From assembly GCF_001456355.1 (NCBI RefSeq), contig NZ_CP010271.1, positions 2,790,001 through 2,854,000 on the forward strand: a stretch of DNA of 64,000 bases, in the 5' to 3' direction. The DNA comes from Mycobacteroides saopaulense (lineage in GTDB: Bacteria > Actinomycetota > Actinomycetes > Mycobacteriales > Mycobacteriaceae). Both the position numbers and the translations under genes were made by a program. Each line of letters begins with the position of its first letter. The stretch's first letter is position 1. This document shows, piece by piece, positions 1 to 64,000 of the stretch. Below the pieces are notes generated by a model. The model was not told where the DNA came from and searched no databases. It saw nothing but the letters and a program-made list of their open reading frames with translations.

Positions 1-599
1 TGCGTGCCGCTGCCCGTTCCGGCCGGCGACACGGTCTGATTGACCGCGACCGAGTCATCGGCATTGATGGGCGGAGCGACCGCCTGCGAGGCCGTGACCG
101 TGCTCTGAGTCTGATCGGGACCGCTGAAGGTGAACGAGCCGCACCGCTCCAACTGAGTCTTGTACGTGGCAAGTGGCTGCGGCACCCGCAGCACGGCGAC
201 CGTAATGGTCGAATTGTCGGAGGCATTGGTACCCACCGCCACCGCCGCATCCTGCGGCACCGCTGGAAGAGGCGGTGGTGCGCAGGTGGCCGGGGCGACG
301 GTCGCCTGCTCGGGCACACCCCGCATATCGCGAAGTGCCAGGCCGGCCGCGTTCGGGTCCAACGTGCTGGCCGGATACTGGTGCGGGAAATCCGCCGGCG
401 CCAGCAGTAGCGGCGCCACCGGGCCCGTTGGCGCCCGCGGCGGTGCTGGCGTGGTGGTCAGCGGGGACGACGCGCCGCCCGATGACTGCACGGCAGATCC
501 CTCGATCGCCCGCGAGCATGCGGGCGCCGACAAACACGCGGCCGCGCAGCAACCAGCCACAACAATCGTCGCCAGCAGCCGCGATGCCGTCACGCTCAC
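1..599 (-). CDS. putative secreted lipoprotein, 3' end outside window
   Basis: The reading frame runs from a GTG at 599 off the left edge of the window, about 199 residues seen. It opens with a short basic stretch, a hydrophobic core and V-A-G-C ending at residue 17, which fits a lipobox. A second Cys follows at once, and further Ala-Cys sites follow near residues 21 and 27, so the exact processing site is open. After the signal comes a Pro/Ala/Thr-rich linker, then a segment with Asn/Ser/Thr and a few Cys. It is divergent from the transhydrogenase gene with about 110 bases between. Its place beside sthA matches the Rv2712c position in M. tuberculosis, but I do not recognise the family and cannot assign a function. 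The GTG at 593 is an alternative start. Confidence 0.6.
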   Translation of the reverse strand, partial: MSVTASRLLATIVVAGCCAAACLSAPACSRAIEGSAVQSSGGASSPLTTTPAPPRAPTGPVAPLLLAPADFPHQYPASTLDPNAAGLALRDMRGVPEQATVAPATCAPPPLPAVPQDAAVAVGTNASDNSTITVAVLRVPQPLATYKTQLERCGSFTFSGPDQTQSTVTASQAVAPPINADDSVAVNQTVSPAGTGSGT

Positions 600-710
600 A
601 TGCTGCCATCGGCACCGGCCGGGCCTTAGGAGGCGCGCGCGAGATTCGACAGGGACAAGTGTTCATGTCACCGTGACACGGACGGCATGCACGATTAGGC
701 GAATCGGCGT

Positions 711-2174
711 ATGAGTACACCCATGACCAACGGTCTTCGCGCAAGCGGCTCATCCCCGGCAGCAGATACCCCCAAATACGACCTCGTCGTCATCGGATCG
801 GGCCCCGGCGGCCAGAAGGCGGCCATCGCCGCGGCCAAGCTGGGCAAGACGGTGGCAGTGGTCGAACGCGACAACATGCTCGGTGGGGTCTGCACCAACA
901 CCGGGACCATCCCGTCCAAGACGCTGCGCGAGGCGGTGCTGTACCTGACCGGTATGAACCAGCGCGAGCTCTACGGCGCGAGCTATCGGGTGAAGGCCAA
1001 CATCACCCCGGAGGACCTACTGGCCCGCACCGAGCACGTCATCCGCAAGGAGATCGAGGTGGTGCGCGCGCAGTTGCAGCGCAACCGCATCGACTTGATC
1101 AGCGGCATCGGGCGATTCGCCGATGAGCACACCGTCATCGTCGAGGAACCGTCGCGTGGAGAACGCACCACCCTGCGCGCGGATTACGCCGTCATCGCCA
1201 CCGGCACCAACCCTGCCCGTCCCTCGGGTGTGGCCTTCGACGAGAAGCGTGTCCTGGATTCAGACGGCATCTTGAATCTGCGTTTCATCCCGGGGTCGAT
1301 GGTGGTGGTCGGCGCCGGTGTCATCGGCATCGAATACGCGTCGATGTTCGCCGCGCTCGGCACCAAGGTGACCGTGGTGGAGAAACGCGACTCGATGCTC
1401 GACTTCTGCGACCCGGAAGTCGTTGAGGCCCTTCGCTTTCACCTACGCGACCTGGCGGTGACGTTCCGATTCGGCGAAGAGGTCACCACCGTCGCGGTCA
1501 ACGACACCGGAACCATGACCACGCTGGCCAGTGGCAAGCAGATTCCCGCCGACACCGTCATGTACTCCGCGGGACGGCAGGGCCAAACTGACCAGCTCGA
1601 CCTCGCCAAGGCCGGCCTGGAGGCCGACAACCGCGGCCGGATCTGGGTCGACGCGAACTTCCAGACCAAGGTCGACCACATCTATGCGGTGGGCGACGTC
1701 ATCGGATTCCCGGCGCTGGCTGCCACCTCGATGGATCAGGGGCGCTTGGCGGCGTACCACGCATTCGGCGAGCCTTCCAAGGGCATGACCGACCTGCAGC
1801 CGATCGGTATCTACTCGATCCCCGAGGTGTCCTATGTCGGCGCCACCGAGGTTGAACTCACCAAGAACGCCATTCCGTACGAGGTGGGTGTCTCGCGGTA
1901 CCGCGAGCTGGCACGCGGCCAGATAGCCGGGGATTCCTACGGAATGCTCAAGCTGCTGGTGTCCACCGAGGACCTCAAGCTGCTCGGGGTACACATCTTC
2001 GGCTCCGATGCCACCGACCTGGTTCACATCGGGCAGGCGGTGATGGGCTGCGGCGGCACGGTCGAATACCTGGTCGACGCGGTTTTCAACTATCCGACGT
2101 TCTCCGAGGCGTACAAGGTGGCCGCCCTCGATGTGATGAACAAGATTCGTGCACTGAATCAGTTCAAGGCCTGA
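711..2174 (+). CDS. sthA: soluble (Si-specific) NAD(P)+ transhydrogenase
   Basis: Flavoprotein of 487 residues that transfers hydride between NADPH and NAD+ in the cytoplasm. The N-terminal FAD motif is visible as [12 protein letters not shown] near residues 27-38. The redox-active region reads [13 protein letters not shown]: it keeps only one of the two cysteines of the lipoamide-dehydrogenase family, as is typical of SthA and unlike a disulfide reductase. A second dinucleotide-binding motif ([15 protein letters not shown]) follows near residue 200, and the C-terminal dimerisation domain ends in a long conserved block. Length matches the family. The start at 711 or the in-frame ATG at 723 are both possible; no clear ribosome site separates them. 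Confidence 0.95.
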
Positions 2175-2312
2175 GGGATTTCGCGCTCGGCGAATACCTG
2201 CCGCACCCGGAATTCGCATGCCGCCCGGGCCGTTGAGGGCATAGATACATTCGCCGTTTGCCTGCCGGTAAGGGACACTGGTAGGTAGAGAGCGCGAAGG
2301 GAGGCGAAAGCG

Positions 2313-3302
2313 ATGACTAGCGACGACGGAGACCAGCAGCCGTACCGGCCGGATCAGAGCGGCATGTACGAGTTGGAATTCCCGGGCCCACAACTGGCGG
2401 CTGCCGATGGGCGCGGCCCCGTTTTGGTGCACGCATTGCAGGGTTTCTCCGACTCCGGCCACGCCGTGAAGCTTGCTGCAGCACACCTGCGCACGACGCT
2501 TGAGAGCGAGTTGGTGGCGTCCTTCGCGATCGACGATCTGCTCGACTACCGGTCGCGCCGGCCGGTGATGACGTTCAAGAGTGATCACTTCACCGAGTAC
2601 GCCACGCCGGAGCTCAACCTGTACGCACTCAAGGACACCAAGGGCACGCCCTTCCTGCTGCTGGCGGGCCTCGAACCGGATCTGAAGTGGGAGCGATTCG
2701 TCAACGCCATCCGGCTGCTCGCCGAGCAGCTCGGCGTGCGCAAGACCATCGGCCTGGGCGCGATTCCCATGGCGGTTCCACATACCCGCCCCATCACCCT
2801 GACCGCGCACGGAAACGACCGCAAAACGCTGGAGGAGCACCCCGGTTGGATCGATGAGGTTCAAGTGCCGGGCAGTGCGTCCAACCTGTTGGAGTTCCGC
2901 CTTGCCCAGCACGGACACGACGTGGTCGGCTTCGCCGTTCACGTCCCGCATTATCTGGCGCAGACCGATTACCCGGAGGCCTCTCAGCGACTGCTGGAGG
3001 AAGTGGCCAGGACGGGTGACCTGGATCTTCCCCTGCAGGAGCTCACCGAGGCCGCCGCCAAGGTGCGCAATCAGATCAATGAGCAGGTAGAGGGCAGCGA
3101 GGAAGTTGCCCAGGTGGTCCACGCGCTGGAACGCCAGTACGACGCCTTTGTCGCGGCCCAGGAGAACCGTTCATTGCTGGCACGGGACGAGGAACTACCC
3201 AGCGGTGATGAGTTGGCCGGGGAGTTCGAGCGATTCCTCGCTGAACAGGCCAAGTTCGGCGAGGACCCGTCAGGGCCATCGCCGGAAGGGCCCATTCTTT
3301 AG
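2313..3302 (+). CDS. PAC2 family protein
   Basis: A 329-residue soluble protein of the PAC2 family (proteasome-assembly-chaperone-2-like fold), the Rv2714 equivalent by position and content. The start ATG is preceded by a good GGGAGG ribosome site at 2298-2303. The N-terminal two thirds carry the alternating strand/helix pattern of the family, with the segment LVHALQGFSDSGHAV near residue 33 and an acidic, Glu-rich C-terminal helix region. The molecular role in mycobacteria is not settled; a proteasome or chaperone link is inferred only from fold. The gene is followed, 54 bases later, by an alpha/beta hydrolase on the same strand. Confidence 0.85.
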   Translation: MTSDDGDQQPYRPDQSGMYELEFPGPQLAAADGRGPVLVHALQGFSDSGHAVKLAAAHLRTTLESELVASFAIDDLLDYRSRRPVMTFKSDHFTEYATPELNLYALKDTKGTPFLLLAGLEPDLKWERFVNAIRLLAEQLGVRKTIGLGAIPMAVPHTRPITLTAHGNDRKTLEEHPGWIDEVQVPGSASNLLEFRLAQHGHDVVGFAVHVPHYLAQTDYPEASQRLLEEVARTGDLDLPLQELTEAAAKVRNQINEQVEGSEEVAQVVHALERQYDAFVAAQENRSLLARDEELPSGDELAGEFERFLAEQAKFGEDPSGPSPEGPIL

Positions 3303-3356
3303 CCCGGTTATGCGCTCGCCGCGCCAAATTTGCGGCGAAGGGTCAAAATACTTGAC

Positions 3357-4439
3357 ATGAATCCTCCGCCGCGCCTCCTGCGTCCGGTGCCGGATACGGA
3401 GCGCGTCGACGAACTCGTGGACGGCGACGACACCGAATCCGCCGCCGAGGTACCGACCCGTCCGCGGATGGAGTTCCGCACCATCCACGGCTACCGGCGT
3501 GCGTTCCGGATCGCCGGATCGGGGCCTGCCCTGCTGCTCATCCACGGAATCGGCGACAACTCCGCAACGTGGGACAGCGTGCACGCGCAGCTCGCCGAAC
3601 ATTTCACCGTGATCGCCCCGGACCTGCTGGGACACGGTCAGTCGGACAAGCCCCGCGCCGACTACTCGGTGGCGGCCTACGCCAACGGCATGCGAGACCT
3701 GCTGGCGGTGCTGGACATCGAGAAGGTCACCGTCGTCGGGCATTCGCTGGGCGGCGGCGTCGCGATGCAATTCACCTACCAGTTCCCCCACCTGGTCGAA
3801 CGACTCATCCTGGTGGCACCGGGCGGGGTGACCAAGGACGTCAACATCGTATTGCGTTGTGCGTCATTGCCCTTCATCGGTGACACACTCGGGCTGTTGC
3901 GGCTACCGCTGGCCATGCCCATGATCCGCTTGGGCGGCGCGGTAGCGCGCGCAACATTCGGACGGGCGGGAATGGCGCGCGATATCCCCGATGTGCTGCG
4001 GGTTCTCGCCGACCTACCCGAGCCCAAGGCGTCGGCCGCGTTCACCCGGACATTGCGCGCCGTGGTGGATTGGCGCGGGCAGGTGGTCACCATGCTCGAC
4101 CGATGTTATCTGACCGAATCTGTTCCCGTGCAGTTGATTTGGGGTAGCGATGACCTGGTCATCCCGGTCAGCCACGGCCACCTCGCCCATGCCGCGATGC
4201 CCGGTGCAACGCTGGAGATCTTCGACCGGTCCGGGCATTTCCCGTTCCATGACGACCCCGAGCGATTCATCGGCGTTGTTCGCCAATTCATCGCCTCGAC
4301 CGATCCCGCCGAGTACAACGAGGACGAACTGCGCCGACTGCTGCGCACCGGTGTCACCGAACATGCCATCAGCGGGGCCGCCCGTACTCGCATGGCGGTA
4401 CTCGATGCCATGGGTACGGACGAACGCAGCGCCACCTGA
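3357..4439 (+). CDS. alpha/beta-hydrolase fold protein
   Basis: Protein of 360 residues from the ATG at 3357; an in-frame TTG at 3330 would add nine residues but looks unlikely. The oxyanion region is HGIGDN, the nucleophile elbow is GHSLGG (Ser near residue 129), and a late GHFPFHD supplies the His. This is a complete hydrolase core (Ser-Asp-His) for an ester, epoxide or C-C bond substrate that I cannot name. It corresponds to Rv2715. No signal peptide is seen, so it is probably cytoplasmic. It is co-directional with the PAC2 gene and may share its transcript. Confidence 0.88.
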   Translation: MNPPPRLLRPVPDTERVDELVDGDDTESAAEVPTRPRMEFRTIHGYRRAFRIAGSGPALLLIHGIGDNSATWDSVHAQLAEHFTVIAPDLLGHGQSDKPRADYSVAAYANGMRDLLAVLDIEKVTVVGHSLGGGVAMQFTYQFPHLVERLILVAPGGVTKDVNIVLRCASLPFIGDTLGLLRLPLAMPMIRLGGAVARATFGRAGMARDIPDVLRVLADLPEPKASAAFTRTLRAVVDWRGQVVTMLDRCYLTESVPVQLIWGSDDLVIPVSHGHLAHAAMPGATLEIFDRSGHFPFHDDPERFIGVVRQFIASTDPAEYNEDELRRLLRTGVTEHAISGAARTRMAVLDAMGTDERSAT

Positions 4440-4522
4440 CCCGAGAGCGCAAGAGCGGTCGAAGATTTGCGCAGCTCCCGGGTACCTGAGTGCACAATGC
4501 GGACGCGACGTAGAGTCGAGGA

Positions 4523-5206
4523 ATGAGCGTTGATGTCGCGGTTGTTCGCGTATTCACCGACGAGACAGGCAACTTCGGCAATCCCCTGGGGATAGTCGAC
4601 GCCGCCGACGTCGCCCCGGCGGACCGCCAGGAGATTGCCACCCGGTTAGGTTTCAGCGAAACCGTGTTCGTGGATCTGCCTGCCGAAGGATCCAATACGG
4701 CGCATCTTCGGATTTTCACTCCCGCCGCCGAACTCCCCTTCGCCGGGCATCCGACGGTGGGGCTGGCCTGGTGGCTTCGCGAACGCGGGACGCCGGTCAA
4801 TACCCTCCAGGTCCCGGCCGGTGTGCTCCAAGTGAGCTACGACGACCGCACCTGGATACGCGCCCGATCCGATTGGGCTCCCGAAACCGATTTCCACGAG
4901 GCAGACTCCCCCGCCGATGTGGAGGCGGCCGACCCTGCCGACTACGCGGACGAACTGCTGCATTGCGTGTGGGCTTGGCAAGACCGCAATGCGAACCTGG
5001 TGCGATCGCGGGTCTTCGCGTCCGATCTGGGTGTCAGCGAGGACGAAGCGACCGGGTCCGTGGCGGCACGTATGACCGACTTGTTGAGCCGGGATCTGAT
5101 CATCAATCAGGGCAAGGGATCGCAAATTGTCACGCAATGGAGCGCCGAGGGCTGGGTGACGATCGGGGGCCATGTCGTGGCCGATCAGTCGCTCACGCTG
5201 GACTAG
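4523..5206 (+). CDS. PhzF-family isomerase-like protein
   Basis: PhzF-like protein of 227 residues (diaminopimelate-epimerase fold). The family signatures are present: the N-terminal [15 protein letters not shown] with the catalytic-type Glu, FAGHPTVG near residue 73, and [11 protein letters not shown] near residue 173. Families of this type isomerise small acids; the substrate here is unknown. At 227 residues it is shorter than many PhzF proteins (about 260-290), yet both lobes are represented. A TAGAGT -10 box at 4511-4516 sits six bases before the ATG, which predicts a leaderless transcript. Corresponds to Rv2716. Confidence 0.88.
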
Positions 5207-5233
5207 CACCCCAGTCAGGTGCCGCCGCACAGG

Positions 5234-5698
5234 TCAGGACGGCGTAGGTGCGTCCCGGTGGGCTCTCAGTGCGGCGATCTCGCGTTCGAAGTCCTCCGCG
5301 GAGCTGAACCCGCGGTACACCGACGCGAAACGCAGGTAGGCGACCTCATCCAGGTCACGTAGCGGGCCGAGAATCGCCAGGCCCACCTCATTGCTGGGAA
5401 TCTCCGGGGATCCCGCCGCACGGACGGCGTCTTCGACCTGTTGGGCGAGCAGATTCAGCGCGTCATCGTCGACGTCGCGGCCCTGACAGGCCCGCCGCAC
5501 ACCCTTGATGACCTTGTCGCGACTGAATGGTTCGGTGACGCCGCTGCGCTTGACAACGGCCAACACAGCGGTCTCCACGGTGGTGAAACGACGGCCACAC
5601 TCCGGGCAGGATCGCCGACGGCGTATCGCCTGACCCTCGTCAGCCTCACGAGAATCGACAACGCGCGAGTCTGGATGACGGCAGAACGGACAGTGCAT
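5234..5698 (-). CDS. nrdR: transcriptional repressor NrdR
   Basis: The 154-residue NrdR senses ATP/dATP and represses ribonucleotide reductase genes. The N-terminal zinc ribbon is intact (CPFC at residues 3-6 and CPEC near 31-34), followed by the ATP-cone domain with VKRSG and the later FASVYR motif. The ATG at 5698 is chosen because it gives the canonical MHCPFC start with a GAAGGAG ribosome site just upstream; a longer open frame reaching 6076 is not coding. In M. tuberculosis the small gene Rv2717c lies between phzF and nrdR; here the two stops are only 27 bases apart, so it is absent. Confidence 0.95.
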
Positions 5699-5828
5699 TA
5701 CTGCTCCTTCGCCGGTTCTGGACTCGATGTCATTGGTCCGGGTGGGCTGCCGCACGGCGCAACGCGCCCAGACCGGTGTCGAGGATACCCGTGCTCCCGC
5801 ACGTTCGAAGGTCACGTCCGTGCGCCGA

Positions 5829-6332
5829 TCAGCCGACCGGGGAAACCAACGTCTGACCGGCTTGCACTGTCGCCGAGTCGAGTTCATTGAGTTCACGGAT
5901 CTTGGACACGACCGCCGAGCGCGGTGCGTCCGGCGCGACACGCGAGGCGACGTCCGCCAACGTCTCTCCGGGAGCGACCTGGACCACCGCCACGCGATCG
6001 GGCACACCAGGTCCGCCCAGCCCGGCAGCACTGACCTGGCCGAGCATGAGCAGCCACATCGTGGCGACCGCGGCACCCACCGCGACGATGACGGTGGCCT
6101 TCAGGCTCACCGGGCGACGACCGTGCACCGCCGTCGAGACGCGAACTCCGGTGCCCCGGTAGGCCACCGGACGGCCGGCCGGCCTCCGATAGGCGACGGT
6201 GCGCACCGGCAGCGCCCGGCGCTGGGTCAGCGGATACTCCGCGCTGTATGCGCGTGGCTGCGGGGCGTATGCGCGTGGCGCGTAGTCGCCGGCGTGGGAA
6301 CTGCGTGACGTGGTGAGAACATTGGTGCCCAT
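5829..6332 (-). CDS. chiZ: LysM cell-wall hydrolase, SOS-induced division inhibitor ChiZ-like
   Basis: Equivalent of Rv2719c, the damage-induced cell-wall hydrolase that delays division. About 167 residues: a cytoplasmic N-terminus rich in Arg, Tyr and Ala, a single membrane segment near residues 75-98 ([17 protein letters not shown]), and an external C-terminal LysM-like domain with [12 protein letters not shown] and a final GQTLVSP. I chose the ATG at 6332 because AGGAAGG lies eight bases before it; ATG 6338 is the alternative. Divergent from lexA, with a shared 220-base control region that holds two SOS-like boxes and a PafBC-type promoter on this gene's strand. Confidence 0.88.
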
Positions 6333-6391
6333 CTGCATGCCCTTCCTGTCTGTCGATCGGTTGGCCCGTTCGCTCTTGTGTTCGAATGTAC

Positions 6392-6407
6392 TCGATCATG
6401 TGTTCGA
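6392..6407. promoter_or_regulatory. SOS (LexA) box, chiZ side
   Basis: TCGATCATGTGTTCGA. It differs from the mycobacterial consensus TCGAAC-N4-GTTCGA at one position. It lies about 60 bases upstream of chiZ, between the predicted transcription start and the coding region. Confidence 0.75.
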
Positions 6408-6410
6408 TGT

Positions 6411-6426
6411 CCGAACATGTGATCGA
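6411..6426. promoter_or_regulatory. second, weaker SOS-like box, chiZ side
   Basis: CCGAACATGTGATCGA. Each half differs from the consensus (first base of the left half, second and third of the right half). It starts only four bases from the neighbouring box and abuts the predicted -10 of chiZ, so two LexA dimers could bind side by side over the start site. Confidence 0.45.
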
Positions 6427-6449
6427 TTTGTAGCATCCGACACCGACAA
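6427..6449 (-). promoter_or_regulatory. PafBC-type damage-inducible promoter of chiZ
   Basis: On the minus strand TTGTCGGTG (6449-6441) is followed after eight bases by TACAAA (6432-6427). This fits the RecA/LexA-independent damage promoter TTGTC(A/G)GTG-N8-TANNNT except for the last base of the -10. It explains why this gene can respond to damage without LexA cleavage. Confidence 0.65.
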
Positions 6450-6512
6450 GTGGCTCCGACCAGCGGTGATGCGGTATTCAGCAGGCTCATCCGCGACATT
6501 TCGCGACACGCA

Positions 6513-6528
6513 TCGAACACATGTTTGA
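6513..6528. promoter_or_regulatory. SOS (LexA) box of lexA
   Basis: TCGAACACATGTTTGA, one mismatch from TCGAAC-N4-GTTCGA. It covers the -35 region of the predicted lexA promoter (-10 TAGATT at 6548-6553), so LexA bound here would repress its own gene. Confidence 0.85.
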
Positions 6529-6547
6529 TAAATACCGTCGACAGGTC

Positions 6548-6553
6548 TAGATT
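6548..6553 (+). promoter_or_regulatory. -10 box of lexA, leaderless start
   Basis: TAGATT lies seven bases before the ATG at 6561. It supports that ATG as both transcription and translation start and rules against the longer frame that opens at 6450. Confidence 0.6.
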
Positions 6554-6560
6554 CGGGCGC

Positions 6561-7235
6561 ATGAGCGATACACCCAGCAAGGGAGCCGCCACCGGTTCAC
6601 TGACCGAGCGCCAGCGGACCATCCTGGAGGTCATCCGCGCATCGGTGAATGAACGGGGCTACCCCCCGAGCATCCGCGAAATCGGAGACGCCGTCGGGCT
6701 CACCTCCACCTCATCGGTCGCCCATCAACTACGCACTCTCGAACAGAAGGGCTTCCTGCGGCGCGATCCGAATCGTCCACGCGCCGTTGATGTTCGAGGA
6801 CTCGACGAATCCCACGGCCAGTCGGCCACCACCGATGTGATCGGCTCGGGCGATCTGCCGGAGCCCACGTTCGTGCCCGTCCTGGGGCGCATCGCCGCAG
6901 GTGGCCCCATCCTGGCCGAAGAGGCCGTCGAGGATGTGTTCCCACTCCCCCGCGAACTCGTCGGCGAGGGATCGTTGTTCCTGCTCAGGGTGGTCGGCGA
7001 ATCGATGGTGGACGCCGCGATCTGCGATGGCGACTGGGTGGTGGTCCGCCAGCAGAACGTCGCAGACAACGGCGATATCGTGGCGGCGATGATCGACGGC
7101 GAAGCCACCGTCAAGACATTCAAACGAACGGCGGGTCAGGTCTGGCTGATGCCGCACAACCCGCTGTTCGAGCCGATCCCCGGCAACAACGCCGCCATCC
7201 TCGGCAAGGTCGTCACCGTCATTCGCAAGGTTTAG
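6561..7235 (+). CDS. lexA: SOS repressor LexA
   Basis: LexA of 224 residues, master repressor of the SOS regulon and a RecA-stimulated self-cleaving protease. The N-terminal winged helix is recognisable ([28 protein letters not shown]). The Ala-Gly scissile bond sits in GRIAAGGP near residue 112, the catalytic Ser in GESMVDAA near residue 147, and the Lys in ATVKTFKR near residue 185. The open frame begins earlier, but the ATG at 6561 with its own -10 box and the SOS box just upstream define the gene. Its end overlaps the convergent acetyltransferase gene by four bases. Confidence 0.96.
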
Positions 7236-7765
7236 GCCGCCCCGGGCGGTCGCCCGGGGACAGAATCGTCGTCCGAGGACGTCAAGAACAGCTGCAAATG
7301 CGCCACATCATGCCAGCTGCCCAGCTTGTAGCCGATCCGCCGGTAGAGCGCGACCTGCTCGAATCCCATTGACCGGTGTAGTTTTTCACTCGCGGCGTTG
7401 GGTACTACGACGACGGCCAACACCGTGCGGTAACCCAGATCGCGCAGCCGGTCCAGCAATGCCGCGTACAACTGCCGTCCTGCCCCGCGCTGTCGACGCG
7501 CACCGTCGACGTAGACGCTGACTTCGCACGCCCACTGGTAGGCGATCCGTGACTTCCACGGCACCGCATAGGCGTATCCGAGTATCTCCGCGCCGTCCTC
7601 GGCGACAAGCCAGGCATGCCGGTGGGCCGCCGTCTGGATGCGTTCGGCAAGAACGACATCCGACGGCGGCACCTCCTCGAACGAGATGGCAGTATCGGTC
7701 ACATACGGCGCGTAGATCGCCGCGCACGCGGCCGCATCGGCGGCCGTCGCGTCACGAATATGCAC
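7232..7765 (-). CDS. GNAT acetyltransferase, phosphinothricin N-acetyltransferase-like
   Basis: A 177-residue GNAT protein of the Pat/Bar subgroup, which acetylates phosphinothricin, methionine sulfoximine and similar amino-acid analogues. Visible landmarks are [20 protein letters not shown] at the start, the ISFEE strand, the acetyl-CoA loop [11 protein letters not shown] near residue 91, and the late [10 protein letters not shown]. It begins six bases after the stop of fadE20 and is probably cotranscribed with it. The start is GTG at 7765. The natural substrate is unknown; resistance to a toxic amino acid is only an inference from the subgroup. Confidence 0.8.
7240..7259. terminator. GC-rich hairpin between lexA and the acetyltransferase
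   Basis: A perfect nine-base inverted repeat (CCCCGGGCG / CGCCCGGGG) separated by two bases lies right after the lexA stop and inside the last codons of the convergent gene. There is no T-tract, so it could be a mycobacterial non-canonical terminator for one or both strands; activity is inferred. Confidence 0.45.
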
Positions 7766-7771
7766 CGACGA

Positions 7772-8926
7772 TCAGAGCGAACGCCCGATGATCTCCTTCA
7801 TGATCTCGGTGGTTCCGCCGTAGATGGTCTGGATACGGGAGTCCATGTACGCCCGGGCAACCGGGTACTCGCGCATGAAGCCGTAACCGCCGTGCAGCTG
7901 CAGGCAGCGGTCGATCAGGTGGACCTGCTTCTCCGTGCTGTACCACTTGGCCATCGCGGCCTGCTCGACGCTCAGCTCTTCCTTGTTGAGCAGCGAGATG
8001 AACTCGTCGACCATGACCCGGATGATCGTCGCGTCGGTCGCGAGCTCGGCGAGCAGGAATCGGCTGTTCTGGAAGCTCTTGATGGGCTTGCCGAATGCCT
8101 TGCGCTCGGTCGTGTACGCGATGGTCTCCTCGAGCACCGACTCCATCGCGGCGGCAGCCATGACGGCGATCGACATGCGCTCCTGCGGCAGGTTCTTCAT
8201 CAGGTAGATGAAGCCCTGGCCCTCTTCGCCCAGCAGGTTGGCCGCGGGCACCCGGACGTCGGTGAACGACAGCTCGGCGGTGTCCTGAGCATCCAGGCCG
8301 ACCTTGTCGAGCTTGCGGCCGCGCTCGAAGCCCTCCATGCCGCGTTCCACGACGATGAGCGAGAAGCCCAGCGCGCCCTTTTCCGGGTCGGTCTGCGCAA
8401 CCACGATCACCAGGTCGGCGTTGATGCCGTTGGTGATAAAGGTCTTTGAGCCATTGAGAATGTAATGATCGCCGTCCTTGACAGCGCGGGTCTTGATGCC
8501 CTGCAGGTCGCTGCCGGTGCCGGGCTCGGTCATGGCGATGGCCGAAATCAGCTCACCGGAACAGAAGCCGGGGAACCAGCGGGCCTTCTGCTCGTCGTTG
8601 GCCAGGTCCCGGAAGTACGGGCCGGCGACATCGTTGTGCAGGCTGAATCCGACGCCGGTGTGGCGTCCCTTGGTCACCTCTTCGGTGATGATCGTGTTGT
8701 AGCGGAAATCGATAAGACCACCGCCGCCGAACTCCTCGGGCATATCGGTGCCCAGGAAGCCCTGTTTGCCAGCCTCGACCCAGAGTGCGCGGTCGACGAT
8801 CTTGTTCTTCTCCCACTCCTCCTTGTACGGCTCGGCATGCCGATCCAGGAAGGTCTTGAACGACTCGCGGAACAGTTCGTGCTCGGGTTCGAAAATGGTG
8901 CGTTTGAACTTAACGGCGCCGGCCAT
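7772..8926 (-). CDS. fadE20: acyl-CoA dehydrogenase FadE20
   Basis: FAD-dependent acyl-CoA dehydrogenase of 384 residues acting in beta-oxidation. The family block AIAMTEPGTGSDLQGIKT lies near residue 130, and the C-terminal LHGGYGFMREYPVARAYMD carries the region where the catalytic Glu of many members is found. I chose ATG 8926 (MAGAVKF) because GGAAGG lies six bases before it; the GTG at 8932 is less likely. It is divergent from the molybdoenzyme gene, and an inverted repeat in the intergenic region may control one or both. The acetyltransferase gene follows immediately. Confidence 0.92.
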   Translation of the reverse strand: MAGAVKFKRTIFEPEHELFRESFKTFLDRHAEPYKEEWEKNKIVDRALWVEAGKQGFLGTDMPEEFGGGGLIDFRYNTIITEEVTKGRHTGVGFSLHNDVAGPYFRDLANDEQKARWFPGFCSGELISAIAMTEPGTGSDLQGIKTRAVKDGDHYILNGSKTFITNGINADLVIVVAQTDPEKGALGFSLIVVERGMEGFERGRKLDKVGLDAQDTAELSFTDVRVPAANLLGEEGQGFIYLMKNLPQERMSIAVMAAAAMESVLEETIAYTTERKAFGKPIKSFQNSRFLLAELATDATIIRVMVDEFISLLNKEELSVEQAAMAKWYSTEKQVHLIDRCLQLHGGYGFMREYPVARAYMDSRIQTIYGGTTEIMKEIIGRSL

Positions 8927-8968
8927 GATCACCTTCCGGTTTGGATTTACGTACTTGGCAGAATGTAT

Positions 8969-8990
8969 ACCAACCCACTGGTCGGTCGGT
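8969..8990. promoter_or_regulatory. inverted repeat, candidate TetR-type operator
   Basis: Arms ACCAACC and GGTCGGT flank an eight-base centre, with one mismatch between arms. The site lies about 42 bases upstream of fadE20 and 47 bases upstream of the divergent molybdoenzyme gene. The ACC...GGT symmetry is common in actinobacterial TetR operators of fatty-acid genes, but no regulator gene is adjacent. Confidence 0.4.
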
Positions 8991-9023
8991 ACTCGCCTAC
9001 CTGGTTTCGACGGACAGAAAGCC

Positions 9024-9029
9024 TAGAGT
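9024..9029 (+). promoter_or_regulatory. -10 box of the molybdoenzyme gene
   Basis: TAGAGT lies seven bases before the ATG at 9037. It decides the start: the upstream TTG at 8941 in the same frame would lie upstream of the promoter. Confidence 0.55.
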
Positions 9030-9036
9030 CATTTGG

Positions 9037-11361
9037 ATGACCAGGCCTGCGTTTTCTGCTCTTCACGCACGCGGTTCATCGCGACTTTCGCACACCCACT
9101 GGGGTGCCTTCACTCCCGAGGTTCACGACGGAGAAGTGGTCGGCGTCACACCCCTCGCGACCGATCAGGACCCTTCCCCACTGCTGCAGAACATCCCCGG
9201 CTCGATCCGGCACCAAGCCCGGGTAACCGGGCCATCAGTCCGCCGCGGATGGTTGCGCGACGGGCCCGGCCCCAGCACCGCCCGCGGCTCGGACGAGTAC
9301 GTGGAGGTGTCCTGGGACGAGCTCACCGAACTGCTGGCCGATGAACTGCGACGCATCGTCGACACCTACGGCAATACGGCCATCTATGGCGGCTCGTACG
9401 GCTGGGCCAGCGCAGGGCGCTTTCACCACGCCCAGAGCCAGGTGCACCGATTTCTGAAATTACTTGGTGGCTACACCTTTTCACGTCACTCCTACAGCCT
9501 GGGCGCGACCGGGGTCATCATGCCGCATGTCATCGGAACTCACGACGGACTGTTCAAGAGGTCGACCTCCTGGGACGTCATCGTCGAGAACACCGATCTG
9601 CTGGTGTCGTTCGGTGGAATCGCGCTGAAGAACACGGGCGTCAACCATGGGGGCACCACCGCACACCCGGCACGCGATGCCCTCAACAGGTTTCGCGACC
9701 GGGGTGGGCGCATCGTCTCGTTCAGCCCGCTACGCGATGACATCGATGGCGACTGCGAATGGCACGCCCCGGTTCCCGGGACCGACGTCGCGATCATGCT
9801 CGCGCTGGCACATGTGCTGGCCGTGGAGGGGCTCGCAGATCTGACCTTCTTGAGCAGCTACTGCACCGGCTACGAGCGGTTTGAACGCTATCTACTGGGC
9901 GTCGACGACGGCGTACCCAAGAGCCCGGAGTGGGCGGCACACATCAGTGGCCTGGACGCGGCCGAGCTGCGTACCTTGGCGCGCCGGATGGCGGCGGGAC
10001 GCACGCTGGTGACGGTCAGCTGGTCCCTACAGCGGGTGCGCCATGGTGAGCAGGCACCCTGGATGGGACTCACCTTGGCCGCGATGCTCGGTCAGATCGG
10101 GCTTCCCGGAGGCGGTTTCGGCCATGGCTATGGCTCGATGAACGAGCCCGGGCTGGCCCCCGTCAGCTGCCGGCTGCCGACCTTCCCGCAGGGCCCCAAC
10201 CCCGTCGAGACGTTCATCCCGGTGGCTGCCATCAGCGAGCTGCTGCTGCGCCCGGGCGAGACGCTGGCCTACAACGGTCAAACGCTCACCCTGCCCGACA
10301 TCAAGTGCGTCTATTGGGCGGGCGGGAATCCCTTTCACCACCACCAGAACCTGCCCCGGCTGCGTCGCGGCCTGGCGCGTGTCGACACCGTCGTGGTGCA
10401 CGATCCGGTCTGGACGGCGATGGCCAAGCACGCCGACATCGTGGTGCCGTCCACCACCAGCCTCGAACGCGACGACTTCTCCGGCAGCCGCAATGACCCG
10501 CTGTTGGTGGCGATGAAGGCTGCCGCACCGCCCTATGCCAACTCTCGCGACGACTACACGACATTCTCGGCGCTGGCTGACAGGCTCGGTTTCGGCGAGC
10601 GATTCAGCGAAGGGCGCACCTCCGCCGAGTGGTTGCGCCACATCTACGCCGAATGGGCAGGCACCCTGAACTTCCCGGTGCCCTCCTTCGACGAATTCTG
10701 GGACAGCGGCTATCTGAAGCTGCCGACCGATCAGGGTCTGACACTGCTCTCGGACTTCCGGGAGAACCCCGAGGCGCACCCGCTACACACCCCCAGCGGG
10801 CGAATCGAGATCTTCTCGGCGACCATCGACCAGTTCGGATACGCCGACTGCGGCGGCCATCCACGCTGGTATGAACCCACCGAATGGCTCAACGGGCAAC
10901 GTGCCGAGCACTTTCCACTACACCTGATCGCCAATCAGCCGCGAACCAGGCTGCACAGCCAACTCGACTTCGGCGGCACCAGCCAGGCATCGAAGGTGCA
11001 GGGCCGCGAACCTCTCCGCATGCACCCGCAGGATGCGGCCGCTCGTGGCATCTCCGATGGCGACGTGGTGCGGGTGTTCAACGACCGCGGCAGCTGCCTG
11101 GCGGGGGCGGTTCTCGACGAAGGGCTACGACGCCGGGTGGTGCAGCTCTCGACCGGGGCGTGGTTCGATCCCGTCGACCCATCTGATTTCGATTCGCCCT
11201 GCGCACATGGAAACCCGAATGTCCTGACCGACGACTCGGGCACCTCGTCCCTGGCGCAGGGATGCACCGGTCAGCACGTGTTGGTACAAATCGAGCGGTT
11301 CGAGGGCACACCCCCACCGGTGCGGGCGCACGTCCCGCCACGGTTCGCTGCCCACGACTAG
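9037..11361 (+). CDS. molybdopterin-dependent S/N-oxide reductase (BisC/TorA type)
   Basis: Large DMSO-reductase-family enzyme, 774 residues, binding bis-molybdopterin-guanine-dinucleotide. Near residue 107 the motif YGGSYGWASAG contains the Ser expected to bind molybdenum in the TMAO/biotin-sulfoxide reductase branch. No N-terminal Cys cluster for an iron-sulfur centre is present and no twin-arginine signal is seen, which favours a cytoplasmic biotin- or methionine-sulfoxide reductase over a secreted TMAO reductase. The C-terminal cofactor-binding domain (QPRTRLHSQLDFGG and GDVVRVFNDRG) is complete. Its stop interlocks with that of hflX in CTAG. Confidence 0.88.
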   Translation: MTRPAFSALHARGSSRLSHTHWGAFTPEVHDGEVVGVTPLATDQDPSPLLQNIPGSIRHQARVTGPSVRRGWLRDGPGPSTARGSDEYVEVSWDELTELLADELRRIVDTYGNTAIYGGSYGWASAGRFHHAQSQVHRFLKLLGGYTFSRHSYSLGATGVIMPHVIGTHDGLFKRSTSWDVIVENTDLLVSFGGIALKNTGVNHGGTTAHPARDALNRFRDRGGRIVSFSPLRDDIDGDCEWHAPVPGTDVAIMLALAHVLAVEGLADLTFLSSYCTGYERFERYLLGVDDGVPKSPEWAAHISGLDAAELRTLARRMAAGRTLVTVSWSLQRVRHGEQAPWMGLTLAAMLGQIGLPGGGFGHGYGSMNEPGLAPVSCRLPTFPQGPNPVETFIPVAAISELLLRPGETLAYNGQTLTLPDIKCVYWAGGNPFHHHQNLPRLRRGLARVDTVVVHDPVWTAMAKHADIVVPSTTSLERDDFSGSRNDPLLVAMKAAAPPYANSRDDYTTFSALADRLGFGERFSEGRTSAEWLRHIYAEWAGTLNFPVPSFDEFWDSGYLKLPTDQGLTLLSDFRENPEAHPLHTPSGRIEIFSATIDQFGYADCGGHPRWYEPTEWLNGQRAEHFPLHLIANQPRTRLHSQLDFGGTSQASKVQGREPLRMHPQDAAARGISDGDVVRVFNDRGSCLAGAVLDEGLRRRVVQLSTGAWFDPVDPSDFDSPCAHGNPNVLTDDSGTSSLAQGCTGQHVLVQIERFEGTPPPVRAHVPPRFAAHD

Positions 11362-12773
11362 AGCGCGGTCAGGACCGCGGCAAGCGCCCGCGGAACCCGG
11401 CCCACCACCCGTGTGCCATCCGCCAGATGCTCGGTGGATTGCACCTGGCCCTCGGTGTGGATTCGGGCAACCAGATCCCCACGCTCGTAGGGGATCACCA
11501 CGTCGACGGGCACGTCTCCACGGGGCACCGCCTCGGCGATGGCCTCGCGCAGCGCGGCGACCCCGTCACCGGTGTGCGCCGACACGAACAACGCCTTGGG
11601 TAATGCACGACGCAGCTGCGCCAATGCCAAGTCACCCGCCGCATCGATCTTGTTGATCACCAACAACTCCGGCGCCGCAGACGCATCATGATCGGCGACG
11701 ACCTCGCCAATCACCTTGCGCACCGCCTCGATCTGGGCCAGCGGCGCCAGGTCTGAGCCATCCACCACGTGCACGAGCAGGTCCGCGTCGGCCACTTCTT
11801 CCAGGGTCGACCGGAAGGCCTCGACCAGCTGGGTGGGCAGGTGCCGCACAAAACCGACGGTGTCCGTGATGACGAATTCGCGTCCGTCGTCGAATGTTCC
11901 GCGCCGTGTGGTCGGCTCAAGCGTTGCGAACAACGCATCTTGAACCAGAACTCCCGCGCCTGTGATCGCGTTCAGCAGACTCGACTTGCCCGCATTCGTG
12001 TATCCCACGATCGCCACCGACGGGGTATCGCTTTCCAGGCGACGGCTGCGCTTGGTGTCGCGAACCGTCTTCATGTCACGGATTTCGCGGCGCAGCTTGG
12101 ACATGCGTTCGCGGATTCGGCGCCGATCGGTCTCGATCTTTGTCTCACCGGGGCCTCGGGTACCCACGCCGCCACCAGCGCCACCGGCACGGCCACCGGC
12201 TTGGCGGGACATCGATTCACCCCAGCCGCGCAACCGCGGCAACATGTATTCCATCTGCGCCAGCGACACTTGCGCCTTGCCTTCGCGGCTGGTGGCGTGC
12301 TGGGCGAAGATGTCCAGGATCAACGCGGTGCGGTCGATGACCTTGACCTTGACCGCCTTCTCCAGGGCCACCAACTGCGCCGGGCTCAGCTCACCATCGC
12401 AGATCACGGTATCGGCGCCGGTGGCCAGGACGATCTCGCGCAGCTCGATCGCCTTGCCGGAGCCGATGTACGTTGCCGGATCGGGCTTTTGACGGCGCTG
12501 AATCAGTCCTTCAAGCACTTCGGAGCCGGCCGTCTCGGCGAGCGCGGCCAGTTCGGCCATGCTGGCCTCGGCCTCCTGTGAGGTCCCATCGGTCCATACG
12601 CCCACCAGCACAACCCGTTCCAGACGCAGCTGCCGGTATTCGACCTCGGTGACGTCGGCGAGTTCGGTGGACAGCCCCGCCACACGTTTGAGTGCGGCGC
12701 GGTCTTCCAGCGCGAGTTCGCCGTCGGTGGGCGTCAGATAGGTGGTGGGCATATCAGTTGCCGATGGTCCCAT
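11358..12773 (-). CDS. hflX: ribosome-associated GTPase HflX
   Basis: HflX, 471 residues, splits stalled or hibernating ribosomes. The N-terminal domain is present (YIGSGKAIELREIV), then a glycine-rich linker GGRAGGAGGGVGTRGPGETKI-type segment (residues near 215-235), then the GTPase domain with G1 GYTNAGKSS, switch ATLEPTTRR and DTVGF. The start ATG at 12773 has GAGGA seven bases upstream and lies 25 bases after the dapF stop; the longer frame to 12890 would run into dapF. Third or later gene of the operon Rv2729c-like, Rv2728c-like, miaA, dapF, hflX. Confidence 0.93.
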   Translation of the reverse strand: MGPSATDMPTTYLTPTDGELALEDRAALKRVAGLSTELADVTEVEYRQLRLERVVLVGVWTDGTSQEAEASMAELAALAETAGSEVLEGLIQRRQKPDPATYIGSGKAIELREIVLATGADTVICDGELSPAQLVALEKAVKVKVIDRTALILDIFAQHATSREGKAQVSLAQMEYMLPRLRGWGESMSRQAGGRAGGAGGGVGTRGPGETKIETDRRRIRERMSKLRREIRDMKTVRDTKRSRRLESDTPSVAIVGYTNAGKSSLLNAITGAGVLVQDALFATLEPTTRRGTFDDGREFVITDTVGFVRHLPTQLVEAFRSTLEEVADADLLVHVVDGSDLAPLAQIEAVRKVIGEVVADHDASAAPELLVINKIDAAGDLALAQLRRALPKALFVSAHTGDGVAALREAIAEAVPRGDVPVDVVIPYERGDLVARIHTEGQVQSTEHLADGTRVVGRVPRALAAVLTAL

Positions 12774-12798
12774 CCGACGGTCCTCGATCGCATCCGAA

Positions 12799-13677
12799 TT
12801 ATCCGCAGGCGCCAATGCCACCCCACCACTCGTCGGAGATCTCGCCGTCGGCGAGCAGCATGGAAGGCCCCCGCAGGAAGCTGGACTCACCGGTGACCGT
12901 TACCCGCACCTGTCCGCCGGGGATGTTGACGACGAGCTCGCCGGTTTCCTGCCCCAGATGACGCAGACCCGCATACGCCGCTGCCACGGTTCCCGTACCG
13001 CAGGAACGGGTTTCACCGACGCCGCGTTCGTGAACGCGCATGTACACCGCACCGTCGGCCGGTGCGGTCAGCACCTCGACGTTGGTCCCGTCGGGAAACA
13101 GCCCCTCGTCGAAGGTGACCGGAGCACCCACATCGAGCATGCGCAGTTGTTCGGTGCTCAGATCCGGGTCCACACAGGCCAGGTGCGGATTGCCCACGTC
13201 GATGGCCAGACCGGAGAATCGCCGGCCGCCGACGGTCGCCTCGCCCGAGCCGAACTCCTTCACCGGGCCCATGTCGACGGTGATGTCAGCCGTGAGCTGG
13301 CTCCAGGAGTTGATGCGCACCGGCCTTGGCCCGGCCAGGGAGGCGACCACGAACTCGTCGCGGTGTTCCAGCCCCACCGACCGCAGATAGTGGGCGAACA
13401 CCCGGACGCCGTTGCCGCACATTTCGGCGATCGATCCGTCGGCGTTGCGGTAGTCCATGAACCAGTCTTCGATGCTCACCCCGGCGGGTTTCTCGGTCAG
13501 AACTGCGCCCTCAAGGGCGGCGCCCACGGTGGTGACGCGCAGCACGCCGTCTGCGCCGAGCCCCCGTTGCCGGTCGCACAGCGCCTGGACGGCGGGCACC
13601 GATAGGTCCCGCTTGATGTGGACATCTGGCAGCACCACGAAATCGTTCTGAGTGCCGTGGCCCTTGGTGAACTTCAC
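12799..13677 (-). CDS. dapF: diaminopimelate epimerase
   Basis: PLP-independent racemase of 292 residues that converts LL- to meso-diaminopimelate for lysine and peptidoglycan. Both catalytic cysteines are seen: MCGNGVRVF near residue 82 and [12 protein letters not shown] near residue 224. The N-terminal [12 protein letters not shown] is typical. The ATG overlaps the miaA stop as ATGA, so the two are translationally coupled. Together with dapA and dapB further along, three lysine-pathway genes lie in this window but not in one operon. Confidence 0.96.
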
Positions 13678-14603
13678 GTATTCGAGGATAGGCGCCAGCG
13701 CGACTCGATTTCTCCACAGAGGCCGGCATCACCCGCGCGGCCCCCGGCCAGCCATGCGACGCGGTGGTCACGACCGAACCACGAACGCTGGCGGCGCACA
13801 TAACGCCGCGTGCCGATGAAGGTCAGTTCGCGTGCCTGCGCCAGCTTATCGGCTCCTGCCCCGGCATCGAGCGCGGCGATCACCTGTGCGTATCCGATGG
13901 CCCGTGATGCCGTGACGCCCTTACGCAACCCCGCGTCCAGAAGATTGCGGACCTCCGCGACAAACCCCTGCTCGAACATCAGATCCGTGCGCAGCGCAAT
14001 CCGCTCGTCGAGTTTCTCTGTCTCCCAATCCAATCCGACGATCATGGTGTCCCAGCGCGGCGCTCCGATGGTCGGCGCCGACGCTGCGAAGGGCTGGCCG
14101 GTGAGCTCGATCACCTCCAGGGCGCGCACCGTACGGCGTCCGTCGGTGGGCAAGATGATCGCCGCGGCGGCCGGATCGCGTGCGGCGAGTTCGGCGTGCA
14201 ACGCGGCGACCCCGATCTGCGCCAGCCGCTGCTCCCAGCGCGCACGCACCTGCGCATCCGTCGCGGGGAATGTCCAATCATCAAGCAAGGCTTGGATGTA
14301 CATCATCGAGCCACCCACGATCACCGGCACATGTCCGCGTGCCCGGATGTCCTCGATGGTCGCGACGGCCTGTTGTTGATAGGTGGCGACCGTGGCGGTC
14401 TCGGTGATATCGAGCACGTCGAGCATGTGATGCGGGATGCCCCGCCGCTCGGCCTGCGGCACCTTGGCCGTTCCGATGTCCATGCCGCGGTAGAGCTGCA
14501 TGGCGTCGGCGTTCACGATCTCCCCACCCAAACGCTCGGCGAGATCCAGCGCGAGCGCCGACTTGCCCGTGGCGGTGGGGCCGATGACGGCGATGGGCCG
14601 CAT
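13674..14603 (-). CDS. miaA: tRNA dimethylallyltransferase MiaA
   Basis: MiaA, 309 residues, adds the isopentenyl group to A37 of tRNAs reading UNN codons; MiaB, also in this window, then methylthiolates it. The P-loop is [11 protein letters not shown] at residues 8-18, followed by [28 protein letters not shown] and the [11 protein letters not shown] block near the C-terminus. The start is the ATG at 14603, which is also the first base after the stop of the upstream gene region; a longer open frame to 15002 is a shadow. Confidence 0.96.
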
Positions 14604-15274
14604 CACCGCACCCGCCAGGTGCCGACGAAGTACCCGACTCCGTAGGGAGACCCGCGATACAAGCACTGGGCGTCTACGGCATCTGTGCCCACAAGTCCGG
14701 CTAGTGCCTGATAGGCAGCGCCCCCGGTGATGATGTCCGGTACCTCGTGCAACGAGGCCACATCCCCCTGCCCGAGCGCGTCGGTGAGCGCCAGTTGCAT
14801 CCCTTCGGCTTCGGGCCGGTAGCCGCCGGGCGCCTTGTCGGTGAGGGTGTTGGCGCCGTCGGCGATCACCAGCACGCCCGGGGGCGTGGGCCACGCCCCG
14901 ATCTCGCGACGCAACTCCCGTCCGAACGCGCCGGCGTCTCCTTCGGCGGCGTCCAGAAGACGTACCTCGACCTCTTCGGCGCCCACACGAGCACGCAGCC
15001 ACCCGGCAATCAGCACCGGCAGCGGAAGCTCCGCACCCTCCTCGGCCGCATTCGAGAGCGACACATGCACGTCAACGCCGTACCCGGCGAACGTCCCCGC
15101 CACCTCTGGGCCGTACCGGCCGATCCCCACTCCTATGGCGATCCAGCGTGCGGGCAAGCCGCTTACCGCCGCCGTCGCGGCATCGCGCAGATCGGCAGTT
15201 TCCTCGGCTGCCGTCCCGCCCAGCTCGGGCACGAGCAGCGGGGTCGACGGGCAGATCGCAATCGCCAGACTCAC
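14603..15274 (-). CDS. conserved protein, class III extradiol-dioxygenase-like fold (Rv2728c equivalent)
   Basis: A 223-residue protein starting at GTG 15274, whose GTGA overlaps the stop of the upstream membrane-protein gene. Ala- and Gly-rich alternation of strands with motifs [13 protein letters not shown] near the start, [23 protein letters not shown] near residue 135 and [19 protein letters not shown] later. The overall layout resembles catalytic-LigB/AMMECR-associated proteins, but the metal ligands are not convincing, so enzymatic activity is unknown. It is conserved in this operon position in mycobacteria, immediately upstream of miaA. Confidence 0.75.
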
Positions 15275-15654
15275 GCCACTACACCCCCGCGGGTGGCCCC
15301 GGCCTGCGCGGCTCCGGCGAGCAAGATCGCCGCACCCCACTGATATCGGCTGACCCTACGCTTGGACCATCGTGACTCGATGACCAGCGCAAAAAGCAGC
15401 GAGGAGACCATCAGCGTCTGCACCAGGATCACCGAACCCTGCCCCAGCGCGGCAGCCTGCAGGCCGAATCCGACCATGCTGATCAACGTCCCGAGCCACC
15501 ATGGCCAATTGCGCAGCAAGGTGGTGATGGGCCCCAGCGCGCCGACATCCTCAGCGGCAACGGCGTGCGCCATGCGCTGGTGGATGACATCTCCGAATGC
15601 GACGCACGCGGCGGCCCCGATGGCGAGTGCCGACGTGATATCCGCATCGGACAT
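15271..15654 (-). CDS. small DMT-like membrane protein, half length
   Basis: A 127-residue membrane protein with about four hydrophobic segments (near residues 10-25, 48-68, 72-92 and 105-122). It resembles the first half of a drug/metabolite-transporter protein: in M. tuberculosis the gene at this place (Rv2729c) encodes about 300 residues. The start at ATG 15654 has GAGGAGG five bases before it. The stop overlaps the next gene as GTGA, so nothing remains of a second half. It may work as a dimer of half-size units or be a truncated remnant. Confidence 0.7.
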   Translation of the reverse strand: MSDADITSALAIGAAACVAFGDVIHQRMAHAVAAEDVGALGPITTLLRNWPWWLGTLISMVGFGLQAAALGQGSVILVQTLMVSSLLFALVIESRWSKRRVSRYQWGAAILLAGAAQAGATRGGVVA

Positions 15655-15779
15655 CACGGCCTCCTCGCGGGATCATCTGGCATATGTTCGCCCGTGCGGC
15701 GATGACACCTGTTTGAATGAACGGTGTAGTGAGCTTAGGGCGCCGTGTTGCGCGGCAACAATTGTAGGAAGAGGTTTCG

Positions 15780-17159
15780 ATGCCGGATCAGTCACCACAG
15801 CACGACAGTGTTGCTCCCGCCCCCCAGCCCGGAGTTGCTCCCGCCCCCCAGCCCGGAGCCGCCCCCATCCCCCGGCCCGGGCCGAAACCTCATCCGATGC
15901 CGCGACGTCCTGCGGCATCGGCACCCGCCCCTGCGGCCCATCACGTCGATCCACACAAGTTCGGCCGCGTCGATGACGACGGCACCGTGTGGCTGATCAC
16001 CTCGGCCGGCGAGCGTCAGATCGGGTCCTGGCAGGCCGGTGACGCCGACGCGGCATATGCGCATTTCGGCCGTCGGTTCGAGGATCTGGAGACCGAGATC
16101 CAGCTGCTGGAGCTGCGGCTCGGGTCCGGATCGGGCGACGCGCGCAAGATCAAGGCGGCGGCCGAGCACTTGGCGCAGACGCTGCCGACCGCGGCGGTGC
16201 TCGGCGATGTGGACTCTCTGTCCGCACGGCTGTCGGCGCTGCAGGAGTCCGCGGACACTCAGGCCGCAGCGGCACGCGCCCAGCGCGATGAGGCCCGGTC
16301 GGCGAGCATCTCCCGCAAGGAAGAACTCGCCGCCGAGGCCGAGGAGCTGGCCGCCAATTCCACGCAGTGGAAGGCCGCGGGAGATCGAATCCGGGCCATT
16401 CTCGACGAGTGGAAGTCCATCCATGGTGTCGACCGCAAGACCGACGACGCACTGTGGAAGCGGTATTCGACGGCACGTGAGACCTTCAACCGTCGCCGCG
16501 GCGCGCATTTCGCCGAGTTGGACCGCGAACGCGCCGGAGCCCGGGAAAAGAAGGAAGACCTTTGCAAGCGGGCCGAGGCGCTCTCGGACTCGACCGATTG
16601 GGGTGCCACCGCCGCGGCGTTCCGGAACCTGCTCAACGACTGGAAGGCCGCAGGGCGGGCGCCCAGGGAGACCGACGACAACCTGTGGCACCGCTTCAAG
16701 GCCGCTCAGGACAAGTTCTTCTCGGCCCGCAACGCCGAATCCGCTTCGCGTGATGCCGAATTCGTGGCCAACGCCGATGCCAAGCGCGCATTGCTGGTAG
16801 AGGCCGAGAAGATCGACCCGGATGCCGACGTGGATGGTGCGCGAGCAGCCTTGCGCGCCATCGGCGACAAGTGGGACGCGATTGGCAAGGTTCCGCGCGA
16901 GCAGCAGGCCGATCTGGAGCGGCGGTTGCGTGCTGTGGAGAAGAAGGTGCGCGAGGCCGGCGAATCCGGCTGGGGTGACCCCGAGGCGGAAGCACGTGCC
17001 GAGCAGTTCCGGGACCGTGCGCGCCAGTTCGAAGAGCAGGCCGCCAAGGCAGATGCCGCAGGCAAGACCAAGGATGCCGAGAAGGCACGGGCCAGCGCCA
17101 AGCAGTGGCAAGAATGGGCCGATGCGGCAGTGGCAGCGGTCAAGAGCCGATCGCGCTAG
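15780..17159 (+). CDS. DUF349 repeat protein
   Basis: Protein of 459 residues (Rv2731 equivalent). The N-terminal 60 residues are Pro/Ala/His-rich and disordered-looking. From about residue 170 three helical DUF349-type repeats follow, each with a W-K or W-D core (residues near 190-250, 265-330, 340-395). The tail is a charged Ala/Glu/Lys coiled coil ending in [14 protein letters not shown]. No enzyme motif is present. The role is unknown; DUF349 proteins are RNA- or stress-linked in some bacteria. Ribosome site AGGAAGAGG lies a few bases before the ATG. Confidence 0.85.
15810..15857 (+). repeat. tandem 24-base repeat in the DUF349 gene
   Basis: Two exact copies of a 24-base unit lie head to tail (15810-15833 and 15834-15857). 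They duplicate eight codons of the proline-rich N-terminus (V-A-P-A-P-Q-P-G), and a third degenerate unit follows. Copy number could vary between strains without a frame change. Confidence 0.9.
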
Positions 17160-17762
17160 TTACTTGCCCTGGTCCTCGTCGTCCTCGAAGGCGTCGTCGA
17201 GGAAGGTGCGCTGATCACGCTTAGCGGCCTCGCGGCGCTCCTGCTCGGCGGCCAGCTGCACCGCGGTGCGTGACCACACCACACGCGCCCAGTGGAAGGT
17301 CAGCAGAATGACGGCGATCCAGGCGATCACCAACCCGATGCCCGGGCCGGGATGTCCCGTTCCGGCGGTCTGCCGCGTCCAAATTGCCAGCATGCCAATG
17401 ACACTGGCAACAAACGAGCCTGCCAGCGCGATCCAGGACAGCACCCAGCGGCGCGTCAACAGCGCCAGCATGGAGAACCCGACACCGAACACCATGGCGA
17501 GCCACACAAAGATCCGGGACGGCACCCGCACCGATTCCTGATCGGCAATCGCCCCGTTGACCAGAACGTCGAATCCCCTGGCGTGGCCGGTGTGCGGCAA
17601 CACAAAGGTGAGCAGCAGCGCGAAGACCAGCACGGCCACCACCATCGCCCGGGCACCCGGATCGATTTCGCCGGCGACCTTCTTTTCGGCCGCGTCGATA
17701 TCCTTGTGAAACGCGGCGAACTCCTCGAATTCGGCGTCTTTCCCGGATTCGGAGTCACTCAT
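17160..17762 (-). CDS. conserved membrane protein (Rv2732c equivalent)
   Basis: A 200-residue protein with an acidic N-terminus, then about four membrane segments (near residues 40-58, 84-103, 108-128 and 143-163), and a charged C-terminus ending EDDEDQGK. The ATG at 17762 overlaps the miaB stop as ATGA, so it is coupled to miaB. The fold and role are unknown; conservation next to miaB is the only clue. The stop abuts that of the convergent DUF349 gene with no base between. Confidence 0.8.
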
Positions 17763-19282
17763 AGCCCGCACCCTGCAACCTCAATCTGCTCTGTCTTGGG
17801 CGCCCCGATCGCGGGCATTCCCAAGCCAATTCCCGGTGTACTCGGCTTCTTGCCGGATTCGTGTGCGTCGCCGGCACGGGTGCGCCGGTGACTCAGCACT
17901 CCCCCGTCGGCGATCAGGTGATGCGGTGCGGCACCGGTGACCTCGACACCGATGACATCGCCCGGGCGCAATTCCCCGTCGACGTGCCCCTGCGGTCGGA
18001 AGTGGACCAGACGACCGTCGCGAGCGCGCCCGCTCATCCGGGCGGTCTCGCCGTCCTTGCGGCCCTCCCCGGTCGCGATCAGCACCTCGATGATGCGACC
18101 GATCTGCTTCTGGTTCTCCTCCAGGGTGATGGACTCCTGCAGCGCGATGAGCCGTTCGTAGCGTTCCTGCACAACGGCTTTGGGCAGCTGGCCGGGAAGC
18201 TCCGCGGCCGGGGTGCCCGGCCGGATCGAGTACTGGAACGTGAAGGCACTGGAAAAGCGTGCGCGGCGGACCACCTCAAGGGTCTGCTGGAAATCCTCTT
18301 CGGTCTCACCCGGGAAACCGACGATGATGTCGGTGGTGATCGCGGCCTCGGGCATGGCCGACCGCACGTTGTCGATGATCGACAAGAAACGCTCGGACCG
18401 GTAGGAACGGCGCATCGCCTTGAGAATTCGGTCCGAACCCGATTGCAGCGGCATGTGCAGCTGCGGACACACATTCGGGGTCTGCGCCATCGCCTCGATG
18501 ACATCGTCGGTGAACTCGGCGGGATGCGGCGAGGTGAATCGCACGCGTTCCAAGCCTTCGATGCGACCGCAGGCGCGCAGCAGCTCCGCGAAAGCGCCAC
18601 GATCACGGCCGATCTCGGGATCGGCGAAGTTGACGCCGTAGGCGTTGACGTTCTGCCCGAGCAGCGTCACCTCCAGCACACCTTGGTCCACCAGCGCCTG
18701 CACCTCGGCCAGAATGTCGCCGGGGCGCCGGTCGATCTCCTTGCCGCGCAGGGAGGGAACGATGCAGAAGGTGCAGGTGTTGTTGCAGCCCACCGAGATC
18801 GACACCCAGGCGGCGTAGGCCGATTCACGGGTCGCGGGGAGCGCCGACGGAAAGTGCTCCAGCGCCTCGACGATCTCGACTTGGGCCTCGTTGTTGTGGC
18901 GCGCGCGTTCCAGCAGCGCGGGCAGCGAACCGATGTTGTGGGTACCGAAGACCACGTCGACCCACGGCGCCTTGGAGAGCATGCCTTCGCGGTCCTTCTG
19001 CGCAAGGCACCCGCCGACGGCGATCTGCATGTTCGGGTTGGCGGCCTTGCGGGGCGCCAGATGGCTGATGTTTCCGTACAGCTTGTTATCGGCGTTCTCA
19101 CGCACGGCGCAGGTGTTGAAGATGACGATGTCGGCGTCGGTGCCGTCAGGCGCCTTGACGTATCCGGCCGCATCCAGGAGGCCCGACACCCGCTCGGAGT
19201 CGTGCACATTCATCTGGCAGCCGTAGGTGCGGACCTGGTACGTCCGGACCGCCGAATCCTCGGAAGTCACGGAACTGGTCAC
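17759..19282 (-). CDS. miaB: tRNA-2-methylthio-N6-dimethylallyladenosine synthase MiaB
   Basis: Radical-SAM methylthiotransferase, about 507 residues. The N-terminal cluster-binding cysteines are at YGCQMN, FNTCAV and VGGCLAQ; the radical-SAM motif is CNNTCTFC; the C-terminal TRAM domain starts near residue 400. The C-terminus is extended by about 50 Pro/Gly/Lys-rich residues beyond the TRAM domain. Start choice: GTG 19282, because a TACCAT -10 lies six bases upstream; the open frame extends to an ATG at 19345 but that would overlap the upstream gene and has no ribosome site. GTG 19270 is a third option. Confidence 0.93.
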
Positions 19283-19288
19283 CGACTT

Positions 19289-19294
19289 ATGGTA
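19289..19294 (-). promoter_or_regulatory. -10 box of miaB, leaderless start
   Basis: TACCAT on the minus strand lies six bases before the GTG at 19282 and is the main reason for choosing this start. It sits inside the region just upstream of the end of the preceding small gene. Confidence 0.5.
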
Positions 19295-19305
19295 CGTGCC
19301 CGCGC

Positions 19306-19701
19306 TCAGGCGGATTTCCGGACGGATGGACGACGCCTCCACCATTCGTCGGCATCACAGGAGTACTGCTGAATCCCATGTAGGCAAAAGCCCAAGTACA
19401 CCCAGTTCATGGCATCCGCCGGGTCGGCCAGCAGACTAGGCAGCGCCAGGAAGAAGACGCCAAATACGTACAAACCCACCACCGACCAGAAAACCGCTGA
19501 ACGTGGATATCCGGTTTGAGTCGGCGGTTGCGCGTGGAAAAGATCACGCCACGTGAGCATGGTCATTGCCCCGGCGATCAGCGCGATGACCGCAATAATC
19601 CACTGCCACCATGAAGCGCCGTGTACGACCGCGATGACGAAAGCACCGAGCCAAAACACTCCGGCAGAAAGATCGAGAGCCACCCGCCAGCGCTTCTTCA
19701 C
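19306..19701 (-). CDS. small membrane protein, function unknown
   Basis: A 131-residue protein from GTG 19701, which overlaps the stop of the upstream gene as GTGA. Three or four hydrophobic segments are visible (near residues 8-28, 30-48, 70-95 and 98-113), followed by a charged tail with DADEWWRRR. Its shape, and an aromatic acidic motif near the C-terminus (DEWW), recall the upstream neighbour (IDDWW), so the two may be old duplicates. Not part of the M. tuberculosis order at this place. I do not recognise the family. Confidence 0.65.
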
Positions 19702-20165
19702 CGCACCCGCTCCGGAACGCGCCAGCCCTGCCACCAATCGTCGATGCTGCAGATGGCATTCACGGCCAACCACATCCACCAGCCGGCCCCTATCCACGAT
19801 TCCGGGAGCGTCGGCTCTGTAAATACGCCGCCAACAGCTAGCAGGACGACGCCCGCGAGCAACGCGATGACAATCGCGAACGAGACATCTCGTCGGGGAC
19901 GCGGCCGCTCAAGAATCTCACTGTCCCGCAGGTGCCGCCCCGCGTCGACCGTCACCTGGCTGGACGGCGTGACTAAACGCATTAGCGAGCTGGGCAACAT
20001 GCACACCCCGAAGGCCAGCCCGAAACTTGCCAAAACCCAGCCCCACGAGGTTGCCCCATTTATCACCGCGACCGGAAAAGATACGATGAACAGAACCGAT
20101 GCCAGTACTCGCGCGAGCGCATTGATTCGCGGACCTTCATAGGAAGGTCGTCGTCGCGTGCGCAT
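19698..20165 (-). CDS. small membrane protein, function unknown
   Basis: A 155-residue protein from the ATG at 20165: basic N-terminus, a first pair of membrane segments (near residues 20-60), a polar middle (residues 65-95), then two further segments (near residues 98-120 and 128-145) and a tail ending [14 protein letters not shown]. It is coupled to the downstream gene by a four-base overlap. The longer open frame to 20339 overlaps the divergent gluA promoter and is unlikely. No family recognised. Confidence 0.6.
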   Translation of the reverse strand: MRTRRRPSYEGPRINALARVLASVLFIVSFPVAVINGATSWGWVLASFGLAFGVCMLPSSLMRLVTPSSQVTVDAGRHLRDSEILERPRPRRDVSFAIVIALLAGVVLLAVGGVFTEPTLPESWIGAGWWMWLAVNAICSIDDWWQGWRVPERVR

Positions 20166-20275
20166 GACTTCAGTATTACAGATGTTTGCTGGAGTCAGCA
20201 TCGTGAGGTGCCTGCTCAGCAGCCCTCCGATATGCGGGCCGATTCGTTCCATGCTGCAAAGGTGAGAGAAACCCG

Positions 20276-20281
20276 TATTGT
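20276..20281 (+). promoter_or_regulatory. -10 box of the gluABCD operon
   Basis: TATTGT lies six bases before the ATG at 20288. It makes that ATG, rather than the internal ATG at 20348, the likely start of the operon. Confidence 0.5.
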
Positions 20282-20287
20282 CTGACC

Positions 20288-21076
20288 ATGCCGGTGAGCA
20301 CCGACACGTCAACGAGCGGAGACAAAGCCTCCGCAACAAGCACCCCGATGATCTCCCTTGAGCATGTCGACAAGCATTTCGGTGACTTGCACGTCCTCAA
20401 GGACATCACCCTGGAGATCCCCCGCGGCCAGGTCGTCGTCATCCTCGGACCGTCCGGTTCGGGCAAGTCGACACTGTGTCGCACCATCAACCGTCTCGAA
20501 CCCATCGACACCGGAACCATCCGGATCGACGGCAACGTGCTGCCCGAGGAGGGCCGCGCACTGGCGAACCTGCGCGCCGAGGTCGGAATGGTCTTCCAGT
20601 CATTCAACCTGTTCTCACACAAGACGATCTTGGACAACGTGACGCTGGCGCCGATCAAGGTACGCAAGCACGACAAGGAAACGGCCCGCAAGCGCGCGAT
20701 CGAGTTACTCGAACGTGTCGGCATCGCCAGCCAGAAGGACAAATACCCGGCTCAGCTATCCGGCGGGCAGCAGCAGCGCGTCGCCATCGCGCGCTCACTG
20801 GCCATGGGCCCAAAGGTCATGCTGTTCGACGAGCCCACCTCGGCGCTCGACCCCGAAATGGTCAACGAGGTTCTCGACGTCATGGTCTCGTTGGCCAAAG
20901 AGGGCATGACAATGCTGGTGGTCACCCATGAGATGGGGTTCGCACGCAAGGCGGCCGACCGGATCATCTTCATGGCCGACGGCGCGATCGTCGAGGACTC
21001 CGACCCGGAGAGCTTCTTCACCAACCCGAAGTCTGACCGTGCCAAGGATTTCCTCGGAAAGATCCTCGGGCACTGA
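20288..21076 (+). CDS. gluA: glutamate ABC transporter, ATP-binding subunit
   Basis: ATPase subunit of 262 residues for polar amino-acid import. Walker A is GPSGSGKST near residue 56, the signature LSGGQQQR near residue 158, Walker [13 protein letters not shown] near residue 178, and the switch His is in VVTHEMGFA. The first 20 residues are a Ser/Thr-rich extension before MISLEHV. It heads a compact four-gene operon in which each stop overlaps the next start. Order ATPase, binding protein, two permeases, and location next to recX, match gluABCD of Corynebacterium glutamicum. Confidence 0.92.
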
Positions 21077-22062
21077 TGCAACGGCACACCGCGCTGGTGG
21101 TGGCTCTGGCCATGGTCGCCACACTGGTCAGTTCCTGCGGCAGCACCGAACCACGGCAGCTGCTCGGGTCGATCAGGGGCGGCACCGTCATCCTCGGCAC
21201 CAAATTCGACCAGCCCGGGGTGGGCTTGCAACACCCCGACAAGAAGATGAGCGGATTCGACGTCAAGATCTCCGAGTACGTCGTGAACGCCATCGCCGAT
21301 GAGCTCGGCGTCAAGCATCCGACCATCCGCTGGTATGAGACCCCTTCGGCGCAGCGCGAACAACTGATCGACAACGGCACGGTCGACATGATCGCCGGGA
21401 GCTACTCGATCAACTACAGCCGCGCCCAAAAGGTGTCGTTCGCCGGCCCGTATCTCATTACCTACCAAGGCCTCCTGGTGCGCAAGGCGGACGACTCGCT
21501 GACCAAGTTGGACGACCTGAACCGCGGCAAGAAGCTGTGTTCGGTGTCCGGATCGACTCCCGCGCAGAACGTCAAGAACCTGCTGACCGGTACCCAGTTG
21601 CAAGAGTTCGACTCGTACTCCTCGTGTGTCGAAGCGTTACGACGCGGCAAGGTCGACGCCCTCACCACCGATGAGACGATCTTGGCCGGCTATGCCAAGC
21701 GATACGAGGGCGAGTTCAAGCTGATCCAGATGAACTACGAGCTCAGCAAGCCGATGTGCATCGGAAAACCCAAGAAGCAGAAGAAGAACGGCGACCCGTT
21801 CTCTAGGGAAGTCTACGGGATCGGCCTGGCCAAGGGTGACACCGCGGCCATCGAGGCCATAGACCGAGCACTGGACAAGATGATCGCCACGGGAGTCTGG
21901 GATTCGGATCTGCGGGAAGCACTCGGCGACAGCACAATCGATGACTGGGAAAGGCGCGCGGCAGGCGGCACCTACGGACTCAAGCCCGACCCCTCGTTGG
22001 CCGCGGTCGAGAAGATCACCGGTACCAAGCCTATTGCCGATAAGGCGTGTGAGGCCGCGTGA
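21076..22062 (+). CDS. gluB: glutamate-binding lipoprotein of the ABC transporter
   Basis: Extracellular substrate-binding lipoprotein, 328 residues. Signal peptide with lipobox V-S-S-C at residues 18-21. The periplasmic-binding-protein type 2 fold is clear: GTKFDQPG near residue 43, MSGFDVKISEYV, the GTVDMIAGSYSIN stretch, and a two-lobe layout with the hinge near residue 130. Two cysteines (near residues 155 and 179) may form a disulfide. The ATG overlaps the gluA stop (TGATG). Confidence 0.9.
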   Translation: MQRHTALVVALAMVATLVSSCGSTEPRQLLGSIRGGTVILGTKFDQPGVGLQHPDKKMSGFDVKISEYVVNAIADELGVKHPTIRWYETPSAQREQLIDNGTVDMIAGSYSINYSRAQKVSFAGPYLITYQGLLVRKADDSLTKLDDLNRGKKLCSVSGSTPAQNVKNLLTGTQLQEFDSYSSCVEALRRGKVDALTTDETILAGYAKRYEGEFKLIQMNYELSKPMCIGKPKKQKKNGDPFSREVYGIGLAKGDTAAIEAIDRALDKMIATGVWDSDLREALGDSTIDDWERRAAGGTYGLKPDPSLAAVEKITGTKPIADKACEAA

Positions 22063-22742
22063 ACGCGCTGTGGGCGAACATGGGGCCACAGTTGTGGCCC
22101 GCATTCTGGACGACTCTCAAACTGACATTCTTCTCGGCTGTCGGCGCTCTGATATGGGGCACAATCCTCGCCGAATTGCGGGTCTCGCCGGTGCCGATCA
22201 TGCGGATCTTCGGGACCTGGTACGTCAACCTGGTCCGGAACACACCGCTGACTCTGATCATTCTGTTCTGTTCGGTGGGCCTCTATCAGAATCTCGGTAT
22301 CGCATTGGCGCCCGAGAACTCCAACTTCATCAAAAACAACAACTTCTGGCTCTCGGTTCTCGGGTTCTCCTTGTACACAGCAACTTTCGTGTGTGAAACG
22401 CTGCGCTCGGGCTTCAACACCGTTCCGCTGGGCCAGGCCGAGGCCGCCCGGTCCCTCGGATTGCCGTTCTGGAGGGTCTTGGCCCTCATCGTGTTGCCGC
22501 AGGCAATGCGATCAGTGCTGGCCCCGATGGGCAGCGTGCTGATCGCGCTGGTGAAGAACACCTCGATCGCCTCCGCGATCGGTGTGGCCGAGGCCGCGCT
22601 GTTGATGCGGTCGGAGATCGAGCTCTTCGCCGATCAGATCGTGTGGATCTTCCTGATCATCGCGGCGGGATACATGGTGATCACGTTGACGATCGGGCTC
22701 ACCTTCGGATACTTCGCGAAGCGGTTGGCGGTGAAGCGATGA
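22059..22742 (+). CDS. gluC: glutamate ABC transporter permease
   Basis: Permease of 227 residues of the His/Glu/Gln/Arg/opine family, with about five membrane segments. The cytoplasmic EAA loop that docks the ATPase is [24 protein letters not shown] near residues 128-151. GTG start overlaps the gluB stop as GTGA. Pairs with the next gene as a heterodimeric channel. Confidence 0.9.
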
Positions 22743-23680
22743 CCGGCAGCGCCACCGTCATGTACGACGCACCCGGTCCGAAGGCCCGTGCGCTGCATCG
22801 AATCATCGCCGTCGGGTTCACCGTGGTGGTGGCCGCCGTAGCGGCCTGGGTGATCTGGACTCTGGTCGCCAACGAACAGCTCACCGCCGAAAAGTGGTCA
22901 CCGTTCCTGCATCTTGATACGTGGACCACGTACATCCTGCCCGGCCTGGTGGGCACCATCACTTCGGCGGCGTTGTCGATCGTCTTCGCGTTGGTGCTCG
23001 GCGCGGTGCTCGGCATTGGACGACTCTCCGAGCACCGTGCCGTGCGCTGGATTTCCAGCGCACTCGTCGAATTCTTCCGCGCCATCCCGGTACTGATCCT
23101 GATGGTGTTCTCGTACTACCTGTACGGCCAGCAGGCCGTGTTCCCCTCCGAGTACCTGGCATTTGCCGCCGTGGTGACCGGCTTGTCGCTGTACAACGGT
23201 TCGGTCATCGCCGAGATTCTGCGGTCGGGCATCCAGTCGCTACCCAAGGGACAGTCCGAGGCCGCGGTGGCGCTGGGCATGCGCAAGTCACAGATGATGC
23301 GACTGATCCTGCTCCCCCAGTCGATCGCCGCGATGCTGCCGGCACTCATCTCGCAGATGGTCATCGCGTTGAAGGACTCGGCGCTGGGCTATGCCTTCGG
23401 TTACATCGAGGTGGTGCGTTCGGGTATCCGCTCGGCGTCCTACTACGGCAACTATCTTCCCGCGCTCGTCGTGGTCGCGATCATCATGATCGTCATCAAC
23501 TTCGCACTGTCCTCGCTGGCCACCAACATCGAACGGCAGCTGCGTGAGGGCCGAAAGAAGAAGAGCCTCTTGGAGGTTCCGCACGCTCAGCCCGAGCCCG
23601 GGTTGGTCACCAAAGATCTGCTGGAGACGCGCGGTGTGGACCCCGCACACAAGGATCTGCGCCAGGACTACGGCGAGTAG
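22739..23680 (+). CDS. gluD: glutamate ABC transporter permease
   Basis: Second permease, 313 residues from the ATG at 22739, which overlaps the gluC stop as ATGA; the longer frame from 22643 is not used. N-terminal cytoplasmic stretch of about 20 residues, then about six membrane segments; EAA loop [22 protein letters not shown] near residue 175. The C-terminal 45 residues are charged and cytoplasmic, as in corynebacterial GluD. The stop abuts that of the convergent gene. Confidence 0.9.
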
Positions 23681-24130
23681 TCAGCGGATCGGCAGCGGTG
23701 ACTCGTCACCATCGGGGCGCGGACCGAAGAGCCGGCGTTCCACCTCATCGATCGGGGTGTCGTTGATGCTGGCTTCCCTCCGGGACATCAAACCCTCGGC
23801 GGTGAACTCCCACAGCTCGTTGCCGTAGCTGCGCCACCACTGGCCGGATTCGTCGTGCCACTCGTACTGGAAGCGCACGGCCATCCGGTTCTCGCGGAAG
23901 CCCCAGAGTTCCTTGCGCAGCGCGTACCCGTTTTCCTTGGCCCACTTACGGGTGAGGAAGGCGACGATCTCGGCGTGCCCGGTGATGAACTCTTCGCGAT
24001 TGCGCCACACCGAGTCCTCGGTATAGGCGGCGGCAACACTCTCCGGATCGCGGGTGTTCCAGGCATTCTCGGCGGCGCGCACCTTCTGGCGAGCGGAGTC
24101 GATGTCGAATGGCGGCAGCGGTGGACGCAT
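23681..24130 (-). CDS. NTF2-like protein (DUF1348 type)
   Basis: A 149-residue single-domain protein with the NTF2/SnoaL-like cone fold: [22 protein letters not shown] near residue 24 and [12 protein letters not shown] near residue 97. The motifs match the DUF1348 family; the pocket may bind or isomerise a small molecule. It is the last gene of a three-gene set with a flavin oxidase-like protein and a VOC protein, starting 17 bases after its neighbour ends. Confidence 0.85.
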
Positions 24131-24147
24131 GATGTGTCTTTCCTTGT

Positions 24148-25035
24148 CTACACAGACGGGTTGGCGGGTGAGGGTTCAGCTTCTCCCCATCGCAGGGGGC
24201 TGGCATTGGGGGTCTCGACGACCTCGTCGATGGTGAAGTCGACCGAGCATTGTGCGCCCGGGGCAAAGGTGTCTTCATTCCAATTCAGGCGCGCGGTTCC
24301 GGTGAGTTGCAACGCCGATCCGTTGTGCCAGTCAGGGATCAGCAGACCACATCGGGGATCGACATGCAGATTCCCCAACGTCATGAACATCGAGTTGCCC
24401 AGGTAATCGGGCCAGCGCAGCAGGTTCGGTGAAAGCACCTGCAGAAAGCCGGGATTGCCACCCCGGTGTGACGCATCGGCATTGCCCTCGCCGTCGGCAG
24501 TGCCGATGATGAACGTGTCGGCCGCTGAAACCGTCAGCCGTTGTTCGACATTCAGCGCAATACCCCGACGCGGATCTACCGGCAGGCCGGGTCCGACACC
24601 GACTACATCGCGCCGCGCAATGTACTTGGGGCAGTTGGAATACACCTGGTCGGTGGTGACAATCAGGCCCTGCTCCGCCGGCCTCGCCGTGCCGTTGACG
24701 CGCATCCGGCGGCGGCGCTGCGGTTGCAGTGCGATCAAACCGACCTTGCGCTCCGATTGCAGCGGCACCGCCAGCGGATCACCGCAGACCGGTACTCCCT
24801 CGATCGCGATGATGCGGGTGCTTGTGGCGTGCGCGAAGCCGGGGGGACCAACGATCTGACCAGCCCACATCCGCCCGTCGTCGTCATGCGCTGATACGAA
24901 CACCATGGGTTGAGCGGCCAGGAAGGCCGCCGCAACCTCGGGTATCTCCGAGGAGATGATCCGTCCGACACGAATGGCGCTGTCGGACTGACCCATTCGA
25001 CGCTGGACGGCCAGTTCCCCGGCGTGATAATTCAT
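24148..25035 (-). CDS. pyridoxamine 5'-phosphate oxidase-like flavin protein
   Basis: A 295-residue protein with two split-barrel halves of the PNPOx/FMN-binding superfamily. Landmarks: [28 protein letters not shown] near residue 34, an inner linker, and [23 protein letters not shown] near residue 172, each the typical strand pair that binds FMN. Such two-domain proteins often act on small redox substrates or degrade flavin-linked metabolites. Start ATG 25035 lies two bases before the stop of the upstream VOC gene, so they are coupled; the longer frame to 25179 is excluded by that overlap. Confidence 0.82.
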
Positions 25036-25036
25036 C

Positions 25037-25498
25037 TCAGAAGAACCCGCATGTCGGCGCGTCACCCGATGGCGCCGCGTGGTGGTCCACGCCCGTCGCC
25101 GCGAACACCTCAAGACGGATGCCATCGGGATCGCTGAAGAAGATCCCACCAGAGGTGGCGCCCTCCCCGTGCGCGACAACTCCGTCGTGTACGAACACTG
25201 TCGACAGTTCCTTCAAGATTGCCTCCACCTGCTGCACCTGCTCTACGGAATCCACTTGGAACGACAAATGGTGCAAGCCGGGCGTGGCACTCGAGAATTC
25301 CCCGCTGCTCTGTTCCCACAGGGTGAGCACGGGCCCGCTGTCGAATCCGAGGAATGCGAATCGCTGCGCGCCGTCCGCGCTCAGCACCAATTCGTCGAAT
25401 CCGAACGCCCGACGGTAAAAGGCGACCGACTTCTCCAGATCGCTGACGTTCAGCCCGATGTGACCGGTGACCACGCGAGGTGCGATAGCAGTGCTCAT
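25037..25498 (-). CDS. VOC-family (glyoxalase/dioxygenase) protein
   Basis: A 153-residue VOC metalloprotein with the two beta-alpha-beta3 repeats. Candidate metal ligands are His in TGHIGLNV near residue 13, His in GLHHLSFQV near residue 76, and Glu in IRLEVFAA near residue 130, a set typical of dioxygenases and glyoxalases. First gene of the three-gene operon, facing the CGNR-type gene across 145 bases with repeated CTAACC motifs. Substrate unknown; the surrounding flavin and NTF2 proteins suggest a small xenobiotic or aromatic pathway. Confidence 0.85.
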   Translation of the reverse strand: MSTAIAPRVVTGHIGLNVSDLEKSVAFYRRAFGFDELVLSADGAQRFAFLGFDSGPVLTLWEQSSGEFSSATPGLHHLSFQVDSVEQVQQVEAILKELSTVFVHDGVVAHGEGATSGGIFFSDPDGIRLEVFAATGVDHHAAPSGDAPTCGFF

Positions 25499-25509
25499 GG
25501 ATGAAACCT

Positions 25510-25636
25510 TTCTAACCTATAATTTTTGTTGACTGGTTATACCGTAGGCGCGTACGTCAACCCTTGTCAACCGTCTATCTTGTTTTGGGGGTTAGAATCT
25601 GTGTCACACACTCCCCCTCGAAGGAGGCAGCTAACC
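25510..25636. promoter_or_regulatory. intergenic region with repeated CTAACC operators
   Basis: TTCTAACC at 25510-25517 and its exact inverse GGTTAGAA at 25590-25597 are 72 bases apart. A third CTAACC at 25631-25636 overlaps the -10 of the CGNR gene (TAACCT at 25632-25637). Looping between the first two sites and self-repression at the third are inferred. Confidence 0.5.
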
Positions 25637-25643
25637 TCAGGCC

Positions 25644-26162
25644 ATGGCCGATCCACGACCCCACCTCGGCGAACCGCTCGCACTGGACCTACTGAACACC
25701 CGGTGGATGAGTGGCGATGGGCTGCAGGATCTGCTCACCGATGTCGAGGGTTTGCATATCTGGTTGCGCACCAACAACCTTCACGATCGATGCGGCGCCG
25801 ACGAGCAGACGCGAGAGGCGCTGCTCGCCGCACGCGATGCCATCTATCGCGCGGTGAAGGAGGCCCAGCTCGACGACATCAATACCCTGCTGTCCCGCGG
25901 CGCGATCCGCCGCTCCCTGACCGACGACGGGCCGCGCGACACCGCCGAGGTTCCCGAATCGTGCTGGCTCCCCGGCTGGCTCGCGGCCGACAATCTGCTG
26001 GCCCTATTGGCCGAGTCCCCCGACCGCATCAAACAGTGCGCGCACCCACAGTGCGTGTTGTTCTTCTACGACACGTCCAAGAACGGTGCCCGACGGTGGC
26101 ACTCCATGGCGACATGCGGAAACAGGGCGAAGGCGGCTCGGCACTACGCCAAGAACACGTGA
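25644..26162 (+). CDS. CGNR zinc-finger (ABATE-domain) regulator
   Basis: A 172-residue protein of the stress-induced CGNR family. N-terminal ABATE-type helical domain (LDLLNTRW near residue 14), then the C-terminal zinc finger: CAHPQC near residue 132 and TCGNRAKAARHY near residue 157, with the CGNR signature intact. Probable transcription factor. It faces the VOC operon and its own -10 (TAACCT, six bases before the ATG) overlaps a CTAACC repeat, which suggests it controls both directions and itself. Confidence 0.85.
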   Translation: MADPRPHLGEPLALDLLNTRWMSGDGLQDLLTDVEGLHIWLRTNNLHDRCGADEQTREALLAARDAIYRAVKEAQLDDINTLLSRGAIRRSLTDDGPRDTAEVPESCWLPGWLAADNLLALLAESPDRIKQCAHPQCVLFFYDTSKNGARRWHSMATCGNRAKAARHYAKNT

Positions 26163-26256
26163 GAGAACTTCACAGCCGCATCACAGGTTAGATTCTTACT
26201 CAACTATCACAATCGAAGTATTACGTAACAGGTATCACTTCGTTACCATAATCATC

Positions 26257-26640
26257 ATGCGAAACATCGTATTGACCGTCGGCGTGTCTGCCGTTTTTGG
26301 AGCGGCATGCACGGGAGCAGCCCTTACGAGTGCGCCGGTGGCCTACGGAGCTCCGTTGAACTTCGACTGCCTGCAGGTCGCGACACCGGTCGGCATGAAC
26401 CTGACCTGCGTGAACCCCACTCCGTTCACTATGGACGCACATTTCAAGGGGAACTGCGGTCCGCTCCCGATGCTCAATGAGGACACTGAGATCGGGCCAT
26501 TCAAGACGATCTCGCGCCAGGTGCCGTGCCTGCCGGGCGTGCAATCACCGTCGGCCGAAGCCTCGATGAGCATGCGATCCAACGCGCCAGACGAAGGTGC
26601 CCCGCCACCGGATGCTCCAGCACGCCCGTTCGGCCTGTAA
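26257..26640 (+). CDS. small secreted protein, function unknown
   Basis: A 127-residue exported protein: Sec signal with cleavage likely after A-Y-G-A near residue 32, then about 95 residues with four Cys in two pairs (Cys in FDCLQ and LTCVN, Cys in GNCGP and VPCLP), then a Pro-rich tail. The ATG at 26257 is supported by a TACCAT -10 seven bases upstream and by the signal peptide that begins there; the longer frame is not used. No family recognised. Confidence 0.7.
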   Translation: MRNIVLTVGVSAVFGAACTGAALTSAPVAYGAPLNFDCLQVATPVGMNLTCVNPTPFTMDAHFKGNCGPLPMLNEDTEIGPFKTISRQVPCLPGVQSPSAEASMSMRSNAPDEGAPPPDAPARPFGL

Positions 26641-26652
26641 GCGGAATAGCGG

Positions 26653-27267
26653 TCACCCGACGTTGCGGCGCTCCGCTTCCGAGGCCAGGGCGATCTTCAC
26701 CACGTCGTAAGCCAGGGATTGACCGTATCCGCGGCGCGCCAACATGGCGACCAATCGTCGTGCGGCCCTGCCCCCTCCGTCATCCAGGTTCTCGGTCCTC
26801 AGCTTCTTCGCGACGAGCTCCTCGGCGCGCGACCGTTCGGAGTCTGCGTCGATCTGCGCGAGCGCAGCAGCTGCGTTCTCGGCCGAGACCCCCTTGGTCC
26901 GCAGCTCCGCGGCCAAGGCGCGCTTACCTTTTCCGGAGTATGTGTGCCGGGACCTCACCCATTGGGTCGCGAAGTCGGCGTCATTGATCAGCCCGGCGGC
27001 GGCCAGCCGGTCCATGACTCGGCCGGAAACCTCATCGGGGTACCCGCGCCGCACCAGCCTTTCGGTCAGCTCGGCGCGGGTACGCGCCCGACTTGTCAAC
27101 AGGCGAAGGCAATATGACCACGCCTGCTCGTCCCGCGAGTCAACCGGTTCACACGTCGGGGCTTCGGGGACCGACGCGATCCGGGCTCGCAGATCGTCAA
27201 GGGTTCCTTGTGAACCCGGTGGAGAAATCGAGTTAGAAATCGACTGGGGCCGGGACGACTTCGTCAT
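26653..27267 (-). CDS. recX: RecA regulator RecX
   Basis: RecX, 204 residues, binds and inhibits RecA filaments. The three tandem helical RecX repeats are seen ([19 protein letters not shown] near residue 49, [13 protein letters not shown] near residue 93, [12 protein letters not shown] near residue 168). It overlaps the 3' end of recA by 35 bases, the same arrangement reported for mycobacterial recA-recX, so the two are coupled. The N-terminal 40 residues are Ser/Pro-rich and lie in the overlap region. Confidence 0.93.
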
Positions 27268-28273
27268 CGGTCAACACCGCTCCGATACCAAGCTTTTCCT
27301 TGATCTTCTTCTCGATCTCGTTGGCGACATCGACGTTCTCCAGCAGGAAGTTACGAGCATTCTCCTTGCCCTGCCCCAGCTGCTCACCTTCGTAGGTGAA
27401 CCAGGAGCCGGACTTACGGATGAAGCCCTGTTCCACACCCATGTCGATAAGCGAGCCCTCCTTCGAGATGCCCTTGCCGTAGAGGATGTCGAACTCGGCC
27501 TGCTTGAACGGCGGTGACACCTTGTTCTTGACAACCTTGACGCGAGTGCGGTTACCCACCGCGTCGGTGCCGTCCTTGAGGGTCTCGATGCGGCGCACAT
27601 CCAGACGCACCGAGGAGTAGAACTTCAAAGCCTTACCACCGGTGGTGGTTTCGGGCGAGCCGAACATCACGCCGATCTTCTCGCGCAGCTGGTTGATGAA
27701 GATCGCGGTGGTGCCCGAGTTGTTGAGCGCACCGGTCATCTTGCGCAGCGCCTGGCTCATCAGGCGGGCCTGCAGACCGACATGGCTATCACCCATCTCG
27801 CCCTCGATTTCGGCGCGCGGTACCAGCGCGGCCACCGAGTCGATGACGATGAGGTCGATCGCCCCGGAGCGCACCAGCATGTCGGCGATCTCCAGCGCCT
27901 GTTCACCGGTATCGGGCTGCGACACCAGCAGCGAGTCGGTGTCGACGCCGAGCTTCTTGGCGTACTCCGGATCGAGGGCGTGCTCGGCGTCGATGAAGGC
28001 CGCGATGCCGCCGGCACGTTGCGCATTGGCAACCGCGTGCAGCGCCACGGTGGTCTTACCCGAGGATTCCGGACCGTAGATCTCGATGACACGGCCACGG
28101 GGCAGACCGCCGATACCGAGCGCCACGTCCAGCGCGATGGATCCGGTCGGGATCACGGAGATGGGCTGGCGCACCTCGTCGCCGAGCCGCATGACCGAAC
28201 CCTTACCGAAGCTCTTGTCGATTTGTGCGAGCGCGAGCTCGAGAGCCTTCTCGCGATCCGGTGCCTGCGCCAT
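27233..28273 (-). CDS. recA: recombinase RecA
   Basis: RecA, 346 residues, drives strand exchange and stimulates LexA cleavage. Walker [10 protein letters not shown] near residue 68, the [10 protein letters not shown] block, and the DNA-binding loop region [14 protein letters not shown] are all continuous, so the intein found in M. tuberculosis RecA is absent. A ribosome site GGAGAAC precedes the ATG. Upstream lie a PafBC-type promoter and an SOS box, giving two separate damage inputs. Confidence 0.97.
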
Positions 28274-28330
28274 GGTGTTCTCCGTTTCGTGGTCGTGTTC
28301 GAAGATCTGGTCTTCGATCGGTTGAGGCAG

Positions 28331-28353
28331 ACGCTAGAACAGCCCACTGACAA
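28331..28353 (-). promoter_or_regulatory. PafBC-dependent (RecA-independent) promoter of recA
   Basis: Minus strand TTGTCAGTG (28353-28345), eight bases, TAGCGT (28336-28331). This matches the mycobacterial damage promoter TTGTC(A/G)GTG-N8-TANNNT at every defined position. The start of transcription would fall about 50 bases upstream of the recA ATG. Confidence 0.85.
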
Positions 28354-28399
28354 GTGGCTGACCTGCGCAAACCATCGCGCGAACATTCACAACACTAGG

Positions 28400-28415
28400 C
28401 CGAACATCTGTTCGA
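28400..28415. promoter_or_regulatory. SOS (LexA) box of recA
   Basis: CCGAACATCTGTTCGA, one mismatch from TCGAAC-N4-GTTCGA. It lies about 50 bases upstream of the PafBC-type promoter, which suggests a second, LexA-controlled start further out. Confidence 0.85.
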
Positions 28416-28453
28416 ATCAAGCAGGCGCGCCGGTACGGCGTGTCACCGCGCCG

Positions 28454-28648
28454 TCACCACAGATCGCGCGGGACATCGAAGTCTGCACACAGTGCCCGCC
28501 ATACATCCCGCGGTTCCACCCCGTCTTCGACAGCCTGTGACGCCGTGCGCCCACCCAGGGCCGTCAGGACGTGATCGACCAGCACCGACGAGCCGTAGAC
28601 CGCACCGAATCGACCGGTGACAAGCTCGTGAAACTCCGTCAGACGCAC
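28454..28648 (-). CDS. DUF3046 small protein (Rv2738c equivalent)
   Basis: A 64-residue acidic protein of the DUF3046 family, always found just upstream of recA in mycobacteria. It starts MRLTEFHELV and ends DFDVPRDLW. The start is GTG 28648, with a TAAGGT -10 (28655-28660) six bases upstream. Function unknown; the position suggests a link to damage control, but it lies before the recA promoters. Confidence 0.88.
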   Translation of the reverse strand: MRLTEFHELVTGRFGAVYGSSVLVDHVLTALGGRTASQAVEDGVEPRDVWRALCADFDVPRDLW

Positions 28649-28652
28649 ACCG

Positions 28653-29810
28653 TCACCTTAGAGCCGCCATCGCGTCCTGGCACACCCGTACCGCATCCTC
28701 GACATCGACGGCGCCCTCGGCAGCCCGGCGAGCGGCTTCTGCGTACCGTTGCTCCCCCAGCACGCTGCCGATGGCCGTGGCCAGAGAGTCCCGGTTGAGC
28801 GGCCGCACCAACTCGGCACTTCCTTGTCGCACAACACGATTCGCCAGTTCCCACTGGTCTCCCCCGCCGGGTACTACCACCACCGGAACCCCGGCCAACA
28901 GCGCTTTGCTCAAAAAGCCATGTCCCCCACCACAAATCGCCAAGTCAGCTCCGGCCAGCAACAGATCCTGACGTGCCAGACCCGCAATCGCCCAGGCGGG
29001 CAAGCCCGACGCGGGCGGGTCCAGCGCGGAGATGACCACGCGCGCACCGGCGGATTCCAGTGCCTGTACCGCCAGTTCGGTCATCCCCTCGGCTCCGGTG
29101 AAAGCCGTCGAGGGCGCGATCACGACCACCGGACCCGAACCCGAAGGCGGCTGCAGCACAGCATCAGTGGGCTCCCAATGCAGCGGACCCACCACAACCG
29201 CCTCGGCCGGCCAATCGGGGCGCGGCACCTCAAGCGCGGGCAGTGTCGCGATCAAGCGGCGCACAGGACCCGGATCACGAGCGGGCAGTCCGATTTCCAC
29301 CCGCACCTGCGAACGCTGCCTCAGTCCCTCGTCGATCGACCTTTGTGTGAGCCAGCGCATCACCCCGTCGCGCAGCCTGCCCCGCACACCCACGCCGGGG
29401 GCCAGGCCACTGCCCAACGGCGGCAAACCTTTTGACGGTAGGTACAGCGGATGTGGATTCAGCTCCACCCACGGCACCCCAAGCAGTTCGGCAGCCATGC
29501 CGCCGCAGGCGGTGATCACATCGGAGACGATCAGATCCGGCGCCAGTTCCCTGAGCTGATCCAGATTGGCCACCGCCATATGGGCGGCCCGCTGATGAAT
29601 TTTGGCGCCGGAGTCTTGGTCGTCGTCAGCAACTCGGGGCTGCAGCCCCAAAAGCTCTACCGACTCCAGCCCCACCGCACGGGCCTGGTCAAGCCATCGT
29701 GTTCCCGTCAACAACACCGGATCATGCCCGGCAGCGGCGAATTTCAGGCATAGCGCGATGGCGGGAAAGGCATGCCCGGGATCGGGACCGGCGACCACGG
29801 CAACACGCAC
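28653..29810 (-). CDS. UDP-glycosyltransferase-like protein (Rv2739c equivalent)
   Basis: A 385-residue GT-B glycosyltransferase of the macrolide/UDP-glucosyl type. The N-terminal lobe opens with VAVVAGPDPGHAFPAIALC and the C-terminal nucleotide-sugar motif is CGGGHGFLSKALLAGVPVVVVPGGGDQWELANRV near residues 288-321, with the HG-x-G-P-Q-like donor loop. No membrane segment. Donor and acceptor are unknown. The GTG start at 29810 is 41 bases from the divergent ephG start; the stop is four bases before the DUF3046 start. Confidence 0.85.
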   Translation of the reverse strand: MRVAVVAGPDPGHAFPAIALCLKFAAAGHDPVLLTGTRWLDQARAVGLESVELLGLQPRVADDDQDSGAKIHQRAAHMAVANLDQLRELAPDLIVSDVITACGGMAAELLGVPWVELNPHPLYLPSKGLPPLGSGLAPGVGVRGRLRDGVMRWLTQRSIDEGLRQRSQVRVEIGLPARDPGPVRRLIATLPALEVPRPDWPAEAVVVGPLHWEPTDAVLQPPSGSGPVVVIAPSTAFTGAEGMTELAVQALESAGARVVISALDPPASGLPAWAIAGLARQDLLLAGADLAICGGGHGFLSKALLAGVPVVVVPGGGDQWELANRVVRQGSAELVRPLNRDSLATAIGSVLGEQRYAEAARRAAEGAVDVEDAVRVCQDAMAALR

Positions 29811-29851
29811 GGCCCTACCCTGCCACAGCGATTCGGGCTACGTTGAAACGC

Positions 29852-30295
29852 ATGACCGATACCACGCTGGAACGCTCCACCCTGACCCCAGCCGAGACCG
29901 TCACCCGCTTCCTGGAGGCCGCCCAGAACGGCGACACCGAGTTCGCCGAAAAAGTCCTGGACGAGAACCTCGTCTACCAAAACGTGGGCCTGCCCACCAT
30001 CTACGGACGGCGTGCCGCGCTGAAGGTCTTCGAACCGCTCAAGCGGCCCGGCTTCGGGTTCGAAGTGCAGATCCATCGCACGACCACCAACGGGAACACC
30101 GTGATGAACGAGCGCCACGATGCGATCGTCCTGGGCCCGCTGCGCCTGCAGTTCTGGGTGTGCGGGGTCTTCGAGGTCTCCGAGGAGGGCACCATCACCC
30201 TGTGGCGCGACTACTTCGACATGTTCGACATGTTCAAGGCGACGCTGCGAGGTCTGGTGGGCATTCCGCTGCCCGCGCTGCGGCCGAGTTTCTGA
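29852..30295 (+). CDS. ephG: limonene-1,2-epoxide hydrolase-like protein EphG
   Basis: Small epoxide hydrolase of 147 residues with the NTF2-like cone. The catalytic set known from Rhodococcus limonene-epoxide hydrolase is present: Tyr and Asn in VYQNVGLP (residues 42 and 44), Arg and Asp in NERHDAIV near residue 90, and Asp in WRDYFD. In M. tuberculosis EphG acts on lipophilic and sterol epoxides. Leaderless start predicted from TACGTT at 29839-29844. A second, divergent copy follows about 100 bases downstream. Confidence 0.9.
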   Translation: MTDTTLERSTLTPAETVTRFLEAAQNGDTEFAEKVLDENLVYQNVGLPTIYGRRAALKVFEPLKRPGFGFEVQIHRTTTNGNTVMNERHDAIVLGPLRLQFWVCGVFEVSEEGTITLWRDYFDMFDMFKATLRGLVGIPLPALRPSF

Positions 30296-30396
30296 CCGCT
30301 ACGCGGTCTACGAATCGGTCCAACCCGCCTTGGGCTGCAGCCCGATATCTGGCCCGCGCCCTTCTCTGAGCTGCGGCGTGTGCCTACCGTTGTCCC

Positions 30397-30831
30397 ATGA
30401 CGGATACGCTCGCCCCCACCCGCCCCATCGAGATCGTCGAGGAATTCTGGGACGCCATGCGCCGCAGCGACCTCGCGGCCCTCAATCTGCTGCTCGATGA
30501 CGACGTGCGCTGGGAGAATGTCGGCCTGCCCACGGTCCGGGGGCACGCGACGGTGATGCGTGCGTTGTCCTCGCTGAACCTGCCCGGCGCCGGTTTCGAC
30601 GTCAAGATCCACCGGATCACCGCCAATGGCAACACCGTGATGACCGAGCGCACCGATGTCGTCATCGTGGGCCCACTGCACATCGCGTTCTGGGCGTGTG
30701 GAGTCACCGAGGTGTCCGCCGACGGCAAGCTCACGCTCTGGCGCGACTACGCCGACGTCTGGAACATCACCAAGGGCTTGGCACGCGGCGTCCTCGGGAT
30801 CCTCGTGCCGGCCCTGCGCCCGAAGCTCTGA
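30397..30831 (+). CDS. second limonene-epoxide-hydrolase-like protein, Tyr-to-Trp variant
   Basis: A 144-residue paralogue of the preceding gene, sharing ENVGLPTV, GNTVMTER, FWACGV and LWRDYAD. The Asn, Arg and both Asp of the catalytic set are kept, but the position of the first Tyr is Trp (RWENVG, residue 39), which should alter how the water or epoxide is held. It has its own -10 (TACCGT at 30385-30390), so it is not simply part of the ephG transcript. M. tuberculosis has one gene here. Confidence 0.85.
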   Translation: MTDTLAPTRPIEIVEEFWDAMRRSDLAALNLLLDDDVRWENVGLPTVRGHATVMRALSSLNLPGAGFDVKIHRITANGNTVMTERTDVVIVGPLHIAFWACGVTEVSADGKLTLWRDYADVWNITKGLARGVLGILVPALRPKL

Positions 30832-30835
30832 GCCT

Positions 30836-31003
30836 TCACGACAACGGCGTCTTGTCGCTTTCCGTCACCGCGCGATAGAGCAGCACCCCGCCCAGGATCA
30901 GCACACCGACCACCAGCATCGGGACCACGAGCTTGAAGATGGCACCCACCACCAGGAATGCCAGCCACACGACCAGCAGTACGCCGATGATCTTCCACAA
31001 CAC
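30836..31003 (-). CDS. small two-helix membrane protein
   Basis: About 55 residues from GTG 31003: two hydrophobic helices (near residues 3-20 and 22-42) and a short charged tail YRAVTESDKTPLS. An in-frame TTG at 31042 would add 13 basic residues and is the alternative start. It lies between ephG and the psp genes, on the strand of the latter, 64-100 bases after the PspM stop, so it may be part of the envelope-stress unit. Family not recognised. Confidence 0.55.
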   Translation of the reverse strand: MLWKIIGVLLVVWLAFLVVGAIFKLVVPMLVVGVLILGGVLLYRAVTESDKTPLS

Positions 31004-31105
31004 AGGTACCCACCGTTCTCTCGACTTGCCGCGATAGAACAAGCCTGGCAGGGCAATTGGTGCCTGAGGAAGCCTGAACGCCGAAGATCAGGGAAAGATC
31101 AGGGA

Positions 31106-31933
31106 TTACCCTGACAGCTGGCCGAGCTCGTCGAGCGCACCCGCCCACCCGGTGAGGCGATCGGTGGCCGACACCAGATCATCGAAGAGCGGGCCACGCG
31201 ACATCGGCGATGCGATCACGGCGCCGCCGTTACCCGCCGACACCAACTGCGCTGCCGCGGTGACCAATTCGTTGTACTGACGGACACCCGTGTCGAGCTG
31301 CGCGGTGAACGCATTGATGGTCGGTTGCAGGTACTCGCGTGTGTGCGGCGCCTCGGCCGCCGCCCGCTCCATGGACACGACTTCCTTGGCGGTAGCGGCC
31401 ATCACATACGCGGCGCGGTTGGCGGCCGAAAGAACCTGCCGCCCTTCACTGTCCGGAATCATGCTGCCGCGCTCCACCACACCGAGCAGCGAGAAGAGTG
31501 AACGCTCGGCCGCGTCCAGGGCCGCCATCGGCGGACGCGCCGCCGATGCGAAAGGCGGCAGCCTGCGCTCCACCCCCGGCCGCGGTGGCGGCAACGGCTC
31601 TGCCTTGAGGAAGCGGTACCGCACGAACAGATAGGTCGCCGGAATCGCACAACCGGCCGTCAGGAGCGCGGGGATGATCAGCAGCCAAGGCGGCGCGCCG
31701 GTGGTCGCCAGCACGGTGGTGACCAGCAGTCCGGCCACACATGCCAGCGCCCAGCGGATGCTCCACCGCTTGGCCCGCAGCCGCTTTCGCAGCAGCTTCT
31801 CGCGCTTGTCGGACATCGCACGCATGCGCGCGGCGAGCTCCTCACCGAGATCGTTGACATTGCTCACCACACGGCGCAACAGCTGATCCCAGCCTCCTTG
31901 CGCCGCGGCGCGGCGGGGCGGCTGAGGGGTCAT
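31106..31933 (-). CDS. pspM: Psp-system membrane protein PspM (Rv2743c equivalent)
   Basis: A 275-residue membrane protein of the mycobacterial phage-shock system. Basic cytoplasmic N-terminus with a coiled-coil-like Arg/Lys/Glu stretch (near residues 25-57), two membrane segments forming a hairpin (near residues 60-80 and 82-104), then a helical Ala-rich domain. In M. tuberculosis it anchors PspA at the membrane and links it to ClgR. GTG 31939 is an alternative start. It lies about 170 bases downstream of pspA, separated by a region with two hairpins. Confidence 0.82.
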   Translation of the reverse strand: MTPQPPRRAAAQGGWDQLLRRVVSNVNDLGEELAARMRAMSDKREKLLRKRLRAKRWSIRWALACVAGLLVTTVLATTGAPPWLLIIPALLTAGCAIPATYLFVRYRFLKAEPLPPPRPGVERRLPPFASAARPPMAALDAAERSLFSLLGVVERGSMIPDSEGRQVLSAANRAAYVMAATAKEVVSMERAAAEAPHTREYLQPTINAFTAQLDTGVRQYNELVTAAAQLVSAGNGGAVIASPMSRGPLFDDLVSATDRLTGWAGALDELGQLSG

Positions 31934-31991
31934 GTTCACATTGTGCCCGAAAATCCGGCGGTCGCCGAGTGCGAATGCAGATCAAACAAAC

Positions 31992-32027
31992 CCGCCGAGC
32001 GCGAACCCTGGGGCTTACACTCGGCGG
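31992..32027 (-). ncRNA. hairpin in the pspA-pspM intergenic region
   Basis: Perfect eight-base inverted repeat CCGCCGAG (31992-31999) and CTCGGCGG (32020-32027) around a 20-base loop. A degenerate third CGCCGAG(T/C)GCGAA copy lies just before it near 31964, so the same motif recurs three times. It could attenuate pspM relative to pspA. Classed as RNA structure by inference only. Confidence 0.4.
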
Positions 32028-32040
32028 ATTGCATCGCCAG

Positions 32041-32096
32041 CGAGATGACATTCACGCTGGTATTTCTCCAAAAATCACCGCATGAATGTCATCTCG
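32041..32096 (-). ncRNA. long perfect hairpin between pspA and pspM
   Basis: CGAGATGACATTCA (32041-32054) and its exact inverse TGAATGTCATCTCG (32083-32096) form a 14-base stem with a loop of 28 bases that can pair two more bases after one mismatch. It ends 10 bases after the pspA stop. No T-tract follows on the minus strand, so it is more likely an mRNA-stability or attenuation element, or a dispersed genomic repeat, than a simple terminator. Confidence 0.5.
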
Positions 32097-32106
32097 ACGA
32101 CAGGGG

Positions 32107-32916
32107 CTACTGCTGGCCCAGCGGGTTGGCCGGGTTGGCCTGCTCGGGCGCCGTTGCAGGCGCGGGAGTCGCGGTGCCTCCGGCAGGCAGGGCCTCACCC
32201 TTCATGGAAGCGCGGATCTGCTCCAGGCGTGAATGTCCGGCCATCTGCACGCTGGCCTGCTGCACCTCGATCATGCGGCCCTGCACCGAGTTCTGTGCCA
32301 GCTCGGCCTGGCCGAGGGCGTTGGCGTAGCGACGCTCGATCTTGTCGCGCACCTCGTCCAGGCTCGGGGTGTTACCGGGCGCGGCCAGCTCACTCATCGA
32401 CCGCAGCGAGGCGGACACCTGCTCCTGCATCTTGGCCTGCTCCAGTTGGCTCAACAGCTTGGTGCGCTCGGCGATGCGCTGCTGCAACATCATCGCGTTC
32501 TGCTCCACGGCCTTCTTGGCCTGGGCGGCGGCGGCAAGTGCCTGATCGTGCAGCGCCTTGAGATCCTCGACGCTCTGCTCGGCGGTGACCAGCTGGGCGG
32601 CGAAGGCCTCGGCGGCATTGTTGTACTCGGTCGCCTTGGCGGCATCGCCCGCGCCGGTGGCCTGATCGGCCAAGGTCAGAGCCTGGCGCACGTTGACCTG
32701 AAGCTTCTCGACGTCGGCGAGCTGACGGTTGAGCCGCATCTCCAGCTGACGCTGATTCCCGATGACCGAGGCGGCCTGCTGCGAGAGCGCCTGATGGTTC
32801 CGCTGCGCCTCCTCGATGGCCTGCTGTATCTGCACCTTCGGGTCTGCGTTCTCGTCGATCTTCGCGTTGAACAGTGCCATCAGGTACTTCCACGCCTTGA
32901 CGAACGGGTTAGCCAT
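32107..32916 (-). CDS. pspA: phage-shock protein A homologue (35-kDa antigen)
   Basis: PspA/IM30/ESCRT-III-like coiled-coil protein of 269 residues that coats stressed inner membrane. It starts [29 protein letters not shown] in pieces typical of the family: an amphipathic helix (residues 1-20), then a long heptad-rich coiled coil to about residue 220, and a Pro/Ala-rich tail ending ANPLGQQ. It follows clgR on the same strand with 130 bases between. Rv2744c equivalent. Confidence 0.94.
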
Positions 32917-33047
32917 GAGATCGATCCGCCTTCTGCTTGGATGCCGGTGGTCGTCGCTACCTACGACTGCGTGGGTCTCAACTTATCTGTTGCGTGCCAA
33001 TCCCCACACCCCCTATAGGGCGCGAAACAATGCGACCGCCACAGTAG

Positions 33048-33377
33048 TTAGGCGGCCGCCATTGCGCGAACCTGGGGAATGACCACCTTGGTGGCGACGT
33101 CGATCCCACTGAGCGAACCGGCGGGCGCAGCCACGGGAGCCTCACGATGCGCAAGCCTCTCGCTGACCTCGGACAACACCTGCGACAGCGGGACCTCGAG
33201 TGCGCCGCAGATGGCTGCCAAGAGCTCACTGGAGGCTTCCTTGCGACCGCGTTCGACCTCGGACAGATATCCCAGGCTGACACGCGCAGAGTCCGACACC
33301 TCGCGCAGCGTCTTGCCCTGCCCGGAGCGAGCGCTCCGCAGGGTGTCGCCGATGGCTTCTCGAAGCAACAACGCCAT
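33048..33377 (-). CDS. clgR: transcriptional activator ClgR
   Basis: ClgR, 109 residues, an XRE-type helix-turn-helix activator of clp protease, psp and stress genes. The helix-turn-helix is [25 protein letters not shown] near residues 22-46. The C-terminus ends AMAAA, consistent with ClgR being a ClpP1P2 substrate that loses its tail signal to proteolysis. I chose ATG 33377 because AAGGAGAAGG is just upstream; the open frame to 33413 adds 12 residues. A SigE-type promoter lies 65-90 bases upstream. Confidence 0.93.
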
Positions 33378-33440
33378 GTCCTTCTCCTTTGCGTCCTGAA
33401 CGTCGGCGTCCATACCGCGTGTTAGTTGAGTCTGCCTTGC

Positions 33441-33468
33441 TCAACGTTGCCACGCAGCGTGAGGTTCC
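33441..33468 (-). promoter_or_regulatory. SigE-type promoter of clgR
   Basis: Minus strand GGAACC (33468-33463), 16 bases, CGTTGA (33446-33441). This fits the mycobacterial SigE pattern GGGAAC(Y)-N15-16-CGTT. It agrees with the known SigE control of clgR in M. tuberculosis and links envelope stress to the psp genes below. Confidence 0.6.
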
Positions 33469-33511
33469 CGCTGAGTTCACACGGATTTTGACTCGTGCGC
33501 CACACCTGGGT

Positions 33512-34135
33512 CTAGCGTCTCGCGACCGACGCCGACGCCGCATGTTTGAGGTCCGGCGCGGACAACGCCGCCGCGGTGACCACAATCAGTTCGTCGATCA
33601 TTCGCTGCCGGTCGGGTTCGGACGGGATCTCCTCGTGGAGATACAGGGCCGCCGCCGCGAAGAGCAACCGGATTCGCAATGCGAGAGTTTCGCGAGGCTG
33701 GTGCGGCAACGCAGTGGCCAGGGCATCGACCAGCCGCTCGATACCCGGCCTCAGAACCTCCCTGCCTGCCTGAAGCAACCGATCGTTGCCCTCCAGACGC
33801 GGTTTGACCAGGAGCTCGATGAACAGCGGCGCGATGTGGGGCTCCATACCCAACAGCGGCACCGTGTAGGCCCGCACCAGATCCTCCACGGTGTACTCGC
33901 CGCTGGCCGTCACCTCATCGATACGCCGAATCCGTTCGGCGGCAAGGGGGCTCATGGATCGCTCCAAGAGCGCGTACAACAAGCCGTCTTTCCCGCCGAA
34001 GGTGTAGTTGACGGCTCCCACGTTCATCCCCGCCGCAGTGGTCACGTTGCGCACAGACAGACCGCTTACCCCGTGCTGAAGCAAGACCTGCTCGGCGGCA
34101 TCCAGTAGCTGCGTGCGGGTATCGCGCTGTGACAT
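33512..34135 (-). CDS. TetR-family repressor beside the antigen-85-like gene
   Basis: A 207-residue TetR protein: N-terminal helix-turn-helix (LSVRNVTTAAGMNVGAVNYTFGGKDGLLYALLERS near residues 25-60) and a helical ligand domain of the CerR/YcdC size class. ATG 34135 preferred over 34144. Divergent from a mycolyltransferase-like gene across 110 bases with two CAAAC...GTTTG sites. The pair interrupts the clgR-pgsA3 adjacency of M. tuberculosis. Confidence 0.85.
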   Translation of the reverse strand: MSQRDTRTQLLDAAEQVLLQHGVSGLSVRNVTTAAGMNVGAVNYTFGGKDGLLYALLERSMSPLAAERIRRIDEVTASGEYTVEDLVRAYTVPLLGMEPHIAPLFIELLVKPRLEGNDRLLQAGREVLRPGIERLVDALATALPHQPRETLALRIRLLFAAAALYLHEEIPSEPDRQRMIDELIVVTAAALSAPDLKHAASASVARR

Positions 34136-34189
34136 GACCCTCATTCAAACACAGTTGCAACTGCGATCCGGTCCCATTAGCCTCACTGC

Positions 34190-34202
34190 CAAACATTGTT
34201 TG
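34190..34202. promoter_or_regulatory. palindrome, candidate TetR operator
   Basis: CAAACATTGTTTG, arms exact except the centre. It lies midway between the TetR gene and the antigen-85-like gene. Confidence 0.55.
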
Positions 34203-34214
34203 AATCAGTGTTAG

Positions 34215-34226
34215 AAACAACGTTTG
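34215..34226. promoter_or_regulatory. second TetR-type half-palindrome
   Basis: AAACAACGTTTG, sharing the AAAC and GTTTG ends with the palindrome 13 bases upstream. A further TTCAAAC lies at 34144-34150. Spacing suits two dimers on one face of the helix. Confidence 0.4.
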
Positions 34227-34236
34227 ACCAACGTGA

Positions 34237-35226
<990 letters not shown>

Positions 35227-35255
35227 CGGATCCTGCTGCGGGCTTCGGCCCCGTG

Positions 35256-35855
35256 TCAGGGGGTTTTCGGCCGAGGGCGCAGCGCCTGCACCAGGTAATC
35301 GATGCCGGTGATGACGGTGAGGGCCACCGCCAGCCCCATCAGGACCACGGCAGCGGTGTGCCAGTACCCGGTCAAGGGCAGCAGATAGCCGGCGATCGCC
35401 AGCGACTGCACCATGGTTTTGAGCTTGCCGCCCCGGTTCGCGGGAATCACACCGTGACGGAGCACGGAGAAGCGCAGCACCGTGATTCCGATCTCGCGTA
35501 CCAGGATGACCGCGGTTACCCACCACGCAAGGTCGCCGAGCACGCTCAGGCCGACCAGCGCCGCGCCGATGAGTGCCTTGTCGGCGATCGGGTCGGCGAG
35601 CTGGCCGAACGGGGTGACCAGCCCATAGCGGCGGGCCAGTACCCCGTCGTAGCGATCGGTGGCGATGGCCAACGCGAACACGCCGAAAGCGGCAATGCGC
35701 CATGAGGTTTGGTGCCCACCCTCGGTGAACAGAACGACGACGAACACCGGTACCAACACGATGCGCAGCACCGTCAGAATGTTGGCAATGTTCAGCACCG
35801 GCACCGGCGCAGCCGAAGCCGCGGAATCGGGCTGGGTTTCCGGTGGCATCGGCAC
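35256..35855 (-). CDS. pgsA3: CDP-alcohol phosphatidyltransferase PgsA3
   Basis: Membrane phosphatidyltransferase of 199 residues, phosphatidylglycerophosphate-synthase type. The signature D-x2-D-G-x2-A-R-x8-G-x3-D-x3-D is seen as DRYDGVLARRYG...GQLADPIAD near residue 70. About five membrane segments. The start GTG 35855 is chosen because TAGGGT (35863-35868) lies seven bases before it; the open frame extends three codons to 35864. Divergent from argA. Confidence 0.9.
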   Translation of the reverse strand: MPMPPETQPDSAASAAPVPVLNIANILTVLRIVLVPVFVVVLFTEGGHQTSWRIAAFGVFALAIATDRYDGVLARRYGLVTPFGQLADPIADKALIGAALVGLSVLGDLAWWVTAVILVREIGITVLRFSVLRHGVIPANRGGKLKTMVQSLAIAGYLLPLTGYWHTAAVVLMGLAVALTVITGIDYLVQALRPRPKTP

Positions 35856-35862
35856 GTCAAAC

Positions 35863-35868
35863 ACCCTA
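35863..35868 (-). promoter_or_regulatory. -10 box of pgsA3, leaderless start
   Basis: TAGGGT on the minus strand, seven bases before GTG 35855. It shortens the protein by three residues compared with the open frame. Confidence 0.5.
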
Positions 35869-35885
35869 TCTGTTCTAGGGCTGGC

Positions 35886-35891
35886 TACTGT
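35886..35891 (+). promoter_or_regulatory. -10 box of argA, leaderless start
   Basis: TACTGT, six bases before the ATG at 35898. The two divergent -10 boxes are only 17 bases apart, so the promoters must overlap. Confidence 0.55.
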
Positions 35892-35897
35892 TCACGC

Positions 35898-36434
35898 ATG
35901 AGCGCTGAAGGTACCTCCGGCATCTCGACTAACACGGCCCCCGCAGTGTCCGTCCGTCGTGCCCGTACCTCCGATGTGCCCGGTATCAAGACACTCGTCG
36001 ACGTCTATGCGGGCCGCATCCTGTTGGAGAAGAACCTGGTGACGCTCTATGAGGCCGTCCAGGAGTTCTGGGTCGCCGAACTGGATGGGGAGATCGTCGG
36101 CTGCGGCGCCCTACACGTGCTGTGGTCCGATCTCGGCGAGGTGCGCACCATCGCGGTGCACCCCCGGCTCAAGGGCGCCGGCGTGGGTCATGCGCTGGTC
36201 AGCCGGCTGCTGGACGTGGCCCGGGAGCTTGAGCTCAAGAGGGTGTTCGTGCTGACATTCGAGGTCGACTTCTTCACCAAACACGGGTTCCGCGAGATCG
36301 ACGGCACCCCGGTGACCGCCGAGGTGTACGAGGAGATGTGCCGCTCGTACGACACCGGTGTGGCCGAGTTCCTCGATCTGAGCTACGTGAAGCCGAACAC
36401 CTTGGGTAACACCCGGATGCTCGTACATCTCTGA
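35898..36434 (+). CDS. argA: amino-acid N-acetyltransferase ArgA
   Basis: Short, stand-alone N-acetylglutamate synthase of 178 residues, first step of arginine synthesis; mycobacteria lack the long two-domain ArgA. GNAT landmarks are VRRARTSDVPGIKTLVDVYAG near residue 18, VGCGALHVLWSDLGEVRTIAVHP, and the acetyl-CoA loop LKGAGVGHALVSRLL near residue 97. The start at 35898 follows from its -10 box; the open frame to 35709 overlaps pgsA3 and is not used. Confidence 0.93.
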   Translation: MSAEGTSGISTNTAPAVSVRRARTSDVPGIKTLVDVYAGRILLEKNLVTLYEAVQEFWVAELDGEIVGCGALHVLWSDLGEVRTIAVHPRLKGAGVGHALVSRLLDVARELELKRVFVLTFEVDFFTKHGFREIDGTPVTAEVYEEMCRSYDTGVAEFLDLSYVKPNTLGNTRMLVHL

Positions 36435-36475
36435 AACGCCGCCTTCACGGCAGGGCGGTCGGTCATGATCGAGGC

Positions 36476-37132
36476 ATGCCACGACTGCGCCAGGTTTCCC
36501 GCGCCGAAACCGATGATCGACTTGTCCATCGCATGTACGACCAGATCTTCGGCGACCGCGACCCGGTCACCGACCCGGGAACCACCACGGGCACACCCGG
36601 CGACTGGTGGACGGTGTTCGCGCTCGTGCCCGAAGCCCTCAAGCACTCCGTTCAGGGTTTCGCGTTCTACCGCAGTCCCGATCGCAAGCTCGACCCGGTG
36701 TTGCGCGAGCTCGGCCAGACCCGCGCGGGTTGGGCGCGCCGCAGCCAGTTCGTCTTCTCTCAGCACTGCAAGTCGTGTCGCATGGTCGGAATGACCGAGG
36801 AGATGATCGCTGCCATCCCATCCTGGAGCACCGCTGACTGCTTCACCCCGGTGCAACGTGCCGTGCTGGCCTACACCGATTGTCTGGTGCTCGACGGTGG
36901 CCGTGTTCCCGACGGGGTGTTCGCCGCGCTGAAGGCGCATCTGTCCGACGAGGAGATCCTGGAACTCACCTACATCACCGCCATGTACGAAATGCACGCG
37001 GTGATGAGCACGGCACTGCGCTTGGAGTGGGACAACCGCGATGAGCCGATCGTGGAGATCGCCGCACCCGAGGGATTCACGTCCTTCGATGTGGGCGACG
37101 CCATCGCCCTGCGGCGAGACGAAAACGCCTAG
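36476..37132 (+). CDS. AhpD-like/carboxymuconolactone decarboxylase family protein
   Basis: A 218-residue protein of the AhpD-like superfamily. The core [12 protein letters not shown] near residue 97 carries the CxxC redox pair and the nearby His/Glu expected in AhpD-type alkylhydroperoxidases; a second half without CxxC follows. Possible role in peroxide detoxification or a decarboxylation; substrate unknown. Not in the M. tuberculosis order at this spot. Its stop interlocks with that of ftsK in CTAG. Confidence 0.82.
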
Positions 37133-39630
37133 AAGTCTTCGGGGACTCCGCCGTCGTCCTCGTCCTCGTCGTCGGATCCCCCGCCGCCACGGATGGAGGC
37201 CATCACTCCGGCGAGGTCCTCGGGCTTGACCATCACCTCACGCGCCTTGGAACCCTCACTGGGGCCGACGATTCCGCGTGTCTCCATCAGGTCCATGAGC
37301 CGGCCTGCCTTGGCGAAGCCGACGCGCAGCTTGCGCTGCAGCATCGAGGTCGAGCCGAATTGGCTCGACACCACCAGCTCGACGGCCTGCAAGAAGGCGT
37401 CCATGTCGTCACCGATGTCGGGGTCGACATCCTCCTTGCCCGGCCCCGCGGACCCAACCTTGGTGGTGGTGACGCCCTCGGTGTACTCGGGCTCAGCCTG
37501 TTCCTTGCACGCGGCGACGACGGCGGAGATCTCCTCATCGGTGATGAACGCGCCCTGCATGCGGATGGGCCGCCCCGCGCCCATGGGCAAGAACAGTCCG
37601 TCACCCATACCGATGAGCTTCTCAGCACCTGGCTGATCCAAGATGACGCGGCTGTCGGTCAGCGATGACGTCATAAAGGCAAGGCGCGAGGGAACATTCG
37701 TCTTGATGAGACCGGTGACCACGTCCACCGACGGGCGCTGGGTGGCAAGCACCAGGTGGATACCGGCCGCGCGGGCCTTCTGGGTGATGCGCACGATGGC
37801 TTCCTCGACATCACGCGGCGCGGTCATCATGAGGTCGGCGAGCTCGTCGACCACCGCCAGAATGAAGGGGTACGGGCGATACTCACGCTGGCTGCCCAGT
37901 GGCGTGGTGATCTCTCCGGAGCGCACCTTGGCATTGAAATCGTTGATGTGTCGGACCTTGCTGGCCTGCATATCCTGGTAACGCTGTTCCATCTCCTCGA
38001 CCAGCCAGGCCAGTGCCGAGGCCGCCTTCTTCGGCGAGGTGATGATCGGCGTGATCAGGTGCGGGATGCCTTCATAGGGCGTCAGTTCCACCATCTTCGG
38101 GTCGATCAGGATCATCCTGACCTCCTCCGGCGTAGCCCGCGCCAGCAGCGAGACCAGCATGGAGTTGACGAAGCTCGACTTGCCCGAGCCGGTGGAACCG
38201 GCGACCAACAGGTGAGGCATCTTGGACAGGTTGGCCGAGATGAAGTCGCCCTCGATGTCCTTACCGAGGCCCACGACCAGCGGGTGGTGATCGCGGCGGG
38301 TTTCGGGGGCGGTCAGCACGTCGGCCAGACGCACCATCTCCCGGTCGGTGTTGGGCACCTCGATACCCACCGCCGACTTGCCCGGGATCGGGGCGAGCAG
38401 ACGAACACTGTCGGTGGCCACCGCGTAGGCGATATTGCGTTGCAGGGCGGTGATTTTCTCCACCTTCACGCCGGGGCCGAGTTCGACCTCATAGCGGGTG
38501 ACGGTGGGGCCGCGGTTGAATCCGGTGACCGCGGCATCGACCTTGAACTGCTCGAGAACCCCGGTGATGGCGGCGATCATGTCGTCGTTGGCCGAACTGC
38601 TCTCCTTCGGCGGATCTCCCGCGATGAGCAGGTCCAGCGACGGCAAGGTGTAGGGGCCCTCGATCACCCGATCGACAACGGGCATCTGCGCTTTCGGCTT
38701 GGCCTTCTTGGTCGACTTGACCACCGGTGCCGGCTTGGGCGCGGGCGGGGCAGGCGCCTCGGCGATCGCCGCCGCTTCGTCCTCAAGCGGGTAGTTGTCC
38801 ATCGGGGTGGCACCACGCGTGAATTCGCGTGTCGCCTCGTAGTCGTCTTCGGGCTCGGTGTCGTCGTAGTCGTCGTAGTCCTCGTCGTCCCATTCTTCGT
38901 CCCATTCTTCGTAGTCCCTGGGCGCGAACATGTTCCGAAGGGTCTCTGGGACGTCGCGGATCGTGGTGCCGGTCAACAACAGCACGCCGAAGACGATCGC
39001 CATTACGAGCAGTGGCGCGGCGATCCATGCGGTCAGCCCCTGTGCGAGCGGTCCACCGATCACAAAGCCGACGAATCCACCTGCGGCGGCACGGCCCTCG
39101 GCGGAATCGGGAGATCCCGCGAACAGGTGCCACAGGCCCAGTATCGGCAGCGCGACCATGGCGAAGCCCAGCAGTAGGCGTGGACGTTCTTCCGGGTTGG
39201 GCTCGGTGCGCATCAGGAACACCGCGATCACCAGCGCGATGATCGGCACCAGGGCGACACCGGAGCCGACCACCGCACGGAAGGCATCGTCAATCCAGCC
39301 ACCTACCGGCTTGGCGGCGTGGAACCAGGAACTCGCCCCCACCACGAACGCCACGCCCAGCAACGCCAATGCGATGCCGTCGCGTCGATGGCCATGCTCG
39401 ATGTCGTGCGCGCGGCCCACCGACCGGAACAAGGATCCGACACCGTGCGCGCAGGCATGCCATCCCGCTCGCGCTCCGCGGCCCAGCGCGATCAGCGGCG
39501 TCGTCCAGTGCTGGTTACGACGCTGATTGCGTCGGCGCTGTGCCGGACGACGGGTCGGCGCGGTGTTGCGCGACCGGGGTCCCGACTTGGTGTTCCGGCC
39601 ACGCGAACGGCTGACAGTCTTACTCGCCAT
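37129..39630 (-). CDS. ftsK: DNA translocase FtsK
   Basis: Septal DNA pump of 833 residues that clears chromosome termini. N-terminal Arg-rich tail (residues 1-50), about four membrane segments (near residues 80-230), an acidic Glu/Asp-rich linker (near 235-290), then the RecA-like motor with Walker [10 protein letters not shown] near residue 475 and VDELADLM, and the C-terminal gamma winged helix (near residues 745-805) that reads KOPS sites. The linker is much shorter than in E. coli FtsK. Start ATG 39630 is set by a TAGGCT -10 seven bases upstream. Confidence 0.95.
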
Positions 39631-39637
39631 GGGCGAC

Positions 39638-39643
39638 AGCCTA
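39638..39643 (-). promoter_or_regulatory. -10 box of ftsK, leaderless start
   Basis: TAGGCT on the minus strand, seven bases before ATG 39630. It removes the 27 extra residues of the open frame that begins at 39711. Confidence 0.5.
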
Positions 39644-39758
39644 GTCGCAACAGCCACATCTGCACCATCTGCAACACGGGCAAAACCGCTAGTAAGCAAA
39701 TGTTTTGTCACCTACGCGAGGCCGCCCCGAGACAGTCTCGTGACCTGAGAAACCTGCC

Positions 39759-40301
39759 CTAGCGTTCTGGCCGCGGCTTGGTCTCGCCCAGCCAGGACTG
39801 ATTCGCCGCGATGTAGAACTGGTCGCCGTTGAAACTGCTGGCCGAATGCCCCCGGAAGCAGTAGACACCCTCGTCCTTGGTGACGGCGCATTTGACGGCC
39901 CGGTAATTGAAGTAGTTACCCGGCGTGAGGACCGGCGGACGCGTCGCGGGCGTGAACAGCCGCTCGTTGGTCGTGTCGAAATGCGCACGCCAGTCCCCCG
40001 GGAACCACGCCACCTGATCGGTGCCGGCAGGCGCCCCCGGGAACGAACCGTTGCAGCCGAAACTTCCGTCGATCCAGACCGCACAGTTGAGCCCGCGAGG
40101 CGTCGAGAACCAGGCCCCGTCGGTGTCATCGCGCAGGAACTGCTCGAAATCCGCCTGCCTGAACTTGGTGATGTTGTTGACATCGGGATAGGGATTGGGA
40201 TCCCCCGTGATGTCCGGGTCGGCCGTCGCGACGCCGAGCGATCCGACCATCAGTCCCAGCGCCAGCGCGGTGACGCCCAGCATCCGCGTGAAAAGCCGCA
40301 C
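39759..40301 (-). CDS. secreted protein with four Cys, paralogue A
   Basis: A 180-residue exported protein. GTG 40301 is chosen: GGGGAGG lies five bases before it and a Sec signal follows directly, cut after A-T-A near residue 27. The mature part has DGSFGCNG and PGAPAGT near residues 90-105 and four cysteines (in LNCAVW, FGCNG, VKCAV and VYCFRG). It is a clear relative of the gene at 41812 on the other side of the MpaB oxygenase. Family and function unknown. Confidence 0.75.
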   Translation of the reverse strand: MRLFTRMLGVTALALGLMVGSLGVATADPDITGDPNPYPDVNNITKFRQADFEQFLRDDTDGAWFSTPRGLNCAVWIDGSFGCNGSFPGAPAGTDQVAWFPGDWRAHFDTTNERLFTPATRPPVLTPGNYFNYRAVKCAVTKDEGVYCFRGHSASSFNGDQFYIAANQSWLGETKPRPER

Positions 40302-40450
40302 TCCGACCTCCCCGATTATTTCCGTGGTTAACCAGTCAGCAAAATAGCGATGCCGAGTGTACGGAGGTATCGAAGTGAGCGGGCCGAAACAGACCAGACA
40401 CTTGACAATCACTGTTGCCAACATGGCCTGATGCTCGCTAGCCTTTCCTC

Positions 40451-41815
40451 ATGAATGGCAATGGAGCCTTGTCGACAGTCGGCACGCACCCCAATGACTA
40501 CTACTGGCGGGCCGGCATGGAACTGCGACCCGCGCCTCCCCGCCTGCGATTCGACACGATGTGGACCCAGTCGCGCAGGCACATCCTGGAACCGTGGATG
40601 GACTTCCACGAGATCCCTACCGAGACCCCACGCACCCGGCTGCTCGCCGATCACCTCTGGCAGGGCGATGAACTGATGGATGCCGTCGTGGACCGCATCC
40701 GCAAGATGCCTGCCCGCCAGGGCCGGGCGATGCTCAACCAGGCCCTGGACCACGGCATCGAGTCCATCGAGAACCCGCCTGCCGAGTTTCTCGCGCTGTT
40801 CGAGCAGCTCGACAATCCACCCGAGTGGTACGACCCCGAACTCTGGGAGCGCGGGCGGCAACTATGGAACGACTCCTCACTGGCGGCCAAGTTCGGCATG
40901 GGCTTCGGTGACACCTTCGGCACCTTTGTCGGCGACGAGGTCGCCTACGCCACCGGGGCCACCGGCAGGTTCGTCAACGACACCCTGCGCCGTAATCTCG
41001 AAACCACGGCGTGGTTCCGAAAGATGACCTATCGCGGTGCCCTGGAACGTTTTTCACAACCCTTCAAAGACACCGTGCGGGTACGTCTCATGCACGCGCA
41101 AGTACGTGCCGGGCTTCGACGGTCCTGGGGTGACGAACAATTCGCACATCACGGAAATCCGATCTCCAATTCCATGATGATGGGCGCGGCGATGACCTTC
41201 GGCCTAATCCCACCGCTCATCGATCACCAGCATGGGCGCGCCCGCACCCCGGCAGATCTGCAAGCCGCCGTCATGTACTGGGCATACATCGCCTATGTCT
41301 TCGGTGTTGCCGAGGAACTCATTCCGAAATCGGTGGCCGAGGGAATGGAGACGATGGACTACATGGTCGCCTACGCCGGCGGCCCGTCGGAATGGACCGA
41401 CACCATGATGAGTGCGGCATTCGGCTTCGTGGACAAGGGAATTGCCGGGCGGATCGGGCGATTCGTCTTCACTCCGGTGCTTGGCGTCGCCGCCTACTAC
41501 GGCGGCGAAGACCTGGTCCGTGCACTGGTACGCGCCACTCCCCTGCGCGACGTGCGGCTGCAACCGTGGACCGCACTCACCGGAATGGCCGTCCACCTCA
41601 ACGTCCAGTTTCGCCGGTTGACCGACAAGCTGCCCGGCGCGCAACGCCGTGCACAACAACGCAATGGCGAACTGCTGTGGTGGTCGGCGATGGTGATCAA
41701 CCAGGCCTTGGCCAAGTTGGGCGGAATGACCGACACGTCCTACACCCACCACGATGCGACGGCGGCGACACCGGCCGGATGTCCGGTGCCGCACGCCCCG
41801 CACATCAGTGCCTAG
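40451..41815 (+). CDS. MpaB/latex-clearing-type haem oxygenase (DUF2236)
   Basis: A 454-residue all-helical protein of the oxygenase-MpaB family (DUF2236), which includes haem b rubber oxygenase and the fungal MpaB that cleaves a polyprenyl chain. Landmarks are WRAGMELRPAPPRLRFDTMW near the start, the FGMGFGDTFGTFVGDEVAYATG stretch near residue 147, RRSWGDEQFAHHGNPISNSMMM near residue 222 (holding a candidate haem-region Arg/His), and MYWAYIAYVFG. No signal peptide. TAGCCT (40439-40444) predicts a leaderless start. Flanked by two related secreted proteins. Confidence 0.85.
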   Translation: MNGNGALSTVGTHPNDYYWRAGMELRPAPPRLRFDTMWTQSRRHILEPWMDFHEIPTETPRTRLLADHLWQGDELMDAVVDRIRKMPARQGRAMLNQALDHGIESIENPPAEFLALFEQLDNPPEWYDPELWERGRQLWNDSSLAAKFGMGFGDTFGTFVGDEVAYATGATGRFVNDTLRRNLETTAWFRKMTYRGALERFSQPFKDTVRVRLMHAQVRAGLRRSWGDEQFAHHGNPISNSMMMGAAMTFGLIPPLIDHQHGRARTPADLQAAVMYWAYIAYVFGVAEELIPKSVAEGMETMDYMVAYAGGPSEWTDTMMSAAFGFVDKGIAGRIGRFVFTPVLGVAAYYGGEDLVRALVRATPLRDVRLQPWTALTGMAVHLNVQFRRLTDKLPGAQRRAQQRNGELLWWSAMVINQALAKLGGMTDTSYTHHDATAATPAGCPVPHAPHISA

Positions 41816-42321
41816 CTCTCGTTGCCCAACCAGGTCTTGCCTGGAGTGACGAGAAAACGGGCACCCGAGTAGCCACCCTTACCGGAACCCGCTCCGGCGC
41901 AGTACAGATGATTCTCAGGCGTTGTCGCGCAACGAACATTGCGATACTCGACGTAGTTGTTGGCCGGAAGGACCCGCTGCGTCTCTCCGGACGTAAATCG
42001 AATCTGCTCGGTGTTGTCGAAATGCGCGGACCCCTCACCGGAGAACCACCCCACCTGATTGGTACCAGCCGGAGCTCCCGGGATAGCCCCGTTGCAGCCG
42101 AAGCTGCCGTCATCCCAAATGCCGCAGCTCAACCCGGATGTGGAGGAGAACCACACGCCGGGCTTATCGGCGATCCGGAACCCCTCGAAATCGAGCTTCG
42201 CGTACTTACTGGTGTCCGGGTAGGGGTCCTTCTGTGGATCTGCCGCGGCAGGCAAAGCCGCTCCCACCGATATCGCCATACTGGCCACCGCACCCGCGAT
42301 CGCAAACAATTTACGCGACAT
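41812..42321 (-). CDS. secreted protein with four Cys, paralogue B
   Basis: A 169-residue exported protein: signal cleaved after P-A-A-A near residue 27, then the same DGSFGCNG and PGAPAGT blocks as paralogue A, and four Cys at matching places. GGGGAGAGG precedes the ATG. Its stop interlocks with the oxygenase stop in CTAG. A palindrome lies upstream, between it and a TetR gene. Confidence 0.78.
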   Translation of the reverse strand: MSRKLFAIAGAVASMAISVGAALPAAADPQKDPYPDTSKYAKLDFEGFRIADKPGVWFSSTSGLSCGIWDDGSFGCNGAIPGAPAGTNQVGWFSGEGSAHFDNTEQIRFTSGETQRVLPANNYVEYRNVRCATTPENHLYCAGAGSGKGGYSGARFLVTPGKTWLGNES

Positions 42322-42358
42322 AATTTACCTCTCCCCTGTTTCCTAATAACGCCCCATG

Positions 42359-42373
42359 GCATATGTCATATGC
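42359..42373. promoter_or_regulatory. perfect palindrome between secreted protein and TetR genes
   Basis: GCATATGTCATATGC: two exact seven-base arms around one base. It lies 38 bases upstream of the secreted-protein ATG and 117 bases upstream of the TetR gene; candidate operator of that TetR. Confidence 0.55.
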
Positions 42374-42489
42374 AGTCGTACCCCGGAAAATGATACACAC
42401 AGTAGTTAACTAGAGCTTTCAGTCATGCACAATCAGCTACCTTTCAGGATTCCTCCCCGCGTCTCCATAGGTTCATCTATGGTTATTCC

Positions 42490-43056
42490 ATGACCGAGAA
42501 GGTCTCGCGCGGGGACTACTTCAAAGCCGCATTCGAGCTGCTGGCCACCGGCGGCAAACCGGCGCTGACCACGACCGCGGTATGCCGTCGCCTAGGCGTC
42601 ACCACCGGGTCTCTCTACCACCACTTCGGTAGCGGGGCAGAGTTTTACAAGGCCGTCATCGACCACTGGGAAAACGAGGTCACTCCGGCGCAGCGCAGGC
42701 GCGCCGACGCAGTGTCCGATCCCCGGGAACGCCTCGCGGTACTCGAACAGCTGGCCCGCGACGCCGACCATGAGGCGGAAAAGGCCATCCGAGCCTGGGC
42801 CAGCACCGATCGTCATGTCGCCGCAGCGATGCAGCGGGTGGACCAGGTCAGACACAGGCACCTGACCAAGAGTTACGTAGATGCCGGGTTTGCCCCTGAC
42901 CGCGCGGATACCCTGGCCCGCATCGGATTCAGCATTCTTGTGGGCGCGCAACAAATCGGCACTCGCGTGGACCGCAGGCGGCTCAATGCCGCACTCGACG
43001 AGTACTCCGTCTGGATCAACTCGTGGGTGCCTGCGGAGGCTGCCACTTCCCGGTGA
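42490..43056 (+). CDS. TetR-family regulator
   Basis: A 188-residue TetR protein: helix-turn-helix in LTTTAVCRRLGVTTGSLYHHFGS near residue 27, then a helical ligand-binding half with KSYVDAGFAPDRADTLARIGFSILVGAQQ. Predicted leaderless start from TATGGT at 42478-42483. It may act at the palindrome 117 bases upstream and so on the secreted-protein gene. Its 3' end overlaps the convergent membrane-protein gene by 41 bases. Confidence 0.85.
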   Translation: MTEKVSRGDYFKAAFELLATGGKPALTTTAVCRRLGVTTGSLYHHFGSGAEFYKAVIDHWENEVTPAQRRRADAVSDPRERLAVLEQLARDADHEAEKAIRAWASTDRHVAAAMQRVDQVRHRHLTKSYVDAGFAPDRADTLARIGFSILVGAQQIGTRVDRRRLNAALDEYSVWINSWVPAEAATSR

Positions 43057-43597
43057 TCTTGGCGTACCGGGATATCAGCACAAGTGCCTCATCGGTGAAG
43101 AGTTCGCGCGGGAAGAGCTCGCGCAGCTGCCCACGCCCTGCCGCGATGATCCCCACCACCTGAGCGTTGACCACCACACTCTGCAGTTCCGAATAGTCAC
43201 GCACAATCATCGACCGTGGCGTCAAAAATGATTGGCCCAGAAGTTGATTCGAGGTGGGCCGATAGGTCCAGTACGTGAACTGCGACGCGTCGAACTCGCA
43301 TCGCTGCACGGTGCCGATGGGAATTGTGTGGATGTTCGCCCGGGTACGCGAACGCACCAGCCAGGTGGCCCACGCCACGATCGCCGCGAAGATCACAAAG
43401 ACCACACAGGCCGCGATGGGCCCCCAGATCAGAGCGGCATATCCGATGTAGGCGACGATAATCGCCACAAGGAACCACGCCCCCTTGGACCACGAGAGGG
43501 TCCGCAGGCCACCGGAGATGAGTCGCTCCCGCACGTCTTCGGTGATGACAACCTCGCTACGGATCGGCAATCCGCCGACCGGCCCTGGATCGGTCAT
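43016..43597 (-). CDS. two-TM membrane protein, function unknown
   Basis: A 193-residue protein from ATG 43597, which has GGGAGGG three bases before it. Two hydrophobic segments (near residues 40-58 and 61-82) followed by a soluble domain rich in aromatic and beta-type residues (FTYWTYRPTSN, SMIVRDYSELQSVVV), resembling PH-like or YdbS-type domains but not convincingly. The upstream open frame to 43894 is a shadow of the opposite gene. Confidence 0.65.
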   Translation of the reverse strand: MTDPGPVGGLPIRSEVVITEDVRERLISGGLRTLSWSKGAWFLVAIIVAYIGYAALIWGPIAACVVFVIFAAIVAWATWLVRSRTRANIHTIPIGTVQRCEFDASQFTYWTYRPTSNQLLGQSFLTPRSMIVRDYSELQSVVVNAQVVGIIAAGRGQLRELFPRELFTDEALVLISRYAKITGKWQPPQAPTS

Positions 43598-43698
43598 ATC
43601 CCTCCCTCGATACCGCGCACAGCGTATCGGCAGCTGGCCACCGACGCCGGCTTCGGTACGGTGGAAATCGATCCACCCCCAACGACGAGAGGTGTTCC

Positions 43699-44010
43699 AT
43701 GCCCACTGTGGTGGCGTTCCTGTATCCCCAGCCCGACAAGCGCGACGAGGTTCGTGCCGCGCTGCTGGAAACGATTCCCCTGGTTCACGACGAACCTGGC
43801 TGCGGTCTCTACACCCTGCACGAAGCGCAGGATCGATTCGTCTTCGTGGAGTCCTGGGCCAGCGGCGAGGCATTGGCCGAACACGCGAAGGCACCCGCGG
43901 TCACCGCCATGTTCGGCAAAGTGGGCCCGCTGCTGAGCCAGCCGCCGGAAATCGTTGTCGCCGAGCCTGTCCCTGCGGGCGACCCTGCCAAGGGTGACTT
44001 GGTCCACTGA
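43699..44010 (+). CDS. antibiotic-biosynthesis-monooxygenase-like protein (Rv2749 equivalent)
   Basis: A 103-residue dimeric alpha+beta barrel protein of the ABM family: [21 protein letters not shown] at the N-terminus, [22 protein letters not shown], then a helix with EHAKAP. Such proteins oxidise or bind small aromatic compounds without a bound cofactor. It directly precedes, by one base, an SDR gene and a methyltransferase gene, so the three may act on one metabolite. Confidence 0.85.
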
Positions 44011-44011
44011 G

Positions 44012-44830
44012 ATGGGAAAGCTGGACGGCAAGGTCGCTTTCATCACCGGTGCCGCCCGCGGCCAGGGTCGTGCACATGCGATCAAGCTGGCCTCCGAGGG
44101 CGCCAGCATCATCGCAGTGGACATCTGCTCGCAGATCCCTTCGGTGGAGTACCCGATGGCCACCGCCGAAGACCTCGACCTCACCGTCAAAGAGGTCGAT
44201 GCCCTGGGCCGCGCCATCTCCGCGCACGAGACCGATGTGCGCAACCGGGAGGCATTGCAGGCGGCGTACGACGCAGGGGTGCAAGCACTCGGACCCGTCG
44301 ACATCGTGATCGCGAACGCCGGAATCGCCACCCTGACCCCCGAATGTGGAGATGACGGCTGGCGTGACGTGCTCGACGTCAACCTCACCGGCGTCTATCA
44401 CACGGTCGAGGTGGCACGGCCGTCCATGGTGGAGCGCGGCGCAGGCGGATCAATCGTGCTCACCAGCTCGGTGGCCGGGCTGACCGGCATGGTGATGGAC
44501 AACCCCGGAGGGCTCGCGTACACCGCAGCCAAGCACGCGCTGGTGGGGCTGATGCGCAGCTACGCCAACATGCTGGCGCCGAACAACATCCGGGTCAACA
44601 CCATCCACCCCTCCGGTGTCGCAACACCGATGCTGATCAATCCGGTGACCGAGAAGCTGTTCGCCGAAGGAGCACCGGAAGGCATGTCCGACACGGGCAA
44701 TGCCTTGCCGGTGGTCCTGATGGAACCCGAGGACATGGCCAATGCGGTGGCGTGGCTGGTGTCCGAGGACGCGCGGTATGTCACAGGCATCGCACTGCCT
44801 GTCGACGCCGGATTCACCAACAGGCGTTAA
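44012..44830 (+). CDS. mycofactocin-type SDR oxidoreductase (Rv2750 equivalent)
   Basis: Short-chain dehydrogenase of 272 residues. The nucleotide site [16 protein letters not shown] near residue 12 has the pattern of the mycofactocin-coupled SDR subgroup, and the insert after the Asp-Ile-Cys (residues 38-60) is typical of it. NAG (NAGIA), Ser, and Y-T-A-A-K near residue 167 complete the active site. Members hold NADH tightly and pass electrons to mycofactocin. ATG 44012 chosen; the longer frame to 43955 overlaps the ABM gene. Confidence 0.9.
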
Positions 44831-44833
44831 ACA

Positions 44834-45709
44834 GTGGCACGGACGAACCCCGCAGCCCAGACCGCGTACGGCCCCATGGCCATCGCGGCAATCGAGCAGC
44901 ACGAGCGACCCGAGTCTCGCATCGTCCACGACGAACTGGCGGCCCGAATCCTCCCTGCCGGTCTGCGGTGGTTTGTCCGTGTCACCGCGTGGTCTGCGCT
45001 GCGGAACCTGCTGATCACGCTGGCCGAGAAGAGCGGCCAGGGCGCCTGGTCAATTTTCGTGTGCCGCAAGCGCTATATAGACGACCAAATCGCCTCCTGC
45101 GCCGGCACATTCGATTCCGTTGTCGATCTGGGCGCCGGCATGGACACCCGTGGATGTCGATTGGCCCGGACCTCACCGATCCCGGTGTTCGAGGTCGACC
45201 AGCCGGTGAACGCCGCCGCCAAGCGGCGCGCCATACACACGGCAGTGGGCGCGATACCGGCGTCGGTGCATCTGGTCCCCGTCGATTTCCAGCAGGACGA
45301 TCTTCCCGAAAAGCTGCGCCGAGCAGGTCACGACATGACCGCGCGCACCTTCTTCATCTGGGAAGGCGTCACACAATACATCGCCGAGCCCGCGGTCCGG
45401 TCGACACTGTCCTGCCTCAGCGCGGCGGCGCCGGGCAGTCGCCTCATCTTTACCTATGTCCAACCCGATTTCATCGACGGCTCGAACTTGTATGGAAACT
45501 CGATGCTGTACAGAAGATTTCGAGTGCGCAACCAGGTATGGATGTTCGGCCTGTCGCCGGGTGCGGTAGCGCCCCTGCTCGCCGAGTACGGCTGGCGGGT
45601 GATTGAAGATGTCAGCGGGCCCGAGTTCCAGGACCGCTATCTGACACCGGCCGGCCGCCGGCTCTCGATCACCCAGCTGGAACGGACCGTACTCGCCGAA
45701 AAGACCTAG
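44834..45709 (+). CDS. class I SAM methyltransferase (TIGR00027-type, Rv2751 equivalent)
   Basis: A 291-residue SAM-dependent methyltransferase of the leucine-carboxyl-methyltransferase-like family. SAM motif VVDLGAGMDTRGCRL near residue 96, followed by FEVDQP; then FIWEGVTQYIAE near residue 178, all typical of the mycobacterial O-methyltransferase group. GTG start three bases after the SDR stop. Its stop interlocks with that of RNase J in CTAG. Substrate unknown. Confidence 0.88.
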   Translation: MARTNPAAQTAYGPMAIAAIEQHERPESRIVHDELAARILPAGLRWFVRVTAWSALRNLLITLAEKSGQGAWSIFVCRKRYIDDQIASCAGTFDSVVDLGAGMDTRGCRLARTSPIPVFEVDQPVNAAAKRRAIHTAVGAIPASVHLVPVDFQQDDLPEKLRRAGHDMTARTFFIWEGVTQYIAEPAVRSTLSCLSAAAPGSRLIFTYVQPDFIDGSNLYGNSMLYRRFRVRNQVWMFGLSPGAVAPLLAEYGWRVIEDVSGPEFQDRYLTPAGRRLSITQLERTVLAEKT

Positions 45710-47397
45710 TCGACGGTGAGCACGGTCGGCACGATCATCGGCTGTCGCCGATAGGTCTCGCCGACCCACTTGCCCACTACGCGCCGCACGGACTGCGCGA
45801 TGCGACCCGTATCGGTGACCGACTGTTCGGCAAGCGAATTCAACTCGGAGATCACCATCTCTGTGACCGGATCGAGCGCCTTGGCGTCGTCTGAGAATCC
45901 ACGCGAGAACAACTCGGGCCTGCCGACCGGACGTCCATTGCTGCGCACCACGACGGTGACGGCGATGAATCCACCGTTGCCCAGAACCAGACGTTCACCG
46001 ACGGTGGCATCGGAAACATCCCCGTCGACGAGGCCGTGGACGAACATCTTGCCCACCGGAACCCGCCCGGATATACGGGCACGCTCGTTGTGCAGATCGA
46101 CGCTCACACCGTTCTCCGCCAACACGATCCGGTCCTCGTCCACACCGGTCTTGACCGCAAGCCCCGCGTTGGCGCGCAGGTGGCGCCAGGTGCCGTGCAC
46201 GGGCATGACGTTGCGCGGCCGCACCGCGTTGTACAGGTACAGCAGTTCGCCGGCGTAGGCATGCCCCGAAACATGGACCCGCGCATGGGTGTTGGTCACC
46301 ACTCTGGTGCCTACCTTCGCGAGGGAATCGATGATGCCGTAGACGGCCTCCTCGTTCCCGGGCACCAGCGATGAGGACAGAATGACCAAATCGTCAGGGG
46401 TGAGAGTTATCTGGCGGTGATCACCGCGCGCCATGCGTGACAGTGCGGCCATCGGCTCACCCTGGGTTCCGGTGGTGATCAGCACGACACGCTGCGGCGC
46501 CAGCTCATTGGCCGCCTCGACGTTGATCAGATCGCGGTCGTCGACCTCGAGGAAGCCCAGCTCGCGCGCAATACCCATGTTGCGCACCATCGATCGGCCC
46601 ACGAGTGCGACCCGGCGACCGTGTGTGACCGAGGCGTCGATGATCTGTTGCACCCGTGCCACGTTGCTGGCGAAGCACGCCACGATCACGCGGCCGCGCG
46701 CGGTTTCGATGAGCCGGTTCAGTGTTGGGGCAATCTCACTCTCCGACGGGCCAACGCCCGGGACCTCGGAGTTGGTGGAGTCGACCAGGAACAGGTCAAC
46801 TCCCCTATCTCCCAATCCGGACAAGCCGGGTAAGTCGGTGGGACGCCGATCCGGAGGCAGCGGATCAAGCTTGATGTCGCCGGTGTGCAGAATGGTTCCC
46901 GCCTCGGTGTGCACCGCGATGGCCAGCGCGTCCGGGATGGAGTGGTTGACCGCGAAGTATTCGCATTCAAAGGGGCCGTGCGTGGAACGCTCTCCCTCGG
47001 TGACCTTGACGAATCTCGGGGTGATGCGATGTTCCCGGCACTTGGCCTCTACCAGTGCAAGCGTGAATGCGGAGCCCACCACCGGGATGTCCGGGCGCAT
47101 CTTCAGCAAGAATGGGATGGCCCCGATGTGGTCTTCGTGCGCGTGGGTGAGCACCAGCGCCTCGACATCGTCGAGGCGATCCTCGATGTGGCGGATATCG
47201 GGCAGGATCAGGTCGACCCCGGGCTCGTTATGCCCGGGGAACAGCACGCCGCAGTCGATGATGAGGAGTCGTCCGCGTAGCTCGAAAACCGTCATGTTAC
47301 GGCCGATTTCGCTGATGCCACCGAGCGCGGTGACACGCAGAGCACCATCGGCGAGCGGTCCCGGCGCGCGCAGATCCTCGGGTGGAGTTACCGCCAC
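45706..47397 (-). CDS. rnj: ribonuclease J
   Basis: Metallo-beta-lactamase/beta-CASP nuclease of 563 residues with 5'-exonuclease and endonuclease activity, key to mRNA and rRNA turnover. The metal motif is LTHAHEDHIGAIPFLL near residue 83; the beta-CASP region holds ACFASNVARVQQII and later the HVSGHAYAGEL His motif near residue 375. The GTG start lies directly after the dapA stop, so the two form one unit. Rv2752c equivalent. Confidence 0.95.
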   Translation of the reverse strand: MAVTPPEDLRAPGPLADGALRVTALGGISEIGRNMTVFELRGRLLIIDCGVLFPGHNEPGVDLILPDIRHIEDRLDDVEALVLTHAHEDHIGAIPFLLKMRPDIPVVGSAFTLALVEAKCREHRITPRFVKVTEGERSTHGPFECEYFAVNHSIPDALAIAVHTEAGTILHTGDIKLDPLPPDRRPTDLPGLSGLGDRGVDLFLVDSTNSEVPGVGPSESEIAPTLNRLIETARGRVIVACFASNVARVQQIIDASVTHGRRVALVGRSMVRNMGIARELGFLEVDDRDLINVEAANELAPQRVVLITTGTQGEPMAALSRMARGDHRQITLTPDDLVILSSSLVPGNEEAVYGIIDSLAKVGTRVVTNTHARVHVSGHAYAGELLYLYNAVRPRNVMPVHGTWRHLRANAGLAVKTGVDEDRIVLAENGVSVDLHNERARISGRVPVGKMFVHGLVDGDVSDATVGERLVLGNGGFIAVTVVVRSNGRPVGRPELFSRGFSDDAKALDPVTEMVISELNSLAEQSVTDTGRIAQSVRRVVGKWVGETYRRQPMIVPTVLTVD

Positions 47398-48321
<924 letters not shown>

Positions 48322-48342
48322 TTAATCCCCGGCGGCTGTGTT

Positions 48343-49095
48343 CTATCCCTCGTAGACCAGCGGAGAGATCGCGACCTCCGTGCCGTCGGCCAGCGTCGCG
48401 ATGTCGAAGTCGCCGAAGATCGACGGAGCCAGGTCGGCGAGCTGACGCAGACAGGCGATCGCCAGGCGCCGAATCTCCACATCCGCGTGTTCGCTGGCAC
48501 GCATCGCGATGAAATGACGCCAGGCGCGATAGTTCCCGGTGACGACAATCCTGGTCTCGGTGGCGTTGGGCAGCACCGACCGGGCGGCCTGACGCGCCTG
48601 CTTGCGCCGCAGCACGGCGTTGGGAACGTCGGCGAGCTTGGATTCCAGCTTCTCCAGCAGCTCGACGTACGCCGCACGACTGGCGTCGGTGGCCTTGCGC
48701 AGCAGCGCTACCAGCTCCGGGTCATCCTCGACGGCGGGCGGCAACACCACGTTGGAGTCGGCCTCGGGGACGAACCGCTGGGAAAGCTGTGAGTACGAGA
48801 AGTGACGATGGCGGATCAGTTCATGGGTGCAAGAGCGCGAAATGCCCGTGATGTAGAAGGTCGCCGACGCATGTTCGAGCACCGACAGATGCCCCACCTC
48901 GATGACGTGACGCAGGTAGCTCTCATTGGTTGCGGTGCGCGGGTTCGGCTTGGACCAGCTCTGGTAGCAGGCCCGGCCCGCGAACTCGACAAGCGCCGGT
49001 CCGCCGTCGGCATCGGTGCTCCAGTCAATATCCGGAGGTGCGATGAAGTCGGTCTTCGCAATCAGCTGCACGCGCAGCGGCACGATCTCAGCCAC
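48343..49095 (-). CDS. thyX: flavin-dependent thymidylate synthase
   Basis: FAD-dependent thymidylate synthase of 250 residues. The signature [13 protein letters not shown] is complete near residue 89, and the helices [20 protein letters not shown] near residue 162 follow. The genome also carries thyA about 3 kb away, so both enzymes for dTMP are present. GTG 49095 is chosen over the open frame to 49473 because it gives [17 protein letters not shown] at the N-terminus and has a -10 seven bases upstream. Confidence 0.95.
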
Positions 49096-49102
49096 GCGCA
49101 AC

Positions 49103-49108
49103 ACCCTA
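49103..49108 (-). promoter_or_regulatory. -10 box of thyX, leaderless start
   Basis: TAGGGT on the minus strand, seven bases before GTG 49095. It rejects the 126-residue upstream extension. Confidence 0.55.
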
Positions 49109-49162
49109 TCGAGGCCGTGCTCCTCTGCCGAAACTCCAGGCGCGCCGCCTACCATCGGCCCG

Positions 49163-49714
49163 GTGAGCTCCTGGACGCTTGGACCCGAGAACGGCACCCT
49201 CACCCTGCACACCGGCGTCACCGGGCGCGCGGCCCGCATGGGGCACCGGCTCACGATCGTCATGGCCTCCTGGACCGTCTCGGTCGAAGGACCCGACGAC
49301 CGGCCGTCGTCGGTCAGCCTCGTCGTGGACGTCGACTCGCTGCGAGTGGACAGCGGTGAGGGCGGCCTGACGCCCTTGACCCCGCCCGAAAAATCCATCG
49401 TGCGGTCCAACGCGTTGAAGACGCTGAATGCCAAGCGATTTCCCACCATCGAGTTCCACAGTGAAGAAATCACCAGGAACGCCGCGGGCTACCTCATGTA
49501 CGGCCCGCTGACCATTCACGGGGTGACGCAGCTCGCCGAGATCGACCTTGCCGTGGCCGCGGACGGCGATGACCTGCGACTGAGCCTCAACACCGAGGTC
49601 TCGCAGCGGGCCCACGACATCAAGCCCTTTTCCATGGCGATGGGATCGCTGAAGGTCGCCGACGTGGTCACCGTGTCTTTTCAAGCCCGCTGCCCTGCTG
49701 CCGAGCGGCGCTAG
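49163..49714 (+). CDS. YceI-family lipid-binding protein
   Basis: A 183-residue YceI-like protein: a lipocalin-like barrel that binds isoprenoids in other bacteria. Landmarks: [18 protein letters not shown] near residue 16, [14 protein letters not shown], and the conserved [11 protein letters not shown] near residue 93 and [10 protein letters not shown]. No signal peptide, unlike periplasmic YceI. GTG 49163 with TACCAT (49150-49155) seven bases upstream. Divergent from thyX with 67 bases between; the stop interlocks with the next gene in CTAG. Confidence 0.85.
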
Positions 49715-50925
49715 CCCACACTCCTGCGCAGCGCCTTCACCAGATCGCCCCGCGCGCCCACGGACACCGCGCCAAGGCCCAGCCAAGAGGCCATGCTGGT
49801 CAGCTGCTCAGCCAGCGGGCCGGCGATGCGCGAGGGATCCTGGCCCTGCTCGGCGAACGCCCCGACGGCATTGAGGGTTCCGGCCGTACGGTCGGCCTTG
49901 AGGTCGACCCTGCCGACGAGCTGACCATCGAGCAGAAAGGGCCACACGTAGTAGCCGTACTGCCGCTTGGGCGCCGGGGTGTAGATCTCGATGCGATAGT
50001 GAAAATCGAAGAGCCGCTCGACCCTTGGACGGAAGAAAATCAGCGGATCGAAGGGACACAACAGTGCGGTACCCCGATCGGCCCGCGGAATCGTCTGGCC
50101 GGCGGCCAGGTACGCGGGCGCACTCCACCCGTCAACGGTCACCGTCTCGATCTCCCCGGCACCGGCGAGTGTGGCCAGTGCCGGCTTGATCTGCCCGGCC
50201 GAAAGCCGGAAGTAGTCGCGAATATCGGCCTCGGTTCCCACTCCGAGTGCACGCACCGCGCGACGGGCCAGCTCCAGCACCGCCTCCTCGTCGGAGACCT
50301 CACGTTGATAGATCTCGACGGGAATCACCTTGTGCGCCAACTGGTAATGCCGTGAGAAACTCACGCGCTTGTCGGTGGTCAACTCACCCGAGGAAAACAG
50401 AGCCTCGGCAATCCACTTGGTCTCGCTGCGATCCCACCACGGGCCCTTACGCCCCGGAGCCTCTCGTTCCAGGTACGCCTCGATCTGGCCGGCGGTACAC
50501 GGCCCGAGCTCGGCCACGGCAGCGAGAACCTGGTCAACCAGCTGCGGATTCTCCTCGACGAACTTTCGCGCCCACCGACCGTGCCGGTACTCACGCATAC
50601 GCCAACGCATCAGGGGCCAGTCCTGGATGGACATCAGCGCCGCCTCGTGCGCCCAGTACTCGATCAGCAGCCGTGGTGTGCGCGCACTGTGACTCCAGGC
50701 GGCCTCGTCAAGAAGAGCGCGATCGTAGGGACCGAGCCTGCTGAATACCGGCGCATAATGGGCACGCACCGCCACAGAAACCGAATCTAGTTGCAGCACC
50801 TGAATTCTCGATATGAGCTTACGCAGGTGCGCCCGGGTGACCGAAGCCGCGGGCGCGTTGGCAAAGCCCTGCGCCGCGATCGCGATCCGGCGGGCCTGCG
50901 CGAGGCTCAGCGTCGAGCCACTCAC
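49711..50925 (-). CDS. YcaQ/AlkX-like DNA glycosylase family protein
   Basis: A 404-residue winged-helix DNA-binding protein of the YcaQ family, which unhooks interstrand crosslinks. Typical parts: LSLAQARRIAIAAQGF at the start, LQLDSVSVAVRAHYAPVFSRLG near residue 43, and the QIDS/QLDS-type catalytic region; later FDPLIFFRPRVERLFDFHYRIEIY. Family members act as monofunctional glycosylases on alkylated or crosslinked bases. GTG 50925 overlaps the stop of the upstream lipoprotein gene as GTGA. Confidence 0.85.
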   Translation of the reverse strand: MSGSTLSLAQARRIAIAAQGFANAPAASVTRAHLRKLISRIQVLQLDSVSVAVRAHYAPVFSRLGPYDRALLDEAAWSHSARTPRLLIEYWAHEAALMSIQDWPLMRWRMREYRHGRWARKFVEENPQLVDQVLAAVAELGPCTAGQIEAYLEREAPGRKGPWWDRSETKWIAEALFSSGELTTDKRVSFSRHYQLAHKVIPVEIYQREVSDEEAVLELARRAVRALGVGTEADIRDYFRLSAGQIKPALATLAGAGEIETVTVDGWSAPAYLAAGQTIPRADRGTALLCPFDPLIFFRPRVERLFDFHYRIEIYTPAPKRQYGYYVWPFLLDGQLVGRVDLKADRTAGTLNAVGAFAEQGQDPSRIAGPLAEQLTSMASWLGLGAVSVGARGDLVKALRRSVG

Positions 50926-51587
50926 CGGTTTCCCACGAGTCGGGCCAGCCAACCCGGATCGGACGGGTCGACCGCCTCCCCCGAGCTGTCGACGACGCCG
51001 GGCACGCCGCCCAGGCCGTAGTCGGTCAGCTGCCGCTCATTGCCCGCGGTGCGTTGATGATCGACATCGCTGACCTGCAGAGACGAAATATCGCGCAGCA
51101 CATCACCCGTCACGCCGGCACCGGCGGCGATCTCGCTGATCTGAAGATTCGTAAGGTTCCCGACGCCCTCGACCGGCTGCCGACGGAACATCTCGCCGAT
51201 GAAACCCAGAATCACCGCGTCGGCAGCACCCGCCTTGTCGATCAGGAACAGGGACGCGGCAGCCCGGGACGAGTAGTCGCCGCTGGCCGAAATCCGGTCC
51301 AGAAAGCTCACTGGTCGATAAGTCACCTGCAGGCGCCCCTCGGTGACGTATTTGGTGATGTCCTCGCCGTATTGTGCTTCGAACTGTTGACAGAACGGGC
51401 ATTGGAAATCCACGAACACGGTGATGCCCGCTGCGACATCCCCGGCACCGCCCACCGTCACTCCCGCGCCCTGGCTATTGCCCCAGCCCGAGGCTTCTGC
51501 AGGCGCGGAAGCGGTACCGTCCACGACGCGAGTACAGCCGGTGAGCACCAGCAACACCACGGCCGCCAGCAGCAGCACCGGTCTCAC
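50922..51587 (-). CDS. thioredoxin-like (Dsb) lipoprotein
   Basis: A 221-residue lipoprotein: lipobox L-T-G-C at residues 15-18, linker, then a thioredoxin fold of the DsbA/DSBA-like group with active-site CPFC near residue 63 and the cis-Pro region GGVPGVV near residue 196. Probable extracytoplasmic oxidoreductase. GTG start overlaps the dfrA stop as GTGA, placing a redox chaperone in a folate-thymidylate operon. Confidence 0.88.
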   Translation of the reverse strand: MRPVLLLAAVVLLVLTGCTRVVDGTASAPAEASGWGNSQGAGVTVGGAGDVAAGITVFVDFQCPFCQQFEAQYGEDITKYVTEGRLQVTYRPVSFLDRISASGDYSSRAAASLFLIDKAGAADAVILGFIGEMFRRQPVEGVGNLTNLQISEIAAGAGVTGDVLRDISSLQVSDVDHQRTAGNERQLTDYGLGGVPGVVDSSGEAVDPSDPGWLARLVGNR

Positions 51588-52075
51588 CCGTCAGCCTTCC
51601 GGTAGCTCAGGAATTGATATCGCAATCCGGACTCGCTTGTCTGCCAATCGTTCTCCTCGACGACCCAGCTCTCGTCCAGCTCTGGAGCGACGGCGTCACC
51701 CGGCACGTCAGCCTCCACCACCGTCACCTCACATCGCTGGGCCAGGGGCAGGAAGAGCCGATAGATCTCCCCGCCGCCGATGACCCATGGCGCCTCATCA
51801 GACGCCGCCAGGGCCGCATCCGCACAGCCCACAGCCAACGCGCCGTCCGGTTCGAACAACGCGTCGCGCGTCAACACGATGTTGGGCCGGCCCGGCAACG
51901 GACGGACACCGGTGGGTAGCGATTCCCAGGTCTTACGCCCCATGATCACCGTGTGCCCCATGGTGATTCGCTTAAAGCGCGCCTGATCCTCCGGTAGTCG
52001 CCACGGAATTGCGCCGTCTGCGCCGATGATGCCGTCGCGCGACTGCGCCCAGATCAGCCCGATAGTTCCCGTCAT
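51584..52075 (-). CDS. dfrA: dihydrofolate reductase
   Basis: DHFR of 163 residues, NADPH-dependent, target of trimethoprim. Landmarks: [25 protein letters not shown] at the N-terminus with the active-site Asp, [12 protein letters not shown], and [13 protein letters not shown]. The ATG overlaps the thyA stop as ATGA, a coupling that matches the shared folate cycle. Confidence 0.96.
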
Positions 52076-52872
52076 ACCGCGACAGGCGCCTTGATGGCCG
52101 GATGATGCTGATAGTTCTCGACCGTGATGTCTTCGTACTCGTAGTCGAATATTGAATCACGCTCCGCCAGAACGATTCTGGGATACGGATAGGGCTCTCT
52201 GCTGAGCTGTTCGGTGACCTGCTCGACGTGGTTGTCGTAGATGTGGCAGTCGCCGCCGGTCCACACGAAGTCTCCGACACCGAGTCCTGCCTGCGCCGCC
52301 ATCATGTGGGTAAGCAGCGCATAGCTGGCGATGTTGAACGGAACGCCGAGGAATAGGTCGGCACTGCGCTGATACAGCTGGCAGCTCAACTTGCCATCGG
52401 CGACGTAGAACTGGAAGAAGGCATGACAGGGCGGCAGCGCCATCTGCGGGATTTCGCCGACGTTCCAGGCCGAGACGATGTTTCGGCGCGAATCCGGGTT
52501 GGTGCGCAGCATGTCCAGTGCGCCACTGATCTGATCGATGTGCTCTCCGGAAGGGGTGGGCCAGGACCGCCACTGCACTCCATAGACCGGCCCCAGTTCG
52601 CCGGCCTCCGAGGCCCACTCGTCCCAGATCGTGACCCCGCGCTCTTGCAGCCAACGCACGTTCGATTCACCACGCAGGAACCACAACAGCTCGTAGATCA
52701 CCGACTTCAGGTGGACCTTCTTGGTGGTGATCAGCGGGAAGCCGTCGTCCAAGCGGTAGCGCAACTGGTGGCCGAAGACGCTGCGGGTTCCGGTACCGGT
52801 GCGGTCGGACTTCGGCGTGCCCTGGTCGAGCACGAGACGCAACAGATCCTCGTAAGGAGTGGGAACGGGCAC
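52072..52872 (-). CDS. thyA: thymidylate synthase ThyA
   Basis: Folate-dependent thymidylate synthase of 266 residues. The catalytic Cys is in [12 protein letters not shown] near residue 149 and the dUMP motif [20 protein letters not shown] follows. Complete length for the family. GTG start with TAAGCT (52879-52884) six bases upstream. Coexists with thyX, as in other mycobacteria. Confidence 0.97.
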
Positions 52873-52946
52873 GCAGCTAGCTTACGTCGGGGCTACGACG
52901 ATTCCGGGCCCCGCCGCACGCAGCGCGCCCCGCGCAGACCACCGCT

Positions 52947-54242
52947 CTAGAGTTGGGCAAGCGCTTGCACCCTGGAGACGATGTCCGTGCGCAGCGCGCC
53001 GACCTGTTCCTCGGTCAACGAAGCGGCAGGGAACTTGCCGACGATGGTGAACTCGTCTCCGATCGAATAGACCTCGTAGCGTGAGGCCTGCGGCGGAGGC
53101 GGTGTTCCCGCGCTGGTGGTTCGCGGCGTGGTCAGCTGGGCGTCGAAATCTTCCAGGACCAGACCCGACGGCAGGCGCGGGATCGGCAGAACCCCGGGGT
53201 TGGTGATCCGGATGAAGGGTCCGAGATCGCCGGTGAGTACACCGTCGGCGATGTGGTGCACGCTCTGCACGAGAAATCCGCTGTCGATGTCCTCGTTGAT
53301 CTGCCGCGCCACTTCGGCGCCCACGCGCACCGGGTCATCGTTCACGCGAACCAGCACTTGACCTCGGGCGATCATGATTCCGTTGGCTATCTCGCCGAGC
53401 ACGGCAGGTGGCACCAGGTGCTTGCGATAGTCCACCAACGATTCGAAACCCAGGTTCACCGGCTCGTCGGCGTCACCGGGGATCAGGGCGCGCTCGGCGA
53501 GCGCGATCACACCCGTGACGAGCGTGTTGATGGTCGTGTGGCGGTTGCGCGCGGCCGTGCGCAACAACGCGGACATCTCCGGATCGAAACGCTGCTTCCA
53601 GCCCAGTACGGTGCGGGACGTGGACGAGGCTTCCGGCTGGCGGCCGCCCCACGATGTGGGCCCGAACCAGGGCTTCTCCGGGAGCGCCGTCCGGCCAAGT
53701 CCCCGGCGTGCCATCGCGGTCTCCGGAGCATCGGGGATGGGCTGGCGCGGAGGATCGGGAATCACACCCGTGGCCACGATGTCGGTGTAGAGCTCCCACA
53801 ATTCGTGGAAGTAGCCATAGCTCAGGCGCGCATCCGCGATCGAATGGTCCACCCCCACCGCGACGGCACTACCGGACTCTCGCGGATGAACCAGAATCGC
53901 AAAAGTTCCATCGTCGAGCGAAAGTACTGGAAGTGACGTGATATCCGTGAGCGGCGTTGTCCGCGTCGACACGACAGTGCCCCGCACGGGCTCGGTGGTC
54001 ACCCGAAAAAGGCGGCCGACGGGATCGACCCGCGCGGCGAGGTAGGGATGCTTGTGTTGCAAGACCGTTGCCGCTGCGCTTAACGCCGCAATGTCTAGAT
54101 CACCGCGCAACCAGGCGATATACCAAATGGTCGTGTACTTGCGCAGATGGTTCAGTTCCGACTCTGCCGCCGAGAGCATCCGCTGCGTACCGGCGGTCTC
54201 GGCCGGGCGTAATGTGGCGTCCAAGGCAAATTCCGATTTCAT
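52947..54242 (-). CDS. PapA-like condensation-domain acyltransferase
   Basis: A 431-residue protein of the condensation/BAHD superfamily, closest in layout to mycobacterial PapA-type acyltransferases. The catalytic HxxxD is VGVDHSIADARLSYGY near residue 132. A second-half motif NLGFESLVDYRKHL near residue 267 and DFDAQLTTP near 375 fit the family. Such enzymes esterify polyketide or trehalose lipids; no polyketide gene lies nearby, so the substrate cannot be named. The M. tuberculosis order has no such gene here. Confidence 0.8.
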   Translation of the reverse strand: MKSEFALDATLRPAETAGTQRMLSAAESELNHLRKYTTIWYIAWLRGDLDIAALSAAATVLQHKHPYLAARVDPVGRLFRVTTEPVRGTVVSTRTTPLTDITSLPVLSLDDGTFAILVHPRESGSAVAVGVDHSIADARLSYGYFHELWELYTDIVATGVIPDPPRQPIPDAPETAMARRGLGRTALPEKPWFGPTSWGGRQPEASSTSRTVLGWKQRFDPEMSALLRTAARNRHTTINTLVTGVIALAERALIPGDADEPVNLGFESLVDYRKHLVPPAVLGEIANGIMIARGQVLVRVNDDPVRVGAEVARQINEDIDSGFLVQSVHHIADGVLTGDLGPFIRITNPGVLPIPRLPSGLVLEDFDAQLTTPRTTSAGTPPPPQASRYEVYSIGDEFTIVGKFPAASLTEEQVGALRTDIVSRVQALAQL

Positions 54243-54403
54243 GTGGCCGAATAAACGAGCGTTATCGTATGTCCATCATGTGGATAAGCCACGTATTCAG
54301 AGATTCCACGCGATTAACATCGCGTAATTTCCGAAGCCTGATTTAACAGACTATCTCGAATATGACAGATTCGAATTTGCCACTGAATGACCAGCCGGCG
54401 CGG

Positions 54404-54874
54404 CTACGAAGATTCCGGTGATTGGCGCCGCAACCTGCCCCCCAGCCCCTGCAGGCTCCGCAACACCGTCCGTGCCGCATAAAACCCGGCCACCAGCGTC
54501 AGGGCCAGCATGACCAGGAACATGATCAGCCAGTTGCTTCGGGTGTGCTCGATGTTCCACCAGATCACGGTGAACAGAACGGCACCGATGAAGACCAGAA
54601 CGTCCCGCCAGCCGCCGCCGTAGGACAGCGCGGCCTCGCGTAGCGATCGGCCGCGATCGCTGGTGGCCACGAGATCATCGATCCGCTGGTCGATCATGCG
54701 TTGAAACGCCGCGCGGCGTTCTGTCTGTTCCTCGGGAATGCGGTCGAGCAGATCGAGATCCTTGGCGATCAATCCCCGGATGTCCGGGGGTTTGAGATTG
54801 CCCGCCACGGCACCGAGCAGCGCGCCACCGGCGATGGGTGCGGCCCCCAGGGCAAGTTCTGCAAGTCCGGGCAT
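54404..54874 (-). CDS. two-TM membrane protein of the dapB operon
   Basis: A 156-residue protein: hydrophobic N-terminal segment (residues 3-25), amphipathic charged stretch (near 30-85), then two strong membrane segments (near 92-110 and 116-140), and a basic tail. ATG 54874 has AGGAGA five bases before it and follows the 3' fragment of the broken flavodoxin gene by 10 bases. It is the likely downstream end of the original operon. Family not recognised. Confidence 0.7.
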   Translation of the reverse strand: MPGLAELALGAAPIAGGALLGAVAGNLKPPDIRGLIAKDLDLLDRIPEEQTERRAAFQRMIDQRIDDLVATSDRGRSLREAALSYGGGWRDVLVFIGAVLFTVIWWNIEHTRSNWLIMFLVMLALTLVAGFYAARTVLRSLQGLGGRLRRQSPESS

Positions 54875-54884
54875 ACCTGTCTCC

Positions 54885-55124
54885 TCATTGCATCAAGATC
54901 GCGGCCAGCGTGCCGCCAAGGTTATAGGCCTGCTCGCGCACCGATGCGTCGATCGGACCGACCACCTCCAGCACGTCTGCCGCCTTCTCCAGGGCCAACC
55001 CGGTAGCTATCTTGTCCACGGCAGCCGCCGCACCCACCGTGTCGTTGTTGCCGTGCACCCACAGGCCGTAGGGACGCGTGGCCACGTGATCCAGACTCGG
55101 GTAGTAGACGGTGTCGAAGAAGTG
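54885..55124 (-). pseudogene. 3' fragment of flavodoxin-like gene (Rv2771c equivalent)
   Basis: Eighty codons including the stop, from His at 55124 to Gln at 54888. The peptide runs HFFDTVYYPSLDHVATRPYG and on to a C-terminal LAAILMQ. It has no start of its own in frame near the junction. Joined at His to the fragment at 58159-58377 it gives exactly 150 residues, the length of the intact copy at 57670 and of the gene at this place in M. tuberculosis. The internal ATG at 55085 is not a plausible start for a functional protein. Confidence 0.85.
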
Positions 55125-55127
55125 CTT
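55123..55127. repeat. left junction direct repeat of the island
   Basis: TGCTT, also found at 58163-58167 at the right junction. The left copy continues TGAGCG and the right copy CAGCG, so an imperfect repeat of about 11 bases spans each border. Confidence 0.45.
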
Positions 55128-55203
55128 TGAGCGTCTTAATCATGTCACTAACTGCCGCCCTTCCGGGACCGCGTAGATCGTGATCCTCGATACGGTGCGA
55201 TGC

Positions 55204-55980
55204 ATGAACGATGGCGAGCGAGATTCCGAAAGATACTTGCGACGGGTCGTCGAACTACTCCATGGAGTCACACTCGAACCGTTTGATCGCGACGGACGTC
55301 AACGCGCAGTCGACTACGTTTTTACTGCTGCGCGGGGCGTTCGAGGTGCCGTTGAGATGACCACATTCCGCGATCGCCGGGCCGCCGCATGGTTCAAGGA
55401 GCTAGACAGCAACGAAGTTATCGAGTGCGCGAGCACCCGCGGCTGGACCGTCATCGTCAAACTCGGAACCAAGCTCGATCAGTTGAGACAACGATTGCCG
55501 TCTGTGGTGGCGGAGTGCGACCTCCACCGGGTCGACAATCCTGCTCGTATGCCAGCGGCCCGGTGGAGCAAGGATGTCCGGTGGTTCGTCTCAGCCGGAA
55601 TCGGCCTCTATCCCAGCTCGGCAACACGGCCCGGTACCGTGCGCATTCAGATGCCGCCGACTTCAGGATTTCCATCTGAAGAAGGGCTCAACCGCGACCT
55701 GAAACACCTTCTATCCGATCCGGGAATTGCGACAAAGCTAAGCAAGCTCAGCGACCATAGCGACGTCACTGAACGTCATTTGGCGGTAGGTGCCTGCGAC
55801 GTCTACAGGCCTGGTCTCGACCTCGTCGCGCACCTGCTGTTTAGCCCTGACCACGTCCCCCTGCACGTTCTACCCGACGAGTTTGCTGCATCGCACGTCT
55901 GGATCACCGGCGGTAGCCATTCGGTACTGACCTGGACTCGCTCCAGCGGATGGTCGTGGCAGTCGCTACCTCGGCACTAA
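55204..55980 (+). CDS. island gene of unknown function, weak PD-(D/E)xK-like motif
   Basis: A 258-residue protein starting at ATG 55204 with TACGGT (55191-55196) seven bases upstream. N-terminal region has RYLRRVVELLHG, then DGRQRAVDYVFTAARGVRGAVEMT, where Asp-Tyr and Glu-Met-Thr sit in strand contexts similar to restriction-endonuclease folds (D...ExT in place of ExK). The C-terminal half has Trp-rich strands (ASHVWITGGSHSVLTWTRS). Convergent with the partner gene of the next operon. I do not recognise the family; a nuclease or effector role is inference. Confidence 0.65.
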   Translation: MNDGERDSERYLRRVVELLHGVTLEPFDRDGRQRAVDYVFTAARGVRGAVEMTTFRDRRAAAWFKELDSNEVIECASTRGWTVIVKLGTKLDQLRQRLPSVVAECDLHRVDNPARMPAARWSKDVRWFVSAGIGLYPSSATRPGTVRIQMPPTSGFPSEEGLNRDLKHLLSDPGIATKLSKLSDHSDVTERHLAVGACDVYRPGLDLVAHLLFSPDHVPLHVLPDEFAASHVWITGGSHSVLTWTRSSGWSWQSLPRH

Positions 55981-55990
55981 GCTCCCCCGG

Positions 55991-56974
55991 CTAGCGAATC
56001 GTGGGGTGCTCCTCGATTGAGATGGTGGTCTGGTCACCAAGTGGACGAACGTCTATCAGAACTCGACTAACGCGGGATTGAGCCTTGTCACCTGGCAGAT
56101 AGGACTCGACCACATCGAACCTTGCCGACACACGCTGGTTCGGGTCGTTCATCAGCCTGGTGACCGCCTGTGCGACGCGCGTCTCAGTCACTCCGGCTGT
56201 GAACCTAGACCCAGTGTCATTTTGGAAATAGAGAGTGCCCAGGGACCACCGAAAACCGTCAATCGTCCCGATCTGGGCCTCAGTCCGCCGCTTTTCATGT
56301 GCGGACTCAAGTTCAATCCGCAGCCGGGTCGCTCCGTCGGGTGTCAGTTCAAGGTCTGCTGCGCCTACCTGTCGTTGCCGGATCGTGCCACGCACTCCCC
56401 AACCACCATGCTGAGATGCATTGACCACCCGCTTAAGCGCCGTTCGGGCTTGCGGTGGCAGTTCGGCAATCTCAGCGGCAAGCGGAGTATCCAGATCCGG
56501 ATCGCTGGCAAGGGCAAGGATCGATGCCACCGTGCGAAGGGCATCCGAATCGACAGTAGAAGCCACCGTCGTTTCATCAACCGTCTGACCTTTGGGGATG
56601 ATCGGATTCGCCACTCGTAGCACCACCCGGACAGATCCCGGTGTCGCACCCTCAATCAAGAGGTTCTCGCTATAGCTCTTGCGTCCAGCGCGCGCCTTTG
56701 CCGTCTCCTTGACCGCCTCGCTTAGCCCGCTCACAAACAGTGAGAACTGCCGCGCGTTCGCCGCGTTGTTCTCCACTCCAGGGCCATCGAGATGCAAGTC
56801 CACCTCAGCTTGTTCAGGACCAACTTCACGTTCGTAGATATTGATCAGCTCGGCGTCGTTACCGACAAGGCCTATCCGAATTGACTCCCGGACAGCTCGA
56901 TCAGAGCTGGGATCGTCCGACCTGTAGCGGAGTGCGTCAACGAGCGACTGCTCAAACTCACGGTCAACAGCCAC
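55991..56974 (-). CDS. partner protein of the nucleotidyltransferase-like gene, unknown
   Basis: A 327-residue protein starting at a GTG that overlaps the preceding stop by one base (TAGTG), so it is coupled. Sequence shows an acidic N-terminus, LDGPGVENNAANARQFSLFVSGLSEAVKE near residue 60, then GATPGSVRVVLRV, a helical middle and a beta-rich C-terminal third. The small helical domain followed by a G-x-V/F-x-V strand is a layout I associate with several defence-linked proteins, but no family can be assigned. Size and coupling suggest it binds or controls its neighbour. Confidence 0.65.
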   Translation of the reverse strand: MAVDREFEQSLVDALRYRSDDPSSDRAVRESIRIGLVGNDAELINIYEREVGPEQAEVDLHLDGPGVENNAANARQFSLFVSGLSEAVKETAKARAGRKSYSENLLIEGATPGSVRVVLRVANPIIPKGQTVDETTVASTVDSDALRTVASILALASDPDLDTPLAAEIAELPPQARTALKRVVNASQHGGWGVRGTIRQRQVGAADLELTPDGATRLRIELESAHEKRRTEAQIGTIDGFRWSLGTLYFQNDTGSRFTAGVTETRVAQAVTRLMNDPNQRVSARFDVVESYLPGDKAQSRVSRVLIDVRPLGDQTTISIEEHPTIR

Positions 56975-57483
56975 TATGAACTCACCTCCAAGTACCCTTT
57001 GCGGACTCCCGGAACAACAGTGTGCGTCTCATCGCGCACCGACGACCACTTTTCATCCCATGGCTTCAGAATGATGGCGACGTCAGGGAGAAAGAACCCG
57101 TCGATCAGACCTCCCATCGGATGCACTTTTTCGCTGTAGACACCAGGCTGGTCGGGAAACACGCCCAGCATCGTCCAGAGAGGCAGAAACTCCGGTGACG
57201 TCACCTTGCCATGCTCACTTGGGGGTACGACAACAACGATGTCCGCGTCCTCTGGCTCTTCCCATGCCTTGTGGGTGACGAACCCACCATCTACCCAGAA
57301 CCGACATGTACTGAACTCGGCACTGACGAGATCGACGTAGAGGGTAAGTGCACGGAAGATCAACTCACGACGTGGACGAAAAGGCGCGTTCTCCACGAAT
57401 ATTTCGTAGACCTCATCCAGGCTCGCGGTATGCCGACCCGTCGGGAGAGTCCCGTATTGCCCGCTTGTAGCTGGAATCGGCAC
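56974..57483 (-). CDS. DUF6932-like nucleotidyltransferase-fold protein
   Basis: A 169-residue protein. Near residue 15 LPTGRHTASLDEVYEIFVENAPFRPRREL, and near residue 60 CRFWVDGGFVTHKAWEEPEDADIVVVV. The Gly-Gly-Phe-Val-Thr-x-Lys followed by Asp-Ala-Asp fits the GS...DxD core of minimal nucleotidyltransferases as seen in DUF6932-type proteins. The usual Gly-Ser is Gly-Gly here. GTG start at 57483 with a G-rich ribosome site. First gene of a two-gene operon; nucleotidyltransferase-type toxins paired with a second protein are known in toxin-antitoxin systems. Confidence 0.7.
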   Translation of the reverse strand: MPIPATSGQYGTLPTGRHTASLDEVYEIFVENAPFRPRRELIFRALTLYVDLVSAEFSTCRFWVDGGFVTHKAWEEPEDADIVVVVPPSEHGKVTSPEFLPLWTMLGVFPDQPGVYSEKVHPMGGLIDGFFLPDVAIILKPWDEKWSSVRDETHTVVPGVRKGYLEVSS

Positions 57484-57546
57484 CGCGCGTTCCCCCTGTG
57501 TATGCCGCCTCGACCCATTGGCTGTGAATAATTACACGAAATAGCC

Positions 57547-57571
57547 AGCTGGCGTGCACTTGTTGCCAGCT
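57547..57571. promoter_or_regulatory. inverted repeat upstream of the island operon
   Basis: AGCTGGC (57547-57553) and GCCAGCT (57565-57571), exact arms around 11 bases, lie 64-88 bases upstream of the nucleotidyltransferase-like gene. Could be an operator for autoregulation or the terminator of the intact flavodoxin gene. Confidence 0.45.
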
Positions 57572-57669
57572 TGTGACTCATCAGTTTTCACCGTGGCGCA
57601 TCCTGGCTGCGTCGCGATTGCACAGCCCGCGGGAATCATCCAGAAGTTACCCGCGACGTGCAGAAACTG

Positions 57670-58122
57670 TCAGCCCATCAGCTGTGCAGCGACCGTCGCG
57701 CCAAGGTTCCAACACGCCTCGACATCAGCCTTGCTCGGCTTGCCTGACACCAAAACTGTCTCTGCGGCCTGAACCCAGCCCAAGCCGCTAGTGATCGAAT
57801 TGATGGCCCGCTCAGCACCTTCCGCGCCTTCATTGCCATGCATCCACACTCCGAACGGTCGGCCAGCAGTGCTGTCGAGCAGTTGGTAATACGAGCAGTC
57901 AAATGCGTGCTTGAGAGCCCCGGAAATGTAACCAAGGTTGGCAGGCGTTCCCAGAAGGTAACCATCCGCCTCTAGCATCTCAACCGGCGACACAGTGAGT
58001 GCGGGCCGACGCACTACCTCCACACCCTCGATTTCTGGATCGGTCGCCCCAGCCACCACAGCCTCGAACATCTCCTGCATGTGGGGCGACGGCGTGTGGT
58101 GAATGATCAACAATCGCGACAT
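57670..58122 (-). CDS. intact flavodoxin-like protein carried by the island
   Basis: A 150-residue flavodoxin/NADPH-dependent FMN-reductase-like protein. The phosphate-binding loop HHTPSPHMQE at residues 8-17, GTPANLGYISGALKHAFD near residue 58, and HGNEGAEGAE near residue 96 are the flavin-site loops. It is about 53% identical to the rejoined broken copy by hand count. ATG 58122 has GGGAGG seven bases upstream and lies 36 bases after the stop of the 5' fragment, in the same orientation, so it would be transcribed by the dapB operon and can replace the broken gene. Confidence 0.88.
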   Translation of the reverse strand: MSRLLIIHHTPSPHMQEMFEAVVAGATDPEIEGVEVVRRPALTVSPVEMLEADGYLLGTPANLGYISGALKHAFDCSYYQLLDSTAGRPFGVWMHGNEGAEGAERAINSITSGLGWVQAAETVLVSGKPSKADVEACWNLGATVAAQLMG

Positions 58123-58158
58123 CTTCGACCTCCCTCTACATGTGGGGTAATGGACAAA

Positions 58159-58377
58159 TTAATGCTTCAGCGCACCGGACATGTACCCGAAATTCGCGGT
58201 GGTGCCGAAGAGATAGCCATCGGCGTCCAGCATGTCGGGGATCGTCGCGGCCAGCGCCGGCCGGGCCACTACCTCGACTCCGGAGATATCGGGGTCGTTG
58301 GCGCCCGCCAACACCGCGTCCAACAATTCCCGGGTGGCCGGCGACGGGGTGTGGTGCACCACGAGCAGGCGCGTCAT
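58159..58377 (-). pseudogene. 5' fragment of the split flavodoxin-like gene
   Basis: Seventy-two codons starting with ATG 58377 and ending after GALKH in a TAA supplied by the island border. It has HHTPSPATRE and GTTANFGYMSGALKH, the first two flavin loops, but lacks the third. The ATG overlaps the stop of the upstream gene as ATGA, so the fragment is still translated and may make a short peptide. Confidence 0.88.
58163..58167. repeat. right junction direct repeat of the island
   Basis: TGCTT, matching 55123-55127. In the restored gene a single TGCTT would encode (on the minus strand) the Lys-His of the split site. Confidence 0.45.
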
Positions 58378-58834
58378 CTGGCGGCGTCCTGCTGCATCTG
58401 CACGGCGGTACGCATGGTCTCTCGCGCCCGGCCCCGGTCCCCCGCATAGTCATACGCGCGCGCCAGCCGGTACCACCCCACCCAATCATCGGGGTCGGCC
58501 TCGACCTCGGCCTTCACGGTCGCGAAAAGAGTATCGGCGTCCTCACGGTCGACCCGCCCGGAAGGAGTTGTCCGCAGCGCGCTCACATCCAGATCACGGC
58601 CCTGCTCGGCGGCCAGCGCGGCGAGACGCTGATGCGCGAAACCCGCACGCAGAGTAGCGATCATGGCCCACAGGCCGATGAACGGAAGGATCAGTACGCC
58701 GATCCCCATACCGATCGCCGCGGGCTTCCCGGTCTGCACCAGGGCGATACCCATCCTTCCCAGGATCAGGAAGTACACCACCATCGCCGCGCACATGAAC
58801 GCGATGAGGATTTTGACCCGGGCGGCGGCGGACA

Positions 58835-58835
<1 letters not shown>
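58374..58835 (-). CDS. membrane protein with C-terminal TPR-like segment (Rv2772c equivalent)
   Basis: A 153-residue protein with two membrane segments (near residues 8-26 and 40-60) and a soluble C-terminus with one TPR-like unit (DPDDWVGWYRLARAYDYAGDRGRARETMRTAV near residues 114-145). GTG start shares one base with the dapB stop (TAGTG). It is conserved between dapB and the flavodoxin-like gene in mycobacteria. Role unknown. Confidence 0.82.
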
Positions 58836-59944
<1,109 letters not shown>

Positions 59945-59957
59945 TACTCTTATACCC

Positions 59958-60326
59958 ATGTCGGGCCGCAAGCGATATGCGCGTGTGGGGGGCGTCGCGA
60001 TCGCTCTCCTGGCGGCCCTTTGCCTCCTCGGCCCCGGCACGCACGGGCAGATGCTGGGATGGCGAACTGCAATCGTTGGAACTTCGCCAGCATCGAATCT
60101 GCTGCCCGAAGAGGTGCACGAGCACGTCAAAAGCTCGGTGAACGCGACGGCCACGCGGGTCCGTCAGCAGCCCAGTTCGATCCCGGTCCCCGCCGCGCTC
60201 GTCCTGACAACGCTCCTGGGTGCCGCCCTGTTGACTCTCCTGGTCTCGCGGGGCTTCGTATTCTCACGCGCCCCCGACAATTTAGGACGACAACGCCTTA
60301 TCACCATCGGGATAGATCGACGCTGA
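59958..60326 (+). CDS. small membrane protein, function unknown
   Basis: A 122-residue protein: an N-terminal basic stretch and membrane segment (near residues 11-28) that could be a signal anchor, a polar region with EEVHEHVKSS (external, near 48-72), a second membrane segment (near 76-96), and a basic tail. TACTCT (59945-59950) seven bases before the ATG predicts a leaderless transcript. Family not recognised. Confidence 0.65.
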   Translation: MSGRKRYARVGGVAIALLAALCLLGPGTHGQMLGWRTAIVGTSPASNLLPEEVHEHVKSSVNATATRVRQQPSSIPVPAALVLTTLLGAALLTLLVSRGFVFSRAPDNLGRQRLITIGIDRR

Positions 60327-60451
60327 GCCGTCGCCGTGACGGCAAAGACGCCGTCATACGCGTCTGACAATCCACTCATCTATCCACTGTGTCGCGCACG
60401 GGCTTCTGGCCGTCGCTGCCGCGACCTTTCATCCCGATAGGGCTTACTTTC

Positions 60452-62701
60452 ATGACGACTCCTGTCACCGAGCAGGCCACGAAGCCGTCGCGACTGCAGA
60501 ATCTGCGGCACGACCTCCCGGCCTCCCTCGTCGTATTCCTCGTCGCGCTACCGCTATCCCTCGGTATCGCGATCGCATCCGGGGCCCCGTTGATGGCGGG
60601 CCTCATCGCGGCCGTGGTCGGTGGCATCGTCGCCGGCGCGATTGGCGGATCCCCACTACAGGTCAGCGGCCCGGCCGCCGGCCTGACCGTGGTGGTCGCC
60701 GAGATCATCAACAAGTTCGGCTGGGAGATGACCTGCCTGATCACCATCGGCGCGGGCCTGCTCCAGATCCTGTTCGGCCTGAGCCGGATCGCGCGGGCCG
60801 CGCTGGCCATCGCACCCGTCGTGGTGCACGCCATGCTGGCCGGCATCGGCGTCACCATCGCGCTGCAACAGATCCATGTCCTGATGGGCGGCTCGTCGCA
60901 GAGCTCGGCCTGGCAGAACATCAAGGCACTGCCCCAGGGCATCCTCAACCACCACCTGCCCGATGTGATCATCGGCGTGATGGTGATCGCGATCCTGCTG
61001 CTGTGGCCCAAGCTGCCGCCCAAGATTCGCATGATCCCCGGCGCCCTGGTGGCCATCGTCATCGCCACCGCCTTCGCAGTGCTCACCAACTCCCCCGCGG
61101 AGCGAATCACCTTGGCGGGTGACTTCTTTGACGCGATCAGCTTTCCCACACTCATCGGTCCGGCCAACGGCGACTGGGCCGGGGTGCTGCTGGGTGTGCT
61201 GACCGTCGCACTCATCGCGAGCGTCGAGTCACTGCTGTCCGCGGTCGCCGTCGACAAGCTGCACACTGGTCCGCGGACCAACTTCGATCGCGAGATGATC
61301 GGTCAGGGCAGCGCCAACGTGGCATCGGGCTTCCTCGGCGGCCTGCCCATCACCGGCGTGATCGTGCGCAGCTCGACCAACGTCGCCGCGGGTGCCAAGA
61401 CTCGCGCGTCGGCCATCCTGCACGGCGTCTGGGTGCTGTTGTTCGCCTCACTGTTCAGCAGCCTGGTGCAGCTCATCCCCAAGGCCGCGCTCGCCGGCCT
61501 GCTCATCATCATCGGTATCCAGCTGGTCAAGTTGGCTCACATGAAACTCGCTTGGCGCACAGGCGATCTGGCCGTCTACGCGGTGACCATCGTGTCGGTC
61601 GTGTTCCTCAACCTGCTGGAGGGCGTGGGCATCGGACTGGTGGTGGCCATCGGCATCCTGGTGGGCCGGGTCATGCGGGCGCACATGGACGCCCGTCCGT
61701 TCGGCACCGAAGGATCACGGCAGTGGCATGTCGAGCTCGACGGCACGCTGAGCTTCCTGTCGTTGCCCCGGCTGACCAAGACCCTCAGCACCGTCCCCCC
61801 GGGTGCGCACGTCACGCTGGCCGTGAACGCCGACTATGTCGATCACGCCATCTCGGAGGCCATCTCCGACTGGAAGCGCGCCCACGAGGCCGCGGGCGGC
61901 ACCGTGATGATCGTCGAGTCCTCGCATGCCAAGCTGCACCACGCTCACACCACCCGGCCGAAGCGTCATTTCGTTTCGCGCGCCGTTGGTTTGGTGCCGT
62001 GGCGGTCCTGGCGTCGCGACGGCAACGGTGAAGCGGGCGCATCGATCATCGACGGGATCAACGAGTACAACAGCCGCGGGTCGGGTGCTCTGCGACCGCA
62101 CGTGTCCGAACTGGCCGACTACCAGGATCCCGATGCGCTCTTCCTCACCTGCGGCGATTCACGCATCCTGCCCAATGTCATCACGGCCAGCGGACCGGGC
62201 GACTTGTTCACGATCCGCAACGTGGGCAACGTGGTACCCACCGATCCCGCAGACGGCTCGGTGGACGCCTCGCTCGACTTCGCGATCAACCAGCTGAACG
62301 TGAGTTCGGTTGTGGTGTGCGGGCACTCGTCGTGCGGCGCCATGAAGGCACTGCTGTCCGAATCGACCGACACACCCACCACTCCGGTAGGCCGCTGGCT
62401 CGACTACGCACGCGACAGCCTCATCGCCTTCCAGGAACACCATCCGGCCCGCGCCAGCGCGGAGGCACACGGGTTCAACGAGGTGGACCAGCTCGGGGTC
62501 GTCAACGTGGCGATCCAGGTGGAGCGCCTCATCCACCACCCGATCCTGGCCGGAGCCGTGGTATCCGGACGAGTGCGCGTGGTCGGCACGTTCTTCAACA
62601 TCTCTGAGGCACATGTCTACGAGGTGGACGAGAACGGAATCGTCGGTCAGGACGGCAATTCCAGCGACGTCGCCGAGGACCCCGCGCCGGCAACCATCTG
62701 A
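60452..62701 (+). CDS. SulP-family transporter fused to a beta-carbonic anhydrase
   Basis: A 749-residue fusion. Residues to about 395 form a SulP/SLC26 membrane domain (about 12 segments, with PLQVSGPAAGLTVVV near residue 67), followed by a STAS-like region (near 430-520) and a C-terminal beta-carbonic anhydrase whose zinc set is present: CGDSR, then GHSSCGAM. This architecture suggests bicarbonate uptake coupled to CO2/bicarbonate interconversion at the membrane. GTG 60389 is an alternative start, adding 21 residues. Confidence 0.9.
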   Translation: MTTPVTEQATKPSRLQNLRHDLPASLVVFLVALPLSLGIAIASGAPLMAGLIAAVVGGIVAGAIGGSPLQVSGPAAGLTVVVAEIINKFGWEMTCLITIGAGLLQILFGLSRIARAALAIAPVVVHAMLAGIGVTIALQQIHVLMGGSSQSSAWQNIKALPQGILNHHLPDVIIGVMVIAILLLWPKLPPKIRMIPGALVAIVIATAFAVLTNSPAERITLAGDFFDAISFPTLIGPANGDWAGVLLGVLTVALIASVESLLSAVAVDKLHTGPRTNFDREMIGQGSANVASGFLGGLPITGVIVRSSTNVAAGAKTRASAILHGVWVLLFASLFSSLVQLIPKAALAGLLIIIGIQLVKLAHMKLAWRTGDLAVYAVTIVSVVFLNLLEGVGIGLVVAIGILVGRVMRAHMDARPFGTEGSRQWHVELDGTLSFLSLPRLTKTLSTVPPGAHVTLAVNADYVDHAISEAISDWKRAHEAAGGTVMIVESSHAKLHHAHTTRPKRHFVSRAVGLVPWRSWRRDGNGEAGASIIDGINEYNSRGSGALRPHVSELADYQDPDALFLTCGDSRILPNVITASGPGDLFTIRNVGNVVPTDPADGSVDASLDFAINQLNVSSVVVCGHSSCGAMKALLSESTDTPTTPVGRWLDYARDSLIAFQEHHPARASAEAHGFNEVDQLGVVNVAIQVERLIHHPILAGAVVSGRVRVVGTFFNISEAHVYEVDENGIVGQDGNSSDVAEDPAPATI

Positions 62702-62711
62702 TCCCAGGCTT

Positions 62712-63227
62712 CTACAGGGGCGCTCCCCCGCGTAGATGCTCGAAGATCAACGACGTCTGCGTGCCCGCGACATCGGGTTGTGCGTTGAGTTTCTCAACCA
62801 CGAAGGACCGTAGGTCCTCGGTGTCGCGGGCGGCGACGTGCAGGATGTAGTCGTCGGCACCCGCCAGGAAGTACACGTCGATAACCTGCGGTAGCTGCCG
62901 GATGTCCCGGATGAACGTTCGGATCTTGCCGCGCGCGTTGGCCTGCAGGCTGACCGAGATCATCGCTTGTAGCGGTCGACCGATGGCTGCCGGATCGACA
63001 TCGGTGAAGAATCCACGGATTACCCCGGATTCCTGGAGACGCCGGACACGTCCATGACATGTCGACGCCGCGATCCCCACGGCTTCGGCCAGTGCACTGT
63101 TGGGTATACGTGCGTCGTCGTGCAGTTCCATCAGGATGCGGCGATCGACGTCATCGAGATCCACCCGCCGAACATCATTCGGTGAGGGCGGTATGTCGAA
63201 CCGGGATTCCGGTGATTTTGCGGACAT
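62712..63227 (-). CDS. aldR: Lrp/AsnC-family regulator AldR
   Basis: A 171-residue Lrp-type regulator: N-terminal tail, helix-turn-helix (LDDVDRRILMELHDDARIPNSALAEAVGIAASTCHGRVRRL near residues 23-63 in pieces), and a C-terminal RAM ligand domain (DYILHVAARDTEDLRSFV near residue 130). In M. tuberculosis the equivalent (Rv2779c) controls the divergent ald gene in response to alanine. TACATT (63234-63239) six bases before the ATG predicts a leaderless start. Confidence 0.92.
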   Translation of the reverse strand: MSAKSPESRFDIPPSPNDVRRVDLDDVDRRILMELHDDARIPNSALAEAVGIAASTCHGRVRRLQESGVIRGFFTDVDPAAIGRPLQAMISVSLQANARGKIRTFIRDIRQLPQVIDVYFLAGADDYILHVAARDTEDLRSFVVEKLNAQPDVAGTQTSLIFEHLRGGAPL

Positions 63228-63233
63228 TTTTGT

Positions 63234-63239
63234 AATGTA
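63234..63239 (-). promoter_or_regulatory. -10 box of aldR
   Basis: TACATT on the minus strand, six bases before ATG 63227. The AT-rich 100-base gap to ald most likely also holds AldR sites, though no clean palindrome stood out. Confidence 0.5.
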
Positions 63240-63328
63240 TCGAATCTTTCACATAAATATTGCGTGTTTATCGACGCTTCTTCACACTTGAACACGAGAC
63301 TTAGTTCTGAACAGGAGAAGGAACAGAA

Positions 63329-64000
63329 ATGCGCGTAGGCATCCCGACCGAGATCAAAAACAACGAGTACCGCGTGGCGACCACCCCTGCTGGCGTAGCC
63401 GAGCTGACCCGCCGCGGTCACGAGGTGATCATCCAATCGGGCGCGGGGGAAGGCTCCTCGATCTCCGATGTGGACTTCAAAGCCGCTGGCGCACAGGTCA
63501 TCAACGGCGCCGCGCAGATTTGGGCCGAGGCCGACCTGCTGCTGAAGGTCAAGGAGCCGATCGAGCCCGAGTACGCCCTCATGCGCCGCGGCCAGACCCT
63601 CTTCACCTACCTGCACTTGGCCGCCTCGCTGCCGTGCACAGAGGCGCTGCTGAAATCGGAAACCACCTCGATCGCTTACGAGACCGTGCAGACCGCCGAC
63701 GGTGCGCTGCCGCTGCTAGCCCCCATGAGCGAGGTGGCCGGGCGGCTGTCCGCACAGGTTGGCGCTTACCACCTGATGACCCCGGTGGGCGGCCGCGGTG
63801 TGGTGATGGGTGGGGTTCCCGGAGTCGGCCCGGCCGACGTCGTCGTCATCGGTGGCGGCGTCGCCGGATACAACGCCGCGCGGATCGCCGCCGGAATGGG
63901 CGCTCACGTCACGGTTTTCGACGTCAACTTGGGCAAGCTGCGCGAGCTGGACGCAGAATTCGGCGGCACCATACGGACCCGCTACTCGTCCACCATGGAA
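63329..64000 (+). CDS. ald: alanine dehydrogenase, 3' end outside window
   Basis: First 224 codons of L-alanine dehydrogenase, which reversibly deaminates alanine to pyruvate with NAD+. N-terminal MRVGIPTEIKNNEYRVATTP with the substrate Arg, LLKVKEP with the catalytic-type Lys near residue 75, HLAASLP with the catalytic His, and the NAD motif VVIGGGVAGYNAARIA near residue 171. AGGAGAAGG precedes the ATG, so this gene uses a normal leader. Divergent from aldR. Confidence 0.96.
   Translation, partial: MRVGIPTEIKNNEYRVATTPAGVAELTRRGHEVIIQSGAGEGSSISDVDFKAAGAQVINGAAQIWAEADLLLKVKEPIEPEYALMRRGQTLFTYLHLAASLPCTEALLKSETTSIAYETVQTADGALPLLAPMSEVAGRLSAQVGAYHLMTPVGGRGVVMGGVPGVGPADVVVIGGGVAGYNAARIAAGMGAHVTVFDVNLGKLRELDAEFGGTIRTRYSSTME

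What the first reader, a model, noticed from the sequence alone, without database searches (positions are those of the whole stretch)
54885..58377. Island that breaks a gene and carries a divergent full-length replacement
The conserved flavodoxin-like gene of the dapB operon is cut after Leu-Lys-His; the two pieces (58159-58377 and 54885-55124) rejoin to exactly 150 residues. Between them lies about 3 kb with a complete 150-residue homologue (57670-58122), in the same orientation, 36 bases behind the 5' fragment, with its own strong ribosome site. By hand alignment 80 of 150 positions agree between the two, so it is not a recent duplication. A small element that restores the function it destroys is a known strategy for phages and islands in tRNA or essential genes, but I know of none in this gene.
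Basis: partly seen in the sequence, partly recalled or inferred. Interest (0 to 1): 0.85.

Follow-up and report, generated by a model that had tools for sequence, protein, structure and literature searches.

The report
Satellite that replaces its target gene
A small mobile DNA element has inserted inside a conserved mycobacterial enzyme gene and brought its own complete, divergent copy of that same gene, and related phage-satellite-like elements have done the same in other mycobacteria.

Summary
The flavodoxin-like (FMN_red) gene behind dapB is cut at codon 72; a 3 kb low-GC insert carries a complete divergent copy plus three cargo genes. Six of the seven nearest relatives have the uninterrupted gene. 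The same cut recurs in other mycobacteria, followed by a shared arm motif (window: 1 of 127,944 positions as high; four later elements: the four best of 137,768). Complete 14-16 kb elements (L203-L205) at this codon carry a large serine recombinase at the far end, a primase and a terminase; all five recombinase elements with a readable left end have a full replacement copy there. M. ostraviense and M. persicum show an empty and an occupied site, breaking at AAGCA. I read the island as a recombinase-less member of a serine-recombinase satellite family that rescues the gene it destroys; later insertions hit the rescue copy and stack stubs. Not shown: recombinase activity, function of the copy, a convincing right arm here. 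Bolder: rescue copies are sometimes recoded at the crossover dinucleotide (codon 72 not His in 6 of 20 behind a stub, 1 of 95 without; kinship uncorrected). Three reported M. abscessus serine-integrase sites disrupt genes; dusA islands replace only a 5' end.

The parts
58159..58377 (-). 5' stub of the resident flavodoxin-like gene (residues 1-72, then TAA)
   Evidence: 89-96% aa identity to residues 1-72 of intact orthologues in 6 relatives
58162..58164 (-). codon 72 (CAT); its first two bases CA are the inferred crossover dinucleotide
   Evidence: in L204 and L213/L206 the bases on either side of CA differ between attL and attR; break at AAGCA between close species
58134..58161 (-). left element arm (attL, element half), which includes the stub's TAA
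   Evidence: profile from 13 other elements: 23.7 bits, 1 of 127,944 window positions as high
57670..58122 (-). complete element-borne replacement copy (150 aa, FMN_red family); codon 72 is CAC (57907-57909)
   Evidence: Pfam FMN_red E 1.2e-5; dN 0.09-0.12 against dS 1.3-1.8 versus four homologues
56974..57483 (-). cargo 1: DUF6932 protein, 169 aa
   Evidence: PF22014 E 1.7e-17; PADLOC PDC-M63A E 2.4e-12
55991..56974 (-). cargo 2: 327 aa protein, conserved partner of cargo 1
   Evidence: next to a DUF6932 gene in 8 of 8 loci given (L061, a weak match, and L062, a second piece, not given); matches in 10 of 297 genus genomes, own included
55180..55980 (+). cargo 3: 266 aa protein of unknown family
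   Evidence: no Pfam, PADLOC or NCBIfam match
55125..55157 (-). right element arm (attR, element half), extent inferred
   Evidence: abuts CACTTC of the resident 3' piece; only weakly like the LSR right arms (59 of 2,000 shuffles as high)
54885..55124 (-). 3' piece of the resident gene (residues 72-150)
   Evidence: 94-95% aa identity to intact orthologues
58374..59572 (-). upstream operon genes: dapB (58835-59572) and TPR-like membrane gene (58374-58835)
   Evidence: conserved order in relatives
54404..54874 (-). downstream resident gene (156 aa, membrane protein by eye), next to the target gene in the six intact relatives

Best explanation
The island is a small, recombinase-less member of a family of phage-satellite-like elements that integrate through a large serine recombinase (LSR) at codon 72 of the flavodoxin-like gene behind dapB. 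Integration between the circular element's attP and the chromosomal site cuts the resident gene. The element carries a complete homologue of that gene near its left end, in the same direction, so the operon can be read through the stub into the replacement. Cargo, in some elements restriction-type genes, lies around the replacement copy. The replacement copy can itself be hit by another element, which stacks stubs. In other lineages most of the element is lost and the element-type copy stays. Shown by sequence: cut site, empty sites, shared arm motif, LSR elements with replacement copies at the same codon, stacked stubs, and one pair of close species with an empty and an occupied copy. Inferred: that this LSR family made the window insertion, that the copy is expressed and functional, and how the LSR was lost or supplied in trans.
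For: Empty site in 6 of 7 nearest relatives; in all six the window's two flanks overlap by 7-18 bp around the codon 71-72 core. The window left arm matches 13 other elements; the same profile picks 4 later elements as the 4 best of 137,768 positions (of six later stub loci, L250 and L257 were not given because their stubs end before codon 72; L255 shares flanking cargo sequence with L203, so it is not fully independent). LSR elements at the same codon: L203, L204 and L205 with both ends on one contig, L213+L206 with ends on two contigs of one genome, L171 right end only, L041 left end with an LSR fragment. The five with a readable left end all carry the full copy there. M. ostraviense against M. 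persicum: 94.6% and 92.2% identical flanks, breaking at L107 10426-10430 = AAGCA with the LSR element between; M. attenuatum breaks at the same place. The native pieces show no decay (dN 0.02-0.07, dS 0.47-1.14), so the cut looks recent; the copy evolves under constraint. Island GC 0.586 against 0.642 in the window.
Against: No LSR or other satellite gene is in the island: of 70 element ORFs, three copies of the flavodoxin-like gene and one 30% match at E 0.003 hit it. No relative of this LSR in the own genome at E <= 1e-3, with 5 of 10 first-look candidates scored. The window's right arm resembles the LSR right arms only weakly and its two arms show no dyad. Three of the 13 training arms score below zero when left out. 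In L041 the LSR lies beside the copy, not at the far end. Around five related LSRs at other places (L207-L211) no stub-and-copy pair was found among called ORFs (one 29% tandem pair in L208), so carrying a replacement is not general for the LSR family. Activity was not tested.
Confidence: 0.87

Rival explanations
1. Homologous recombination with foreign DNA: a fragment carrying another mycobacterium's flavodoxin-like gene and neighbours recombined into the gene by chance, with no site-specific element.
For: Element-type genes are the commoner type in the genus, so donors abound; no recombinase in the island.
Against: The cut falls at the same codon in 12 of 14 stubs read; a shared arm motif lies behind it; LSR elements are caught at that codon; flanks match natives up to the core.
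Confidence: 0.04
2. Non-autonomous element: the 3 kb island is a natural mobile unit with its own att arms, integrated by an LSR supplied in trans, not a deletion remnant. (This is a sub-case of the best explanation, not exclusive with it.)
For: L093 (about 1.9 kb between copy and 3' piece) and L097 (about 0.9 kb) have the same short anatomy without LSR; the window's cargo was not found at this site in the loci mapped.
Against: Weak right arm in the window; no helper of this LSR type found in the own genome.
Confidence: 0.35
3. Old degenerate paralogue: the split gene is an ancient duplicate decaying beside the true orthologue.
For: Element-type genes are the commoner type in the genus.
Against: Six nearest relatives have the native type, intact and alone at this place; the pieces show no decay.
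Confidence: 0.02

Closest known systems
dusA-associated genomic islands and prophages (PMC4482086, passages seen)
   Same: Site-specific insertion in a conserved protein gene, with the element supplying sequence that keeps the gene intact
   Different: They replace the 5' end of dusA, fused to the resident remainder; here a whole divergent homologue is carried and the resident 3' part is abandoned
Serine-integrase prophages of M. abscessus, attB-7, -9, -17, and Bxb1 in groEL1 (PMC8092301, passages seen)
   Same: Serine integrase, short core of 5-8 bp, insertion inside open reading frames
   Different: Those ORFs (MAB_2445, MAB_3230, MAB_3265) are reported as disrupted; no replacement is mentioned in the passages seen. 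PMC10654092 counts six serine-integrase sites in all; its site table was not readable here, so identity of one of the others with this gene is not excluded
Mycobacterial PICI-like satellites and phiRv1/phiRv2 (PMC10654092, section 9 read)
   Same: Small elements with integrase, some with replication and terminase genes; some use serine integrases
   Different: Those candidates were defined by a capsid gene; none was recognised among the 15 of 17 called ORFs of L203 scanned with PHROGs; target-gene replacement is not described there
Rescue ('home-and-rescue') gene drives (recalled, no call)
   Same: Disrupts a target gene and carries a rescue copy, recoded at the cut site
   Different: No homing by repair; recombinase-mediated integration in bacteria, natural rather than engineered

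Membership tests
Large serine recombinase element | Recombinase with resolvase catalytic domain, Recombinase domain and zinc ribbon | tested here: met
   L171 LSR: PF00239 E 3.6e-23, PF07508 E 7.5e-10, PF13408 22.3 bits, below its 25.3 cut-off. For the relatives, not for the window island itself
Large serine recombinase element | Recombinase gene inside the window island | tested here: not met
   ORFs and families of the island; no LSR hit in the island or, for this LSR type, in the own genome
Large serine recombinase element | Short shared core with a 2 bp overlap | tested here: met
   CA in L204 and L213/L206, assuming no later mutation; AAGCA by comparison of close species; in the window the shared run is AAGCA
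Large serine recombinase element | attP with imperfect dyad symmetry | tested here: inconclusive
   left versus right arm, shuffles as high of 2,000: L204 13, L205 95, L203 406, window 1,108
Phage satellite (PICI-like) | Integrase, replication gene and packaging gene, without a full virion gene set | tested here: met
   L203 and L205: LSR, excisionase-like gene, primase/polymerase, terminase large subunit; L204: LSR, terminase and primase. No capsid, portal or tail hit among 15 of 17 called ORFs of L203. Tested on the complete relatives; the window island has none of these genes
Phage satellite (PICI-like) | Induction and packaging by a helper phage | not testable with these tools
   none
Element that rescues its target gene | Carries an intact homologue of the gene it interrupts | tested here: met
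   Window and the five LSR elements with a readable left end
Element that rescues its target gene | The homologue replaces the lost function | not testable with these tools
   only low dN/dS of the copy

The most novel reading that the evidence does not exclude
These satellites are natural rescue drives: they integrate at a nearly invariant codon of a conserved gene, carry a full rescue copy, and in part of the family the rescue copy is recoded exactly at the recombinase's crossover dinucleotide (CA of His-72 changed to CT or GT), so that it can no longer serve as attB for its own or competing elements. Unrecoded copies stay open to re-targeting, and this replacement cycle has repeatedly swapped the gene's lineage across mycobacteria.
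Probability: 0.4. Interest if true: 0.85.

Novelty: new variant of a known kind. Interest (0 to 1): 0.75.

Why it matters
Elements that enter tRNA or protein genes often patch one end of the gene (recalled; dusA is an example), and three serine-integrase sites of M. abscessus are reported to disrupt genes. A family that carries a whole replacement of its target, with serial insertions preserved as stacked stubs, shows how a mobile element can occupy a conserved gene at little cost and drive allele replacement of a chromosomal gene. If the recoding at the crossover holds, it is a natural counterpart of rescue gene drives and gives a direct test of target-site exclusion between elements. The LSR and its codon-72 site are also candidates for an integration tool.

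Tried and rejected
Whole-island DNA search in phages and plasmids at megablast sensitivity: no match. Island copy as protein in phages: none; in plasmids 26 records, best 75% in a Tsukamurella record that looks chromosomal. Exact left-arm pattern in viral contigs: none. LSR of L203 in viral contigs: none. Mycobacteriophage Paola, with an LSR 50% identical: the 230 bases before its integrase hold no AAGCA or TGCTT and, by eye, another palindrome, so I take it to use another target. Stub-and-copy pairs around five more distant LSRs: none apart from one 29% tandem pair. Kinship-corrected test of the codon-72 recoding: only one supported independent pair, so no power. Dyad symmetry of the window's own arms: not significant. 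Homologous recombination and old-paralogue readings rejected as given under rivals. Literature searches: three held no paper; of the others I saw listings of 15 of 53, 14 of 14, 10 of 59, 5 of 31 and 5 of 5 papers, and none of the listed titles or abstract starts is about this site. Only open-licence PMC text is searched, and supplements could not be read.
Full report
Observation. The window holds dapB, a TPR-like membrane gene, and then a gene cut after 72 codons (58159-58377), a 36-base gap, a complete 150-residue homologue (57670-58122), a DUF6932 gene, a 327 aa gene, a 266 aa gene on the other strand, and the rest of the cut gene (54885-55124). The genome is a single contig of 4.65 Mb with only these three matches. 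On the dapB tree the window lies in a supported set of nine rows with M. franklinii, so I take the host to be a Mycobacteroides (name inferred). GC of the island is 0.586 against 0.642 for the window.

Empty site. Of 297 genus genomes, seven besides the own have the TPR-like gene at 89% identity or more; the next is at 72%. In six of these seven the flavodoxin-like gene is continuous and adjacent to the 156 aa gene. Aligning the window to those six, the two flanks overlap by 7-18 bases around the codon 71-72 core, the mark of a duplicated core. The seventh, M. franklinii, carries an element-type copy 85% identical to the island copy and a scar of the native 3' end (72% over 25 residues). The two pieces show no decay against intact relatives (dN 0.02-0.07, dS 0.47-1.14; one intact-intact pair 0.04-0.05 and 0.30-0.86), so the cut looks recent.

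Recurrence. Of 80 named genome loci with a close copy (the best 80 kept of 461 confirmed stretches), 11 carry at least one 5' stub (L092, L093, L097, L101, L104, L106, L107, L114, L117, L128, L133). A native-type stub is in L093, L097, L101, L104 and L107; the whole anatomy with a full-length native 3' piece is in L093 and L097. Of the 14 stub rows read (window included), 12 end at residue 71-72 and two earlier. L101 and L117 hold two stubs each. In one search, 27 of 297 genomes had two or more matches; this is an upper guide, not a count of insertions: of twelve such genomes fetched, two (L248, L252) show neither stub nor convincing scar near the copy.

Arm motif. Thirteen other elements give a left-arm profile of 28 positions. 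The window's arm, not used in it, scores 23.7 bits, reached by 1 of 127,944 window positions, itself. Three training rows (L133, L205, L041) score below zero when left out, so the motif has divergent members. Four elements found later were the four best of 137,768 positions in their loci; two further stub loci (L250, L257) were not given because their stubs end before codon 72, and L255 shares cargo sequence with training row L203. The window's right arm is only weakly like the right arms of LSR elements (59 of 2,000 shuffles as high).

Recombinase. A viral contig (L171) holds the gene's residues 71-150 with a 487 aa large serine recombinase abutting them. Relatives of it at 60-71% identity sit at the same codon in L203 (Mycobacterium sp. 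141), L204 (M. attenuatum), L205 and L206 (M. persicum), and a fragment (63-64%) in L041; the stretches fetched for LSRs at 57% or less (L207-L212, 3-19 kb each) show no flavodoxin-like gene. Elements L203, L204 and L205 span both ends (about 14-16 kb). L203 and L205 encode excisionase-like proteins, a primase/polymerase and a terminase large subunit, L204 a terminase and a primase; among the 15 of 17 called ORFs of L203 scanned (all but the copy and the DUF4238 gene) no capsid, portal or tail family was hit. The five elements with a readable left end all carry a full copy there, in gene orientation, 0.04-2 kb from the stub. Cargo near the copy includes a type IV Mrr-like endonuclease (L204), DUF4238 proteins (L203, L204), and a cytosine methylase with Vsr (L205). 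The window's DUF6932 and 327 aa genes are neighbours in 8 of 8 other loci given, three of these nearly identical, so they look like a mobile pair.

Natural experiment. M. ostraviense (L107) has one element copy, intact. In M. persicum (L213 and L206, two contigs of one genome) the same copy is split, with an LSR and another full copy between; the flanks are 94.6% and 92.2% identical and break at AAGCA. M. attenuatum (L204) breaks at the same place. In L204 and in L213/L206 the bases before and after CA differ between the two junctions, so, barring later mutation, exchange happened within CA, the first two bases of codon 72. PMC3642061 (passages) says that strand cleavage occurs about the central dinucleotide and that it solely determines integration polarity in Bxb1; PMC3783163 (passages) describes a pseudo-palindromic attP with half-sites of 25 bp.

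Recoding. One search took 133 unique full copies; five without upstream context were dropped, and 13 native-type copies, all with His-72 and no stub, were set apart. Among the 115 element-type copies left, codon 72 is not His in 6 of 20 behind a stub (CTG four times, CTT, GTG) and in 1 of 95 without a stub (CTT); Fisher p 8.6e-5. Of the compared columns residue 72 is the most enriched, and of 74 nearly invariant columns stub copies deviate six times there and at most twice elsewhere. Residue 70 (p 0.0015) and residue 74 are also among the seven most enriched, but so are residues 7, 93 and 56, away from the site. Against the reading: the sample was enriched for multi-match genomes, kinship is not corrected (five changes of the codon state on a weak tree), and the independent-pair test has a single supported pair. 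Fourteen of 20 copies, the window's included, keep CA; of the four elements with both ends and an LSR, two are recoded (L204, L213/L206) and two are not (L203, L205).

Lineages. The 13 native-type mycobacterial genes form one clade (SH-aLRT 99); the island copy lies among element-type copies of other species, in a tree with few supported forks. On the dapB tree the two types need seven changes, at least two forced by supported branches. So the gene's lineage has been swapped more than once; the direction is not settled, since genes of other families of the order fall on the element side of a midpoint-rooted tree with long branches.

Literature. PMC8092301 (passages) places three serine-integrase sites of M. 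abscessus in MAB_2445, MAB_3230 and MAB_3265, which they disrupt. PMC10654092 (passages, section 9 read) counts six serine-integrase sites of 29, one in codon 6 of a methyltransferase gene with unclear reconstitution. The words flavodoxin and dapB do not occur in either main text, but the site table of PMC10654092 was not readable here. dusA islands replace the 5' end of their target (PMC4482086, passages). The listings seen in searches show no paper on this site or on a serine-integrase element with a whole replacement gene; searches returned none.

Verdict. The finding is real, looks recent and is part of a family. The mechanism is best read as integration by a large serine recombinase with carried rescue of the target; the window element has lost or never had the recombinase. 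The recoding is the boldest part and is suggestive only.

Noticed in passing
L172 (NZ_LR134457.1, Tsukamurella tyrosinosolvens 'plasmid 15'): A record labelled plasmid carries dapB, the flavodoxin-like gene, thymidylate synthase, dihydrofolate reductase, dapA, ribonuclease J and an FtsK translocase; it looks like a chromosome fragment.
   Followed up: no
L053-L060: DUF6932 and the 327 aa family form a two-gene module at other places in mycobacterial genomes, 8 of 8 loci given; function unknown.
   Followed up: partly
L143 and L170 (Williamsia): Genes 81-82% identical to the island copy sit in the same dapB-thyA context in another family, close for that distance.
   Followed up: no
L041 (G005): A related LSR starts directly behind the replacement copy in the same direction, unlike the other elements where it abuts the far end.
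   Followed up: no
L247, L249, L253, L254, L096, L077: Copies without a detected 5' stub but with a 3' scar downstream: possibly healed insertions.
   Followed up: partly
L102, L120, L122, L127, L151, L161: 2.5-6 kb of other genes (e.g. a 1,054 aa protein, cyclase/ATPase-like by eye) lie between the TPR-like gene and the copy, without a detected stub.
   Followed up: no
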